Positions 1-39,226 of a stretch of 39,226 bases of DNA are shown piece after piece. The position numbers and the translations under genes were made by a program. Below the pieces are notes generated by a model, which saw nothing but the letters and a program-made list of their open reading frames with translations, was not told where the DNA came from and searched no databases. The DNA is from a virus, in IMG/VR virus record IMGVR_UViG_3300047171_000007, positions 1-39,226 of that record. One strand, written 5' to 3'. Positions within the stretch are counted from its first letter, which is position 1, and each line of letters opens with the position of its first letter.

Positions 1-26
1 GATGTTGGTACCCAGTCGCTATTCAT
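1..26 (-). CDS. 5' end of a gene cut off by the left edge
   Basis: An ATG at 26-24 overlaps the TGA of the upstream winged-helix gene (ATGA overlap) and is preceded by a strong AGGAGG site. The first codons read MNSDWVPT and then run off the window. Too little is present to suggest a function. The neighbours (helix-turn-helix, ERF, nuclease) make a replication or early-region gene likely. Confidence 0.6.
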
Positions 27-481
27 ACGACCCTCCTATTGAGATTTGTTTTTGCGAGAAGTCCACCGAGTCGTTGTGACTGATCAAAAATTTCATCGAC
101 GCCGTCTTTTTCTATAGAACGGTTCTTACTGATTTGGGTGACACCGGTGTCTACAGGTGCGGTCACTGGTGTCACCCCCTTTGACCCTGTATGTCTATAC
201 CCTGTAGTCAAAATGTCCACAGGTGACATGACGAATGTGTACCACCCTGGCTGAGTAGGGGTTGACTCTTTGGCGAGGAAGATGACGTTTTTGTCGATGA
301 GGGATTTGATGACCCTCTGTACCTGTCTCTTGCTTAGCGACGACTTCTTTGAGAGGCTAGCGAGACCCATCCTCGCCTGCGTCCCGTCGTCGTGAGCGTG
401 ATCGGCCATTGCGAGAGCCACAACCTTTTCGCTGGGCGAGAGGTTCAACTTGAACACGGCGTTCATTACTTGTCTACTCAT
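23..481 (-). CDS. Helix-turn-helix (winged-helix) DNA-binding protein, replication-initiator-like
   Basis: This 152-residue protein has an N-terminal part (about 8-75) that looks like the helix-turn-helix found at the start of many phage and plasmid replication proteins: an LSPSEKVVALAMADHA helix, then GLASLSKKSSLSKRQVQRVI as the putative recognition helix pair. The C-terminal half is polar and lacks a recognisable catalytic domain. The protein is therefore either a regulator or an initiator or helicase-loader fragment rather than an enzyme. No strong Shine-Dalgarno site precedes the ATG at 481, and MNAVFK five codons further in is an alternative start. It is separated from the ERF gene by a hairpin and a possible promoter, and it is coupled by ATGA to the next gene. 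The general DNA-binding call is reasonably firm; the replication role is inferred from position. Confidence 0.6.
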   Translation of the reverse strand: MSRQVMNAVFKLNLSPSEKVVALAMADHAHDDGTQARMGLASLSKKSSLSKRQVQRVIKSLIDKNVIFLAKESTPTQPGWYTFVMSPVDILTTGYRHTGSKGVTPVTAPVDTGVTQISKNRSIEKDGVDEIFDQSQRLGGLLAKTNLNRRVV

Positions 482-504
482 TTGGTGTCAGCCAAGGTGT
501 GGGG

Positions 505-519
505 ATGAGTTATACTCAT
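505..519 (-). promoter_or_regulatory. Palindrome overlapping a putative -10 box before the HTH gene
   Basis: The inverted repeat ATGAGT-tat-ACTCAT spans these bases. On the minus strand it contains TATAAC, about 24 nt before the HTH gene start, and on the plus strand TATACT. No convincing -35 is visible on either strand. It may be an autoregulatory operator or promoter for the downstream winged-helix gene. This is inference from position and symmetry only. Confidence 0.35.
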
Positions 520-549
520 GTGCGTACCTTTCGTCGCAGATTGGTCTCG

Positions 550-586
550 ACAGATGCCCTGGGCCTAATCCGCTCAGGGCATCTGT
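550..586 (-). terminator. Strong hairpin between the ERF and HTH genes
   Basis: A perfect 12-bp inverted repeat (ACAGATGCCCTG and its complement) with a 13-nt loop lies about 20 nt past the ERF stop codon. There is no good U-run on the minus strand and only CTTT on the plus strand. It is probably a terminator or mRNA-processing stem ending the recombination operon, possibly acting in both directions. Confidence 0.55.
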
Positions 587-607
587 CTTTGACGAACTAC
601 ATGGATG

Positions 608-1576
608 TTACTTTGATGCGTCCCTCTCCGCAATGAGGGAGTCAATCAACTTCTTGGCCTGCGCCTTTGACAACGCACTCAGGGACGTGACACCGGACTC
701 CAGCACGTTCGAGGCTTTCTCGTACACGTCAAGTCCTCGGTCGTCACACATCTTGCGTATGAAGTCCATCTGCTTCTTGGTCGGACCGTCGGGGTTGGGG
801 GAAGCCTGGGTGAGACGCGACGGCTTGGACACCGGGACAGGCTCCACTTCCCCGAACGCCTCAGAAATCGCTTCATAGGGGTCTAGATTGCCCTGTGACG
901 GCTCCTGGCCCTCTGCCTCACCGTTTCCATTGAGCATGGCGAACAGGGCCTTCCAGACTGAATCAGCCTCCTCGGGCTTCAGGTTCTGCACCCCCTTGGT
1001 GTAGCCGGAGGAAATCCACCACTCACCGAAGGACTTGCGCTCGTCGGGGTGCAGGACTTCCAGGCCGTCCTTGATCTGCTGCTGGCGCTCGGTGAGGGGG
1101 GCGGTGCGCTGGACGGTCTCCGCTTTCTTCACGGCGGCCTCCGTCTTGGCGAGTTGTTTGTCCCTGTTCGATGCCCTTGCCCCGTCGTCGTCATCCTCGG
1201 TGACAATCCCCAGCATCGCGCTGACGGCATAGCGTCGGGCGTAGGTGATGGACGACCCCTGACCCTGCGCGTCGTTCTTCTCGATGTGCAGGAACATCTC
1301 TTCGGACATCCATTGGCCTGACTCGTGCAGGAGTTTGGTGGTCAGCGTCGGCGTCTCGCCACGAATCGTTGGTGACTGCGACACCGCTAGCCCGTACTTG
1401 GCGAGCGTGGGGGTGACGGCCTCACGGATGTCCCCCAGGTCGGCGTAGGTGTACGAGAACGACCCGCCGGACTTCATGGGTATCTTCGCCGTCTTGGTTT
1501 TCTTGATCGCCGGGAACTCCCCCTGCGCCTTGGACAATGCCCCGGCCAGTAAATCAATGCTCTCGCTCTGGCTCAC
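608..1576 (-). CDS. erf: ERF-family single-strand annealing protein
   Basis: This protein would anneal complementary single-stranded DNA during phage recombination and replication. The first 155 residues follow the ERF family closely: ESIDLLAGALSKAQGEF, SYTYADLGDI, then LHESGQWMSEE and the GSSITYARRYAVSAMLGI block followed by an acidic EDDDDGARAS stretch. The last 65 residues (KKQMDFIRKMCDDRG) form the small C-terminal domain often fused to phage annealing and ssDNA-binding proteins. A longer ORF exists, but the GTG at 1576 has a GAGGGGG site about 7 nt upstream and overlaps the nuclease stop codon as GTGA, so translation is coupled. It gives 322 residues. The pairing with the nuclease upstream resembles Red-like exonuclease plus annealase modules. 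Confidence 0.85.
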   Translation of the reverse strand: MSQSESIDLLAGALSKAQGEFPAIKKTKTAKIPMKSGGSFSYTYADLGDIREAVTPTLAKYGLAVSQSPTIRGETPTLTTKLLHESGQWMSEEMFLHIEKNDAQGQGSSITYARRYAVSAMLGIVTEDDDDGARASNRDKQLAKTEAAVKKAETVQRTAPLTERQQQIKDGLEVLHPDERKSFGEWWISSGYTKGVQNLKPEEADSVWKALFAMLNGNGEAEGQEPSQGNLDPYEAISEAFGEVEPVPVSKPSRLTQASPNPDGPTKKQMDFIRKMCDDRGLDVYEKASNVLESGVTSLSALSKAQAKKLIDSLIAERDASK

Positions 1577-2409
1577 TTCTCCCCCTCTTTCGTGGCTAAC
1601 TCCATAGCCTTGACTGTGTTGTGCAACTTCAAGCACGCCAAGAATCCCTCCCGCGCCAACTCCTGTGAGATGTTCTTGAACGGGTCTACTACTTCGTAGG
1701 TGCCGTCCTCATGGAGGTAGATGCCCCGAGCGCCGTCAATCTTGGGCAGGGCTTTGTACTCGCCCAGCGCCCCGGCGTCGTCGTAGGTGGCGAGGTTGCC
1801 GTGCATGTAGGCCGCCTGCTGCATCGCCAGACTCTGCTCGTAGTGTCCGCCAGTCTTGTAGTCGATGAGCATCGTCCCGGCGTCCATCTCTACGATGGCG
1901 TCGAAGCGTCCACCGTAGGCGTAGATGTCGTTGAGTACCACCAGTTCAGCGTGTAGAAACGTGGGACGACAGTTGCGGTGGAACGCCTCTAGTGCGTCCA
2001 CGAATCCCGAGTCCTCCACCCTGACATCGACCGGCTCTCCGGGGGCTTTCGTCCACGCCTCCGCTACTGCGTGGACTCTGGTCCCGCGCTCCATCTTGGC
2101 GTCCCACTGTCGGCGGAACTCCCCACGGCAGTAGTGGATGAACACCTCGTCGTCCGATCCGTTGAAGCCCATCTCGCGCTCCTTCTTGCCCAGAGCGGTC
2201 AAGGTCTTGCGGTGACGGCGGACGATGGTTCGCTTGCGTGAGTGTTCGAGCAGGGCGGTCTCGGCAGCAATGCCGGACGCGGCCCAGGGCAGGGCGGGCT
2301 TGTCGATGATGTTCAGAACTGTCGTCACACCAGGGACGGTGGGTCCGCCCGGCTCCACGCGATACTGATGTCTCAGGGCCGCCTCGTAGTCGGTCAATTT
2401 CTTTGGCAA
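1573..2409 (-). CDS. PD-(D/E)XK nuclease, Cas4/RecB-like
   Basis: A 278-residue predicted exonuclease of the RecB/Cas4 fold. The diagnostic order of residues is visible: GTRVHAVAEAW with a conserved His near residue 113, Glu at about 155, GGRFDAIVEM with Asp at about 170, LIDYKTG with Asp183 and Lys185, and QQAAY (Gln/Tyr motif). No cysteine quartet for an Fe-S cluster is obvious. The start is taken as a TTG at 2409 because GGAAGGAG lies 6 nt upstream; the ORF extends only five codons further. Its stop overlaps the ERF start by 4 nt. Together they probably process and anneal DNA ends during replication or recombination. Confidence 0.75.
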   Translation of the reverse strand: MPKKLTDYEAALRHQYRVEPGGPTVPGVTTVLNIIDKPALPWAASGIAAETALLEHSRKRTIVRRHRKTLTALGKKEREMGFNGSDDEVFIHYCRGEFRRQWDAKMERGTRVHAVAEAWTKAPGEPVDVRVEDSGFVDALEAFHRNCRPTFLHAELVVLNDIYAYGGRFDAIVEMDAGTMLIDYKTGGHYEQSLAMQQAAYMHGNLATYDDAGALGEYKALPKIDGARGIYLHEDGTYEVVDPFKNISQELAREGFLACLKLHNTVKAMELATKEGEK

Positions 2410-2438
2410 AACAACTCCTTCCAAGGTTTGTTGTAGTG

Positions 2439-2467
2439 ATAGTACACCATACGCAGGGGGTGTGACA
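2439..2467 (-). promoter_or_regulatory. Possible promoter for the nuclease-ERF operon
   Basis: A TACTAT box (2439-2444) lies about 30 nt before the TTG start, with a weak TGTCAC hexamer 17 nt further upstream. The preceding terminator means this operon needs its own start. The -35 match is poor, so the call is tentative. Confidence 0.35.
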
Positions 2468-2474
2468 CGAGAAA

Positions 2475-2492
2475 CCGGGCCCGAAGGCCCGG
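2475..2492 (-). terminator. Rho-independent terminator ending the late operon
   Basis: On the minus strand a 7-bp GC stem (CCGGGCC / GGCCCGG) closes a stable UUCG tetraloop and is followed by TTTCTCG. It lies about 40 nt after the last lysis gene and before the nuclease gene, so it separates the late and early transcription units. Confidence 0.8.
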
Positions 2493-2534
2493 CCTCTCAC
2501 AACCTTGGACGTTGCGCCCGTCATCAGGGCACCC

Positions 2535-3035
2535 TCATCCTACAACGACACCGCCGTCTGCGAGCAACGCATCCTTGGACTGCTGGGGGGTCACGGTGTA
2601 GATGGACACCCAGTGATGCAACCACCCGCCGAAGCGCAGGGCTTCTGATCCCAGAGCGGAGCAGATGATGGAGTCCTTTCGAGCACCACGAACCGCCGGT
2701 ACCCACTGTTTGGTACACATGTCGATGCCGATGCCGATGTCGGTCCCCAGCCCGTACTGCGTGCCGACGTAGAACTCACCGAAGTCCACGACCCTTCTCA
2801 GGTCCACGAACCCCGGCGGGCGCACGACGTAGCAGGTGTCGTGGCTGAGTATCTCCTCGTAGGTGGCGTCGTAGGACACACCACTCATCTCGGCTTGGAT
2901 GACCCTGCCGTGGTCACCGAAGATGACCATGTGGTTCACCTCACCCTTGCCCGACAACCCCTCCCCGAAGCGGATGAGTTTGCCCATCAGGCCAGGTGAT
3001 TTGCAGTAGCCGACGTAGCCGGGCTGGATGTTCAT
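2535..3035 (-). CDS. Permuted papain-fold (YiiX/NlpC-P60-like) hydrolase
   Basis: The 166 residues show the circularly permuted NlpC/P60 arrangement. An N-terminal NHMVIFGDHGRVIQAEM block carries the putative catalytic His35, and the cysteine comes later in SIICSALGSEALRFGG (Cys125). Proteins with this layout act as peptidoglycan amidases or endopeptidases or on lipid or peptide amides; the substrate cannot be told from sequence. No signal peptide or membrane segment is seen. It is the last gene of the lysis cassette, its ATG overlapping the holin-like gene's stop by 4 nt, and a terminator follows. A lysis accessory role is likely but not proven. Confidence 0.65.
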   Translation of the reverse strand: MNIQPGYVGYCKSPGLMGKLIRFGEGLSGKGEVNHMVIFGDHGRVIQAEMSGVSYDATYEEILSHDTCYVVRPPGFVDLRRVVDFGEFYVGTQYGLGTDIGIGIDMCTKQWVPAVRGARKDSIICSALGSEALRFGGWLHHWVSIYTVTPQQSKDALLADGGVVVG

Positions 3036-3343
3036 AGCCCAGGTGTAGTCGATGCCTGTGGTAGTTGGGCCTCAAGAGCGGCGATCTGCGCCTGCAATTG
3101 CGCCTTGGTCACGGTGGGGTCGTAGGCCGGTGCACCGATCCACCCGAGGAACACACCGAACCACGGCCACTTCACCTCTAAGGCGTGAGCTCCGATGGTA
3201 ACCAGCGTTCCCAGGACGGCGGCAATCTCGGTAGCCGTGACCATCGAGACGTGGTACCCCATGTGGGTGACCAGGTAGACGACGGCGGAGATGACCCAGG
3301 GGGTCAGGCTCCTGATGACTGCTTTGAGCAGGTTGGGGGTCAT
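3032..3343 (-). CDS. Holin-like small membrane protein
   Basis: A 103-residue protein with two hydrophobic segments (about 12-28, LTPWVISAVVYLVTHMG, and about 36-53, ATEIAAVLGTLVTIGAHA) joined by a short turn. A Trp-rich stretch and a short helical C-terminus (KAQLQAQIAALEAQL) follow. This size and topology is typical of phage holins, which open the inner membrane for the endolysin. The gene sits among other small membrane proteins downstream of an NlpC/P60 hydrolase and is coupled to both neighbours by ATGA overlaps. Which of the four membrane proteins here is the true holin cannot be settled from sequence; this one is the best candidate. Confidence 0.55.
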   Translation of the reverse strand: MTPNLLKAVIRSLTPWVISAVVYLVTHMGYHVSMVTATEIAAVLGTLVTIGAHALEVKWPWFGVFLGWIGAPAYDPTVTKAQLQAQIAALEAQLPQASTTPGL

Positions 3344-3705
3344 GGTGCTTCCTTTCTCGGGGCCAGACCCTTGCGGGGAGTGGCCTTCTTGACTACTGAC
3401 TCGGGTTTCAAGGTGGCGAGGACTTCGGCGTGGTGCTTCTTGGCGAGGTTCTGTGACCTGACGTGGTGGTCCTCGGCCTGACGTAGACGTTCCTCGTGCT
3501 GGCCGTCGAGCTTGTCGTGGATGGACTTGACGTGCTTCTTGGCGAAGGCTTCAATCGCTCTACGGGCGCGGGGCCAGAACAGGGAACCGACGAAGAACAC
3601 GATGATCCCCGCCGAGATGTTGCCGATCCACGTCGTCCACGTCCACGTGAAGGCCAACCCGTGACGGATCATGTCCAGGTAGTGCATGGCGAGGTGTCCG
3701 CTCAT
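3340..3705 (-). CDS. Single-pass membrane protein with a charged coiled tail
   Basis: The start is placed at the ATG at 3705, which overlaps the stop of the 23-residue gene upstream (ATGA). The longer ORF reads through that gene in another frame. The 121-residue product has one membrane segment (about 27-45, IGNISAGIIVFFVGSLFW) followed by a highly charged His/Lys/Glu-rich helix and a Lys-Pro tail. It resembles the small membrane proteins of actinophage lysis cassettes and may be a second holin, antiholin or pinholin partner. The assignment depends on context. Confidence 0.55.
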   Translation of the reverse strand: MSGHLAMHYLDMIRHGLAFTWTWTTWIGNISAGIIVFFVGSLFWPRARRAIEAFAKKHVKSIHDKLDGQHEERLRQAEDHHVRSQNLAKKHHAEVLATLKPESVVKKATPRKGLAPRKEAP

Positions 3706-3773
3706 CGCAGGAGAATCTTGAGTCCGGCCAGGACCGCGATGACGATGGCGACAATGATTAACCAGGTATTCAT
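3702..3773 (-). CDS. 23-residue single-span membrane peptide in the lysis cassette
   Basis: The ATG at 3773 has a GGAG site 5 nt upstream and encodes 23 residues, nearly all one hydrophobic helix (NTWLIIVAIVIAVLAG) ending in Lys and Arg. Its TGA overlaps the ATG of the next gene by 4 nt, so both ends fit the coupling used throughout this operon. Gene length and composition suggest a small inner-membrane peptide, perhaps a holin regulator. The coding call rests on the Shine-Dalgarno site, the overlap and the composition. Confidence 0.7.
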   Translation of the reverse strand: MNTWLIIVAIVIAVLAGLKILLR

Positions 3774-3775
3774 GT

Positions 3776-4180
3776 TTACTCCTTCTCCGGGGGATTGGAC
3801 CCCACTGCATCCTCGATACGGTTGAGTTGGTCGCGTGAGGTGGTTCCACCATTGGTCTTGGTGTCGGCCACCAGGACCCTCACGTCAGTCTGCACGTTTC
3901 CGATGTGGGCCGCGATGACGGAGAGGGTGGACGCCATCTTGTCCACCTTTGAGTCGATGGTGGTGAGTTTCGTCTCAACGTTCGTCAGCCGCTCGGGTGC
4001 GCCCGGTATCGCTTCCATCACGCCACGCACGCCACGGACTCCGTCCATGAACTTTTTGCCGTCACGGTTCTTTCTGAACCACGCACGGATTCGCCGGTGG
4101 AAGATTCCGAGAGGGGTGAGAACGACCCCCGCAATGATGGCCCAGTCTGACCAGGGGGTGGGGTTAATCGTAGGGAGCAC
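3776..4180 (-). CDS. Membrane-anchored coiled-coil protein of the lysis cassette
   Basis: A 134-residue product that starts with a GTG shortly after the endolysin stop. A hydrophobic segment near residues 10-27 (DWAIIAGVVLTPLGIF) is followed by a basic stretch and a long heptad-like region (LTNVETKLTTIDSKVDKMASTL). An N-terminal anchor with a periodic coiled tail is common in phage lysis accessory proteins (holin-like or spanin-like). The host is probably monoderm, so a spanin role is unlikely. The 23-residue peptide starts 2 nt after its stop. Confidence 0.5.
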   Translation of the reverse strand: MLPTINPTPWSDWAIIAGVVLTPLGIFHRRIRAWFRKNRDGKKFMDGVRGVRGVMEAIPGAPERLTNVETKLTTIDSKVDKMASTLSVIAAHIGNVQTDVRVLVADTKTNGGTTSRDQLNRIEDAVGSNPPEKE

Positions 4181-4186
4181 GACGAC

Positions 4187-4855
4187 CTACGGGCGCTTGA
4201 ATCGGTAGTGAACATTGGCATATTCAGCCGTTCCCTTGGTCTGGCGGGGTTGGGGGGCGACGAACTTGTAGCCGTCCCAGATGAACAGGGTCCAGCCGTT
4301 GGCGAGGGCCAGTTTCGCGTCGGCGGGGTTGGGCAGGTGGACGAGTTGGTTCTTCCTCAGATCAGCGGGGGTGACGGCACGCGCTGGGACCGCCTTGGCC
4401 GCTTGGTCGATGGTGCTGAAGCGCAGGAACGTCGGCATCCCCAAGGACGAGAGGACTGACAACGACACCAGACTCGGGTCGCCCTGTCGTCCCATGCTCG
4501 CGCACACCGGGTCGGGGGTGTTGGCGATGCAGATGACCGCGTGGACATCTCCGTCGGGTCCGAAGGTGATGATGTCGCCGGGCAGTAACTCCGCTTGGGT
4601 GACGTGTCGGCCCCGGTAGTAGAAGTCGATGGAGTTCCCGTAGCCGTCGTACCCGCATCCCGTGGGGTCGTTGCTCGCCCCGGCCTGCCAGTAGACGGTC
4701 TTTACGAACCACGAACAGTCGCCCCACCACCCCGAGCCTTCGAGGGACTTCAAGGCTAAGGGTCGCACTTCGAGGTAGTTGAAGTCGTGCTTGGCTTGCT
4801 CGGTCATCACCGCTTGGGCGGCGAGGTGGACTATCTGGTCTCTCACGTCGCGCAT
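4187..4855 (-). CDS. NlpC/P60 peptidoglycan hydrolase (probable endolysin)
   Basis: The start is the ATG at 4855, which shares a base with the TGA of the upstream tail gene (TGATG); the longer ORF is a shadow of that gene. The 222-residue protein carries the NlpC/P60 signature: WWGDCSWFVKTVYWQAG with nucleophile Cys47 and GDVHAVICI with general base His105, between LLPGDIITF and a glycine-rich turn. Such enzymes cleave stem-peptide bonds in peptidoglycan. About 60 C-terminal residues after the catalytic domain (DAKLALANGWTLFIWDGYKF) may help wall binding. There is no signal peptide, consistent with export through a holin. It heads the lysis cassette just after the tail genes. Confidence 0.75.
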   Translation of the reverse strand: MRDVRDQIVHLAAQAVMTEQAKHDFNYLEVRPLALKSLEGSGWWGDCSWFVKTVYWQAGASNDPTGCGYDGYGNSIDFYYRGRHVTQAELLPGDIITFGPDGDVHAVICIANTPDPVCASMGRQGDPSLVSLSVLSSLGMPTFLRFSTIDQAAKAVPARAVTPADLRKNQLVHLPNPADAKLALANGWTLFIWDGYKFVAPQPRQTKGTAEYANVHYRFKRP

Positions 4856-5703
4856 CAGACAATCCGAACCAAACTCAGAAAGTTCTGGGCGGCGAGGACC
4901 TGCGCAACGCCCAATCCATTCATGTAATAGGTGGTGCCCGAGGTGAGGCTGGTGACGAACGACGCGCCGACGGTTTGGAAGAAGGTGCCCGCGGTGATAG
5001 CGGGGAATATCCCACCGCCCTCCCATAGTGGGCCCACAAACGATGCGGGGGTGGTGTTCAGGCAGAGTTCTACCGTGGTCTGTGAGCCGACGGTGGTGGA
5101 GTTCTGGAACTGTGAGGTGACGTTGACCAGGTACGTCCCGGTTGCCGGGACCGTGACGGAGCCAATCTGGAGTGGAGAACCGTTCATCGCCACAGCCGAG
5201 GTGCAGGTCCCGCCCGTCGCTACTACAGGTGGGATGGTGGGCAATGCGCTCCACGTCGGATCAGTACCGTTGGAGGTCAGGTAGTAGCCGTTCGTCCCTA
5301 TCGCCAGAGCACTCGGCAGGACGCCCGCACCCTTGCCATAGACCAGCGAACCCTCCGCTACGTTCCCCAGCAAGTGCGACATCTGGTTCGTCTCGTCGAA
5401 GTCGATCGCCCCGCCACACAGTGAGACGGTGGCGTTCGAGTTGTGCGAGGTGGCCGAGGTCCCGTCGTACCCTCTACCCGAAGAAGCGACCGAGACGACC
5501 GTACCGGAGTTGGAGGAGCACAGAATCTTCTCCTCCGACGAGGTGCCTCGGTCGATGACGACGATGAAGTTCGCCCCCGGAGAACCGCCGGGCCATCCGG
5601 TGGCGGCGGAGATGGAGAAGGACGTGTCCGAGTTCCCCATCGCCGAGGCGAGCGTGGTAGAGGCCCCGCCACCAGCATAAAACCTTCGCAAGAACGCCGT
5701 CAT
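4855..5703 (-). CDS. Tail fibre / receptor-binding structural protein
   Basis: 282 residues, very rich in Ser, Thr and Gly and predicted mostly beta. The N-terminal third (GNSDTSFSISAATGWPGG, IVVIDRGTSSEEKILCSS) resembles beta-rich virion-attachment segments. The C-terminal domain (LQIGSVTVPATGTYLVNVT) looks like the C1q/TNF-like jelly-roll common at phage fibre tips. It lies between a large structural protein and the endolysin, which fits the end of a tail operon. AGGTGG lies upstream of the ATG at 5703. The role in host recognition is an inference. Confidence 0.55.
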   Translation of the reverse strand: MTAFLRRFYAGGGASTTLASAMGNSDTSFSISAATGWPGGSPGANFIVVIDRGTSSEEKILCSSNSGTVVSVASSGRGYDGTSATSHNSNATVSLCGGAIDFDETNQMSHLLGNVAEGSLVYGKGAGVLPSALAIGTNGYYLTSNGTDPTWSALPTIPPVVATGGTCTSAVAMNGSPLQIGSVTVPATGTYLVNVTSQFQNSTTVGSQTTVELCLNTTPASFVGPLWEGGGIFPAITAGTFFQTVGASFVTSLTSGTTYYMNGLGVAQVLAAQNFLSLVRIV

Positions 5704-5712
5704 ATAACCACC

Positions 5713-7629
5713 TTACGTGAGAAGCCCGCTCGTAGCGGTCTTTAGGGTCACTTCACAGATCCCCTGGAACCCACCTTCGGGGTGCTCCGAGGGTTCGTAC
5801 CAGACCATGTTGATGTTGTCCACCACCACCGACCACGAACTTGAACCTTCTTGATAGGTGACAAGTTCTTGGGTGAGGTGCAGACCTTCGAGGAACGCGA
5901 GCTCGGAGTAGACGTTCATCGCTCGTCGCGCACCGCCTCTGGCAATCACCTCGTCGTAGAAGCGCAGGGCGCAGATGATGAACTTGCCCGCGGTGATGGC
6001 GGGGAAAGATTGCAGGGTGGCCCGTCTGACGGTGGTGGCGACGGTGTTGGAACTCGTGGTGTTGAGGGTCAGGTCGGTCTCGAAGAGTTCCCCGAACACT
6101 TGGGGGACGGAGAACAGAGTCGTGGCCCCGGTCAAGGTGCCGAGCGAATACGTGTTGGCGTCGTCCTGATTCACCGAGACCGAGACGCTCCCGGCGGCGG
6201 AAGTCGTATCGACGGAGTACGCGACCAAGACTTTCTGGTCAGGGATTCTGAACCCGATGTACCCGGAGTAGATGTTGCCCGACGTGTAGGTCGAAGCTCC
6301 GGTATAGACGCCCTGACCCGAGACGCTGAACACCGGCACACCGTTCCACCAATCCATCGAGGTAATCTCCCCGGTCCCCGAGACCATGAGGTGAGACGAA
6401 TACGCCGGGGTCTGGTCCCCAGTGAAGGTAGAGATGTCCATCCACCCGATACCCGTGCAGGTGGAACTGGCGTTCACGCTGGAGGCGGAGTAGTTCGACC
6501 AGCCGAAGTAGACGAAGCGTTCGTTGGCGGTGAAGCAACGCACGGGCTTGGTGGTCTTCTCCTGAAGATTGGGGATGATGGGGCCGATCTTGAGTAGACC
6601 CGTGTCCTGACCGGAGGGGTTTATCACTCCGAGAGTTTGACAGAACCTCGCCCCGAGGTTGGTGCCGATGAGGATGTAGTTGACGAAGGCGAAGATGGAG
6701 TAGACGATTTCCCCAGGGGGGAACAGGGTAGCGACGGTGGGGGCGGAGAGAGTCGTGCCGTCCGCAGCGAACTGTGTCTTGTAGACGGCGGATACTGTAG
6801 CGGAGGGAAGATTACCCCCTGAGTACCCTCCGATGTAAATCCACCCATTACCTCCAGACGCGCAGTTCCACAGCCACGACGACGAGGACTGGGTGATGAG
6901 AGCGGTGGGCCATACAGTGATTGCTCCTGAGACTTGGTAGAGGGAGTTGCCGTTCGCAACGATGAGGACGTTAGCGGCGTAGGCCACGAAGTACACGTTC
7001 TGGCTGGCGACGTTGACGAGGTGGGAGGTGGTCCATGTCCCCACCACGCAGGTGTACACCCCACCCGTCCCACAAGCGATGTAGAGGGAGTTGCCGTCAG
7101 TACACATTGAGACAGGAGTGCCTGTCAATCCCGAGAGCGCGGAGTACGTCACCCCGTCGGTGGACACTGAGACACCCGTGGAGTTGAGTTTGATGATGTA
7201 CCCTTGGGCCACCAGGATTCTCATGGTGGGGTCCGTGTCGGCCACGAACTGCTTAGTAGCAGGGAGGTTCGTGGCATACCACTTGTTGGTGAACACGTCC
7301 ACGCCCTGACCGTGGTGGTAGCGGTTGGGCTGAGAGCCATGCCGGTCGGCGAACAACTGACCCGAACCCAGCGACCAGTCGTTCATCTCGCTACGCCACA
7401 AGCCTTCAGGGTTGATGGTCGCTTCACCCGGCTGGTTGGTGATGTCGGTGGCGTCACGCTGGGCGGGGATGGATGAGTGGCGGAAGGAGTCGCGACGCCC
7501 GAACTCGAACGTCGTGTCAATCATGTACCCGTGTCCGCCGATGCCTACGTCGTACGTCCCCGGAATGTCGGGGGACGACCCCGCCGAACCCCAGAGGAAC
7601 GGATCGTCGTAGGCGGCGAGCACTCCCAT
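5713..7629 (-). CDS. Large beta-rich virion protein, possible beta-propeller tail component
   Basis: A 638-residue protein with repeated short motifs suggestive of propeller blades (for example SMCTDGNSLYIACGTGGVYT and VANGNSLYQVSG), then a C-terminal jelly-roll-like segment (KFIICALRFYDEVIARGG). The N-terminus (YDDPFLWGSAGSS) holds no signal peptide. The ATG abuts the previous stop (TAG|ATG). It sits next to the adaptor-like 405-residue protein, so a tail-nozzle or tail-hub role as in podoviruses is plausible. No family is recognised with certainty. Confidence 0.5.
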   Translation of the reverse strand: MGVLAAYDDPFLWGSAGSSPDIPGTYDVGIGGHGYMIDTTFEFGRRDSFRHSSIPAQRDATDITNQPGEATINPEGLWRSEMNDWSLGSGQLFADRHGSQPNRYHHGQGVDVFTNKWYATNLPATKQFVADTDPTMRILVAQGYIIKLNSTGVSVSTDGVTYSALSGLTGTPVSMCTDGNSLYIACGTGGVYTCVVGTWTTSHLVNVASQNVYFVAYAANVLIVANGNSLYQVSGAITVWPTALITQSSSSWLWNCASGGNGWIYIGGYSGGNLPSATVSAVYKTQFAADGTTLSAPTVATLFPPGEIVYSIFAFVNYILIGTNLGARFCQTLGVINPSGQDTGLLKIGPIIPNLQEKTTKPVRCFTANERFVYFGWSNYSASSVNASSTCTGIGWMDISTFTGDQTPAYSSHLMVSGTGEITSMDWWNGVPVFSVSGQGVYTGASTYTSGNIYSGYIGFRIPDQKVLVAYSVDTTSAAGSVSVSVNQDDANTYSLGTLTGATTLFSVPQVFGELFETDLTLNTTSSNTVATTVRRATLQSFPAITAGKFIICALRFYDEVIARGGARRAMNVYSELAFLEGLHLTQELVTYQEGSSSWSVVVDNINMVWYEPSEHPEGGFQGICEVTLKTATSGLLT

Positions 7630-8847
7630 CTAGAACCCGGCTTGGCTACCGAAGAGACGCTTGAGGCGGGTGGCTTCGGCGATGATGCGACGCTGACGCA
7701 GTTGGAGAACCTGCGCCACGGAGTTCATCACGGAACCCGGTGGGACTTCGGTGGCCCGTCGAGAGTCGGGAGCTGCGTCTATCTGGTTGCGCTTTATCTC
7801 TCTGGGCGCGATGAGGGCGACCATCGCGCCCAGAGGAGGTAGGTCATACATCGTTGACGAAAGTCCCGCGACGGAGGTGGCGTCGTCGCCGAGGTTGACG
7901 AAGGGGGAGAACGCCGATTTGTACGTCACCCGGAACGGCATCCCCGGATACCCGCCCGAGTTCATACGCAGCGCGTACCCCGAGGGGAACGCCGTCAGGT
8001 CAGCCCCCGAGGTGAGGGTCCACTTCTTTCGGGGGATGGGGACCCAGTACCCGATGGGGTAGGGCATCTTCTGTTGGACCGAGATAATCTCGATGAGACC
8101 CGACACCCCGGCCAAGTCGTAGCCGACGGTCGCGGGGTTGTAGGTGATTTCCACGGAGTTGACCTGGTAGAGGCCGTTCTCCGAGAGGTCCGAGAGGTCG
8201 TCGTTGATGGCGGACATGATGTCGAACGCCGAGAACCGGGGGTTGACGTACACCATCGACCCCGATGCGTGGCTGGCCTCGCTCGAACCGAGGTATCCCG
8301 GCACGACGGTGATGGTCGTCCCATTGATCGCTTGGACGTAGAAGAGTTCGAGGTCGATGGCGAGGATTATCTCTGGCCGGACGTTGGGAAGGATTGTCCC
8401 CGCCGGGTCCGAGACGGTCATCGTCGTGGAGCCCAAGGAGTACGAACCCGACAAGGTCAGGGACTCCACCTGTTGGCCGGGCTGGACCCGGCGCAGGACT
8501 TGGCTAATCATCGACCCCAAGGTCGCGGTGTTGGACGAGACGACGTTGGGGCTGACCTGGATGGTGTCGATTACCGCCGCCTGCCCGGTGCCCGTGGAGA
8601 CGAACTCAGCGACGAGGAGACCGTTGAGTCCCGTCGTGTCAACTTGAGCCTGATAGACCCCTGTGGATAACCTCGCCACCATCCCCACCCCAGGGGTGGA
8701 GGAGCCCGAGTACGTCCACGTCGCGATGGTCGCGCCGTTGTTCATGTTGTACTTGAACGTGACGGTGGTGGGATCGACGACGGTATCAGTGGAGTCCGCG
8801 ACGAACGTCACGGTGAACTGGGCTACGTTGCCTGCAAGAATCGCCAT
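7630..8847 (-). CDS. Probable head-tail adaptor / tail structural protein with Ig-like N-terminus
   Basis: Two parts are visible in 405 residues. Residues 1-95 look like a BppU-type or Ig-like domain (AQFTVTFVADSTDTVVDPTT). Residues 105-405 resemble podovirus adaptor or tail-tubular A proteins: MISQVLRRVQ, a loop carrying a beta-hairpin, FDIMSAINDDLSDLSENGLY, and a helical Arg-rich C-terminus (AEATRLKRLFG). The fusion of a baseplate-like domain to an adaptor-like core is unusual. The ATG follows directly on the previous TAG. Function is inferred from fold-like features and from position beside the 638-residue protein. Confidence 0.45.
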   Translation of the reverse strand: MAILAGNVAQFTVTFVADSTDTVVDPTTVTFKYNMNNGATIATWTYSGSSTPGVGMVARLSTGVYQAQVDTTGLNGLLVAEFVSTGTGQAAVIDTIQVSPNVVSSNTATLGSMISQVLRRVQPGQQVESLTLSGSYSLGSTTMTVSDPAGTILPNVRPEIILAIDLELFYVQAINGTTITVVPGYLGSSEASHASGSMVYVNPRFSAFDIMSAINDDLSDLSENGLYQVNSVEITYNPATVGYDLAGVSGLIEIISVQQKMPYPIGYWVPIPRKKWTLTSGADLTAFPSGYALRMNSGGYPGMPFRVTYKSAFSPFVNLGDDATSVAGLSSTMYDLPPLGAMVALIAPREIKRNQIDAAPDSRRATEVPPGSVMNSVAQVLQLRQRRIIAEATRLKRLFGSQAGF

Positions 8848-10194
8848 CTAGGACACCTTCGCTACTGTGACGGGGCCTGCCGTACTTGTTGCAATGGTAA
8901 CATCCCCGGCTGTCGCGACGGTGCCAGTGACGACGCCGACCGTCCCTACGGCGCGGTATTCAACGGCGGGGATAAAGAGAAATGACACGCTTTCACCAGA
9001 GAAAAGGGTATCTGATGACGTTCGGGGGTGGACGACGCCACTACGAGACACCGCTTCACTGATGAAAACGGTGTCAGACGCAGTACGCGACGCTGAAATT
9101 ATAGATCGACTGGCCGATTCTGATGAGAATACGGTGTCCGATGCGGCGCGACTGAAGTTGACCACCGTTCGCGACGCTGACTCTGAGGAAAATACCGTGT
9201 CCGAGTTCGCCCTGGTGTTCGTGGAGACTGAACGCGAAACGGACTCCGAGATGAACAACGTGTCGGACGAGATTCTTGAACGGACGACCCCTGGATTAGA
9301 GGAAGACTCCGAGATTAATAGAGTGTCCGATGCGGCGCGCGATTTAGTAGCCGCCGAACGACTGGCTGATTCAGAGACGAACAAGGTGTCACTACTCGCG
9401 CGCGACCTAGTAGAGACTGCGCGCGAGACCGATTCCGAGGAGAAGAGGGTGTCTGAAACTGCCCTGATACGAGTAGCCGTGGCCCGAGAAACGCTCTCAG
9501 AGATGAAGAGGGTGTCCGAAGATGTGACCAGCGATGCTTCAATGATGATCGCTGTGGTGGTGTTATATCCAGCGCCCGTGTTCGTCGAGCCTGGAGCGTA
9601 CGCGGTGTTTGATGCAAGAGATAGGTTGTAAACCTCTTCTGTCCCGGTGTTAGTCGGTGAGTCAATGTAGGAGAACCCCGACGTTGAACCACCGGCACAA
9701 AATGAACCGGAGTCTCCAAAGCCCACATACGCCTGGGGGTTGGAGGTTGTGGCACTCGTAAGACTGGCGTAGGTGAAGGTGGTCGCCGCGCCAGTCCTCG
9801 TTGTGCCAGACGCCGGCACTTGCCAAAAAGTATTAGCACCTAACCCAGCGGTGTACGAGTCCCCCCAGTACGTAGCTGTAACCCCGGTCGTAGAACCCGA
9901 GTAGGTAATCGTAAGAACGTCCGCAGCGTTCGTGAGAGTTGCCTTGGCCGTCCAGATATCCGTAGTCGAAGCGTCCGTGGCATCAGACTCACGAGCACGG
10001 CGTATCCATGCCCCACTCTTGGTTCCACTGACTGCGGTAATAGTTATGGATGTCGTCAAATAGATTGGTGCGAATACCGCAAGGTCGCCTACCGCGCCGT
10101 AGGCGTGGGGCATCGTGTACGACGTTGAGGCTGGAGCGGAAAGTGTATCCCCATTGGTGGCGAGTGGGAACCCAGTGGGGTGGGTTATCGCCAC
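8848..10194 (-). CDS. Tail protein with nine 21-residue SDTLF-SES repeats
   Basis: This 448-residue protein has a Ser/Thr-rich beta domain (1-223), then nine tandem units of exactly 21 residues starting SDT(L/V)F (226-405), and a short glycine/valine-rich end. The unit pattern is SDTLFxSESxSR followed by about nine variable residues ending near Arg. Such regular Ser-rich repeats usually form a fibrous beta-solenoid or triple-beta shaft. The start is a GTG with no evident Shine-Dalgarno site 3 nt after the upstream gene. A host-contacting fibre or surface decoration is a reasonable guess; no specific family is recognised. Confidence 0.6.
   Translation of the reverse strand: MAITHPTGFPLATNGDTLSAPASTSYTMPHAYGAVGDLAVFAPIYLTTSITITAVSGTKSGAWIRRARESDATDASTTDIWTAKATLTNAADVLTITYSGSTTGVTATYWGDSYTAGLGANTFWQVPASGTTRTGAATTFTYASLTSATTSNPQAYVGFGDSGSFCAGGSTSGFSYIDSPTNTGTEEVYNLSLASNTAYAPGSTNTGAGYNTTTAIIIEASLVTSSDTLFISESVSRATATRIRAVSDTLFSSESVSRAVSTRSRASSDTLFVSESASRSAATKSRAASDTLLISESSSNPGVVRSRISSDTLFISESVSRSVSTNTRANSDTVFSSESASRTVVNFSRAASDTVFSSESASRSIISASRTASDTVFISEAVSRSGVVHPRTSSDTLFSGESVSFLFIPAVEYRAVGTVGVVTGTVATAGDVTIATSTAGPVTVAKVS
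8980..9519 (-). repeat. In-frame 63-bp tandem repeats (nine units)
   Basis: The DNA encodes nine units whose SDTLF/SDTVF motif recurs every 21 codons without a slip: residues 226, 247, 268, 289, 310, 331, 352, 373 and 394 of the tail protein. Nucleotide identity between units is only moderate, so the array is old and kept by selection on the protein rather than newly expanded. Confidence 0.9.
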
Positions 10195-10197
10195 GAT

Positions 10198-10500
10198 TTA
10201 TGCCAATGAGTACTGCTGGGCCCAGGCGATGTCGAAGGGACACGGAGTAGTTGGAGTCCCGTTTCCGAGCCACTGCGCCTGGAAGTCGAGGTTCTTTGTG
10301 AAGTCGGGCAGGTTCGTATTGGTGATGCTCCAGCCCGGAACCGCCGTAGGCAGCGGGGGGATGACCTGAGTGGGGGTGGACGACGTAGCCCAGTCGGCGG
10401 TCGAATATTCCTGGGCCGGGAGTGAGTAGACCACGTGGCCATTCGCCCGAGCCGTAGCGGCCTGGGCGGCGGTGAGAGGGACGAGGGGGGTGTCAGTCAT
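10198..10500 (-). CDS. Small tail-module protein with a T-x-AQ motif
   Basis: 100 residues, no recognised domain. The N-terminus (VPLTAAQAATARANGHVVYS) shares a short (T/I)TxAQxxL-type motif with the end of the 162-residue protein at 15319-15807 and with the gene remnant at 13570-13781. That suggests a small recurring module in this tail region. The middle is proline-rich and the end is FDIAWAQQYSLA. The ATG shares a base with the preceding TAA (TAATG). Probably a virion or assembly protein; nothing more can be said. Confidence 0.5.
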   Translation of the reverse strand: MTDTPLVPLTAAQAATARANGHVVYSLPAQEYSTADWATSSTPTQVIPPLPTAVPGWSITNTNLPDFTKNLDFQAQWLGNGTPTTPCPFDIAWAQQYSLA

Positions 10501-11552
10501 TAGACGGTAAAGGTGTGTGTAATGGTCACCGCATCTCCAGTTAGAGCCAGGGTAGCGATAGCGTTGAGAAGTGTTTCAACCATCATGGTGGTCACTCCAC
10601 CAGTGACGATGGAGGTGAAAATTCCATCCCTCGCTACGGCGTACGGCAACGAGCCAGTATCGTTCGAGTTCGTGGTGAAAGTATTGGACAGGGTGTAGGT
10701 AGTAGTACCCGTCGAGTGAGCGTACGTTGCGAGGGTACGAAGACATCCACCACTAGCAGTCGTAATCTCTCCTGCCATTGTCGTGTCAGTAGAGACCGAG
10801 GCCGTGTTGGTAGTTGAGATGCCCATGAACCATGCAGGGACGCTTCCACCAAGAATGCAATAAGTATCTGTATTGCCTGGAGTAGTCCCAGCCGCTCCAC
10901 CAGGGGTCGCTGGGTTGTACCAACGGTCAACAGTCAACACCGAAGTCGTATTAGCAGAAATAACCCCGTACACACCCGTGGAAAGGTCCACGACCGTGTT
11001 GCCAATGTACGCCGAGGAAACGAAGGGGGTACCGGTGGCCGTAAGAGACGTCGTTCCGGCCGCGGTCGCAGTGGCTTTGTTAAACCCAACCGTTAACCCA
11101 CCGATCATTCGCGAAAGAATGTCAAGACCGTTGTTCACCACAAGAGCGGTAGGCCCAGGAGACATCATAACCCCCGGTGCGCCAGCGTTCGTATAGTGAG
11201 TTTCTTGAACATCAGTCGGGCGACCAACCGGGCAACCTGTGTACGCGGAGATGAAGTTAGCGAGGTCAGGGTCCTCATCACACGCCACCCATGAAGGAGA
11301 AGAATCAAAAGAATGCTCTGCCCATAACCCCCCAACTGGATTAAAGAGTTCCGTAAGAGTCTCGGACCCAGCGAAGTTATGAACTGCGTAAGTGTCCCCA
11401 GCTCCGATGGCCTTCTCGAACAGGTGATTCTTTAATGAGGACACGTCAATTGAGTAATCGTCTACGTTGGTGTGAGCCACATTGACGTAGGTAACAGACG
11501 CATCAGTATGAGACGCATTCTTGGGATGTGCATTGCCAAGTTCTACGAGCAT
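10500..11552 (-). CDS. Tail-module structural protein, unrecognised
   Basis: A 350-residue protein preceded by a strong AAGGAG site. Residues 1-140 hold a mixed domain with several aromatic residues and CDEDPDLANFISAYTGCP. Residues 150-240 form a beta hairpin-rich section (TTSLTATGTPFVSSAYIGNT), and the end is again beta (GDAVTITHTFTV). Composition (Thr, Ser, Gly, Ala) is that of a virion surface protein. It is flanked by a glycosyltransferase and repeat proteins, so it belongs to the receptor-binding or decoration module. No family is recognised. Confidence 0.5.
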   Translation of the reverse strand: MLVELGNAHPKNASHTDASVTYVNVAHTNVDDYSIDVSSLKNHLFEKAIGAGDTYAVHNFAGSETLTELFNPVGGLWAEHSFDSSPSWVACDEDPDLANFISAYTGCPVGRPTDVQETHYTNAGAPGVMMSPGPTALVVNNGLDILSRMIGGLTVGFNKATATAAGTTSLTATGTPFVSSAYIGNTVVDLSTGVYGVISANTTSVLTVDRWYNPATPGGAAGTTPGNTDTYCILGGSVPAWFMGISTTNTASVSTDTTMAGEITTASGGCLRTLATYAHSTGTTTYTLSNTFTTNSNDTGSLPYAVARDGIFTSIVTGGVTTMMVETLLNAIATLALTGDAVTITHTFTV

Positions 11553-11676
11553 TAAGTCTCCTTAGGAACGGGGAGTAGTCCCATCTCTTCCAGTGTAGGG
11601 CGACTTGTGGCGCGGATACGAGTTTCTAGGTCTCCCTTGGCATAGACAAAGATTCTATTTCTTCAAGCGTTGGTCG
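11552..11676 (-). repeat. Diverged tandem duplication of a gene 3' end
   Basis: Two 51-nt segments 74 nt apart (11626-11676 and 11552-11602) both encode 17 codons beginning RPTLEE and ending ET-stop. The first ends the glycosyltransferase (TAG). The second lies in the -1 frame, and its TAA shares a base with the next gene's ATG. The second copy has an open frame back to about 11665 but no start codon. Confidence 0.7.
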
Positions 11677-13041
11677 GTTTGTATTTAATCGCTGCGTGCA
11701 AGTGGGACAGAGGGCCGCATGTCCGCTGTATTCGGGAACCTTCGCCAACTGTTCTGGGGTAAGGCCCGTCTCCAACGACTCCAGGGGCAGGTCGATGTCG
11801 TCCTGATATTCGTCGCGCAGGAGGTTCTGGGGGAGACACGAGATGTCGAGGTTCCCGCCGTCGTAGAGAACACGCTTGACGTCAGCGGGCTCCCAGTAGT
11901 CCTTACCCGGCTCGAGGAGGTACTGCAATCCCCCGGCCTCGAAGAAGCGGGTGTTGTTGACCCTCACCAAGTACCGGCGAATCTCCGGTTCGACCCACTC
12001 AACAGGTTCGATGTCGGGGAGTTCGAGGTTCTCTCGCCCGATGGCGTCGAGGTAGCGGGTGGCGGCGACGTCCCACGTGAACACCATGCGTGCGATGGCG
12101 GAGTTGGCCTTGGCGACTTCGAGGGCGTCGTTGTAGTGCAGGTAGACATCCTCCATCGCTTGACAGAGGTCGTCGAAGTTCGGCTCCCACCAACTTCCAG
12201 CGGGACCGTGGTGGAAGGACTGAGGGGGTGTCTCGGTGAGGGTCCACCCCAGAGGGTAGGTGATGAGGTCACCGTAGGCGGCGTGACCGTGTGCGTTGGT
12301 GGCGATAGTCGGGCACCCCTGAGCGATGGCTTGCAGGGGGCGCATACCGAACCCCTCCCCACGCGAGGGCTGGACGTAACAATGCGCCATCGCGTACAGA
12401 GCTCGTTCCTCGTCGTCGGTCAACTTGCCGGTGATGAGGTGGATGCGCTCGTCCTTGGGGAAGTCCGAGGCTTTGGCGGAGTGGACGAACAACCTCGGGG
12501 CCGGACCGTCCGCCACCCGTCCGTCGAACACCTTGCGGAAGGCGTCGATGACGAGTTCTGATCCCTTGCGATGCCCACCCCCGCTGATGAGAAACGTGAA
12601 GTACGGCTCGTCGAGTGTCGGTCTCTCCGTCGGCGCCCACTGTTGGGGGTCAATGCCGAGAGGCACGTACTTCACGTTCTGGTGGTAGCGAGAGAACAGT
12701 TCAAAGTTCTGCTGGCTCGGGACGATGACGGTGTCGAACACGTCGAGGGATTCCCTGAACGGCTCGGGGAGGATGGTGGATTCCCACATCGTCAGGATGC
12801 TCTTGGTCTGGCCCTTCCACCACCCTCGGCAGTGACCGGGGGTGGAGAGCCACGCGACGTGCGCACAGGTGGCGGACTTGCCGTCCACGTGGGGGATGTA
12901 CTTCTGCGCCCCCGAACCCTGAGGGTTGGGGAGGTCGTCGAAGACTTCGACCCCTTGGCGTTCCACGGCTTTGATGAGGTCTACGCCCATACGTCCGTAA
13001 CCTAACTCCCGGCTGTGGACGTAGAGGCCGTTCATCCTCAC
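11626..13041 (-). CDS. GT4-like glycosyltransferase (GT-B fold)
   Basis: 471 residues with the classic C-terminal donor-binding features of family GT4: SGGGHRKGSELVIDAFRK (about 153-170), RLFVHSAK, and SRGEGFGMRPLQAIAQGCPT (about 226-245) containing the E-x7-E type motif. The N-terminal acceptor domain includes GYGRMGVDLIKAV. About 170 residues after the catalytic core end in a CPTC knuckle-like motif near the C-terminus (ALCPTCTQRLN). A nucleotide-sugar-dependent enzyme is predicted, modifying either a phage tail protein or a host surface polymer. The GTG start overlaps the previous stop (GTGA). Being embedded in the tail module favours glycosylation of fibre proteins, but this is inference. 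Confidence 0.75.
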   Translation of the reverse strand: MRMNGLYVHSRELGYGRMGVDLIKAVERQGVEVFDDLPNPQGSGAQKYIPHVDGKSATCAHVAWLSTPGHCRGWWKGQTKSILTMWESTILPEPFRESLDVFDTVIVPSQQNFELFSRYHQNVKYVPLGIDPQQWAPTERPTLDEPYFTFLISGGGHRKGSELVIDAFRKVFDGRVADGPAPRLFVHSAKASDFPKDERIHLITGKLTDDEERALYAMAHCYVQPSRGEGFGMRPLQAIAQGCPTIATNAHGHAAYGDLITYPLGWTLTETPPQSFHHGPAGSWWEPNFDDLCQAMEDVYLHYNDALEVAKANSAIARMVFTWDVAATRYLDAIGRENLELPDIEPVEWVEPEIRRYLVRVNNTRFFEAGGLQYLLEPGKDYWEPADVKRVLYDGGNLDISCLPQNLLRDEYQDDIDLPLESLETGLTPEQLAKVPEYSGHAALCPTCTQRLNTNRPTLEEIESLSMPRET

Positions 13042-13340
13042 AGCGTGGCCTCTTGCATCCTCGACTCCATCTCCTTGCGGATACCGGGGGCCATGATGAC
13101 CGAGTGCTCCACCTCGAACTTGCTGTTCGCTTGGGCCGCCACCTCAGCGGAACCGAAGACGTGCTTGGGCTGGTAGCCCTGGCGTCTAAGAACTTTATAA
13201 GAATCCATGTCCTCCGAGCGCGACGCATCGGTCTGACGACGATCCCCTGCTCCCATACCTTGGAACTGGAGAGTCCCGAGTTTGATGCGGAAACATTCAG
13301 GGCATCCTTGGTGAGAACCATCGTGCTGCTCCAACTCCAC
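13038..13340 (-). CDS. Small protein with a CPEC knuckle, unrecognised
   Basis: The start is placed at the GTG at 13340, sharing a base with the preceding TAG; the longer ORF is a shadow of that gene. The 100 residues open with MELEQHDGSHQGCPECFRIK, a half zinc-knuckle. A basic middle with SEDMDSYKVLRRQGYQPKHV follows, and the helical C-terminus EMESRMQEATL ends it. No domain is recognised. It is coupled to the glycosyltransferase by GTGA, so it may assist it or be a minor virion protein. Confidence 0.5.
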   Translation of the reverse strand: MELEQHDGSHQGCPECFRIKLGTLQFQGMGAGDRRQTDASRSEDMDSYKVLRRQGYQPKHVFGSAEVAAQANSKFEVEHSVIMAPGIRKEMESRMQEATL

Positions 13341-13573
13341 TACAGTCCCGCCTTCCTGTTCAGCGCGTCCAACGCCTCTAAGCCTTTGGTCCCGGCGATG
13401 ACGTTGCACACGGCATTGAGGCCAAGACCCGTCGTCCCGGCCTTGGCGTTGAGTGCGGCGTGCATCCCAAGGTTCTTGGTTCCGGCGTAGGCATTGGCGG
13501 CGGCGAGTTCCCCGAGGTTTGTCGTCCCGGCCAAGACGTTCAGTACCTTCAGCCATCCGGCTCCGTCACTCAT
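13340..13573 (-). CDS. 15-residue repeat protein
   Basis: The 77-residue product is built almost entirely of 15-residue units of the form N-x-x-AGT-x-x-LG-x-x-A-A-x (NVLAGTTNLGELAAA, NAYAGTKNLGMHAAL, NAKAGTTGLGLNAVC, NVIAGTKGLEALDAL), ending NRKAGL. Short Ala/Gly repeats of this kind occur in phage tail-associated small proteins. The repeat would form a regular helical or solenoid fold. The ATG overlaps the TGA of the gene remnant upstream. Confidence 0.6.
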   Translation of the reverse strand: MSDGAGWLKVLNVLAGTTNLGELAAANAYAGTKNLGMHAALNAKAGTTGLGLNAVCNVIAGTKGLEALDALNRKAGL

Positions 13574-13781
13574 GCGATGCAGTCTCCGTATCCCGTTCCA
13601 AAGGCGGTGTAGTTGGTGAGAAGTGTAGCCTGCGCCGCCGTGATAGGGGTGGTTGCCCCACCTTGGAAGTACGCCACGGGGTAGGGATTATGCGCGACAT
13701 CGTGATCACTGGGGACCTGAGGTAGTTAGCGCCGAGCATGGCCTAGACCTTCGGTATCTGCGACGCCAGTTGGTAGGTCAT
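13570..13781 (-). pseudogene. Remnant of a paralogue of the 162-residue tail-module gene
   Basis: After the spike gene's TAA a new ATG (13781, TAATG) opens a frame of only 12 codons ending in TAG. Further down, another frame encodes QVPSDHDVAHNPYPVAYFQG and a TLLTNYTAFGTGYGDCIA ending. This matches the C-terminus of the 162-residue protein at 15319-15807, 20 residues of it identically. That frame has no upstream start before a TAA. The stop still overlaps the next ATG as ATGA. The interval is not a multiple of three. It is best read as a duplicated gene that has lost its middle. Confidence 0.6.
13664..13722. repeat. 59-bp direct repeat, copy 1
   Basis: Identical over 59 bp to 15419-15477. 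It lies inside the gene remnant. Perfect identity over this length, with diverged flanks, indicates a recent duplication or gene conversion. Confidence 0.9.
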
Positions 13782-15316
13782 TAGTCGCCCACGAATACAA
13801 CGGTCGGGGCCACGGTGTAGGTCATGGTGAATGTCCCGCCCGCAGCGAGTCGGTAGGTGTCGCCAACTGCGAGAACACCTGAAACCGCAACCCCATTGAC
13901 GCTAACTGCGGTGACAGTCCCAGCGGCGGTGACGTAGAGCGTGCCGTCTACTCCGGTGTTATTGGTAGCGGCGACAGTTGAGGCACCAATAGCGAAAGCA
14001 GACCCAGGAATGGTCGCCCCAGCGGGGTTAAGACCAATTACGTGATTGAACTTGATATTTGCATTACCTGTGGCCCCGATGGTCGCTGGCTTAGTGACGT
14101 TGCCAACCAAAGAACCTGATGACCACGAGAACCCCGAGACGTATTGGAGAACGTTCACGCCGTAGGATTGGTACGTCCCCATTGCTCGACAGCCCACCAG
14201 TGAGACGTTCGACGTGAGCGCCGACCCGCTACTTCCCTCAAAGTGGAATCCCTCATAGGTGTTGTGGCTATTCTGTGACGACTCTCTCGCCGTGCAGGCA
14301 GAGAATTGAAGGTCGCTGGACTGTTGGATGAAATACCCGTAGATGCCCGAATAGTCGGCCAAACATCCAACAAGACGAGTGCGGTTCCCCGAGTACAACT
14401 GATAGCCGTGCTCGCATTGCCACACGTCGCACCCGATTATCTCCGATCCGAAGTGGCCGGATAAAAGAATCCCGGGACCGTTGGCGTACCCTCCGATGTC
14501 GCAGTTGATAATGTGGGCATCGCTCGATTGTGAGTCGAGTTCTATGGCCGCCGACTGGCTGGAAGCGACGTAATCCCGAAAAAGGCAGTCGGTGACGTAG
14601 GGATTCAGACACGTCTTACTGCCAGCCGCACCGAAACGGAGTCCCTGCCCGCGTGGGTTACCGACGACACACCGCGATATGAAAAAATCGTCCATCCCGT
14701 ATATGTCAATCATCGGCGTAGTGCCGCTTTGGTTGTTCCCATTGCCGTTGAACACGAGATCGAAAATCCTTAACCCGTTTCGCTGTGTCCCATCGTTGGG
14801 TGTCGAAAGAAGCGATGCTACGGTAGAGGATATAAGTTCTAGTGTCGCACCACGGCTACCGGCAAGCGTCAAATAACTGTAGGGGACACTGATGCCCGTA
14901 GTCATGTAGGTTCCGGGGGGGAAATAGACGACTCCGCCGCCGCCGACGCCTGCCGCCGCCGTGACAGCCGCGTTTATGGCGGTCGTGTCATCGGTCGAAC
15001 CATTACCCGTGGCCCCATACGCTTTGACGTTAAAGACCTGACCACCCTTGTCCTCGAAGCCTGTGATTGGCCCGGTCATCGTGCCACCGGCTAGGGGGAG
15101 TTTGGATGCCTCCGCCGCTTCAGCGCGGTTGGTCTCAGCGGTGACGGATGCTACTGATGCGAGGACCGGAGCGCCGGTGGTTCCAATGGCTGTCTCAATC
15201 GCCACAATCGCATCGTTGGCGTTGGCGTGCTGGCCTGAGTGCGAAGGATTATTTAACGGACTCGACGAAGTGGGGTCTGTCAATGAATCAATAGAGCCGG
15301 GGAAGTTCGTTGCCAT
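13781..15316 (-). CDS. Tail spike with pectate-lyase-type beta-helix
   Basis: 511 residues from the ATG at 15316. An N-terminal attachment region (GSIDSLTDPTSSSPLNNPSH, then an Ala-rich helix) leads through LPLAGGTMTGPI to the hallmark start of phage spikes, VFNVKAYGATGNGSTDDTTA. A right-handed parallel beta-helix follows, with recurring short strands and Asn/Cys ladders (for example HIINCDIGGYANGPGILLSG). A compact C-terminal beta domain (AAGTVTAVSVNGVAVSG) probably drives trimerisation. It binds and probably depolymerises a host surface polysaccharide, though catalytic residues cannot be picked out. It lies in the receptor-binding module downstream of the capsid genes. Confidence 0.8.
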   Translation of the reverse strand: MATNFPGSIDSLTDPTSSSPLNNPSHSGQHANANDAIVAIETAIGTTGAPVLASVASVTAETNRAEAAEASKLPLAGGTMTGPITGFEDKGGQVFNVKAYGATGNGSTDDTTAINAAVTAAAGVGGGGVVYFPPGTYMTTGISVPYSYLTLAGSRGATLELISSTVASLLSTPNDGTQRNGLRIFDLVFNGNGNNQSGTTPMIDIYGMDDFFISRCVVGNPRGQGLRFGAAGSKTCLNPYVTDCLFRDYVASSQSAAIELDSQSSDAHIINCDIGGYANGPGILLSGHFGSEIIGCDVWQCEHGYQLYSGNRTRLVGCLADYSGIYGYFIQQSSDLQFSACTARESSQNSHNTYEGFHFEGSSGSALTSNVSLVGCRAMGTYQSYGVNVLQYVSGFSWSSGSLVGNVTKPATIGATGNANIKFNHVIGLNPAGATIPGSAFAIGASTVAATNNTGVDGTLYVTAAGTVTAVSVNGVAVSGVLAVGDTYRLAAGGTFTMTYTVAPTVVFVGD

Positions 15317-15318
15317 TA

Positions 15319-15807
15319 TTATCCCGTCGTCAAACAGTTTGCGTACCCCGCACCGTGCGCTGTATACGTGTTGAGAAGATTGTACTGTGCAGGGGTAACG
15401 ACTGAGGTGCAACCACCCTGGAAGTACGCCACGGGGTAGGGATTATGCGCGACATCGTGATCACTGGGGACCTGAGGGCGCACACCGGGGTCGATGTAGA
15501 TGGAGCGCACGTAGGGGTCCTGAGGGTTACTGATGTTCCACGGGAACACCGCCGACATGTCGGTGTTGGAGTTCTCCGGCGAGGGGTCGGACTGCACGAC
15601 CGTGTTGTCCGAGAGAATCCACACGTTCACTCCACGGATGCGGTTCTCGTAGTGACGCCACAGGTCGATCTGGTCCTGTGTGGAGTCAGGAGTGAAGGTG
15701 GGGACCACCTGGACGAGGGGTGGGGTGAAGTATTTAGTGGGGAGAATACCCGAGTCGTAGAGAGCGAGCGAGTCGTAGAGAGCGAGCGAGTCGTATGCGG
15801 TCGCCAC
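15319..15807 (-). CDS. Tail-module protein with YDSLAL repeats
   Basis: 162 residues starting from a GTG. The N-terminus repeats YDSLAL twice and then YDS, encoded by 18-bp tandem repeats. The middle (RHYENRIRGVNVWILSDNTV, PWNISNPQDPYVRSIYIDPG) is aromatic and proline-rich. The C-terminus (QVPSDHDVAHNPYPVAYFQG and a TPAQYNLLNTYTAHGAGY segment) is duplicated in the remnant at 13570-13781. No domain is recognised. Position directly before the spike suggests a small spike-adaptor or virion protein. Confidence 0.55.
   Translation of the reverse strand: MATAYDSLALYDSLALYDSGILPTKYFTPPLVQVVPTFTPDSTQDQIDLWRHYENRIRGVNVWILSDNTVVQSDPSPENSNTDMSAVFPWNISNPQDPYVRSIYIDPGVRPQVPSDHDVAHNPYPVAYFQGGCTSVVTPAQYNLLNTYTAHGAGYANCLTTG
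15419..15477. repeat. 59-bp direct repeat, copy 2
   Basis: Exact copy of 13664-13722, here inside the intact 162-residue gene. It is probably the source copy, because its frame is unbroken. Confidence 0.9.
15751..15795 (-). repeat. 18-bp tandem repeat encoding YDSLAL
   Basis: Two and a half exact copies of an 18-bp unit near the 5' end of the 162-residue gene. Exact identity suggests recent slippage expansion within the reading frame. Confidence 0.85.
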
Positions 15808-15818
15808 GTGCTACTCGC

Positions 15819-16052
15819 CTAAATCTCAGGCTTGTCCGGCTTGTTCCTACCGCCCGAGCCTGACTGGATGCCCCACACGTAGTCCGAGATGCGGTTCATC
15901 GGACCTGAGATGGGGGACGTGTCGCCCTTGATAGGACCACCGAAACGGTCGGTGTCGGCGGTGCGCGTCGAGTTCTCCTCGTTGATAGGGGTCGCCGGGG
16001 TACCGGCCCCGGACTCAGGGTCCTTCGCCCAACTTTGGTTAGGATTCGCCAT
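15819..16052 (-). CDS. Small polar disordered protein after the capsid genes
   Basis: 77 residues, rich in Gly, Pro, Asp, Asn and Ser (ESGAGTPATPINEENSTRTA), without hydrophobic core or cysteines. Probably disordered. GGAGG lies 5 nt before the ATG at 16052, and the gene overlaps the end of the previous one by 14 nt. It belongs to a run of four similar small polar genes behind the major capsid protein, which could be decoration or head-completion proteins. Function unknown. Confidence 0.55.
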   Translation of the reverse strand: MANPNQSWAKDPESGAGTPATPINEENSTRTADTDRFGGPIKGDTSPISGPMNRISDYVWGIQSGSGGRNKPDKPEI

Positions 16053-16446
16053 CTAAGCCTCCATTCGCGGGGTAGGTCTCGCCCATTGCGGAGAACGAGT
16101 CGTGGGGGTAGACCGTGGTGTGGGAGTTGCGTGCCAAGGAGTCAGCGGTGTCCCACCGATAACCGGACTGTCCGACTGCGTTCTTGCCCGAGGAATCCGG
16201 GGCCGCGAACTTCTCACCACGCGGGACTTCTCCGGCGGGGGAGGTGTCGATGGTCGGCTCGGTCGTGGAACCGCCCCAGTTGGTGTTCGCCTCGATACCA
16301 CGCAGGTTCGCGGTGGGGCCGGGGTTGGTGTAGGTCGAGGTGGGGAGGTTCACTCCGTACCCGTCCTTGCCACGCGAACCTTCGAGGTCCGCTGAGGAGA
16401 TGGGAGAGACGCCTTCAGCGCGTCGTGCTTGCGGATCTAGAGCCAC
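16039..16446 (-). CDS. Small polar disordered protein after the capsid genes
   Basis: 135 residues from a GTG start that overlaps the preceding gene by 10 nt. Composition is polar with many Gly, Thr, Asn and Pro residues (TSTYTNPGPTANLRGIEANT, SGYRWDTADSLARNSHTTVY). No domain, membrane segment or cysteine is seen. Location behind the capsid and zinc-ribbon genes suggests a virion or assembly protein. The coding call rests on tight packing and natural composition. Confidence 0.55.
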   Translation of the reverse strand: MALDPQARRAEGVSPISSADLEGSRGKDGYGVNLPTSTYTNPGPTANLRGIEANTNWGGSTTEPTIDTSPAGEVPRGEKFAAPDSSGKNAVGQSGYRWDTADSLARNSHTTVYPHDSFSAMGETYPANGGLDGES

Positions 16447-16667
16447 GGGACACTACCTTTCGGGTTGACTTCGCCGTCGATCTGACCCTCGGCGATGACG
16501 CCGTGGTCGAACTTGGCATCGTTGGCCTTGGCGAAACTCGGACGGTCGGGAATCTGCTTGGTGCTCATCCCGGCCAAGGCGTGGGGGTCAGGGCTGAGAC
16601 CGAGACCGGATTGTGCTCCCGACCACGGGACTTCGGCGGGGAGATGGGAACCTGTGGTGTCGCTCAT
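16437..16667 (-). CDS. Small hypothetical protein after the capsid genes
   Basis: The start at 16667 is preferred because GGAGG lies 6 nt upstream; an ATG two codons earlier touches the Shine-Dalgarno site and is unlikely. The 76 residues (MSDTTGSHLPAEVPWSG, then PDPHALAGMSTKQIPDRPSF and KFDHGVIAEGQIDGEVN) show no known domain. Short motifs such as the ending GSVPWL do not identify a family. Part of the small-gene run between capsid and tail. Confidence 0.55.
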   Translation of the reverse strand: MSDTTGSHLPAEVPWSGAQSGLGLSPDPHALAGMSTKQIPDRPSFAKANDAKFDHGVIAEGQIDGEVNPKGSVPWL

Positions 16668-16669
16668 TT

Positions 16670-17056
16670 TCATCCTCCTTGATGGACAATAGCCTCAACC
16701 GCGGCCACTTGCTCCGGGGTGAGGGCGGAAAGGTCTATGGCCTCGGGTTCTACCACTGGCTCGGGAGCGGGCGTCCCAGAGGATTCTGGGGCGCTCTCAG
16801 GGGCTTCTGCCGCTTCCTGCGCTGGAGTCTTCAATGGGACGGGTGGGTGGTACTCGTTCGCGTCAGCCTGCACGATGCCTGTGGATAACTCCACCACCGG
16901 GAATCCGGCGTTGGAGAGGTCCGGCGTCTGGGGCTGGGGAGTGACGACCTTCCCCGTGGCGATGCTGGTGAGAGCACCGCAGGCCAAGCACTGGAAGTTC
17001 GCGATGTCGGGCTGGAGCAGGTTGCTCCGTCCGCAGTTCGCACACTGTTCGGCCAT
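16670..17056 (-). CDS. Zinc-ribbon protein directly after the major capsid gene
   Basis: 128 residues. The first 30 form a compact four-cysteine zinc ribbon (CANCG and CLACG, 15 residues apart). A long Pro/Ala/Glu-rich linker and a short C-terminal helix (LTPEQVAAVEAIVH) follow. AAGGAG precedes the ATG. Small zinc-ribbon proteins occur next to capsid genes in other phages, but their role is not settled. Here it may be a capsid-associated or head-assembly factor. The cysteine pattern is direct evidence; the role is inference. Confidence 0.6.
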   Translation of the reverse strand: MAEQCANCGRSNLLQPDIANFQCLACGALTSIATGKVVTPQPQTPDLSNAGFPVVELSTGIVQADANEYHPPVPLKTPAQEAAEAPESAPESSGTPAPEPVVEPEAIDLSALTPEQVAAVEAIVHQGG

Positions 17057-17074
17057 AGGTACTCCTTGTTAGGG

Positions 17075-17100
17075 GCTGGGGAGGGTTGCCCCTCCCCAGC
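17075..17100 (-). terminator. Strong hairpin after the major capsid gene
   Basis: An 11-bp perfect GC stem (GCTGGGGAGGG and its complement) with a 4-nt loop begins about 11 nt after the capsid stop. No U-run follows. It may be a partial attenuator or a 3' stabilising stem that raises capsid mRNA level over the genes downstream. Confidence 0.65.
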
Positions 17101-17110
17101 GCACTGAAAA

Positions 17111-18103
17111 CTACAGGTCGATTACGGGGGTGTCCGTACCGGCGGTCGCGTTCTGACCGATGGACGATGCGGACTCCTGACGCCAGACTGACGCCTGACG
17201 GAAGAGGCCGTAGCCACCCATCCACTTCCAACCGAGGGGCTGGAAGCGACGCAGGGAGTCGGTGATCGGACCCATGACCGTGACGGGGAGCGGACCGTTG
17301 CCGTCCTTCATCGCCCACACCTTGGCGAGTGCCTGACGACCGAGGAACAACGTGGCGTACACGTCGGTGTCGGTGGTCGAGGAACCGGCGTCGGCGAACA
17401 GCGGGGCCGTCGGGGTCTCCAAGAACCGCACTCCGGCGAAGGAGCCGATCTCACCACGGAAAATCTCGTCCGGTGCCGAGTAGACGTGGGGAGCGATGAG
17501 GGCTTGGTTGCCCGACTCCTGCCAGAGGTCGAAGGCGACATCGGGGTGGATGACTCCGAGGTAGTACCCGTTGAAGCCCGGAACGTTGTTGCGCTTCAGC
17601 GCAGCGACGTTGTAGCGGACATCGAAGGCACGCATGGTGTCGTTGGGGGTGATGGACGAACGTCCACCGGGGGTGACACCCGTCGCACCGGCTGAGTACG
17701 AGACGTTGGTGCCCGCCTGCAACTGCAACTTGGCGAGCTCGTCAATCGAGCGACCAGCGTTGTAGCCGACGGTGTTGGCCTGCACCTCGTCGATGGAGAC
17801 GAAGGACTGACCGCGAACCGCAGCGGTGGTGATCGTGCCGTTACCGTACTCGTAGATGGTCAAGGTGACCTGCGAGGACGTGAGCGCGACGGGGGTGATG
17901 TCGGTCGATTCGTTCAGCGCGGTCGTGGCGAGAGCCATGTCGTTCTGAACGTTGAACACGACGCTCGAACCCGGCATCGACTGGTTGGTCGGCTTGATGT
18001 CGGCGAACTGGTCGTAGTACAACTCCGGGCGGAGCGCGTAGTACGCCAGCATGTCGTAGGCCGTCTGAACGTAGTCAACGGTCCCTGTGGTGGTATATGC
18101 CAT
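17111..18103 (-). CDS. Major capsid protein (HK97 fold, N4-gp56-like)
   Basis: 330 residues with the organisation of N4-gp56-type capsid proteins: YDMLAYYALRPELYYDQFAD near the N-terminus, PGSSVVFNVQNDMA, then a beta-rich EYGNGTITTAAVRGQSF segment. Later come YNAGRSIDELAKLQLQAGTN, GVIHPDVAFDLWQESGNQAL, RGEIGSFAGVRFLETPTAP and the C-terminal GWKWMGGYGLFRQASVWRQE. It forms the icosahedral shell. AGGAGG lies 10 nt before the ATG. The scaffold gene is directly upstream, and the promoter at 18782 would drive both at high level. Confidence 0.85.
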   Translation of the reverse strand: MAYTTTGTVDYVQTAYDMLAYYALRPELYYDQFADIKPTNQSMPGSSVVFNVQNDMALATTALNESTDITPVALTSSQVTLTIYEYGNGTITTAAVRGQSFVSIDEVQANTVGYNAGRSIDELAKLQLQAGTNVSYSAGATGVTPGGRSSITPNDTMRAFDVRYNVAALKRNNVPGFNGYYLGVIHPDVAFDLWQESGNQALIAPHVYSAPDEIFRGEIGSFAGVRFLETPTAPLFADAGSSTTDTDVYATLFLGRQALAKVWAMKDGNGPLPVTVMGPITDSLRRFQPLGWKWMGGYGLFRQASVWRQESASSIGQNATAGTDTPVIDL

Positions 18104-18128
18104 GTTCTAAGGGCCTCCTAGCCCCGGT

Positions 18129-18620
18129 TTAGTATTCGGGCAATACTCCGATGAGACCCTCGCGGCTACGAAACCCCGGCTGACCAGCGACGGAACGGAC
18201 GATGTCGAGAACTTCCTCGGGGGACTTCGCGTTCCTCATCGCCACGGCAGCGTCGATGTCGTTGGACCCGGCGGGCGCTCCGCCACCTGCGTTGAGAATC
18301 TGCCTTTGAGCCTGCAGCTCTTGGTCGCTCGGACCTTGGGACTGGGGCTGAGCACCGACGATTCCGAACTTCTCCGCGTACGCCTTGATGGCGTCTGCGT
18401 CGAGCGGGCCGTCGTAACTCTGAAAGACGAGTTCCCTGGCGGGGTGATCGGGGATGCCTGCACGTTCAATCGCCACCTGTCGTTCCATCTGCGCCTTAGC
18501 GGCGTTGGCGGCCTCTAGGTCCCGCTGAGCCTTGCGACCCTGGCGGAGAAGCGCCTGGACTTCGGGTGAGAGATTCTGGTGTTCCGCTTCCAACTGCGTG
18601 TCATCATCTTGCATTGACAT
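18129..18620 (-). CDS. Capsid scaffolding protein
   Basis: 163 residues, acidic and helical, with a long Ala/Gln/Arg coiled region (LRQGRKAQRDLEAANAAKAQ) and a Gln/Gly/Pro linker before a short C-terminal helical domain. That is the usual build of phage scaffolds, which organise the procapsid and are then released. Position immediately before the major capsid gene supports it. The ATG at 18620 is chosen because AAGGAG lies 7 nt upstream. A GTG at 18647 overlaps the stop of the small ORF before it and could give nine extra residues. Scaffolds vary too much in sequence for the motif alone to settle it. Confidence 0.7.
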   Translation of the reverse strand: MSMQDDDTQLEAEHQNLSPEVQALLRQGRKAQRDLEAANAAKAQMERQVAIERAGIPDHPARELVFQSYDGPLDADAIKAYAEKFGIVGAQPQSQGPSDQELQAQRQILNAGGGAPAGSNDIDAAVAMRNAKSPEEVLDIVRSVAGQPGFRSREGLIGVLPEY

Positions 18621-18643
18621 TTGGTTCTCCTTCAAGTACACGT

Positions 18644-18727
18644 TCACACCGGAGAGTGTGTTCGGGGCAGCCGAATTGGCCTATTCAACAAAGCGGCGAT
18701 GAATGAGTCGTGGTCCCGCTCGGACAC
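18644..18727 (-). CDS. 27-residue ORF in the leader of the scaffold gene
   Basis: A GTG at 18727 has a perfect AAGGAG site 6 nt upstream and opens 27 codons (SERDHDSFIAALLNRPIRL and a short tail). Its TGA overlaps, as GTGA, an in-frame GTG of the scaffold ORF. It lies within the transcript expected from the promoter at 18782-18810. It could be a leader peptide that tunes scaffold and capsid translation, or a small protein. Evidence is the Shine-Dalgarno site and the overlap only. Confidence 0.4.
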   Translation of the reverse strand: MSERDHDSFIAALLNRPIRLPRTHSPV

Positions 18728-18781
18728 TGGTCACTCCTTAGGTCGATCTTCGACGCCAAGGGCGATTGCTTCAGTGACATG

Positions 18782-18810
18782 AGTGTAACTACACCGATGT
18801 AGTATGTCAA
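18782..18810 (-). promoter_or_regulatory. Strong sigma70-type promoter with an embedded palindrome, upstream of scaffold and capsid
   Basis: On the minus strand TTGACA (18805-18810), a 17-nt spacer and TACACT (18782-18787) match the vegetative consensus. The spacer contains ACTACA-tcgg-TGTAGT (18788-18803), a perfect 6+4+6 inverted repeat placed where a repressor would block polymerase. The predicted start is near 18775. This allows extra expression of scaffold and capsid relative to the ejection genes upstream. Confidence 0.8.
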
Positions 18811-18815
18811 GGACC

Positions 18816-19919
18816 TTAAGATGAACCGAACCCGACGCCACTGACTCCGCTCTGTCCGGCGGCGAGTCCACCACCACCAGCCGAGGATGCCGAGCGCGTC
18901 TGAGCGGCACGCTGGACGGCTTGGAGTGATTGAGCGTTTCCTTGGGCCGCACCGAGAAGTTGATCCTGCGTGACGACCCCTGGCCCGGTGGCGGAGGTTC
19001 CAAGTTGCGCCTGCTCAAAGCCGGTCTGGGCCATCTGTGAGATGGAGGACAGCCCACCGCCCACGTTGGAGTTGAAGAAGCTGGAGGCTTGGGTGGGGTT
19101 GAGCGCGTTCTGCCCGTTGTTGGAGAGGAAGGCTTGCAACGCCATCGCCTTGCTTTGTCCAATCTCCCCGAAGCCCGACGCATTGCCCGTCGCGCCCATG
19201 ATACCGGCGTTCATCTGGTTCTGAATATCCAGCGTGTTGAGAGTCTTGTCAGGGGTGAGGAAGTAACTAAGCAACTGGCCCGGCGTAACACCGCTGACGT
19301 AGCCGTAGTTCTGCATCTCCTTGATGGCGGCCTGCCCCTGGGGGGACTTGAGCATTGAGGCGGCGCTGGCATATTCCTGTGTAAGGCGCTGGCTCATCTC
19401 ATTGGTGGACACGTCCCCGGCCCATGCCTGACCAATCATCTCGTTAGACAACGCACCCGGCACCAGGCCCGCCGTCGTGGCGTAAGCATCCAGTTGGGCG
19501 CGATACGCCATGTAACCAGCGATGCCCGCGCCGGTGTTCGGGTCGGTATTGGTGTAGCCGTTCTTGATGCGCTCGTTGTAGCCGGGCATCAGAGCATCGA
19601 AGCCCGGAGCGGTGTTGATGGTGTCGGCGATTGTGGTGGTGATGTCGGACGCACCCATACCCTGACCAGCGAGTTTGTGGACTTGCTGGTTAATCCACGG
19701 GGCGAGGGAGCCTAGGCCGACCGACGAGGCCCACGCATTGATTGATGAGTCGAGGGCGGCGTTAGAGGTGGTGGGGGTAGCCGGGGAAGAAGGAGGTGCC
19801 TGCTTGGGTGGCGCGGGGACAGGGTTACCGAGATTTGGCTTTCCACCCGGGTCACCAGCGGTAGAGGGTGCTTGTGTGACATCTGTGGACCCTTCGCGGT
19901 GGAAGAACTGGTCGCTCAT
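18816..19919 (-). CDS. Putative ejection (internal virion) protein, 367 residues
   Basis: The start is the ATG at 19919, preceded by GGAGG and sharing a base with the previous stop. A Pro/Ser-rich N-terminus (about 15-55) leads to a helical core (INAWASSVGLGSLAPWINQQ, IADTINTAPGFDALMPGYNE, AGYMAYRAQLDAYATTAGLV), and the end is Gly/Ser/Ala-rich with many Gln. No catalytic motif is seen. Composition and location in a block of large helical proteins suggest a component of the podovirus-type ejection apparatus. A family name cannot be given. Confidence 0.55.
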   Translation of the reverse strand: MSDQFFHREGSTDVTQAPSTAGDPGGKPNLGNPVPAPPKQAPPSSPATPTTSNAALDSSINAWASSVGLGSLAPWINQQVHKLAGQGMGASDITTTIADTINTAPGFDALMPGYNERIKNGYTNTDPNTGAGIAGYMAYRAQLDAYATTAGLVPGALSNEMIGQAWAGDVSTNEMSQRLTQEYASAASMLKSPQGQAAIKEMQNYGYVSGVTPGQLLSYFLTPDKTLNTLDIQNQMNAGIMGATGNASGFGEIGQSKAMALQAFLSNNGQNALNPTQASSFFNSNVGGGLSSISQMAQTGFEQAQLGTSATGPGVVTQDQLLGAAQGNAQSLQAVQRAAQTRSASSAGGGGLAAGQSGVSGVGFGSS

Positions 19920-21583
19920 CAACTACCTCCGAACCCGAACGCCTTATTCAACCCCGTCACCACGGCAGTACCCATCTGTGCGGCGGTGTTCGACTTCTGC
20001 CAGTCAGGGAGAGTCACCAACTTCTGCTGGACTTGGTCGAGGGTCAAGGCGGTTTTCTGTCCCGTCTTGGCGTCAGGGGTGGCGATGACCCAGTTCCACT
20101 TGGGATCGGTGAAGTTGATGCTTCCCGGTGAGACCCCCATCTGGTTCGAGATGAGTTGGGCGTAGGGGGCGACGTAGTCCTGAGGGGTCGTCCCCGCATT
20201 GATGGCGGCGGCGAGGCTCGGGTACAACTTGGAGGCTTGGTCCTTCATCTGGTTGGTGAACTGGGTGACCGCACCGTTGATGAGGTTGGATGACCCGAAA
20301 CTGGACCCCGACCCGGTGTAGTTCTGCAACGCCGACTGGACCTGACTCATCAAGTCCTTGTTGGAGATGAGCGAGGCATTGGGGTTGTCGGGGTTGTACA
20401 TCAGATACTGCTGGGCAACGGCTTGGAACTTGTTATACAACTGCGAGGAGATGCCGTAGAGGTCGTTGGGGTTCGTCCCACCTTGGGTGGACTGGTCGAA
20501 CTGGCTCTGTCCCGTGGGGAGAGCAGAGAAGTCCTGTTGTTTGGTGGAGAGGGAACCGTTGGCCTTGTTGCCCGTGTTGGTGATGGTGTCGATGATGGCT
20601 TGGTCCAGCCACTCGGGAGCGGTGCCGGACTGTGAACCGAGGGAGCCGGACTGCACGAAGGTGTTGGCGGCGTAGACGTGGGCGATCTGCTGGAGTTCCT
20701 GCGGGGTCAACTTCACACCGATTTGGTTGGCGTCGGCCAGCACCTTGTTCTGCGCGTCTTTCAGAGCTTGCTGGGCCTGAGCGGGGTCGGTCGATTGGAC
20801 CTGCTCCCACGCCCGCTGGTTGGCGTTGGTCTGTTTCCACCAGTCAGTATTTTGGACGGCGGTCTCAAAGAGGTTTTTCGAGGCGGCGGAGGAGGGGTCC
20901 TGGGTCATCGACGCCCAGATGAGGATGCCGTTCAACTGGGGAATCTTCTGCGCCCACCCGACCTGATAGCCGAAGTCCTGACTCATGCGCTGGTTGACCT
21001 GCGCTTGGAGGTTGGGGTCGGTCAGATACTGCGAGATGGAGTGCTCGGCGTTACCCAGTTCATTGGGGGGGATGGCGGAAAGGTCGTAGCCGTGGAAGTT
21101 CTTGGGGTCAACCCCCGCTTCAGGGGGGAGGAACGTCGTCGGAGGGATAGTGGCGGTCGATGCGGTCGATGCGGTCGAGGTGGTTGATGTTGACGTAGTG
21201 CCTCCTTGAACTGTAAGGAAATGCTGTAACCCACCGTACCCTGTGCCATCTGATTTCCCGTTGTTCCACGGAGAACCGACGATGGCTTGGGCTATCTGAG
21301 TTGGGTCGGTAGAAGTCTTAAATGCGGTGACGATGGACGGGTAACTGGACTGAAGCAGGGATGCGGTGTAGGCAATTCCTTGGGCCATATCACCTGATTT
21401 CCCAGCGGCCTGCGCTTCGGGGGTTTGGACGCCGAGGGGATTGCCCTTGTTTTGCTCGAAGGTCTGGAGACCACCACCCTGTTCATTCTCCAGCCACGTC
21501 TGAAATGCGGCTGTGGTGGTGGCGTTGACCGGCGCTCCAATACCTTTGAGAACGCCGTCAATGAATGCGGATGCGTCAGACAT
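19919..21583 (-). CDS. Putative ejection protein with lysozyme-like N-terminal domain
   Basis: 554 residues. Positions about 15-115 resemble the lysozyme-like or transglycosylase-like module common in phage virion proteins: AAFQTWLENEQGGGLQTFEQ, NPLGVQTPEAQA, IAYTASLLQSSYPSIV and IAQAIVGSPWNNG. Glu32 or Glu34 is the likely acid. After a Thr/Ser linker comes a long Gln-rich helical region (YLTDPNLQAQVNQRMSQDFG and so on). Such virion-associated enzymes open the cell wall locally for DNA entry. The ATG at 21583 shares a base with the upstream TGA. The enzyme call is moderate; the virion location is inferred from the operon. Confidence 0.6.
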   Translation of the reverse strand: MSDASAFIDGVLKGIGAPVNATTTAAFQTWLENEQGGGLQTFEQNKGNPLGVQTPEAQAAGKSGDMAQGIAYTASLLQSSYPSIVTAFKTSTDPTQIAQAIVGSPWNNGKSDGTGYGGLQHFLTVQGGTTSTSTTSTASTASTATIPPTTFLPPEAGVDPKNFHGYDLSAIPPNELGNAEHSISQYLTDPNLQAQVNQRMSQDFGYQVGWAQKIPQLNGILIWASMTQDPSSAASKNLFETAVQNTDWWKQTNANQRAWEQVQSTDPAQAQQALKDAQNKVLADANQIGVKLTPQELQQIAHVYAANTFVQSGSLGSQSGTAPEWLDQAIIDTITNTGNKANGSLSTKQQDFSALPTGQSQFDQSTQGGTNPNDLYGISSQLYNKFQAVAQQYLMYNPDNPNASLISNKDLMSQVQSALQNYTGSGSSFGSSNLINGAVTQFTNQMKDQASKLYPSLAAAINAGTTPQDYVAPYAQLISNQMGVSPGSINFTDPKWNWVIATPDAKTGQKTALTLDQVQQKLVTLPDWQKSNTAAQMGTAVVTGLNKAFGFGGS

Positions 21584-23418
21584 CACTTCACCCCGGTACT
21601 AGCGACGGAGGGTGCCACGCCAGAACTCGACGCCGTCCCCGCGACTGACGTGGGAACGGGGCCGGAGAAGGTGTCGGAGGTGGATTGGCCGTACATGAGG
21701 GGAGCGCCGGTGAGCATCTGGTTCAACTCGTTCCCCCAACTCGCGGAGTTGGCGGCGTAGTACCCCACGGGGTCAGCCTGCTTGGCGGCGGCGGAGGCTT
21801 CAGCGGCTGCGTCGGGGGTGGTGACCTTGGTCGTTATCGCGTCGTTGTTGACCTGAGACTGCAACGCCGTGATCTGGTTGTTGACCTCGGCGGCCACTTG
21901 GTCACCAAAGTTCGACAGATGCGTTCCCTCAGCCGTGCCGAAGGGGGAGCCGGACGCGATGGAGGAGATGGCCTTGGACCACGAGTTGCCGTTGGTCTCG
22001 TAGGCGTTTTGCAGAAGGGCGGAGATGGCGGCGTGCTGAACTGCCAGCGGAGCCAGACCCGGAGTGGTCATGTTTGGCTTGATGAGGCCCGGTATCAACT
22101 TCTTCGCTTCGACCCAATCCTGCGGTGAGAGGGCGAACATTCCACCGTGGGTATTGGTTGAGCCGGTGACATTCGCCGGGGCGTACGGCATGGTGTTGTG
22201 GACGAGAGGAGCGTAAGTTGGAGCGGTGTGCGTGGTGTCCCTGAAGTCTTGTTGCTGGCCTCCGTATAGGTAACCACCAGTAGCGGCGTTGACAACGTCG
22301 TACAGGGATTGCTTTATATCCTGGGTCACTCCAGGGGGATTATTCACCTGTTGAGTCCCTGTTTGTTTCGGCAAGACATCCGCCCCCACCAAGTTCCCGC
22401 CTTGGTATCGGAAAGCATCGCCCGCCGGTAGTGCACTACCGGCAGTAGGGGTACCGGGCGAGACGGGGGTGGCGGGGTTGAGCACCGATCCATTCACCGG
22501 GCCCTGCACCGTCCCCGCACCGGGGAGTTTCGTCCCGGTGACGGCGGCTTGGTAGGCGGAGATGACCGAGTCGAGACCATTGGCCCCGAGTTGGTTCAAC
22601 GCTGATTCCTGAGCGTGGGCTTGGGTTATCTGGGCCTGAGCCTCCGCACGCGGTGCGGAGCCGTAGGTGGTCTCCTGGCCTTGAATCTGGTCGATGAAGG
22701 ACTGAATTTGCTTCTGGTCCGGGGCGTAACCCAAGGCTTGGTCGAAGGCATTGGTGAGTTGCGCGGCCAGCGTGGTCGGGTTGGTCTGGGTGATGGTGAG
22801 AGGGGCGGAGAGGTTCTTGGTCGCTGCTGTTATCTGGCTGGAGATGGTGTTCTGAATCGCGTTCGTGCCCGAGGAGGACGCGACTTGGTTGGAAATCCAC
22901 GTCTTGGCGTCGGTCCCCTGTTGCTGGGCGAGGCCGATCAACCCCTTCCACGCTGAAAGAGCGGTGGAGTTGTTGAGACCATTCGCGTCAGAGGCGGCGA
23001 GTTGGCCGGTATTGACCAACTCCTGCTGGATGGTCTGCTTCTCCTGCTGGGGGAGGGACACGTACCATGCGAGGTCGTAGGCGGAGATGTTCAACTTGCC
23101 GTTGGTGACGTACAACTGCTGTTCTGTTGAGGTGGTGATGTTGAAGTCTTGGAAGAACTGGGCGGGCGACATCGAGAGTACGGACTGCTGGGTCACTGGC
23201 TCAGTGGGGGTCTGTGGGAAACTTCCACCAGTACCCGCCGTGGACGCGGGGACGGTCGTCGTGGTAGTAGGAGAATTGGGGGCGGGGAGGTTGACCGTCA
23301 TCGGTGCGGTGGTGGTCGTAGTAGGTGCGGTGGTGGCGGGAGCGGTCGTCGTGGTGGTGGGGGTGGTCCCCGTCGAACCGCTGGCTCCGAAGACTGGGGT
23401 TGAGGGTGGGTTTGCCAT
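21583..23418 (-). CDS. Putative ejection protein with Thr/Pro-rich N-terminus, 611 residues
   Basis: The start is the ATG at 23418 (TAATG overlap, GGCAGG upstream). Residues 10-75 are a low-complexity Thr/Pro/Ala tract with several runs of five Thr. They are followed by a helical region with LNISAYDLAWYVSLPQQEKQ, and by repeated Gln/Ala helices (QIQGQETTYGSAPRAEAQAQ). A second low-complexity linker sits near residue 320. No catalytic motif is evident. The structure resembles flexible internal virion proteins that must be threaded through the portal. Confidence 0.55.
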   Translation of the reverse strand: MANPPSTPVFGASGSTGTTPTTTTTAPATTAPTTTTTAPMTVNLPAPNSPTTTTTVPASTAGTGGSFPQTPTEPVTQQSVLSMSPAQFFQDFNITTSTEQQLYVTNGKLNISAYDLAWYVSLPQQEKQTIQQELVNTGQLAASDANGLNNSTALSAWKGLIGLAQQQGTDAKTWISNQVASSSGTNAIQNTISSQITAATKNLSAPLTITQTNPTTLAAQLTNAFDQALGYAPDQKQIQSFIDQIQGQETTYGSAPRAEAQAQITQAHAQESALNQLGANGLDSVISAYQAAVTGTKLPGAGTVQGPVNGSVLNPATPVSPGTPTAGSALPAGDAFRYQGGNLVGADVLPKQTGTQQVNNPPGVTQDIKQSLYDVVNAATGGYLYGGQQQDFRDTTHTAPTYAPLVHNTMPYAPANVTGSTNTHGGMFALSPQDWVEAKKLIPGLIKPNMTTPGLAPLAVQHAAISALLQNAYETNGNSWSKAISSIASGSPFGTAEGTHLSNFGDQVAAEVNNQITALQSQVNNDAITTKVTTPDAAAEASAAAKQADPVGYYAANSASWGNELNQMLTGAPLMYGQSTSDTFSGPVPTSVAGTASSSGVAPSVASTGVK

Positions 23419-26400
23419 TAGCCTGCCTGATTCCATGACTGCGCCGTGAACTGTCCGGGCGTGGCGCTATAAGGGACATTACTCGCCACCGAGCTCGGAA
23501 CTGGTATCGAGACGAACAGCCCCGTAACGACATTGGTCATTGTCGGATCGTTCGCCACCACTGAGTAGAGGAACTGCTTCCACGCATCGGTTATCTGCGT
23601 CTGCTCCGAAGTGAAGCCCGAGGCGTTCTGCAACTGAGTCATGTAGTTGTCGTAGCCCTTGATGAGGTTACGGGTGTTGTCGGCAATCTGGGTCTTGGGG
23701 GCGTCGGGGGAGTTGAGGAGACTGCGCATCTCGGTGAGAGCGGCACCTCTATTTTGGCCCGACATGTCCTTTTGCCACTGGTCCCACCACACGGGGTTCT
23801 TCATCGCGTAGTTGCCGAGCGTCCCATTGGCTGGAGTGTTGCCCGGCTGACCGTTCCCCCAGAACGCTTGCTCGGCGGCGTACTTGGCCGAACCTGAGAG
23901 GTTCTTAATCTGCGCTTCGTATTGGGGCATCCACTTGCCGAGGACGATTGCGTTGCCCGCATTGGCGTACAACTGGGCGATGTACCCCGACAGGTCGTTG
24001 TTGCTGGTGTCACCAGGGGTGTACTTCTGACGCAGACCTTGGGCGATCTGCTCGTTGTAGACGTTCGCGTTATACGTCGAGTCGATGTTCATGGGCATCA
24101 TCATCAGACCGGCGGCGGGGTATTTCCTCAGCATCGAACGGTTGTCGATGATCCACTGTTCTGCCTGCACCGACGCGGGGACCGAGCCGGTGGGCGAGTA
24201 CGACTGGAACACCGTGAAGGGGGAGGCGTCGGGGTTGTTGGCGATGAACTCCTGTATCCCCTTCGACACCGAGCCGGTCTGCTTGATGTCGTAGGCGACG
24301 GCAGCATTGAAGATGTTGTACTCAGAGTTGGTGAGTTCCGGCGAGACGGGGGTGGCCATTCCGACCAGGGCCTTCATCACGTACATGATGCGCGTCTGGT
24401 TCCTCACGCGGTCGAGGAACGACTGCATCGCCATCGGGTCGGTGACGGCCAAGGTGGGGTCGGGGAGTTGGTGGTTGTAGTCCATCGTCACCAGGACTTG
24501 CATCATGGTCGAGTTGAAGGAGCGTGAGTTAAACGTCGGCTCGGCAGCGGTGACCAGACGCTGGAGAATAGTGTTGGGAATCATCTGGGTGAGTATCGAC
24601 TCGTTGGCGGTGGGGCCGAGGATGGCGTTGGTCGCCACGGCCATGTCGGCCTTCAACTGAGGGGAGAGGGTCTCGGGGAACATACTGTTAATCGCCGAGA
24701 GCGGGATGGCGACGACGGGACCGAGGTTCACCCTCACCCCATCGGAGAGCGGGAAGATGACGCTGGACGAGGAGAGGTTCCACCCCATCCCGACGGGCGA
24801 CGCTCCTTCGACCGGAGCACCGATGGCGGACAAGACGTTAGCCACTCCTGCGGTCATGAACCCCGTCCCCGGCACGACGAGGTAGCCGTTGCCGTTGGGG
24901 CCAGTGAACACTTGGCCGACGTTGTGCATGTTGGAGATCATCAACTGGTACTTGCGAAACGCCGCCGGGTCCTCCGCCAGCAAGCGCCCCATCCTGCGAT
25001 ACGCCTGCTCCTGAGCGAAGTAGAACGGTGCCCAGTTCCTGAACGTCGTCGTCCACTGGGTGCGGTCGGTGAGGTTGTGGACATTGCGCGTGACGTTGTA
25101 GGCGGTGCGGTTCATCGCTGTGACCCACGCCTCGTCCTCGTTCATCACCCCTGAATCGACGGCCTTCTCCAACATTGCGTACTGCTTCTTGAACTCGGTG
25201 AAGGCAATGGGCTGGCGCGACATGAAGTTGACCATCGGATTCAGAACCTTGCGAAAGCCCACGTCCGCAATGCGCTGGATGGTTGACGTACCGGCAGGCA
25301 GTAGTTCGCGCCCCTTGACCAGGGAGGGTCGGCTCTCTTCGGCGATGGCGTCCAACTCGTCGAGAGCGACCCCTTCGCCCTTGGAGATGTGGTCGAGTAG
25401 GTCGGTGTTGACGACCCGATCCACCCCACCCCTCGTCACCCCTCGCAGACACTGGACGATGGTCGCGGCCCACTCGTCGAAGTTATCCACCCCCTGCTTG
25501 GGGCCATCGGGGAACATCGAGACCTTGGGGGTCATCGTGGACGACTCTCTCAACATCCGACCGCGCTGGTCCTCGGGGAGGTTGCGTAGGTAGTGCGCGA
25601 CGGTCTGGGTGGCGTTCTGGGTGGCCTCGTCAAGAGACTTACCCGCCCGTAAATCTTGGCTCATCAGGTGCGCGGCCATTTGACCGGCGGGGTCGTTGGC
25701 GTACTCCTTCAAGGCGGCCTGCCACGCGGGAAGGTGTTGCTTGGACTCAACCCCGAACTTGGCGAAGGTGCTGCCCTTCTTCATCGGCGCGTCGAACGCG
25801 GCCCGACGCATCAGACTCAAGGACTTCTCCTCACGCGAGAGAATCTCCTCGGAATAGTTGTGCCCGGAGTTGATGGCGGGGTCCACGAACTGACCACCCA
25901 GGTACTCGATGTAACGAGAGGCGAGAGTGGCGTCTTTCATGTCCCCGCCCGTCAGACGGTAGGCGAGGCCGAGGATGGCGGAAACCTCCCCGTTGGCCTC
26001 GTGCTTCAGGGACGCTTGGCGCAATTTGTCCACCGCTTCGATGTCCCCACCCTTGGCCTCTAGTTTCTGTGCGGCTTCCCAGAGGCGGTCGGCGGCGGCG
26101 GACTCGGCGGCCTTCACCTCCACCCGTGCGCCGATCTTGGCGACATTGAGTTGGATGCCCGACCTGACCATGTTCGCGAACCCCAGTCGCAGGGAGTTGG
26201 GGATGAGTTCGGCCAGCGCGATGTGCATGGCGTAAGCGGGGGTGAGCAGGACGAGGGGCTTGAAGACTCCTTGGGTGGCCCAGTCGAAGGCGAAGTCGTC
26301 GATACTGCCGACCATCGAGTGGATGCTCGCTCCGGCCTTCTCCAAGGTCGTCCCGTTGGCGTAGGCGGCCCACTTCGCCAGAGTCTGTGAAGCGTGACGG

Positions 26401-28037
26401 GCGGTTCTAAGGTCGAGGAATTGGAGTTTGCCGGTCTGGTTCTTCAGTATCCCGGCCCCGTACTCCCAACTGGACTCGGCGTCGTGAACGATGGAGAGGT
26501 TCTTACCCTCGTCGTTCAACCCGTAGATGGCTTCGCGCCCGAACATCCCTCCCGCGAGGGCTTCGTCCAACGCTCGCCCGACCTTGCGCTGCATCAGCGG
26601 ATCGGCGAAGAGCGAGAGATACTCCTCCTGTGTCTGGCCTCGGAACCCGGCCATGTTCATCAGAGTAGAGAGTTGCAGGTTGCGGTAAATCTGAATCTTG
26701 CCCGGCAGGTCGGCGTTGGCGTACTTGTCCGCAATCGCGGCGGCGGTCTGGCGGTTCTCGGTGAAGAGCGCCATCCTCGCGATTCCCGTGGTGCCGTCGT
26801 CGATGGAGGTAGGGTCAAACTCCTTCATGGAATACCCACGCGACACCTCGTCCCACGCGTCAGGGATACGGGCGGTGTTCTTATACATCTTCTGCAGGAG
26901 GCCGATGTCGGAGTTGCCCATCGCTTCGTGCAGGGCTTGGAAGGGAACGCGAGTGATCGCCAGAGAAGGGACTTGGCCGGAGAACACCATCTCGTTCGCC
27001 CTCACCGCATCCTTGAACACCTGACCCACCGCTTCGGGGGTGTCCGCTCTACCCAAGGCTCGCAGAAGGTTCTGTTGCTGGGCGAAGGGTCGATACGCGG
27101 GTGTTAGAGCAATCTCCCCGGCGGACTTATTGGCGATGTCTTGGAACGCCCGTCGGACCGAACCGTACTGGTCGTAGGCACGTTGCACATCCTCGGCTGT
27201 GGCGACCCCCGTCCCTCCGAAGTAGTCACCGAGTTTGCCTGCGGCCGCCGTAGCGGAGGCCCCGGATACTTCTCCGGCCACCCCGAGCAACTCCGTCCCC
27301 CCGACCTGCATGTCCGCGATACCGTCGATGAGACCGGAGGTCAACTTGAAGTCCAGCGACCCCTGCTTCAACTGGGGGATGACGTGTGACAATTCTGTCA
27401 CAACATCTCGCCCGAAGGAGACCGGATTGTGGGTGTTGGGATCGACGTAGGTGTTGCCGTCGGTGGTCCTCTGCCACGAGTCATTGTAGGACAGCTGCCC
27501 TTCGAGCGCGGTGACGGCTTCGGCCCCCAGCACCCCGCCGTAGAAACCACCACCGAGGGTTCCCAGCACGGCCCCGGCGGCTATCCCCACCCCTTCACCG
27601 AGCGCGGCCAGCGCCCCGTGTCGCGCCTCCACGTCGTGCAGGTAGCGGTACTCGTGCTGGACGAACTGCATGGGCTTGTTCATCACGTTCAGAACTGGCG
27701 AGGCGGCTTGCAGGGTATCTTTTATCCCGACCGAGGCGTCGTGAGCGACCGGGGCGACGACCTTGGTGGAGAACCAGTTGAGCGCGTCGGTGATGGCTGA
27801 TGGCTGAGACTCGGTGGACTGGGCGACGGCCTGCTGGGAGTTGGTGTCGGAGATGACCTGGGTACTCCTGGCGACGGCTTGGGCGTTGCCGGTCGGGTCT
27901 GAGGACGCCGAGGCGAGGTCCACCGTCAGACCGGGGGACTTGGAGAGTTCGGGGGCGGCTTTGAGGACCTGGGTGAGTTTCTGGTCCAGGGTGGGAGACG
28001 GTAGAGCGGGTGTGGTGGTCGGGGGGAGCATCGTCAT
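23418..28037 (-). CDS. Very large putative ejection protein (1539 residues)
   Basis: The longest gene of the window. After a Pro/Thr-rich start, residues about 141-178 form a Gly/Ala hydrophobic stretch (GEGVGIAAGAVLGTLGGGFY) that could insert in a membrane. The remainder is mainly helical with scattered aromatic motifs (LLTPAYAMHIALAELIPNSL, FRNWAPFYFAQEQAYRRMGR, FMSRQPIAFTEFKKQYAMLE). No polymerase, protease or lysozyme motif was recognised. Large helical proteins of this size in podoviruses (T7 gp16, N4 vRNAP, P22-like ejection proteins) are carried inside the head and ejected with the DNA. A tape-measure role cannot be excluded. No clear Shine-Dalgarno site precedes the ATG at 28037. Confidence 0.6.
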   Translation of the reverse strand: MTMLPPTTTPALPSPTLDQKLTQVLKAAPELSKSPGLTVDLASASSDPTGNAQAVARSTQVISDTNSQQAVAQSTESQPSAITDALNWFSTKVVAPVAHDASVGIKDTLQAASPVLNVMNKPMQFVQHEYRYLHDVEARHGALAALGEGVGIAAGAVLGTLGGGFYGGVLGAEAVTALEGQLSYNDSWQRTTDGNTYVDPNTHNPVSFGRDVVTELSHVIPQLKQGSLDFKLTSGLIDGIADMQVGGTELLGVAGEVSGASATAAAGKLGDYFGGTGVATAEDVQRAYDQYGSVRRAFQDIANKSAGEIALTPAYRPFAQQQNLLRALGRADTPEAVGQVFKDAVRANEMVFSGQVPSLAITRVPFQALHEAMGNSDIGLLQKMYKNTARIPDAWDEVSRGYSMKEFDPTSIDDGTTGIARMALFTENRQTAAAIADKYANADLPGKIQIYRNLQLSTLMNMAGFRGQTQEEYLSLFADPLMQRKVGRALDEALAGGMFGREAIYGLNDEGKNLSIVHDAESSWEYGAGILKNQTGKLQFLDLRTARHASQTLAKWAAYANGTTLEKAGASIHSMVGSIDDFAFDWATQGVFKPLVLLTPAYAMHIALAELIPNSLRLGFANMVRSGIQLNVAKIGARVEVKAAESAAADRLWEAAQKLEAKGGDIEAVDKLRQASLKHEANGEVSAILGLAYRLTGGDMKDATLASRYIEYLGGQFVDPAINSGHNYSEEILSREEKSLSLMRRAAFDAPMKKGSTFAKFGVESKQHLPAWQAALKEYANDPAGQMAAHLMSQDLRAGKSLDEATQNATQTVAHYLRNLPEDQRGRMLRESSTMTPKVSMFPDGPKQGVDNFDEWAATIVQCLRGVTRGGVDRVVNTDLLDHISKGEGVALDELDAIAEESRPSLVKGRELLPAGTSTIQRIADVGFRKVLNPMVNFMSRQPIAFTEFKKQYAMLEKAVDSGVMNEDEAWVTAMNRTAYNVTRNVHNLTDRTQWTTTFRNWAPFYFAQEQAYRRMGRLLAEDPAAFRKYQLMISNMHNVGQVFTGPNGNGYLVVPGTGFMTAGVANVLSAIGAPVEGASPVGMGWNLSSSSVIFPLSDGVRVNLGPVVAIPLSAINSMFPETLSPQLKADMAVATNAILGPTANESILTQMIPNTILQRLVTAAEPTFNSRSFNSTMMQVLVTMDYNHQLPDPTLAVTDPMAMQSFLDRVRNQTRIMYVMKALVGMATPVSPELTNSEYNIFNAAVAYDIKQTGSVSKGIQEFIANNPDASPFTVFQSYSPTGSVPASVQAEQWIIDNRSMLRKYPAAGLMMMPMNIDSTYNANVYNEQIAQGLRQKYTPGDTSNNDLSGYIAQLYANAGNAIVLGKWMPQYEAQIKNLSGSAKYAAEQAFWGNGQPGNTPANGTLGNYAMKNPVWWDQWQKDMSGQNRGAALTEMRSLLNSPDAPKTQIADNTRNLIKGYDNYMTQLQNASGFTSEQTQITDAWKQFLYSVVANDPTMTNVVTGLFVSIPVPSSVASNVPYSATPGQFTAQSWNQAG

Positions 28038-28066
28038 TTGACTTATACCCCCGTTGTGTTTACACT
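28038..28066 (+). promoter_or_regulatory. Plus-strand promoter for the embedded small gene
   Basis: TTGACT (28038-28043), a 17-nt spacer and TACACT (28061-28066) form a near-consensus sigma70-type promoter. The same -10 hexamer and spacing occur in the scaffold promoter on the other strand. Seven bases separate the -10 from an ATG, so the transcript would be leaderless. Confidence 0.75.
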
Positions 28067-28073
28067 ACGGCCT

Positions 28074-28196
28074 ATGAGAGAACTGCATTCCCAGGGAGTG
28101 GATGAGGACAAGGGCTGGCCGTTGCGCGTCGTGTGGATACTCGTGGCGATCGTATACGGCGGAACGCTCATCGGCTTCATCCATGCTCTGATCTGA
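28074..28196 (+). CDS. 40-residue membrane protein on the opposite strand of the late operon (moron-like)
   Basis: The ATG at 28074 opens 40 codons with a polar N-terminus (RELHSQGVDEDKGWPLR) and one clear membrane span (VVWILVAIVYGGTLIGFIHA) to the TGA at 28194. It fills the only sizeable gap between the large ejection gene and the small head genes, and it is read against them from its own consensus promoter. It has no Shine-Dalgarno site, as expected for a leaderless mRNA. Independent small genes of this kind (morons) often alter the infected or lysogenic host, for example by superinfection exclusion at the membrane. The coding call is supported by promoter, gap and composition; the role is inference. 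Confidence 0.7.
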   Translation: MRELHSQGVDEDKGWPLRVVWILVAIVYGGTLIGFIHALI

Positions 28197-28197
28197 G

Positions 28198-28662
28198 TCA
28201 CATCGCCCCGCCCTGAGCACGGGCGGCCAAGTCCTTGATGGCGGAACTCGCGGTAGGGCTCTGCGCCATCGAGGTCAAGAGGTGAGCGAGCGTCCCCTGT
28301 TCGATGGTGCTCTGACGGGCGGCGGCGCCGATACCGCTCAACACCTCCGGCCCGCCTCCGGGTCCCATCGGCAGTCCGTGGGTGACGGGTTCGTTCGGTC
28401 GCTCGGTGGGGCGGGTGAGAGGTCCGTTGGAGAGCGGTGGGGCAATGGGCGGACCAAGGGGTGGAGATGGGGGGGCACCCCCCGGTCCCGCACCGGGTGA
28501 AGAGTTGCCCGGTGCGTCAGGTGGACCCATAGGTATCTGCTGTTGGGCGGCTCGCTGTTGGGCGGCTTCGCCGTAGTCCTGTCCGGGGACGGTCTGAGCA
28601 GTGGGTCGAGTGAGGTCCGAGCGGTTCGGCGTCAGTGAACGAGAGGCGCGGGCGTGGGGCAC
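28198..28662 (-). CDS. Pro/Gly-rich head-region protein
   Basis: 154 residues from a GTG that shares a base with the previous TAG. The middle (about 45-105) is low-complexity Pro/Gly (GPPDAPGNSSPGAGPGGAPP), and the C-terminal 45 residues are a helical Ala-rich domain (EQGTLAHLLTSMAQSPTASS). No family is recognised. Its place between portal and ejection genes suggests a head-completion or ejection-associated role. Confidence 0.5.
   Translation of the reverse strand: MPHARASRSLTPNRSDLTRPTAQTVPGQDYGEAAQQRAAQQQIPMGPPDAPGNSSPGAGPGGAPPSPPLGPPIAPPLSNGPLTRPTERPNEPVTHGLPMGPGGGPEVLSGIGAAARQSTIEQGTLAHLLTSMAQSPTASSAIKDLAARAQGGAM
28208..28226 (+). terminator. Possible terminator hairpin after the embedded gene
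   Basis: A 6-bp GC inverted repeat (CCGCCC / GGGCGG, 7-nt loop) begins 11 nt after the plus-strand stop codon. No U-run follows, and the bases also encode the end of the head gene on the other strand, so this is weak. Confidence 0.3.
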
Positions 28663-28949
28663 TAGTAGTCCAGGGCTCTCTTGAGCAGACCAAGTTGGTC
28701 AATGTAGGTGGTGCCGGGACGCCGCACGATGCTGACTAGCCCCTCATCGGTATCAGACATCGACTGTGACTCGGTCACTAGCACCCAGCGTGTGAGGACG
28801 AAGGGACCATCACTAAGATCCTGCCCGGAGTCCTCACGAATCTGCTCCACCTCAGACTGGTTGATGCCAAGCAACGCTTCGTTTGATTCGATGAACGCGG
28901 CGAGGGACTCGCGCCTACGCTTTACCAGTTCGTCCACTTCGGATGTCAT
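28662..28949 (-). CDS. Small hypothetical protein downstream of the portal
   Basis: 95 residues from the ATG at 28949, which shares a base with the portal stop (TGATG); a GTG one codon earlier is also possible. The N-terminal half is a charged helix (EVDELVKRRRESLAAFIESN), and the second half is beta-like (GPFVLTRWVLVTESQSMSDT, VSIVRRPGTTYIDQLGLLKR). It could be a small head-tail or regulatory protein. No domain is recognised, but composition and coupling leave little doubt it is a gene. Confidence 0.55.
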   Translation of the reverse strand: MTSEVDELVKRRRESLAAFIESNEALLGINQSEVEQIREDSGQDLSDGPFVLTRWVLVTESQSMSDTDEGLVSIVRRPGTTYIDQLGLLKRALDY

Positions 28950-30814
28950 CACTGCGCCATGGCGTTCGGAGGCGGTGCGGACATCGCCTGCTCAGAACCT
29001 GACTGTGCGGCGGGCTTGCGGAGATTACCCAGGATTTGAGCGAGTGCTCCTTGACCGGCGGGTGGGGTGGGGAGTCCTCCCTGGACTCCGGGGGCGGCGG
29101 CCATGCCCGGTTGTGCGCCGGGGGAAGCGGGCTGGGGTTGCATCGCCTGCTGAGCGGCTTGCTCCTTTTGCATCTCTTGGTGGACTTTGGTCAGCGCGTC
29201 CTCGGGATTCGTCTTGCCGTCCTGCAAGGCTTGGGCGAAGCGGGCCACGAACGTCGGGTCGATCTGACCTTGGGAAGCCTGCTGTTCGACCGAACTCATC
29301 ATCGCTCGGCGGGCGTTGGAGATGTAGATGCGAGCGAGTTCCTCCTGCACGTCCTCCACGGCGGGGTCCATCTCCATGAACGTCTGGGGGGAGATGGTCT
29401 CCATCTGAAGTCTCTGGCCCATCGCGATGACGAAGGAGTTGGCGTCGGTGCCGGTCATGCCGTACTTGACGACGTTCTGGTCGTTGAAGAACACGTCGTT
29501 GGGGACGTAGTCTGTCTGGGTGACCTTACCGTTCTTGGGGATGTAGAAGGAGGTGGCCTTTGCCCCGAAGTACCCCTTCTGAATCGCTATCGCCCGACGG
29601 TTCTCCGCTTCCAGAGAGTCCTCGAATAACTCTTGGTGCTCCTGGACTGGCATATCAATGGCAGCTCCAAGGACTGCTTCACCTCTGCGAGCAGTTCGGA
29701 TGTTCGTGGCCGACTCTCCTCCGAGTTCAGCAGGAAGTCCGCCAGCTAGACGACCCGTTCTCTCCAGCCGGTCCTGCATCTGAGAGGCTTGAATAGAGGG
29801 TTGGGTCTGGGTGGTCTGCAACATGCCGTTGCGAATCTCGCCGATCTGCCCCGTCAACCCGTCAGCGGGGACGATAATCTCCGCCACGCCCGGAGAGTTG
29901 GGGTGTGAGACCAGCCACTGCTCGGGGAAGATGCTCTGCTTGATGGCGATGTACTCCAGCGCCGCGAGTTTGCTGGCGTTGTGGTAGATGGGCAGCAACT
30001 GGTCGAACATCCCCTGCAACTTCGACAGTGAGATGCGACCGGGGTAGACCGTCAACGGCATCTGCGCCCGGTTCACCGTCCGGGCCAGCAGCACCACGGA
30101 CTGCGTGCCGACGTTCTCGTAACTGGTGGCACCGAACTTGGGGGTGTTCGTCTCCCTCGCCTGACCCAGCGCGACGAGGACGGTCTCCTCGGCGTCGTTG
30201 TATTCGAGAATCTCGAACATCGTGTCGGGGTGAGCGTTGCGCCCCCGGTAGATGACCCCGGCCTGGGCGGGGTAGGACGCCTGCAACCAGGACAGGGGCT
30301 GTTGGTAGGCGTGGATGCAGTCCGAGGGTTCGATGTCGTTGATGTCGATGGTCGGCGAGGGGAAGACGCTCATCGGGTTGAGCACGCGCCAGTGGGGGAT
30401 TTGGCGCTTGTCCAGGGGGTTGAGGCCCATGAACGAGATGGAGACGGGACTCGATGCGTAGCCCAGCAGATACCGCGCCCTTCGACGCAGGACCATGTCC
30501 ATGCGGTTCATGTCCCAATAACTCAGGAGCGCCCGGCGCTTCTGGGCGGCGCGGTTGTCGTGCTCCTTCATCCCCGGACGTAGGGAGTCACAGACCACGT
30601 CGGGCATCGTCGAGGCGATACGCATCGCCAGTTGGTCGAGACCGGGGCCGAGGAGGTTGACGGCCATCGACTTCTCCTCCTGGTCCACTTCAGGCAGAGG
30701 GACGGCCACGTCCCCGTCATACTGCTTGGCGACCTGAGCCCAACGATTGAGGAGGGGACCGCGCTCACCCTGGCGCTGTCGGTACCATTGCTCGATCTGG
30801 AAGATGTCGATCAT
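28949..30814 (-). CDS. Portal protein
   Basis: 621 residues. The order of features fits podovirus-type portals: an N-terminal helix (FQIEQWYRQRQGERGPLLNR), VNLLGPGLDQLAMRIASTMP, a wing region with KRRALLSYWDMNRMDMVLRR and WRVLNPMSVFPSP, and a central helical stretch (QDRLERTGRLAGGLPAELGG, ATNIRTARRGEAV). The C-terminal tail is Gln/Pro/Ala-rich and probably disordered. Twelve copies would form the DNA-translocation ring at the capsid vertex. It follows the terminase at a spacing of only 7 nt, with TAGGAG 4 nt before the ATG. Identification combines length, sequence feel and position. Confidence 0.8.
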   Translation of the reverse strand: MIDIFQIEQWYRQRQGERGPLLNRWAQVAKQYDGDVAVPLPEVDQEEKSMAVNLLGPGLDQLAMRIASTMPDVVCDSLRPGMKEHDNRAAQKRRALLSYWDMNRMDMVLRRRARYLLGYASSPVSISFMGLNPLDKRQIPHWRVLNPMSVFPSPTIDINDIEPSDCIHAYQQPLSWLQASYPAQAGVIYRGRNAHPDTMFEILEYNDAEETVLVALGQARETNTPKFGATSYENVGTQSVVLLARTVNRAQMPLTVYPGRISLSKLQGMFDQLLPIYHNASKLAALEYIAIKQSIFPEQWLVSHPNSPGVAEIIVPADGLTGQIGEIRNGMLQTTQTQPSIQASQMQDRLERTGRLAGGLPAELGGESATNIRTARRGEAVLGAAIDMPVQEHQELFEDSLEAENRRAIAIQKGYFGAKATSFYIPKNGKVTQTDYVPNDVFFNDQNVVKYGMTGTDANSFVIAMGQRLQMETISPQTFMEMDPAVEDVQEELARIYISNARRAMMSSVEQQASQGQIDPTFVARFAQALQDGKTNPEDALTKVHQEMQKEQAAQQAMQPQPASPGAQPGMAAAPGVQGGLPTPPAGQGALAQILGNLRKPAAQSGSEQAMSAPPPNAMAQ

Positions 30815-30821
30815 CAGTCTC

Positions 30822-32705
30822 CTAGGACGCTCTGCTCATTGTACGTCCTGATAGCCACGACGGACGGCCTTGTCGAACCGGCGTGGAGTTGGCGCGGTGA
30901 AGGTACTGCATCTGAAAGAGAGCGAACCAGCACGCCATCACGCAGTCGTCGGTCGAGGCTTGGGGATACCTCGTCACCTCATCGACCAGTTTCATCGCCA
31001 GCGCCCGGCCCTTGCCCACCCCCGGCGTCCTAGACACCTTTCCGGGCAGTCGGATGTTGCCATACTTGAACTTGGGGGCGATCATCTGCACCCCGAACTC
31101 CTCGGATGTCTTGTTGCGATACGTGTCGTGGGGGATTATCTGCACCTGGTTCTTCGCCTGCCACTTCAGGACGTGGTCGTACTTGAGCAGGAACCGCTGA
31201 GCTCCGTTCTGCTCGACTATCCAGTGCGAGATGGGGATGCCCAAATCCCGGCTCATCTGCTGCCAATCCTCCATCACCCCCGAGTAGGTGTGCGAGTTCT
31301 GGTTCCAGTCGAGGAAATCCGGCGCGTCCATGCCCTGCCTGAGCAGGTCGATGAGGAACCACTGGTCACTGGGTTCGTTATACAGCCACCACTGAATAGC
31401 CCAGTACCTGGTGGGAGAGGGGTCCACGGAGACTATCGAGTAACTCGGGGCCGAGAGGCCCTGGGGGACCTCCAACCTATCCCTCTCCTTGTCCCAACAC
31501 CCCGGAAACCCCCCGGTCCCGGCGACCCAGGCGGGGTTCACCAGCGTCGCATCGGGCGACACGTCCTCCTGCTGGTAGACCTGGGCGAAGGTGTCGGGGC
31601 GGTTCTTCATCATCCCCGAGATTTCGCGCCAGGTTATCCGTCTCGGCGATAACAGGCACCCGTCGGGGTAGGCGGGCGCACTCCACTTGTGGGTCTCCTT
31701 GCCCTTGCAGAGTTCGTCGTAGTGGGCCTTGTAGATGATTTGGTGGTACTTGCGCTGCACCCCCTCGTCCTCTCTCAGAGAGACCCCCTCGGTGTCCTCG
31801 TCGTCCCCGTCCTCTATCTCGGCCACCTCCACGTCCAAGCAGTAGCGGTAGAGGTCGTTCGCCCCCATCCTCTGACCCTGGAGGATTAAGAGTCCCCCCG
31901 GCTCCAGACGGCGTTCGGCGTAGGTGTCCCACCAGTCGCGGTCCTTCTCGATGGCGTCGAGAGTACGGAGTCGGTTCGAGGTGACGAGGTCGTCCCAGAT
32001 GCAGAAGTCGTAGCGACCGCCGATGAATTCCTGGTCGCGTCCGACGGCGGTCCACGTGGGTTCCTTGGAGGTGATGGCTCGCCCCCCGAACTGCTCGACG
32101 ATGAAGGCGTCCTTGGTCCAGGCTTCGGCGTCCTGGGGCTTCATCCGCCCGAAGTCCCCCGAGATGGTCGCGACCGCATCAACCGCGACGCCCTTCTGCT
32201 TGTCCTCGTCGTCGGCCAGGATGGGGGCGGTCGCCTCCAACGCTCGACGGATCTGCGAGGTGTAGCGAGAGGCGAGTTTCGAGGTGGCACTCCCCACTAG
32301 TCCACGAATGGCCCGGTCGCGACACGTCAACCACAGGGGGATGGCGTAGGTGAAGGTGCTGGATTTACCCGCACCCGGCGCGACGTTGATGACGCAATAC
32401 TCCTTATCAGGGGTTTTAAGAAGTTCGACGATCCTGTTGGCCGCGTCCACCTGCCACGGCAACCCGATCCTGCCCAGATACCGCTCCTGGAAGTACCCGA
32501 AATCCTCCAGCGCCCGTTGCGCCTCAGGGGGTAGGGCCGAGACCGCACGCGGGTCGGGCATCTCGCGGTTCGCCCGTGACGCCGTTCGGTACTGCACCCC
32601 ATCGGGCTGTTTGGACTCGAAGCGTTTGGCGGAGGAGATGCCGATACTCGCCATCCGAGCCGCCTGGGTCATGTTCAACCCGTTGGCGCGCCCTTGCACG
32701 TACAC
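30822..32705 (-). CDS. terL: Terminase large subunit (packaging ATPase-nuclease)
   Basis: 627 residues. The ATPase half has Walker A (APGAGKSS, 109-116), Walker B (FCIWDD, 234-239) and the coupling motif LQGQRM (275-280). The nuclease half has SIVSVDPSPTRYWAI with Asp428, WIVEQNG with Glu498 and STDDC with Asp586/587, the usual three acidic clusters of the RNase-H-like fold. It pumps DNA into the procapsid through the portal and cuts it. The N-terminus (GLNMTQAARMASIGISSAKR) looks like a helix-turn-helix of the small-subunit type, which could explain why no separate small terminase is seen. The GTG at 32705 is used. In-frame codons upstream (TEAQWT) also fit the domain, so a non-standard start such as the ATT at 32729 behind GAGGTGAG is possible. 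Confidence 0.9.
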   Translation of the reverse strand: MYVQGRANGLNMTQAARMASIGISSAKRFESKQPDGVQYRTASRANREMPDPRAVSALPPEAQRALEDFGYFQERYLGRIGLPWQVDAANRIVELLKTPDKEYCVINVAPGAGKSSTFTYAIPLWLTCRDRAIRGLVGSATSKLASRYTSQIRRALEATAPILADDEDKQKGVAVDAVATISGDFGRMKPQDAEAWTKDAFIVEQFGGRAITSKEPTWTAVGRDQEFIGGRYDFCIWDDLVTSNRLRTLDAIEKDRDWWDTYAERRLEPGGLLILQGQRMGANDLYRYCLDVEVAEIEDGDDEDTEGVSLREDEGVQRKYHQIIYKAHYDELCKGKETHKWSAPAYPDGCLLSPRRITWREISGMMKNRPDTFAQVYQQEDVSPDATLVNPAWVAGTGGFPGCWDKERDRLEVPQGLSAPSYSIVSVDPSPTRYWAIQWWLYNEPSDQWFLIDLLRQGMDAPDFLDWNQNSHTYSGVMEDWQQMSRDLGIPISHWIVEQNGAQRFLLKYDHVLKWQAKNQVQIIPHDTYRNKTSEEFGVQMIAPKFKYGNIRLPGKVSRTPGVGKGRALAMKLVDEVTRYPQASTDDCVMACWFALFQMQYLHRANSTPVRQGRPSWLSGRTMSRAS

Positions 32706-32735
32706 CGTCCATTGCGCCTCAGTTATAATGGTCGC

Positions 32736-32909
32736 TCACCTCGTCTTTTGGTAAACCGTCAACGACTCTAGGCACCTATCCGCCTCGCGCAACCCCGCCA
32801 GGGCATCGTCGGGTACGATGACGTACACCCCGTCAGGGTCGTAGATGAGCGAATCCAGAATGGCACGTGCGGCCTCTAGAACGTCCTCACAGGCGTCGAA
32901 CAAGTTCAT
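32736..32909 (-). CDS. 57-residue protein directly before the terminase
   Basis: A 57-codon gene from the ATG at 32909 to a TGA at 32738-32736, in the same frame as the terminase and 30 nt before its GTG. The sequence is amphipathic and acidic (FDACEDVLEAARAILDSLIY, then YVIVPDDALAGLREADRCLE), probably a small helical protein. There is no Shine-Dalgarno site: the ATG is preceded by six C, and a TACTAT box lies 6 nt upstream, so a leaderless transcript is likely. No family recognised. It could be a small packaging factor, but its size is short for a small terminase. Confidence 0.6.
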   Translation of the reverse strand: MNLFDACEDVLEAARAILDSLIYDPDGVYVIVPDDALAGLREADRCLESLTVYQKTR

Positions 32910-32915
32910 GGGGGG

Positions 32916-32921
32916 ATAGTA
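32916..32921 (-). promoter_or_regulatory. -10 box (TACTAT) for a leaderless late transcript
   Basis: TACTAT lies exactly 6 nt before the ATG of the 57-residue gene. A -35 is not recognisable. TAnnnT followed by 6-7 nt and ATG is the known arrangement of leaderless actinobacterial promoters. It may be the start of the whole late operon. Confidence 0.5.
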
Positions 32922-33021
32922 CCACGGAGACGTTTTGGGCTATGGGTGCGAGTGAGAGAGTTACACATTTGTCCGACCCGTCTGGGCACACACCCGGTTG
33001 TGACGTTCTAGTGTACAGAGA

Positions 33022-33067
33022 TCGCCGATAACACTCATCAACTTTACATAATCACCCTTATCGGCGA
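33022..33067. promoter_or_regulatory. 10-bp inverted repeat in the gap before the late operon
   Basis: TCGCCGATAA (33022-33031) and its exact complement TTATCGGCGA (33058-33067) are separated by 26 bp. The surrounding 32910-33113 gap holds no convincing gene. Two half-sites roughly three and a half helical turns apart (centre to centre) suit a pair of operators bound by a dimer, or a long stem in RNA. The ribbon-helix-helix protein encoded just upstream is a candidate binder. Confidence 0.5.
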
Positions 33068-33113
33068 GCACACACACCATATGAACAGGGATTATGGTTA
33101 TGACCATTAGTTA

Positions 33114-33377
33114 TCATGCGTTTGGTTCCAGATAAGCGGGAGTTATGGACACTACGTCCATAAGCCACAAGAAACTGGGCAAAGTCTGCCTATGCGTTAC
33201 TCCCCGCTTTGTTTCTCGTAGTTCCATTGGCTCCCACACACACTCTTGATTATCCTTGACAGATAACCTCGATCCACACTCACACTTGGACCACACTGCC
33301 CCAATAAATGATGTACTTACGATGTTCTCTTGTGTCTCTATCCATTGGTGCTGGTGACTATCGGCCCGGCGCGTCAC
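33114..33377 (-). CDS. Small Cys-containing protein coupled to the RHH regulator
   Basis: 87 residues from a GTG that overlaps the stop of the ribbon-helix-helix gene (GTGA). Three cysteines (KCECGSRL and a later QECVWEP) and an N-terminal HQHQW cluster could bind a metal. The C-terminal half (RQTLPSFLWLMDVVSITPAY) has no recognised fold. Function unknown. As the second gene behind a regulator it may act with it. Confidence 0.5.
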   Translation of the reverse strand: MTRRADSHQHQWIETQENIVSTSFIGAVWSKCECGSRLSVKDNQECVWEPMELRETKRGVTHRQTLPSFLWLMDVVSITPAYLEPNA

Positions 33378-33529
33378 TTGTGTTTCTCCTCGTAGTGTCT
33401 CGCCAAAATCCGCCTGGCGATCGATGACGCTGGCATCTCATTAAGGCTTGCGTCATCCTCGATAGCCTGCCGTAGTTCGGGCAACATCCGTATGACTAGT
33501 TGGGCCGTTCTTAGCCTTCTATCGTTCAT
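33374..33529 (-). CDS. Ribbon-helix-helix (Arc/CopG-like) regulator
   Basis: A 51-residue protein. Its beta strand (TAQLVIRMLPE) followed by two helices (LRQAIEDDASLNEMP and SSIARRILARHYEEK) fits the Arc/CopG fold, which binds operator DNA as a dimer through the strand. Basic residues flank the strand (MNDRRLR). It has no Shine-Dalgarno site; TACACT lies 6 nt before the ATG, so the transcript would be leaderless. It is read divergently from the plus-strand small-gene block, and the shared upstream region is its likely target. Arc-type proteins repress such divergent promoters in P22 and many other phages. Confidence 0.7.
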   Translation of the reverse strand: MNDRRLRTAQLVIRMLPELRQAIEDDASLNEMPASSIARRILARHYEEKHK

Positions 33530-33535
33530 TTCACC

Positions 33536-33541
33536 AGTGTA
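33536..33541 (-). promoter_or_regulatory. -10 box (TACACT) of the RHH gene
   Basis: TACACT ends 6 nt before the ATG, the same hexamer as the promoters at 18782 and 28061. No good -35 is visible. A leaderless start is inferred. Confidence 0.5.
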
Positions 33542-33573
33542 TAACAAGCGATTACAAAATATTACGAATACCC

Positions 33574-33602
33574 TTGCGTATGTGTTCTATGCGTGATACA
33601 GT
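33574..33602 (+). promoter_or_regulatory. Promoter of the plus-strand small-gene block
   Basis: TTGCGT (33574-33579), 17 nt, then TACAGT (33597-33602) preceded by TGA, an extended -10. It is divergent from the RHH promoter, and both share about 30 bp. The predicted start is near 33609. A three-codon mini-ORF (33621) precedes the first gene. Confidence 0.6.
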
Positions 33603-33640
33603 GTGTGCAAGGTAGTAACGATGAAAGGGTGAAACACAAA

Positions 33641-33838
33641 ATGCTTACTTACGGAATGATTGCCGACAGGCTTAGCGATTTGGTCGCTGAACTGGAGGAA
33701 TACAACAATGAGAAGGGCCCGGCGACATTGCGCGAGCGTAGCAACCTCTCACACGTCATCGATCAAATCGCGGTGATTCGCCAAGAGTGTGACAGGATTT
33801 CAGTGGGCCGGGCGTTTTTTGACAAGGCGTCGCTATGA
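33641..33838 (+). CDS. Small helical protein, first gene of the plus-strand block
   Basis: 65 residues from the ATG at 33641 (a GTG at 33593 lies inside the promoter and is not used). The sequence is a pair of amphipathic helices (MIADRLSDLVAELEEYNNEK and HVIDQIAVIRQECDRISVGR), possibly coiled. No family is recognised. Small acidic helical proteins at the head of phage early operons often bind host proteins, but nothing specific supports that here. Its TGA overlaps the next ATG (ATGA). Confidence 0.55.
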   Translation: MLTYGMIADRLSDLVAELEEYNNEKGPATLRERSNLSHVIDQIAVIRQECDRISVGRAFFDKASL

Positions 33839-34209
33839 GAGACAAGACCTACGAATCCTGGTGTCGTCTCGCGGGCTACGCGAGCAAGCGTGCGTACACC
33901 TGTGAGGGTATCGGCGCCACGGGCTGTGAGCGCGAGACTGTCGGGCAATTCTACAACGATGCTCACGCTCAGGCGAACGGGTGGAATGTGGACGGGCGGC
34001 CGATCTGTGAGCTGTGCATGAGCGAATGGAATGACGACATGAGCGTGTCGCTCGACATGCTCGACGAGATGACTTGGGGGGAGCCGGTGGTGACGAATTC
34101 TTTGTGCCTAGGTGGTGTCGAGTGGGACGCTGAGCCGAAGTATCTTGCCGAGATCGCCGGTGAACTGGCGAGCGAATTGGGCGTGACGCTCGGAGCAACG
34201 GTTATCTAG
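33835..34209 (+). CDS. Cys-rich small early protein
   Basis: 124 residues. The first 70 include cysteines in YTCEGIGATGCERET and RPICELCMSEW that could form a zinc site, with polar residues between. The rest is acidic (SLDMLDEMTWGEPV, KYLAEIAGELASELGVTLGA). The ATG overlaps the previous stop by 4 nt, so the genes are coupled. No known domain is recognised. The location before an ArdA-like gene suggests an early host-interaction role. Confidence 0.55.
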   Translation: MRDKTYESWCRLAGYASKRAYTCEGIGATGCERETVGQFYNDAHAQANGWNVDGRPICELCMSEWNDDMSVSLDMLDEMTWGEPVVTNSLCLGGVEWDAEPKYLAEIAGELASELGVTLGATVI

Positions 34210-34215
34210 GCAGTA

Positions 34216-34264
34216 GGGCCGGATAACGGCCCCAAATCGCCCGGCGCCAGATCGGGAGGTTTGG
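34216..34264 (+). other. Possible RNA hairpins before the ArdA-like gene
   Basis: The gap between two genes holds GGGCCG-gataa-CGGCCC and then CCCAAA...TTTGGG enclosing CCCG/CGGG. These could form stems in the mRNA leader of the ArdA-like gene. No U-run follows either. Weak evidence. Confidence 0.3.
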
Positions 34265-34303
34265 GAGCGTTGTCAGGTAGACAAGGCTAGGAAAGGGCAT
34301 GAA

Positions 34304-34621
34304 ATGACCACCTTGGAAGAAGTTTTGGAATTGCACGACGTATTCGACAATGAGTCTGAAGTCACGGCTTTTTGGAACAATCAGCCGGGATACTGGGCCG
34401 ATCAGGACGCCGGCGACGTTTTAGATGCTTTCTATGAGGCGTACGCCGGTGCGTGGGATAGCCCGGCGGACTTCGCGGAGCAACTCGCGGAGGACATAGG
34501 TGCGATTGATTGGGCCAATCTCTCATGGCCCATGACGTGCATCGATTGGGACCGCGCCGGGCGTGAATTGCTCATGGGTGACTACTGGGAGTCCAATGGC
34601 GTTTATTTCAGGGCTCTCTGA
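34304..34621 (+). CDS. Short ArdA-like antirestriction protein
   Basis: 105 residues with the signature of the ArdA family, DNA mimics that occupy and block type I restriction enzymes. AFYEAYAGAWDSPADFAEQLA, an acidic DIGAIDWANLSW loop, and CIDWDRAGRELLMGDYWESN before a final YFRAL match the middle and C-terminal ArdA domains. The protein is strongly acidic with almost no Lys. Full-length ArdA has about 165 residues, so this form lacks most of the N-terminal domain. An AAAGG site precedes the ATG at 34304. The role is counter-defence early in infection. Confidence 0.75.
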   Translation: MTTLEEVLELHDVFDNESEVTAFWNNQPGYWADQDAGDVLDAFYEAYAGAWDSPADFAEQLAEDIGAIDWANLSWPMTCIDWDRAGRELLMGDYWESNGVYFRAL

Positions 34622-34797
34622 TGCGTAGGGCCATCGGATACCCCCTAGCCATCGTCACGGCGTGGCTAGGGGGGGGGGGGGGGGGGTGGACTCACCAGCT
34701 TGATTCGCATTGGGCGTGGTATCAGGCCGGGCCCGGCGCGAACACTGACGACGCCCTAGCGGCTGGTGTGTTCGTTGTGTGTTGTGTTGTGTTGTAA
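34621..34797 (+). CDS. Possible 58-residue membrane protein containing an 18-G run
   Basis: The ATG at 34621 shares its A with the ArdA-like stop (TGATG), and the frame stays open 58 codons to TAA at 34797. The product has hydrophobic ends (AIGYPLAIVTAWLGG and AAGVFVVCCVVL) and a polar middle (THQLDSHWAWYQAGPG), like a two-span membrane protein. The 18 G encode six Gly. A change of one or two G would close the frame, so the length matters. It may instead be non-coding sequence with a hairpin and an assembly error. Evidence for coding is the overlap and a clean frame only. Confidence 0.4.
   Translation: MRRAIGYPLAIVTAWLGGGGGGWTHQLDSHWAWYQAGPGANTDDALAAGVFVVCCVVL
34641..34673 (+). terminator. 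11-bp hairpin running into the G tract
   Basis: CCCCCTAGCCA and its complement TGGCTAGGGGG enclose an 11-nt loop about 20 nt after the ArdA-like stop. It would be a strong stem in either strand, but it lacks a U-run and the G tract extends beyond it. A terminator or a replication or packaging structure are both possible. Confidence 0.45.
34669..34686. repeat. Homopolymer of 18 G
   Basis: An uninterrupted run of 18 G on the plus strand, by far the longest homopolymer in the window. Such tracts slip during replication and are hot spots for sequencing error. Confidence 0.9.
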
Positions 34798-34819
34798 CGA
34801 GAGTAACGGAGGTTTAGAG

Positions 34820-34942
34820 ATGGCATATCGCAAATTGCAGGCCGTGTACGGGGCCTATGGATGCGGCAACGAGAGGTGCCGTAGGTGTTACGAATGGGTC
34901 ACGGTAATGACCAGAAAGGAGAGGGAACTAGCCAAGAAGTAG
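34820..34942 (+). CDS. 40-residue basic Cys-knuckle protein
   Basis: GGAGG lies 7 nt before the ATG at 34820. The 40 residues include CGNERCRRC, three cysteines that with a further ligand could bind zinc, and a basic tail (TRKERELAKK). It is the last gene of the plus-strand block. No family recognised; it may bind nucleic acid. The strong Shine-Dalgarno site and compact composition support coding. Confidence 0.6.
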   Translation: MAYRKLQAVYGAYGCGNERCRRCYEWVTVMTRKERELAKK

Positions 34943-34963
34943 CATTAGCGCATCGTGAGACGC

Positions 34964-35005
34964 GCCCGGCGTTGGGAGTTACTGCCCTTTCGACCAGCGC
35001 CGGGC
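34964..35005 (+). terminator. Hairpin in the convergent gap
   Basis: A 12-bp stem (GCCCGGCGTTGG with its partner, one G-U pair) with an 18-nt loop follows the last plus-strand gene and precedes the end of the convergent Rpf-like gene. No U-run is seen, so it may be Rho-dependent or bidirectional. The rest of 34943-35105 shows no supported gene. Confidence 0.45.
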
Positions 35006-35105
35006 AGGTCCTACGAGACATATCCGAGTCAGAGGCGCGGTGATGCCACATTTCCGCGACTGCCCTGCCTGGATCGCGGAATTGATTTCTTAATCTGCCG
35101 GGACG

Positions 35106-35492
35106 CTAATAGCCTCCAGAGCAGCCGGATTGATCGGGCCAATAGCCACCGTTGTCCTTCTCGATGAAGTGCGCCATCGCCCACGCCTGCCAGAGCGGTT
35201 TAGTGTCTCCCATGTTGAGGGGCATGAACGGAGCTCGGAACTGGGCCCAGAGTTCGTTGCGCCAGCCTAAGCCTCCTGAGTAGATGGGGCCCTTGATGTT
35301 CCAGGCAGGTTCCTCGCAGTTGTGGACTTTGAGGACTTTGAGCCAGATGGACCAGGGGACTACAGGGTGGTGAATCGGTCGAACTATCTCCTTGCGAGGT
35401 TCTGGGGGCTTTCTAGCCCCGTTTGCGGCCACGCTGGTGAAACCGAACGACGAACAGATCAAAGCGATTGAAAAAGTGAGTCTGGTGAGCAT
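35106..35492 (-). CDS. Secreted Rpf/transglycosylase-like protein
   Basis: 128 residues with a signal peptide (LTRLTFSIALICSSFGFTSVAA) and a short Pro/Arg linker. The second half follows the resuscitation-promoting-factor-like lysozyme fold: HNCEEPAWNIKGPIYSGGLG with Cys59-Glu60 in the catalytic position, NELWAQFRAPFMPL, QAWAMAHFIEKDNG and the ending WPDQSGCSGGY. Such domains cleave glycan strands in actinobacterial walls and often carry the paired Cys seen here. Being exported by the host's Sec route, it would act on wall from outside, during or before lysis. GGAGG lies 4 nt before the ATG. A TAATAT box about 20 nt further up may be its promoter. Confidence 0.65.
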   Translation of the reverse strand: MLTRLTFSIALICSSFGFTSVAANGARKPPEPRKEIVRPIHHPVVPWSIWLKVLKVHNCEEPAWNIKGPIYSGGLGWRNELWAQFRAPFMPLNMGDTKPLWQAWAMAHFIEKDNGGYWPDQSGCSGGY

Positions 35493-35602
35493 TGCGCCTC
35501 CAGTGTCGAGGGATATTAGCCATGCAGGTGTGTCGCCACGGCCTCACCTCCTCCCGTACTCAAATCTCCACCCACACGATGCTCCTCTCGGACCCCATGA
35601 TT

Positions 35603-35836
35603 CTAGGGGAGTTGGGTGGGGAGTTGGGTGGGTAACTGGTAGGCCAAATTGCGTTCGTTGGCCTTCATACGGTCGTATTCCCTGATTACGGCCTCTGCCT
35701 GGACGACGAGGAGCTGTGAGTTGGCGGCCCGGTTCTTCTTGACCTGGGTGTGATTCCTGGCCTCCAAGGTCCTACGCAGGTTGTTGATCGCGGCGTCGAG
35801 GCTCATCTTCCCTCTCTCACTGGGTCTGTCGGTCAC
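35603..35836 (-). CDS. Small helical protein with a QLPT repeat tail
   Basis: 77 residues from a GTG at 35836 overlapping the preceding TGA (GTGA), with AAGGA 8 nt upstream; an ATG at 35806 behind GAGGGAAG is an equally good internal start. The body is one long basic helix (LDAAINNLRRTLEARNHTQV, VVQAEAVIREYDRMKANERN). The end repeats QLPT in 12-bp exact units (35606-35629). Function unknown; the shape suggests a small coiled-coil protein. Confidence 0.5.
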   Translation of the reverse strand: MTDRPSERGKMSLDAAINNLRRTLEARNHTQVKKNRAANSQLLVVQAEAVIREYDRMKANERNLAYQLPTQLPTQLP

Positions 35837-35976
35837 GATGGGTCCTTGAATTCTTGGCACTCACAGAATGGTGGCGTGCTGTTGGCTCCGTATGGCCGGT
35901 AGGTGCACTCGGGGCGATGGTGATACTCCACATGCCCGCAGTTTGCGCAGTCCTTTAGATTGTCTGTGTTCCTCAC
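35833..35976 (-). CDS. 47-residue zinc-knuckle-like protein
   Basis: The GTG at 35976 overlaps the previous stop as GTGA, and the TGA overlaps the next gene in the same way. Five cysteines (DCANCGHVEYHHRPEC and PFCECQEF) and two His in 47 residues indicate a bound zinc ion. No family recognised. Double coupling and the Cys pattern support a real gene. Confidence 0.6.
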   Translation of the reverse strand: MRNTDNLKDCANCGHVEYHHRPECTYRPYGANSTPPFCECQEFKDPS

Positions 35977-36395
35977 TGGCCTTCCTCGCTTTCAATGAGT
36001 TGGCGCAACCAGTCGAAGTCGCCAGGGGCGAAGTTCTCTGCGTCCAAGTATTCGTGCATGGCGAAGGCGTAATCACCCCAGTCCGCCCAGCCCATAATTT
36101 CCCGGAGACAGCGCACCGCTCGGTCACGCTCGTCTCTCAGAGCGGCGATGACTTCATGCTGTTCTCGCATCCACTCGACGCAAAGTGCTGAGGAGTCGAA
36201 CACTGCGCCAATGTCGTCGCGGTCCAATTCTGAAATAAGATACTTGACCCATAATTTTGCCAACGTCTTTGCCGCGTCCTTGACGACAACGGGAACGCCG
36301 TCCTCCGTCATTTCTGCGTTTGTCAGGTCGTTGGGCGAAATCAACTTGTCGATGAGTTCTCGGTCTATCTCATTCATGGGTATCTCCTTGGTCAT
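35973..36395 (-). CDS. Acidic helical protein, unrecognised
   Basis: 140 residues from the ATG at 36395, which has GGGAGG 5 nt upstream and overlaps the previous TGA (ATGA). Mostly acidic helices (IDRELIDKLISPNDLTNAEM, ALRDERDRAVRCLREIMGWA) ending FDWLRQLIESEEGQ. No domain is recognised. It is part of a set of small cotranscribed genes of unknown role in the accessory arm. Confidence 0.55.
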   Translation of the reverse strand: MTKEIPMNEIDRELIDKLISPNDLTNAEMTEDGVPVVVKDAAKTLAKLWVKYLISELDRDDIGAVFDSSALCVEWMREQHEVIAALRDERDRAVRCLREIMGWADWGDYAFAMHEYLDAENFAPGDFDWLRQLIESEEGQ

Positions 36396-36529
36396 AGTTT
36401 CCTCCCACACTTGGGGCAAAAGTCGCTCCAACTTTCACCGCCGTCAACGTCAATGAACCGAATGATTTCCTCGTTCCCCCATTCGCTATCGAACGAACAG
36501 ATAGGCGGTGTTTTAGATTCGTCAGCCAT
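36392..36529 (-). CDS. 45-residue protein with a C-terminal zinc half-ribbon
   Basis: The start is at the ATG at 36529, overlapping the end of the 118-residue gene; the longer ORF runs over that gene in another frame. The 45 residues (ADESKTPPICSFDSEWGNEE) end in SDFCPKCGRKL, half of a zinc ribbon, with one more Cys upstream. A metal site with a partner is possible. Function unknown. Confidence 0.5.
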   Translation of the reverse strand: MADESKTPPICSFDSEWGNEEIIRFIDVDGGESWSDFCPKCGRKL

Positions 36530-36878
36530 CAGCCGCCCCCTTAGACCAGTCACGGGAGCGCAGGATGGCGTCGGACAATTCAAACATCTCCGGTGTTTCC
36601 TCTTTGCACTTCGAGCAATCGAAACCGTCACATGCCCAACAAATACCGTGTTCGCAGACGGCCAACTTGACTTCGATGCCAGAAACGGGGATGGCCTCAG
36701 CGTCGCGTTGCCAGTCTCGCCAATCCCTAAACTCCGGCGACTTCACCGCGAGCCACCGTGCGTCGTGCTTATTCTCGGCAAGAACGACTACCCAATCGCA
36801 CCACCATTCAAGCAACTCGGGAGGGTACGAAGTCCCGGCGCGGTGCATCTCTCCTGAAATACATTCGTAGTGCCTCAT
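36522..36878 (-). CDS. Cys-rich small protein with an RSRDWSKG ending
   Basis: 118 residues from the ATG at 36878 (ATGA overlap). Aromatic-rich (ELLEWWCDWVVVLAENKHDA) with a cysteine cluster near residue 75-90 (CEHGICWACDGFDCSKCK) that is probably a zinc site. The last residues DAILRSRDWSKG are shared with the 75-residue gene upstream because both carry the 35-bp repeat. No family recognised. Confidence 0.55.
   Translation of the reverse strand: MRHYECISGEMHRAGTSYPPELLEWWCDWVVVLAENKHDARWLAVKSPEFRDWRDWQRDAEAIPVSGIEVKLAVCEHGICWACDGFDCSKCKEETPEMFELSDAILRSRDWSKGAADG
36536..36570. repeat. 35-bp direct repeat, copy 1
   Basis: Identical to 36883-36917. It encodes the AILRSRDWSKG end of the 118-residue protein. 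Confidence 0.9.
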
Positions 36879-37102
36879 CCCTCCCCCTTAGACCAGTCAC
36901 GGGAGCGCAGGATGGCGATGGCGTGGTCAAGTCCTCGTTCGAGTCCATCGCCGTCTATCTCTCGGAATTGACTACCAAGACGCCGTGACTCGTTCTCGAT
37001 TCTCAAAGACTCGTCCCCCAGCGCCGACACGATTCTCTCCACTGCTTCAGAGACGGCATTGCTCTTGATTTGGTCGATGAAAAGCGGACCTTCATTTTCC
37101 AT
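36875..37102 (-). CDS. Small acidic protein with an RSRDWSKG ending
   Basis: 75 residues from the ATG at 37102, behind AAGGAGG; the longer ORF is a shadow of the upstream gene, with which it overlaps by 11 nt. A helix (AVSEAVERIVSALGDESLRI) is followed by GLERGLDHAIAILRSRDWSK. The C-terminal tag repeats that of the next gene, though the two proteins are otherwise unalike. Function unknown. Confidence 0.55.
   Translation of the reverse strand: MENEGPLFIDQIKSNAVSEAVERIVSALGDESLRIENESRRLGSQFREIDGDGLERGLDHAIAILRSRDWSKGEG
36883..36917. repeat. 35-bp direct repeat, copy 2
   Basis: Exact copy of 36536-36570, at the 3' end of the 75-residue gene. Both copies encode the same C-terminal tag in frame. 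Confidence 0.9.
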
Positions 37103-37493
37103 CTTCGCCTCCTTCAATCCACGTCCCACCGGGTGTCGTGTTCTTAGCAAAATCGTCCATTGCAATCTGCTCGCGCAGTCTCTCAACCTCGTCTCGCAGT
37201 TTCGCGATCTCCGCGTCTTTGAGTTCTGCCATGCGGTGTATGTCGCAGGGCCAGCCGATGCCCCCGGCCAGGTAACCCTGTTTGCCATTGGGCAACGTGA
37301 CTGGCCCAGTACTTTTGAGTTGCAGAGTCGAGCCACCAACTACGACGTGCGCCGCGTCCCAATACGCCTGGTCGTAGCCACCGGGGTATCCCGACCACTT
37401 CCACCAGTTGGCCTCTTCGAGCTGCGTCCCGTCGAAACCGTCAGCGGTCTCGAGGTTCCACCCCGGCTGAGGAGTCCACAGTGCCGGGATCAC
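37092..37493 (-). CDS. Truncated GH16-like domain fused to a coiled-coil end
   Basis: 133 residues, ATG overlapping the hydrolase stop (ATGA). Residues 1-85 look like the beginning of a family-16-type concanavalin fold: GWNLETADGFDGTQLEEANW, WDAAHVVVGGSTLQL and GKQGYLAGGIGW. The fold stops before the ExDxE catalytic strand. A Met then begins a heptad helix (MAELKDAEIAKLRDEVERLR) with no Shine-Dalgarno site of its own, ending GGTWIEGGEDGK. The gene appears to join the 5' part of a carbohydrate-active gene to a small coiled-coil gene. Family similarity was judged by eye. It could bind polysaccharide but should not be catalytic. Confidence 0.5.
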   Translation of the reverse strand: MIPALWTPQPGWNLETADGFDGTQLEEANWWKWSGYPGGYDQAYWDAAHVVVGGSTLQLKSTGPVTLPNGKQGYLAGGIGWPCDIHRMAELKDAEIAKLRDEVERLREQIAMDDFAKNTTPGGTWIEGGEDGK

Positions 37494-39226
37494 TTCGTCA
37501 ACGCCTGAATCGCCGCGAACACCGGCTTCGGGGTGTACGGCCCAGCACCTGAGACTTGTCCGTAGAACAACCCAGCACTGGGGGCGTCACCGAGAGAGAA
37601 CAGGATGATGACTTCAGGACCGAGTTCGTTGAACGCGTTGAGAAAGTCCGTCGTGTATTGCGCTTGCAGTTGCGGGGTCATCTCGGGGAACACGTCGGAC
37701 GAGTTCGTGGTCACTGACGGCCAGCCAATCTCGGTAATCCACGTCGCGGCTGTCTCGCCGACGCTCTCTAAGAACGCCTGATATTCGAGGTATTGAATGT
37801 TCAGGTCCGGTCCCCAGAGATTCCCGTCGAGGTACGGACAGTTCGTCGGTCCGGGGTAGAGATGGATGCTGATGATGTCCTTGAGTGAATGTGGCGTCAC
37901 TGAGTTCTTGTAGAGACCCGCAAGCCAGTTCCAGCCCGAGCCGCCTTGATTGATGTTCGCGACCGGACCCAGGTGAACGACGCAACTCGGGTCAGCCGCC
38001 TTCATCGCGGGGTAGCACAGCGACAGAATCTCCATGTAGAGAGCGGGGTTCATCAACAGCGCAATCCCTGAACCGTATTGATACCTGTCAAGTTCGTTCC
38101 CGATTTCCCAATGCAGTCCGGGGCACCGTGCGACGAGCCACGACATCGCGTCCGCGAACTGTTGCGGGGTGCAAGGGTAGTTCGTGTTGTAGCCCGAGTT
38201 CGGAACGTTGCCCGAGAGACCTGGCGAGTACGTCGGAGCCCACGCTCCACTGACGACAAGAATCAACTCAAGTCCGTACTGCGCGCACTCGGCTTTGAGC
38301 GCGTTGATTTTCACCGCCGCTTGCGGGTCGAAAGACTGAGACGCGGCTAACGCTCCGAACGTCGCCGTGAACGCGGCGGCTGACTGCGGGCAATTCTGAA
38401 GTTCAGTCGTCGAACCGGGGTTGTTGAAATAGAGAACGTATCCGAGTGACGACTCATTCGCCTTGACCCACGACGCCGCCGCTTCAATCCAAGCCGGGTC
38501 GTCGCCCGAGCCGTAGTTCGTCGTCGGCCACAGCCCGAATTCAGGGATTGAGAACGGCTTGCCTTGAGACTGAGCGAACGCGAGTCCTGGCGCTAACGAC
38601 TCAGCAATCACCGTCCAGCCCGCCGCGCCCGGTTGACCTCCCTGATTCTCGTACACGTCAGCCGAGACGTAGTCAACGTATTCAGCCCCCGGCCACGCGC
38701 CTTGAGTGATGGGGTCGTATCCGTTGCACGAGACGCCACCGTTCCAATCGAATTGAAATTCTGACGAGACCGCACGAGCGCACTTCACGAGGTCGATGAA
38801 CGCCGCCTTGTGTTGAGCCGCGAGCGCCGGTCCGCTCCACGGATACCAGCCGCTTCCGTACAACTCCCAGCCGATTCGCAAAATGCAATCGGGACGAACT
38901 GACGCAATCGCCGTGAACACTTCCGTGAACAGCGAGTCCCAGACTCCATTGCCGACATCCGCGAGCGTCATCAGCGTCGGCGTCGGTGTCGCGGGGTTGA
39001 GTCCTTGCGTCGGACCTGACGGGCTTGTCGTCTGTCCAGTCCCCGAAGCGCCCGGTGTGCCAACGACTGGCCCAATCAACATCGGAATCGACATGATTGC
39101 TTTCCCAGCGCCAGCGCATTGTTCGATGTACCAACTGTTCGCCATGCCACTCGCCCATGAGTGCGTCGAGTCAAGGAATTGAAGTTGAATCTCACGATTC
39201 GACAATCCGAGATACGTCTCGTTGTC
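37490..39226 (-). CDS. Tandem clan GH-A glycoside hydrolase (GH26-like plus GH5/GH39-like), 5' partial
   Basis: The frame is open to the window edge, so the 5' end is missing; a TTG at 39205 is only the first possible start inside. Two catalytic parts are seen (numbering from that TTG). Part one: ILRIGWELYGSGWYPW with acid/base Glu114 and KPFSIPEFGLW with nucleophile Glu222, close to GH26 mannanase/glucanase motifs. Part two: LHWEIGNELDR with Glu371 in an N-E pair and TWITEIGWPS with Glu492, as in GH5/GH39/GH53-type barrels. Part two seems to begin around the third barrel strand, so its first strands may be missing. The enzyme would degrade a host envelope or environmental polysaccharide. Substrate unknown. 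Confidence 0.65.
   Translation of the reverse strand, partial: DNETYLGLSNREIQLQFLDSTHSWASGMANSWYIEQCAGAGKAIMSIPMLIGPVVGTPGASGTGQTTSPSGPTQGLNPATPTPTLMTLADVGNGVWDSLFTEVFTAIASVRPDCILRIGWELYGSGWYPWSGPALAAQHKAAFIDLVKCARAVSSEFQFDWNGGVSCNGYDPITQGAWPGAEYVDYVSADVYENQGGQPGAAGWTVIAESLAPGLAFAQSQGKPFSIPEFGLWPTTNYGSGDDPAWIEAAASWVKANESSLGYVLYFNNPGSTTELQNCPQSAAAFTATFGALAASQSFDPQAAVKINALKAECAQYGLELILVVSGAWAPTYSPGLSGNVPNSGYNTNYPCTPQQFADAMSWLVARCPGLHWEIGNELDRYQYGSGIALLMNPALYMEILSLCYPAMKAADPSCVVHLGPVANINQGGSGWNWLAGLYKNSVTPHSLKDIISIHLYPGPTNCPYLDGNLWGPDLNIQYLEYQAFLESVGETAATWITEIGWPSVTTNSSDVFPEMTPQLQAQYTTDFLNAFNELGPEVIILFSLGDAPSAGLFYGQVSGAGPYTPKPVFAAIQALTK

Follow-up and report, generated by a model that had tools for sequence, protein, structure and literature searches.

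Genes for glycoside hydrolases of the GH26, GH16 and GH5 families are known from soil viromes, and one viral GH5 endomannanase among them has been demonstrated to be active (PMC6460857, PMC6786970, PMC10127799). As far as the accessible text of these reports goes, the virus-borne hydrolases are listed as separate enzymes, and the hosts of the mannanase-bearing viruses are predicted to be Actinobacteria (PMC6460857). Among proteins of solved structure, the closest to the locus described here are CtLic26A (endoglucanase H, PDB 2bv9), the nearest GH26 glycanase to the first half of its main product, and PslG of Pseudomonas aeruginosa (PDB 5bx9, 9g17), the best match to the second half by both profile and fold. 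The catalytic pair of PslG consists of Glu165 and Glu276 (PMC11912335). The present locus shares its families and its setting on a virus-like contig with the soil-virome hydrolases, but differs from those described in the accessible text in that two families are fused in one frame and partly deleted. Soil viruses with GH26 and GH16 have thus been reported before, whereas the truncated GH16 neighbor is new here.

The window analyzed is the entire 39,226-base linear virus record IMGVR_UViG_3300047171_000007. The contig is that of a tailed phage, as seen from its terminase, major head protein, tail spike and exonuclease (Table 1), and the terminase distantly resembles those of Streptomyces phages. 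The hydrolase locus lies at the contig end and, since the contig ends inside the first hydrolase gene, phage genes flank it on one side only, rather than on both sides as in the high-confidence category of PMC6786970. The first-pass annotation had offered a depolymerase role for the fused protein. This role better suits the tail spike, which, judging by its predicted β-helix, is most likely the true depolymerase of the phage. A glycosyltransferase gene (11626-13041, minus strand; PHROG 2170) is found close to the tail spike.

Table 1. Positions of the hydrolase locus and of selected phage genes in the window
Feature	Position	Strand	Description and basis
Exonuclease	1573-2424		Tailed-phage gene
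Tail spike	13781-15412	-	Pectate-lyase-type β-helix; Pfam PF12708, PHROG tail spike
Major head protein	17111-18103		Tailed-phage gene
Terminase	30822-32705		Tailed-phage gene
Small ORF	37092..37232	-	Charged, coiled-coil-like, own ATG; sequence
GH16 N-terminal stub	37242..37493	-	tblastn to Actinomycetota GH16 proteins, E 1.3e-10
Fused open frame	37490..39226	-	578 codons plus stop; 5' end cut by contig end
GH39 (PslG-like) domain	37490..38332	-	From α2 on; β1, α1 and β2 absent
Glu499 codon	37730..37732	-	Predicted nucleophile, end of β7, I-T-E-I-G-W
Glu378 codon	38093..38095	-	Predicted acid/base, end of β4, W-E-I-G-N-E
Junction zone	38333..38350	-	C-termini of single-domain viral GH26 proteins, alignment limits, alignment A3
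GH26-like domain	38351..39226	-	Residues 1-292; leave-one-out profile and PDB structure of CtLic26A
Glu229 codon	38540..38542	-	Predicted nucleophile, I-P-E-F-G motif
Glu121 codon	38864..38866	-	Predicted acid/base, R-I-G-W-E motif

The fused frame is open up to the contig end; an earlier numbering of 571 residues began at an internal TTG, and E114, E222, E371 and E492 in that numbering are E121, E229, E378 and E499 in the numbering used here. As had been proposed from the sequence, this single minus-strand frame carries two clan GH-A catalytic pairs, E121/E229 and E378/E499, and all four glutamates are invariant among the aligned relatives. Standard searches recovered little: no family in PHROGs or NCBIfam accounts for the fused protein, tblastn of 50,697 phage records gave no match, and peptide-pattern scans using single sequences found no relatives. 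In Pfam the first half matches GH26 below the cut-off and the second half has no match, a result that, taken alone, would refute the proposal of two GH-A centers but is overturned by family-level profiles. Relatives were recovered once alignments with distant plasmid homologs were used as search input; an alignment with one plasmid homolog gave access to 34 viral records with GH26-like proteins. Profiles were then built without the window protein and scored against it (leave-one-out). In a control with the GH26 and GH39 profiles, none of 200 shuffled sequences reached an E-value of 10.

By its sequence, the first half is a member of the GH26 family. The leave-one-out viral profile aligns with residues 4-292 (E 2e-49, 162 bits; model positions 41-301 of 304), with roughly the first 40 profile positions falling beyond the contig end. 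Joining the contig ends as a circle was considered and dropped, because an ORF at 23-481 leaves no space for the missing GH26 start. A phmmer search retrieves CtLic26A (E 9e-8), and a profile of the 25-row GH26-like alignment (A4) matches GH26 structures, the top one at 1e-43. Across these 25 proteins E121 and E229 do not vary, and they correspond in CtLic26A to the H-E and A-E-F motifs, i.e. to the glutamates of strands β4 and β7. The two proteins further share the Y/W-P-G-x-x-Y/V-V-D motif, the C-terminal helix and, presumably, the barrel. In contrast to CtLic26A, the acid/base glutamate is preceded here by tryptophan rather than histidine, a feature common to most of the viral relatives (G-W-E replaces the classic H-E in many viral GH26-like proteins), and the domain, unlike CtLic26A, scores below the Pfam cut-off and lacks its 5' end. 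The domain probably still works, as a predicted retaining endo-β-glycanase that would use Glu121 as acid/base and Glu229 as nucleophile. Its substrate may be a β-linked glycan, either on the surface of the host or in the surroundings.

The second half (residues 299-578) is related to GH39, in agreement with the order of families guessed in the first-pass annotation. The leave-one-out GH39 profile matches it with an E-value of 6e-34 (111 bits; model positions 120-353 of 363), the profile of the GH39-like alignment (A3) matches PslG at 2e-68, and homologs of this half on plasmids and in 80 genome loci also tie it to GH39. Fold comparison (VIA-align) of its model with PslG gives a Z-score of 20.4 over 255 residues at 3.0 Å; for the structure-library searches the second half served as the only query. 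The N-E dyad on β4 and the glutamate on β7 are common to both proteins, and N377-E378 and E499 are invariant across 42 aligned GH39-like proteins. Unlike PslG, this domain is fused behind a GH26 and has no counterpart of the PslG residues before about 88, which form β1-α1-β2. The same gap is apparent against the family at large: the profile match begins at position 120 in this protein, but at or before position 49 in 41 of 41 relatives, and the absent β1-α1-β2 stretch contains near-invariant G, R and W positions in those relatives.

An AlphaFold2 model of the full protein from its single sequence was discarded (pLDDT 36). When the full protein was aligned jointly with its GH26 and GH39 relatives, the GH39 rows were misplaced onto the GH26 half, and alignment-based folding was therefore restricted to the second half. 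The second-half model (pLDDT 81, pTM 0.83) comprises only α2, β3-β8 and α8, i.e. six strands, with the acid/base after β4 and the nucleophile where β7 ends. Alignment and model thus concur in lacking a complete eight-stranded GH39 barrel, and bear out the earlier suspicion that the second barrel is without its first strands; the second half is therefore better described as homologous to GH39 than as a full member of the family. As two of the eight barrel strands are missing, the GH39-like part most likely retains its catalytic glutamate pair without folding as an enzyme, and would have lost activity.

The first-pass annotation had instead envisaged a working bi-catalytic enzyme. In such a protein the GH26 domain would act alongside a minimal GH39 barrel, whose missing part might be supplied by GH26 residues or through oligomerization, and the two would attack either one polysaccharide or two that are linked. 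In its favor, neither catalytic pair has been lost, no stop has been acquired and the GH39 part models confidently on its own; nevertheless, the loss of β1, α1, β2 and the near-invariant G, R and W, which sets the protein apart from all 41 relatives, and a linker of about seven residues make this unlikely. The more specific version, in which the GH26 domain packs on the six-stranded partial barrel, replaces its missing strands and so keeps the GH39 part active within a compact two-headed GH-A hydrolase, appears highly improbable.

The structure of the junction points to a different origin for the fusion. The end of the GH26 domain, a few residues past the F-G of its last helix, coincides with the stop of most single-domain viral relatives, and similarity to GH39 begins about seven residues further on, in the same frame, at the second helix of that family. 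With these limits the join looks like the product of an in-frame deletion running from the end of a GH26 gene into a GH39 gene, much as the first-pass annotation had supposed.

A third, likewise broken hydrolase gene adjoins the fused frame. Its start codon, GTG, shares bases with the stop codon of the fused gene (GTGA), which suggests that the GH39 and GH16 genes were true neighbors. Over its first 80 residues this stub resembles the N-terminal part of GH16 proteins from Actinomycetota with 37-44% identity, one of these proteins contains the Pfam GH16 domain, and the stub includes the N-terminal β-sandwich strands of that fold. It went undetected when the window was searched with the Pfam GH16 model, probably because that model barely covers these strands. 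The similarity ends at 37257, upstream of the catalytic strand, and the frame then runs into an unrelated small ORF (Table 1), placing a second junction near 37233-37257. The catalytic E-x-D-x-(x)-E strand is absent from the stub, GH16 queries match nowhere else in the window, and no remainder of GH16, GH26 or GH39 was found elsewhere in it at a credible score. With the GH16 similarity lost before the catalytic strand, the locus thus consists of a GH26, a GH39 without its start and a GH16 without its end. This third truncation also counts against a working two-headed enzyme and suggests instead either gene decay or a faulty contig end, both of which are more likely.

As two broken joins lie within about 1.1 kb at the contig end, two main readings have to be weighed, namely real deletions and an assembly chimera. 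On balance we tend to view the locus as the remnant of a phage-borne cassette damaged by deletions. Three glycoside hydrolase genes would once have stood in the phage in the order GH26, GH39, GH16; an in-frame deletion may then have eliminated the stop codon of the GH26 gene together with the initial portion of the GH39 gene, thereby fusing the two, and a second deletion would have taken the catalytic part of the GH16. The GH26 would then be the sole likely active member of the damaged cassette. The alternative, which we regard as a serious but lesser possibility, is that the contig is chimeric over its final 2 kb, so that both the fusion and the GH16 stub would be artifacts; assembly might have wrongly joined pieces of hydrolase genes that stem from this phage, from a relative of it or from a bacterium. 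Besides the position of both joins near the end of a linear, possibly incomplete contig, a chimera would fit with the lack of any match to these genes in all 15 terminase relatives of the phage, none of which is known to be complete and all of which may be fragments. In these relatives the equivalent upstream region carries small accessory genes, some resembling DNA methyltransferases by eye. However, the first join preserves the reading frame, and the overlap of the GH39 stop with the GH16 start is as in a natural operon. The stub moreover begins at the GH16 domain without the signal peptide of its longer bacterial relatives, and the GC content and codon usage of the locus lie inside the range of the phage's accessory genes, the tail spike among them, although codon usage cannot separate phage from foreign DNA in this window and neither measure decides between the readings.

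No intact GH26-GH39-GH16 cassette was found in IMG/VR, which, like the 15 terminase relatives and the contig-end location, weighs against the deletion of a former cassette. None of the other GH26-bearing viral records searched has a GH39 match, and no GH26-GH39 fusion was seen in 296 Actinomycetota genomes; in one actinobacterial MAG (L070, 5509-9395) a GH39-like and a GH26 gene, encoded on opposite strands, are separated by about 1.6 kb. In favor of a former cassette, GH26 and GH16 co-occur in two other viral records. In one (G037; L140) a GH16 gene directly follows the GH26 gene; in the other (G030; L139:8015-11824, minus strand) a 1269-residue protein combines GH26, an M23 peptidase, fn3 and a GH16-like C-terminus, and adjoins further GH16-bearing genes near the portal and terminase. 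The phage-like record IMGVR_UViG_3300042691_043041 (L116) encodes, at 7497-9911 on the plus strand, an 804-residue protein with GH26, Apiosidase-like and putative collagen-binding domains. This resembles the fused frame in having two glycosidase domains, GH26 first, in one frame in phage context, and lends some plausibility to a bi-catalytic protein; however, its second domain is a full-length Apiosidase-like one, and its gene sits between tail-fiber and endolysin genes. Two-glycosidase proteins are hence not unique to this phage. On yet another viral contig two GH26-like genes are adjacent on opposite strands (L102:6716-8738).

If the deletions are real, the locus represents a phage hydrolase cassette caught in the course of shrinking, and indicates that phages can carry genes of GH26, GH39 and GH16 jointly. 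When carbohydrate enzymes encoded by viruses are counted from domain hits only, broken genes can be included; the second and third genes here keep recognizable motifs without a complete fold. Elsewhere in the window a 38-nt direct repeat (36533-36570 and 36880-36917; copies 97% identical) is situated at the 3' ends of two adjacent small genes, each copy encoding A-I-L-R-S-R-D-W-S-K-G, and may be a possible seam for gene shuffling.
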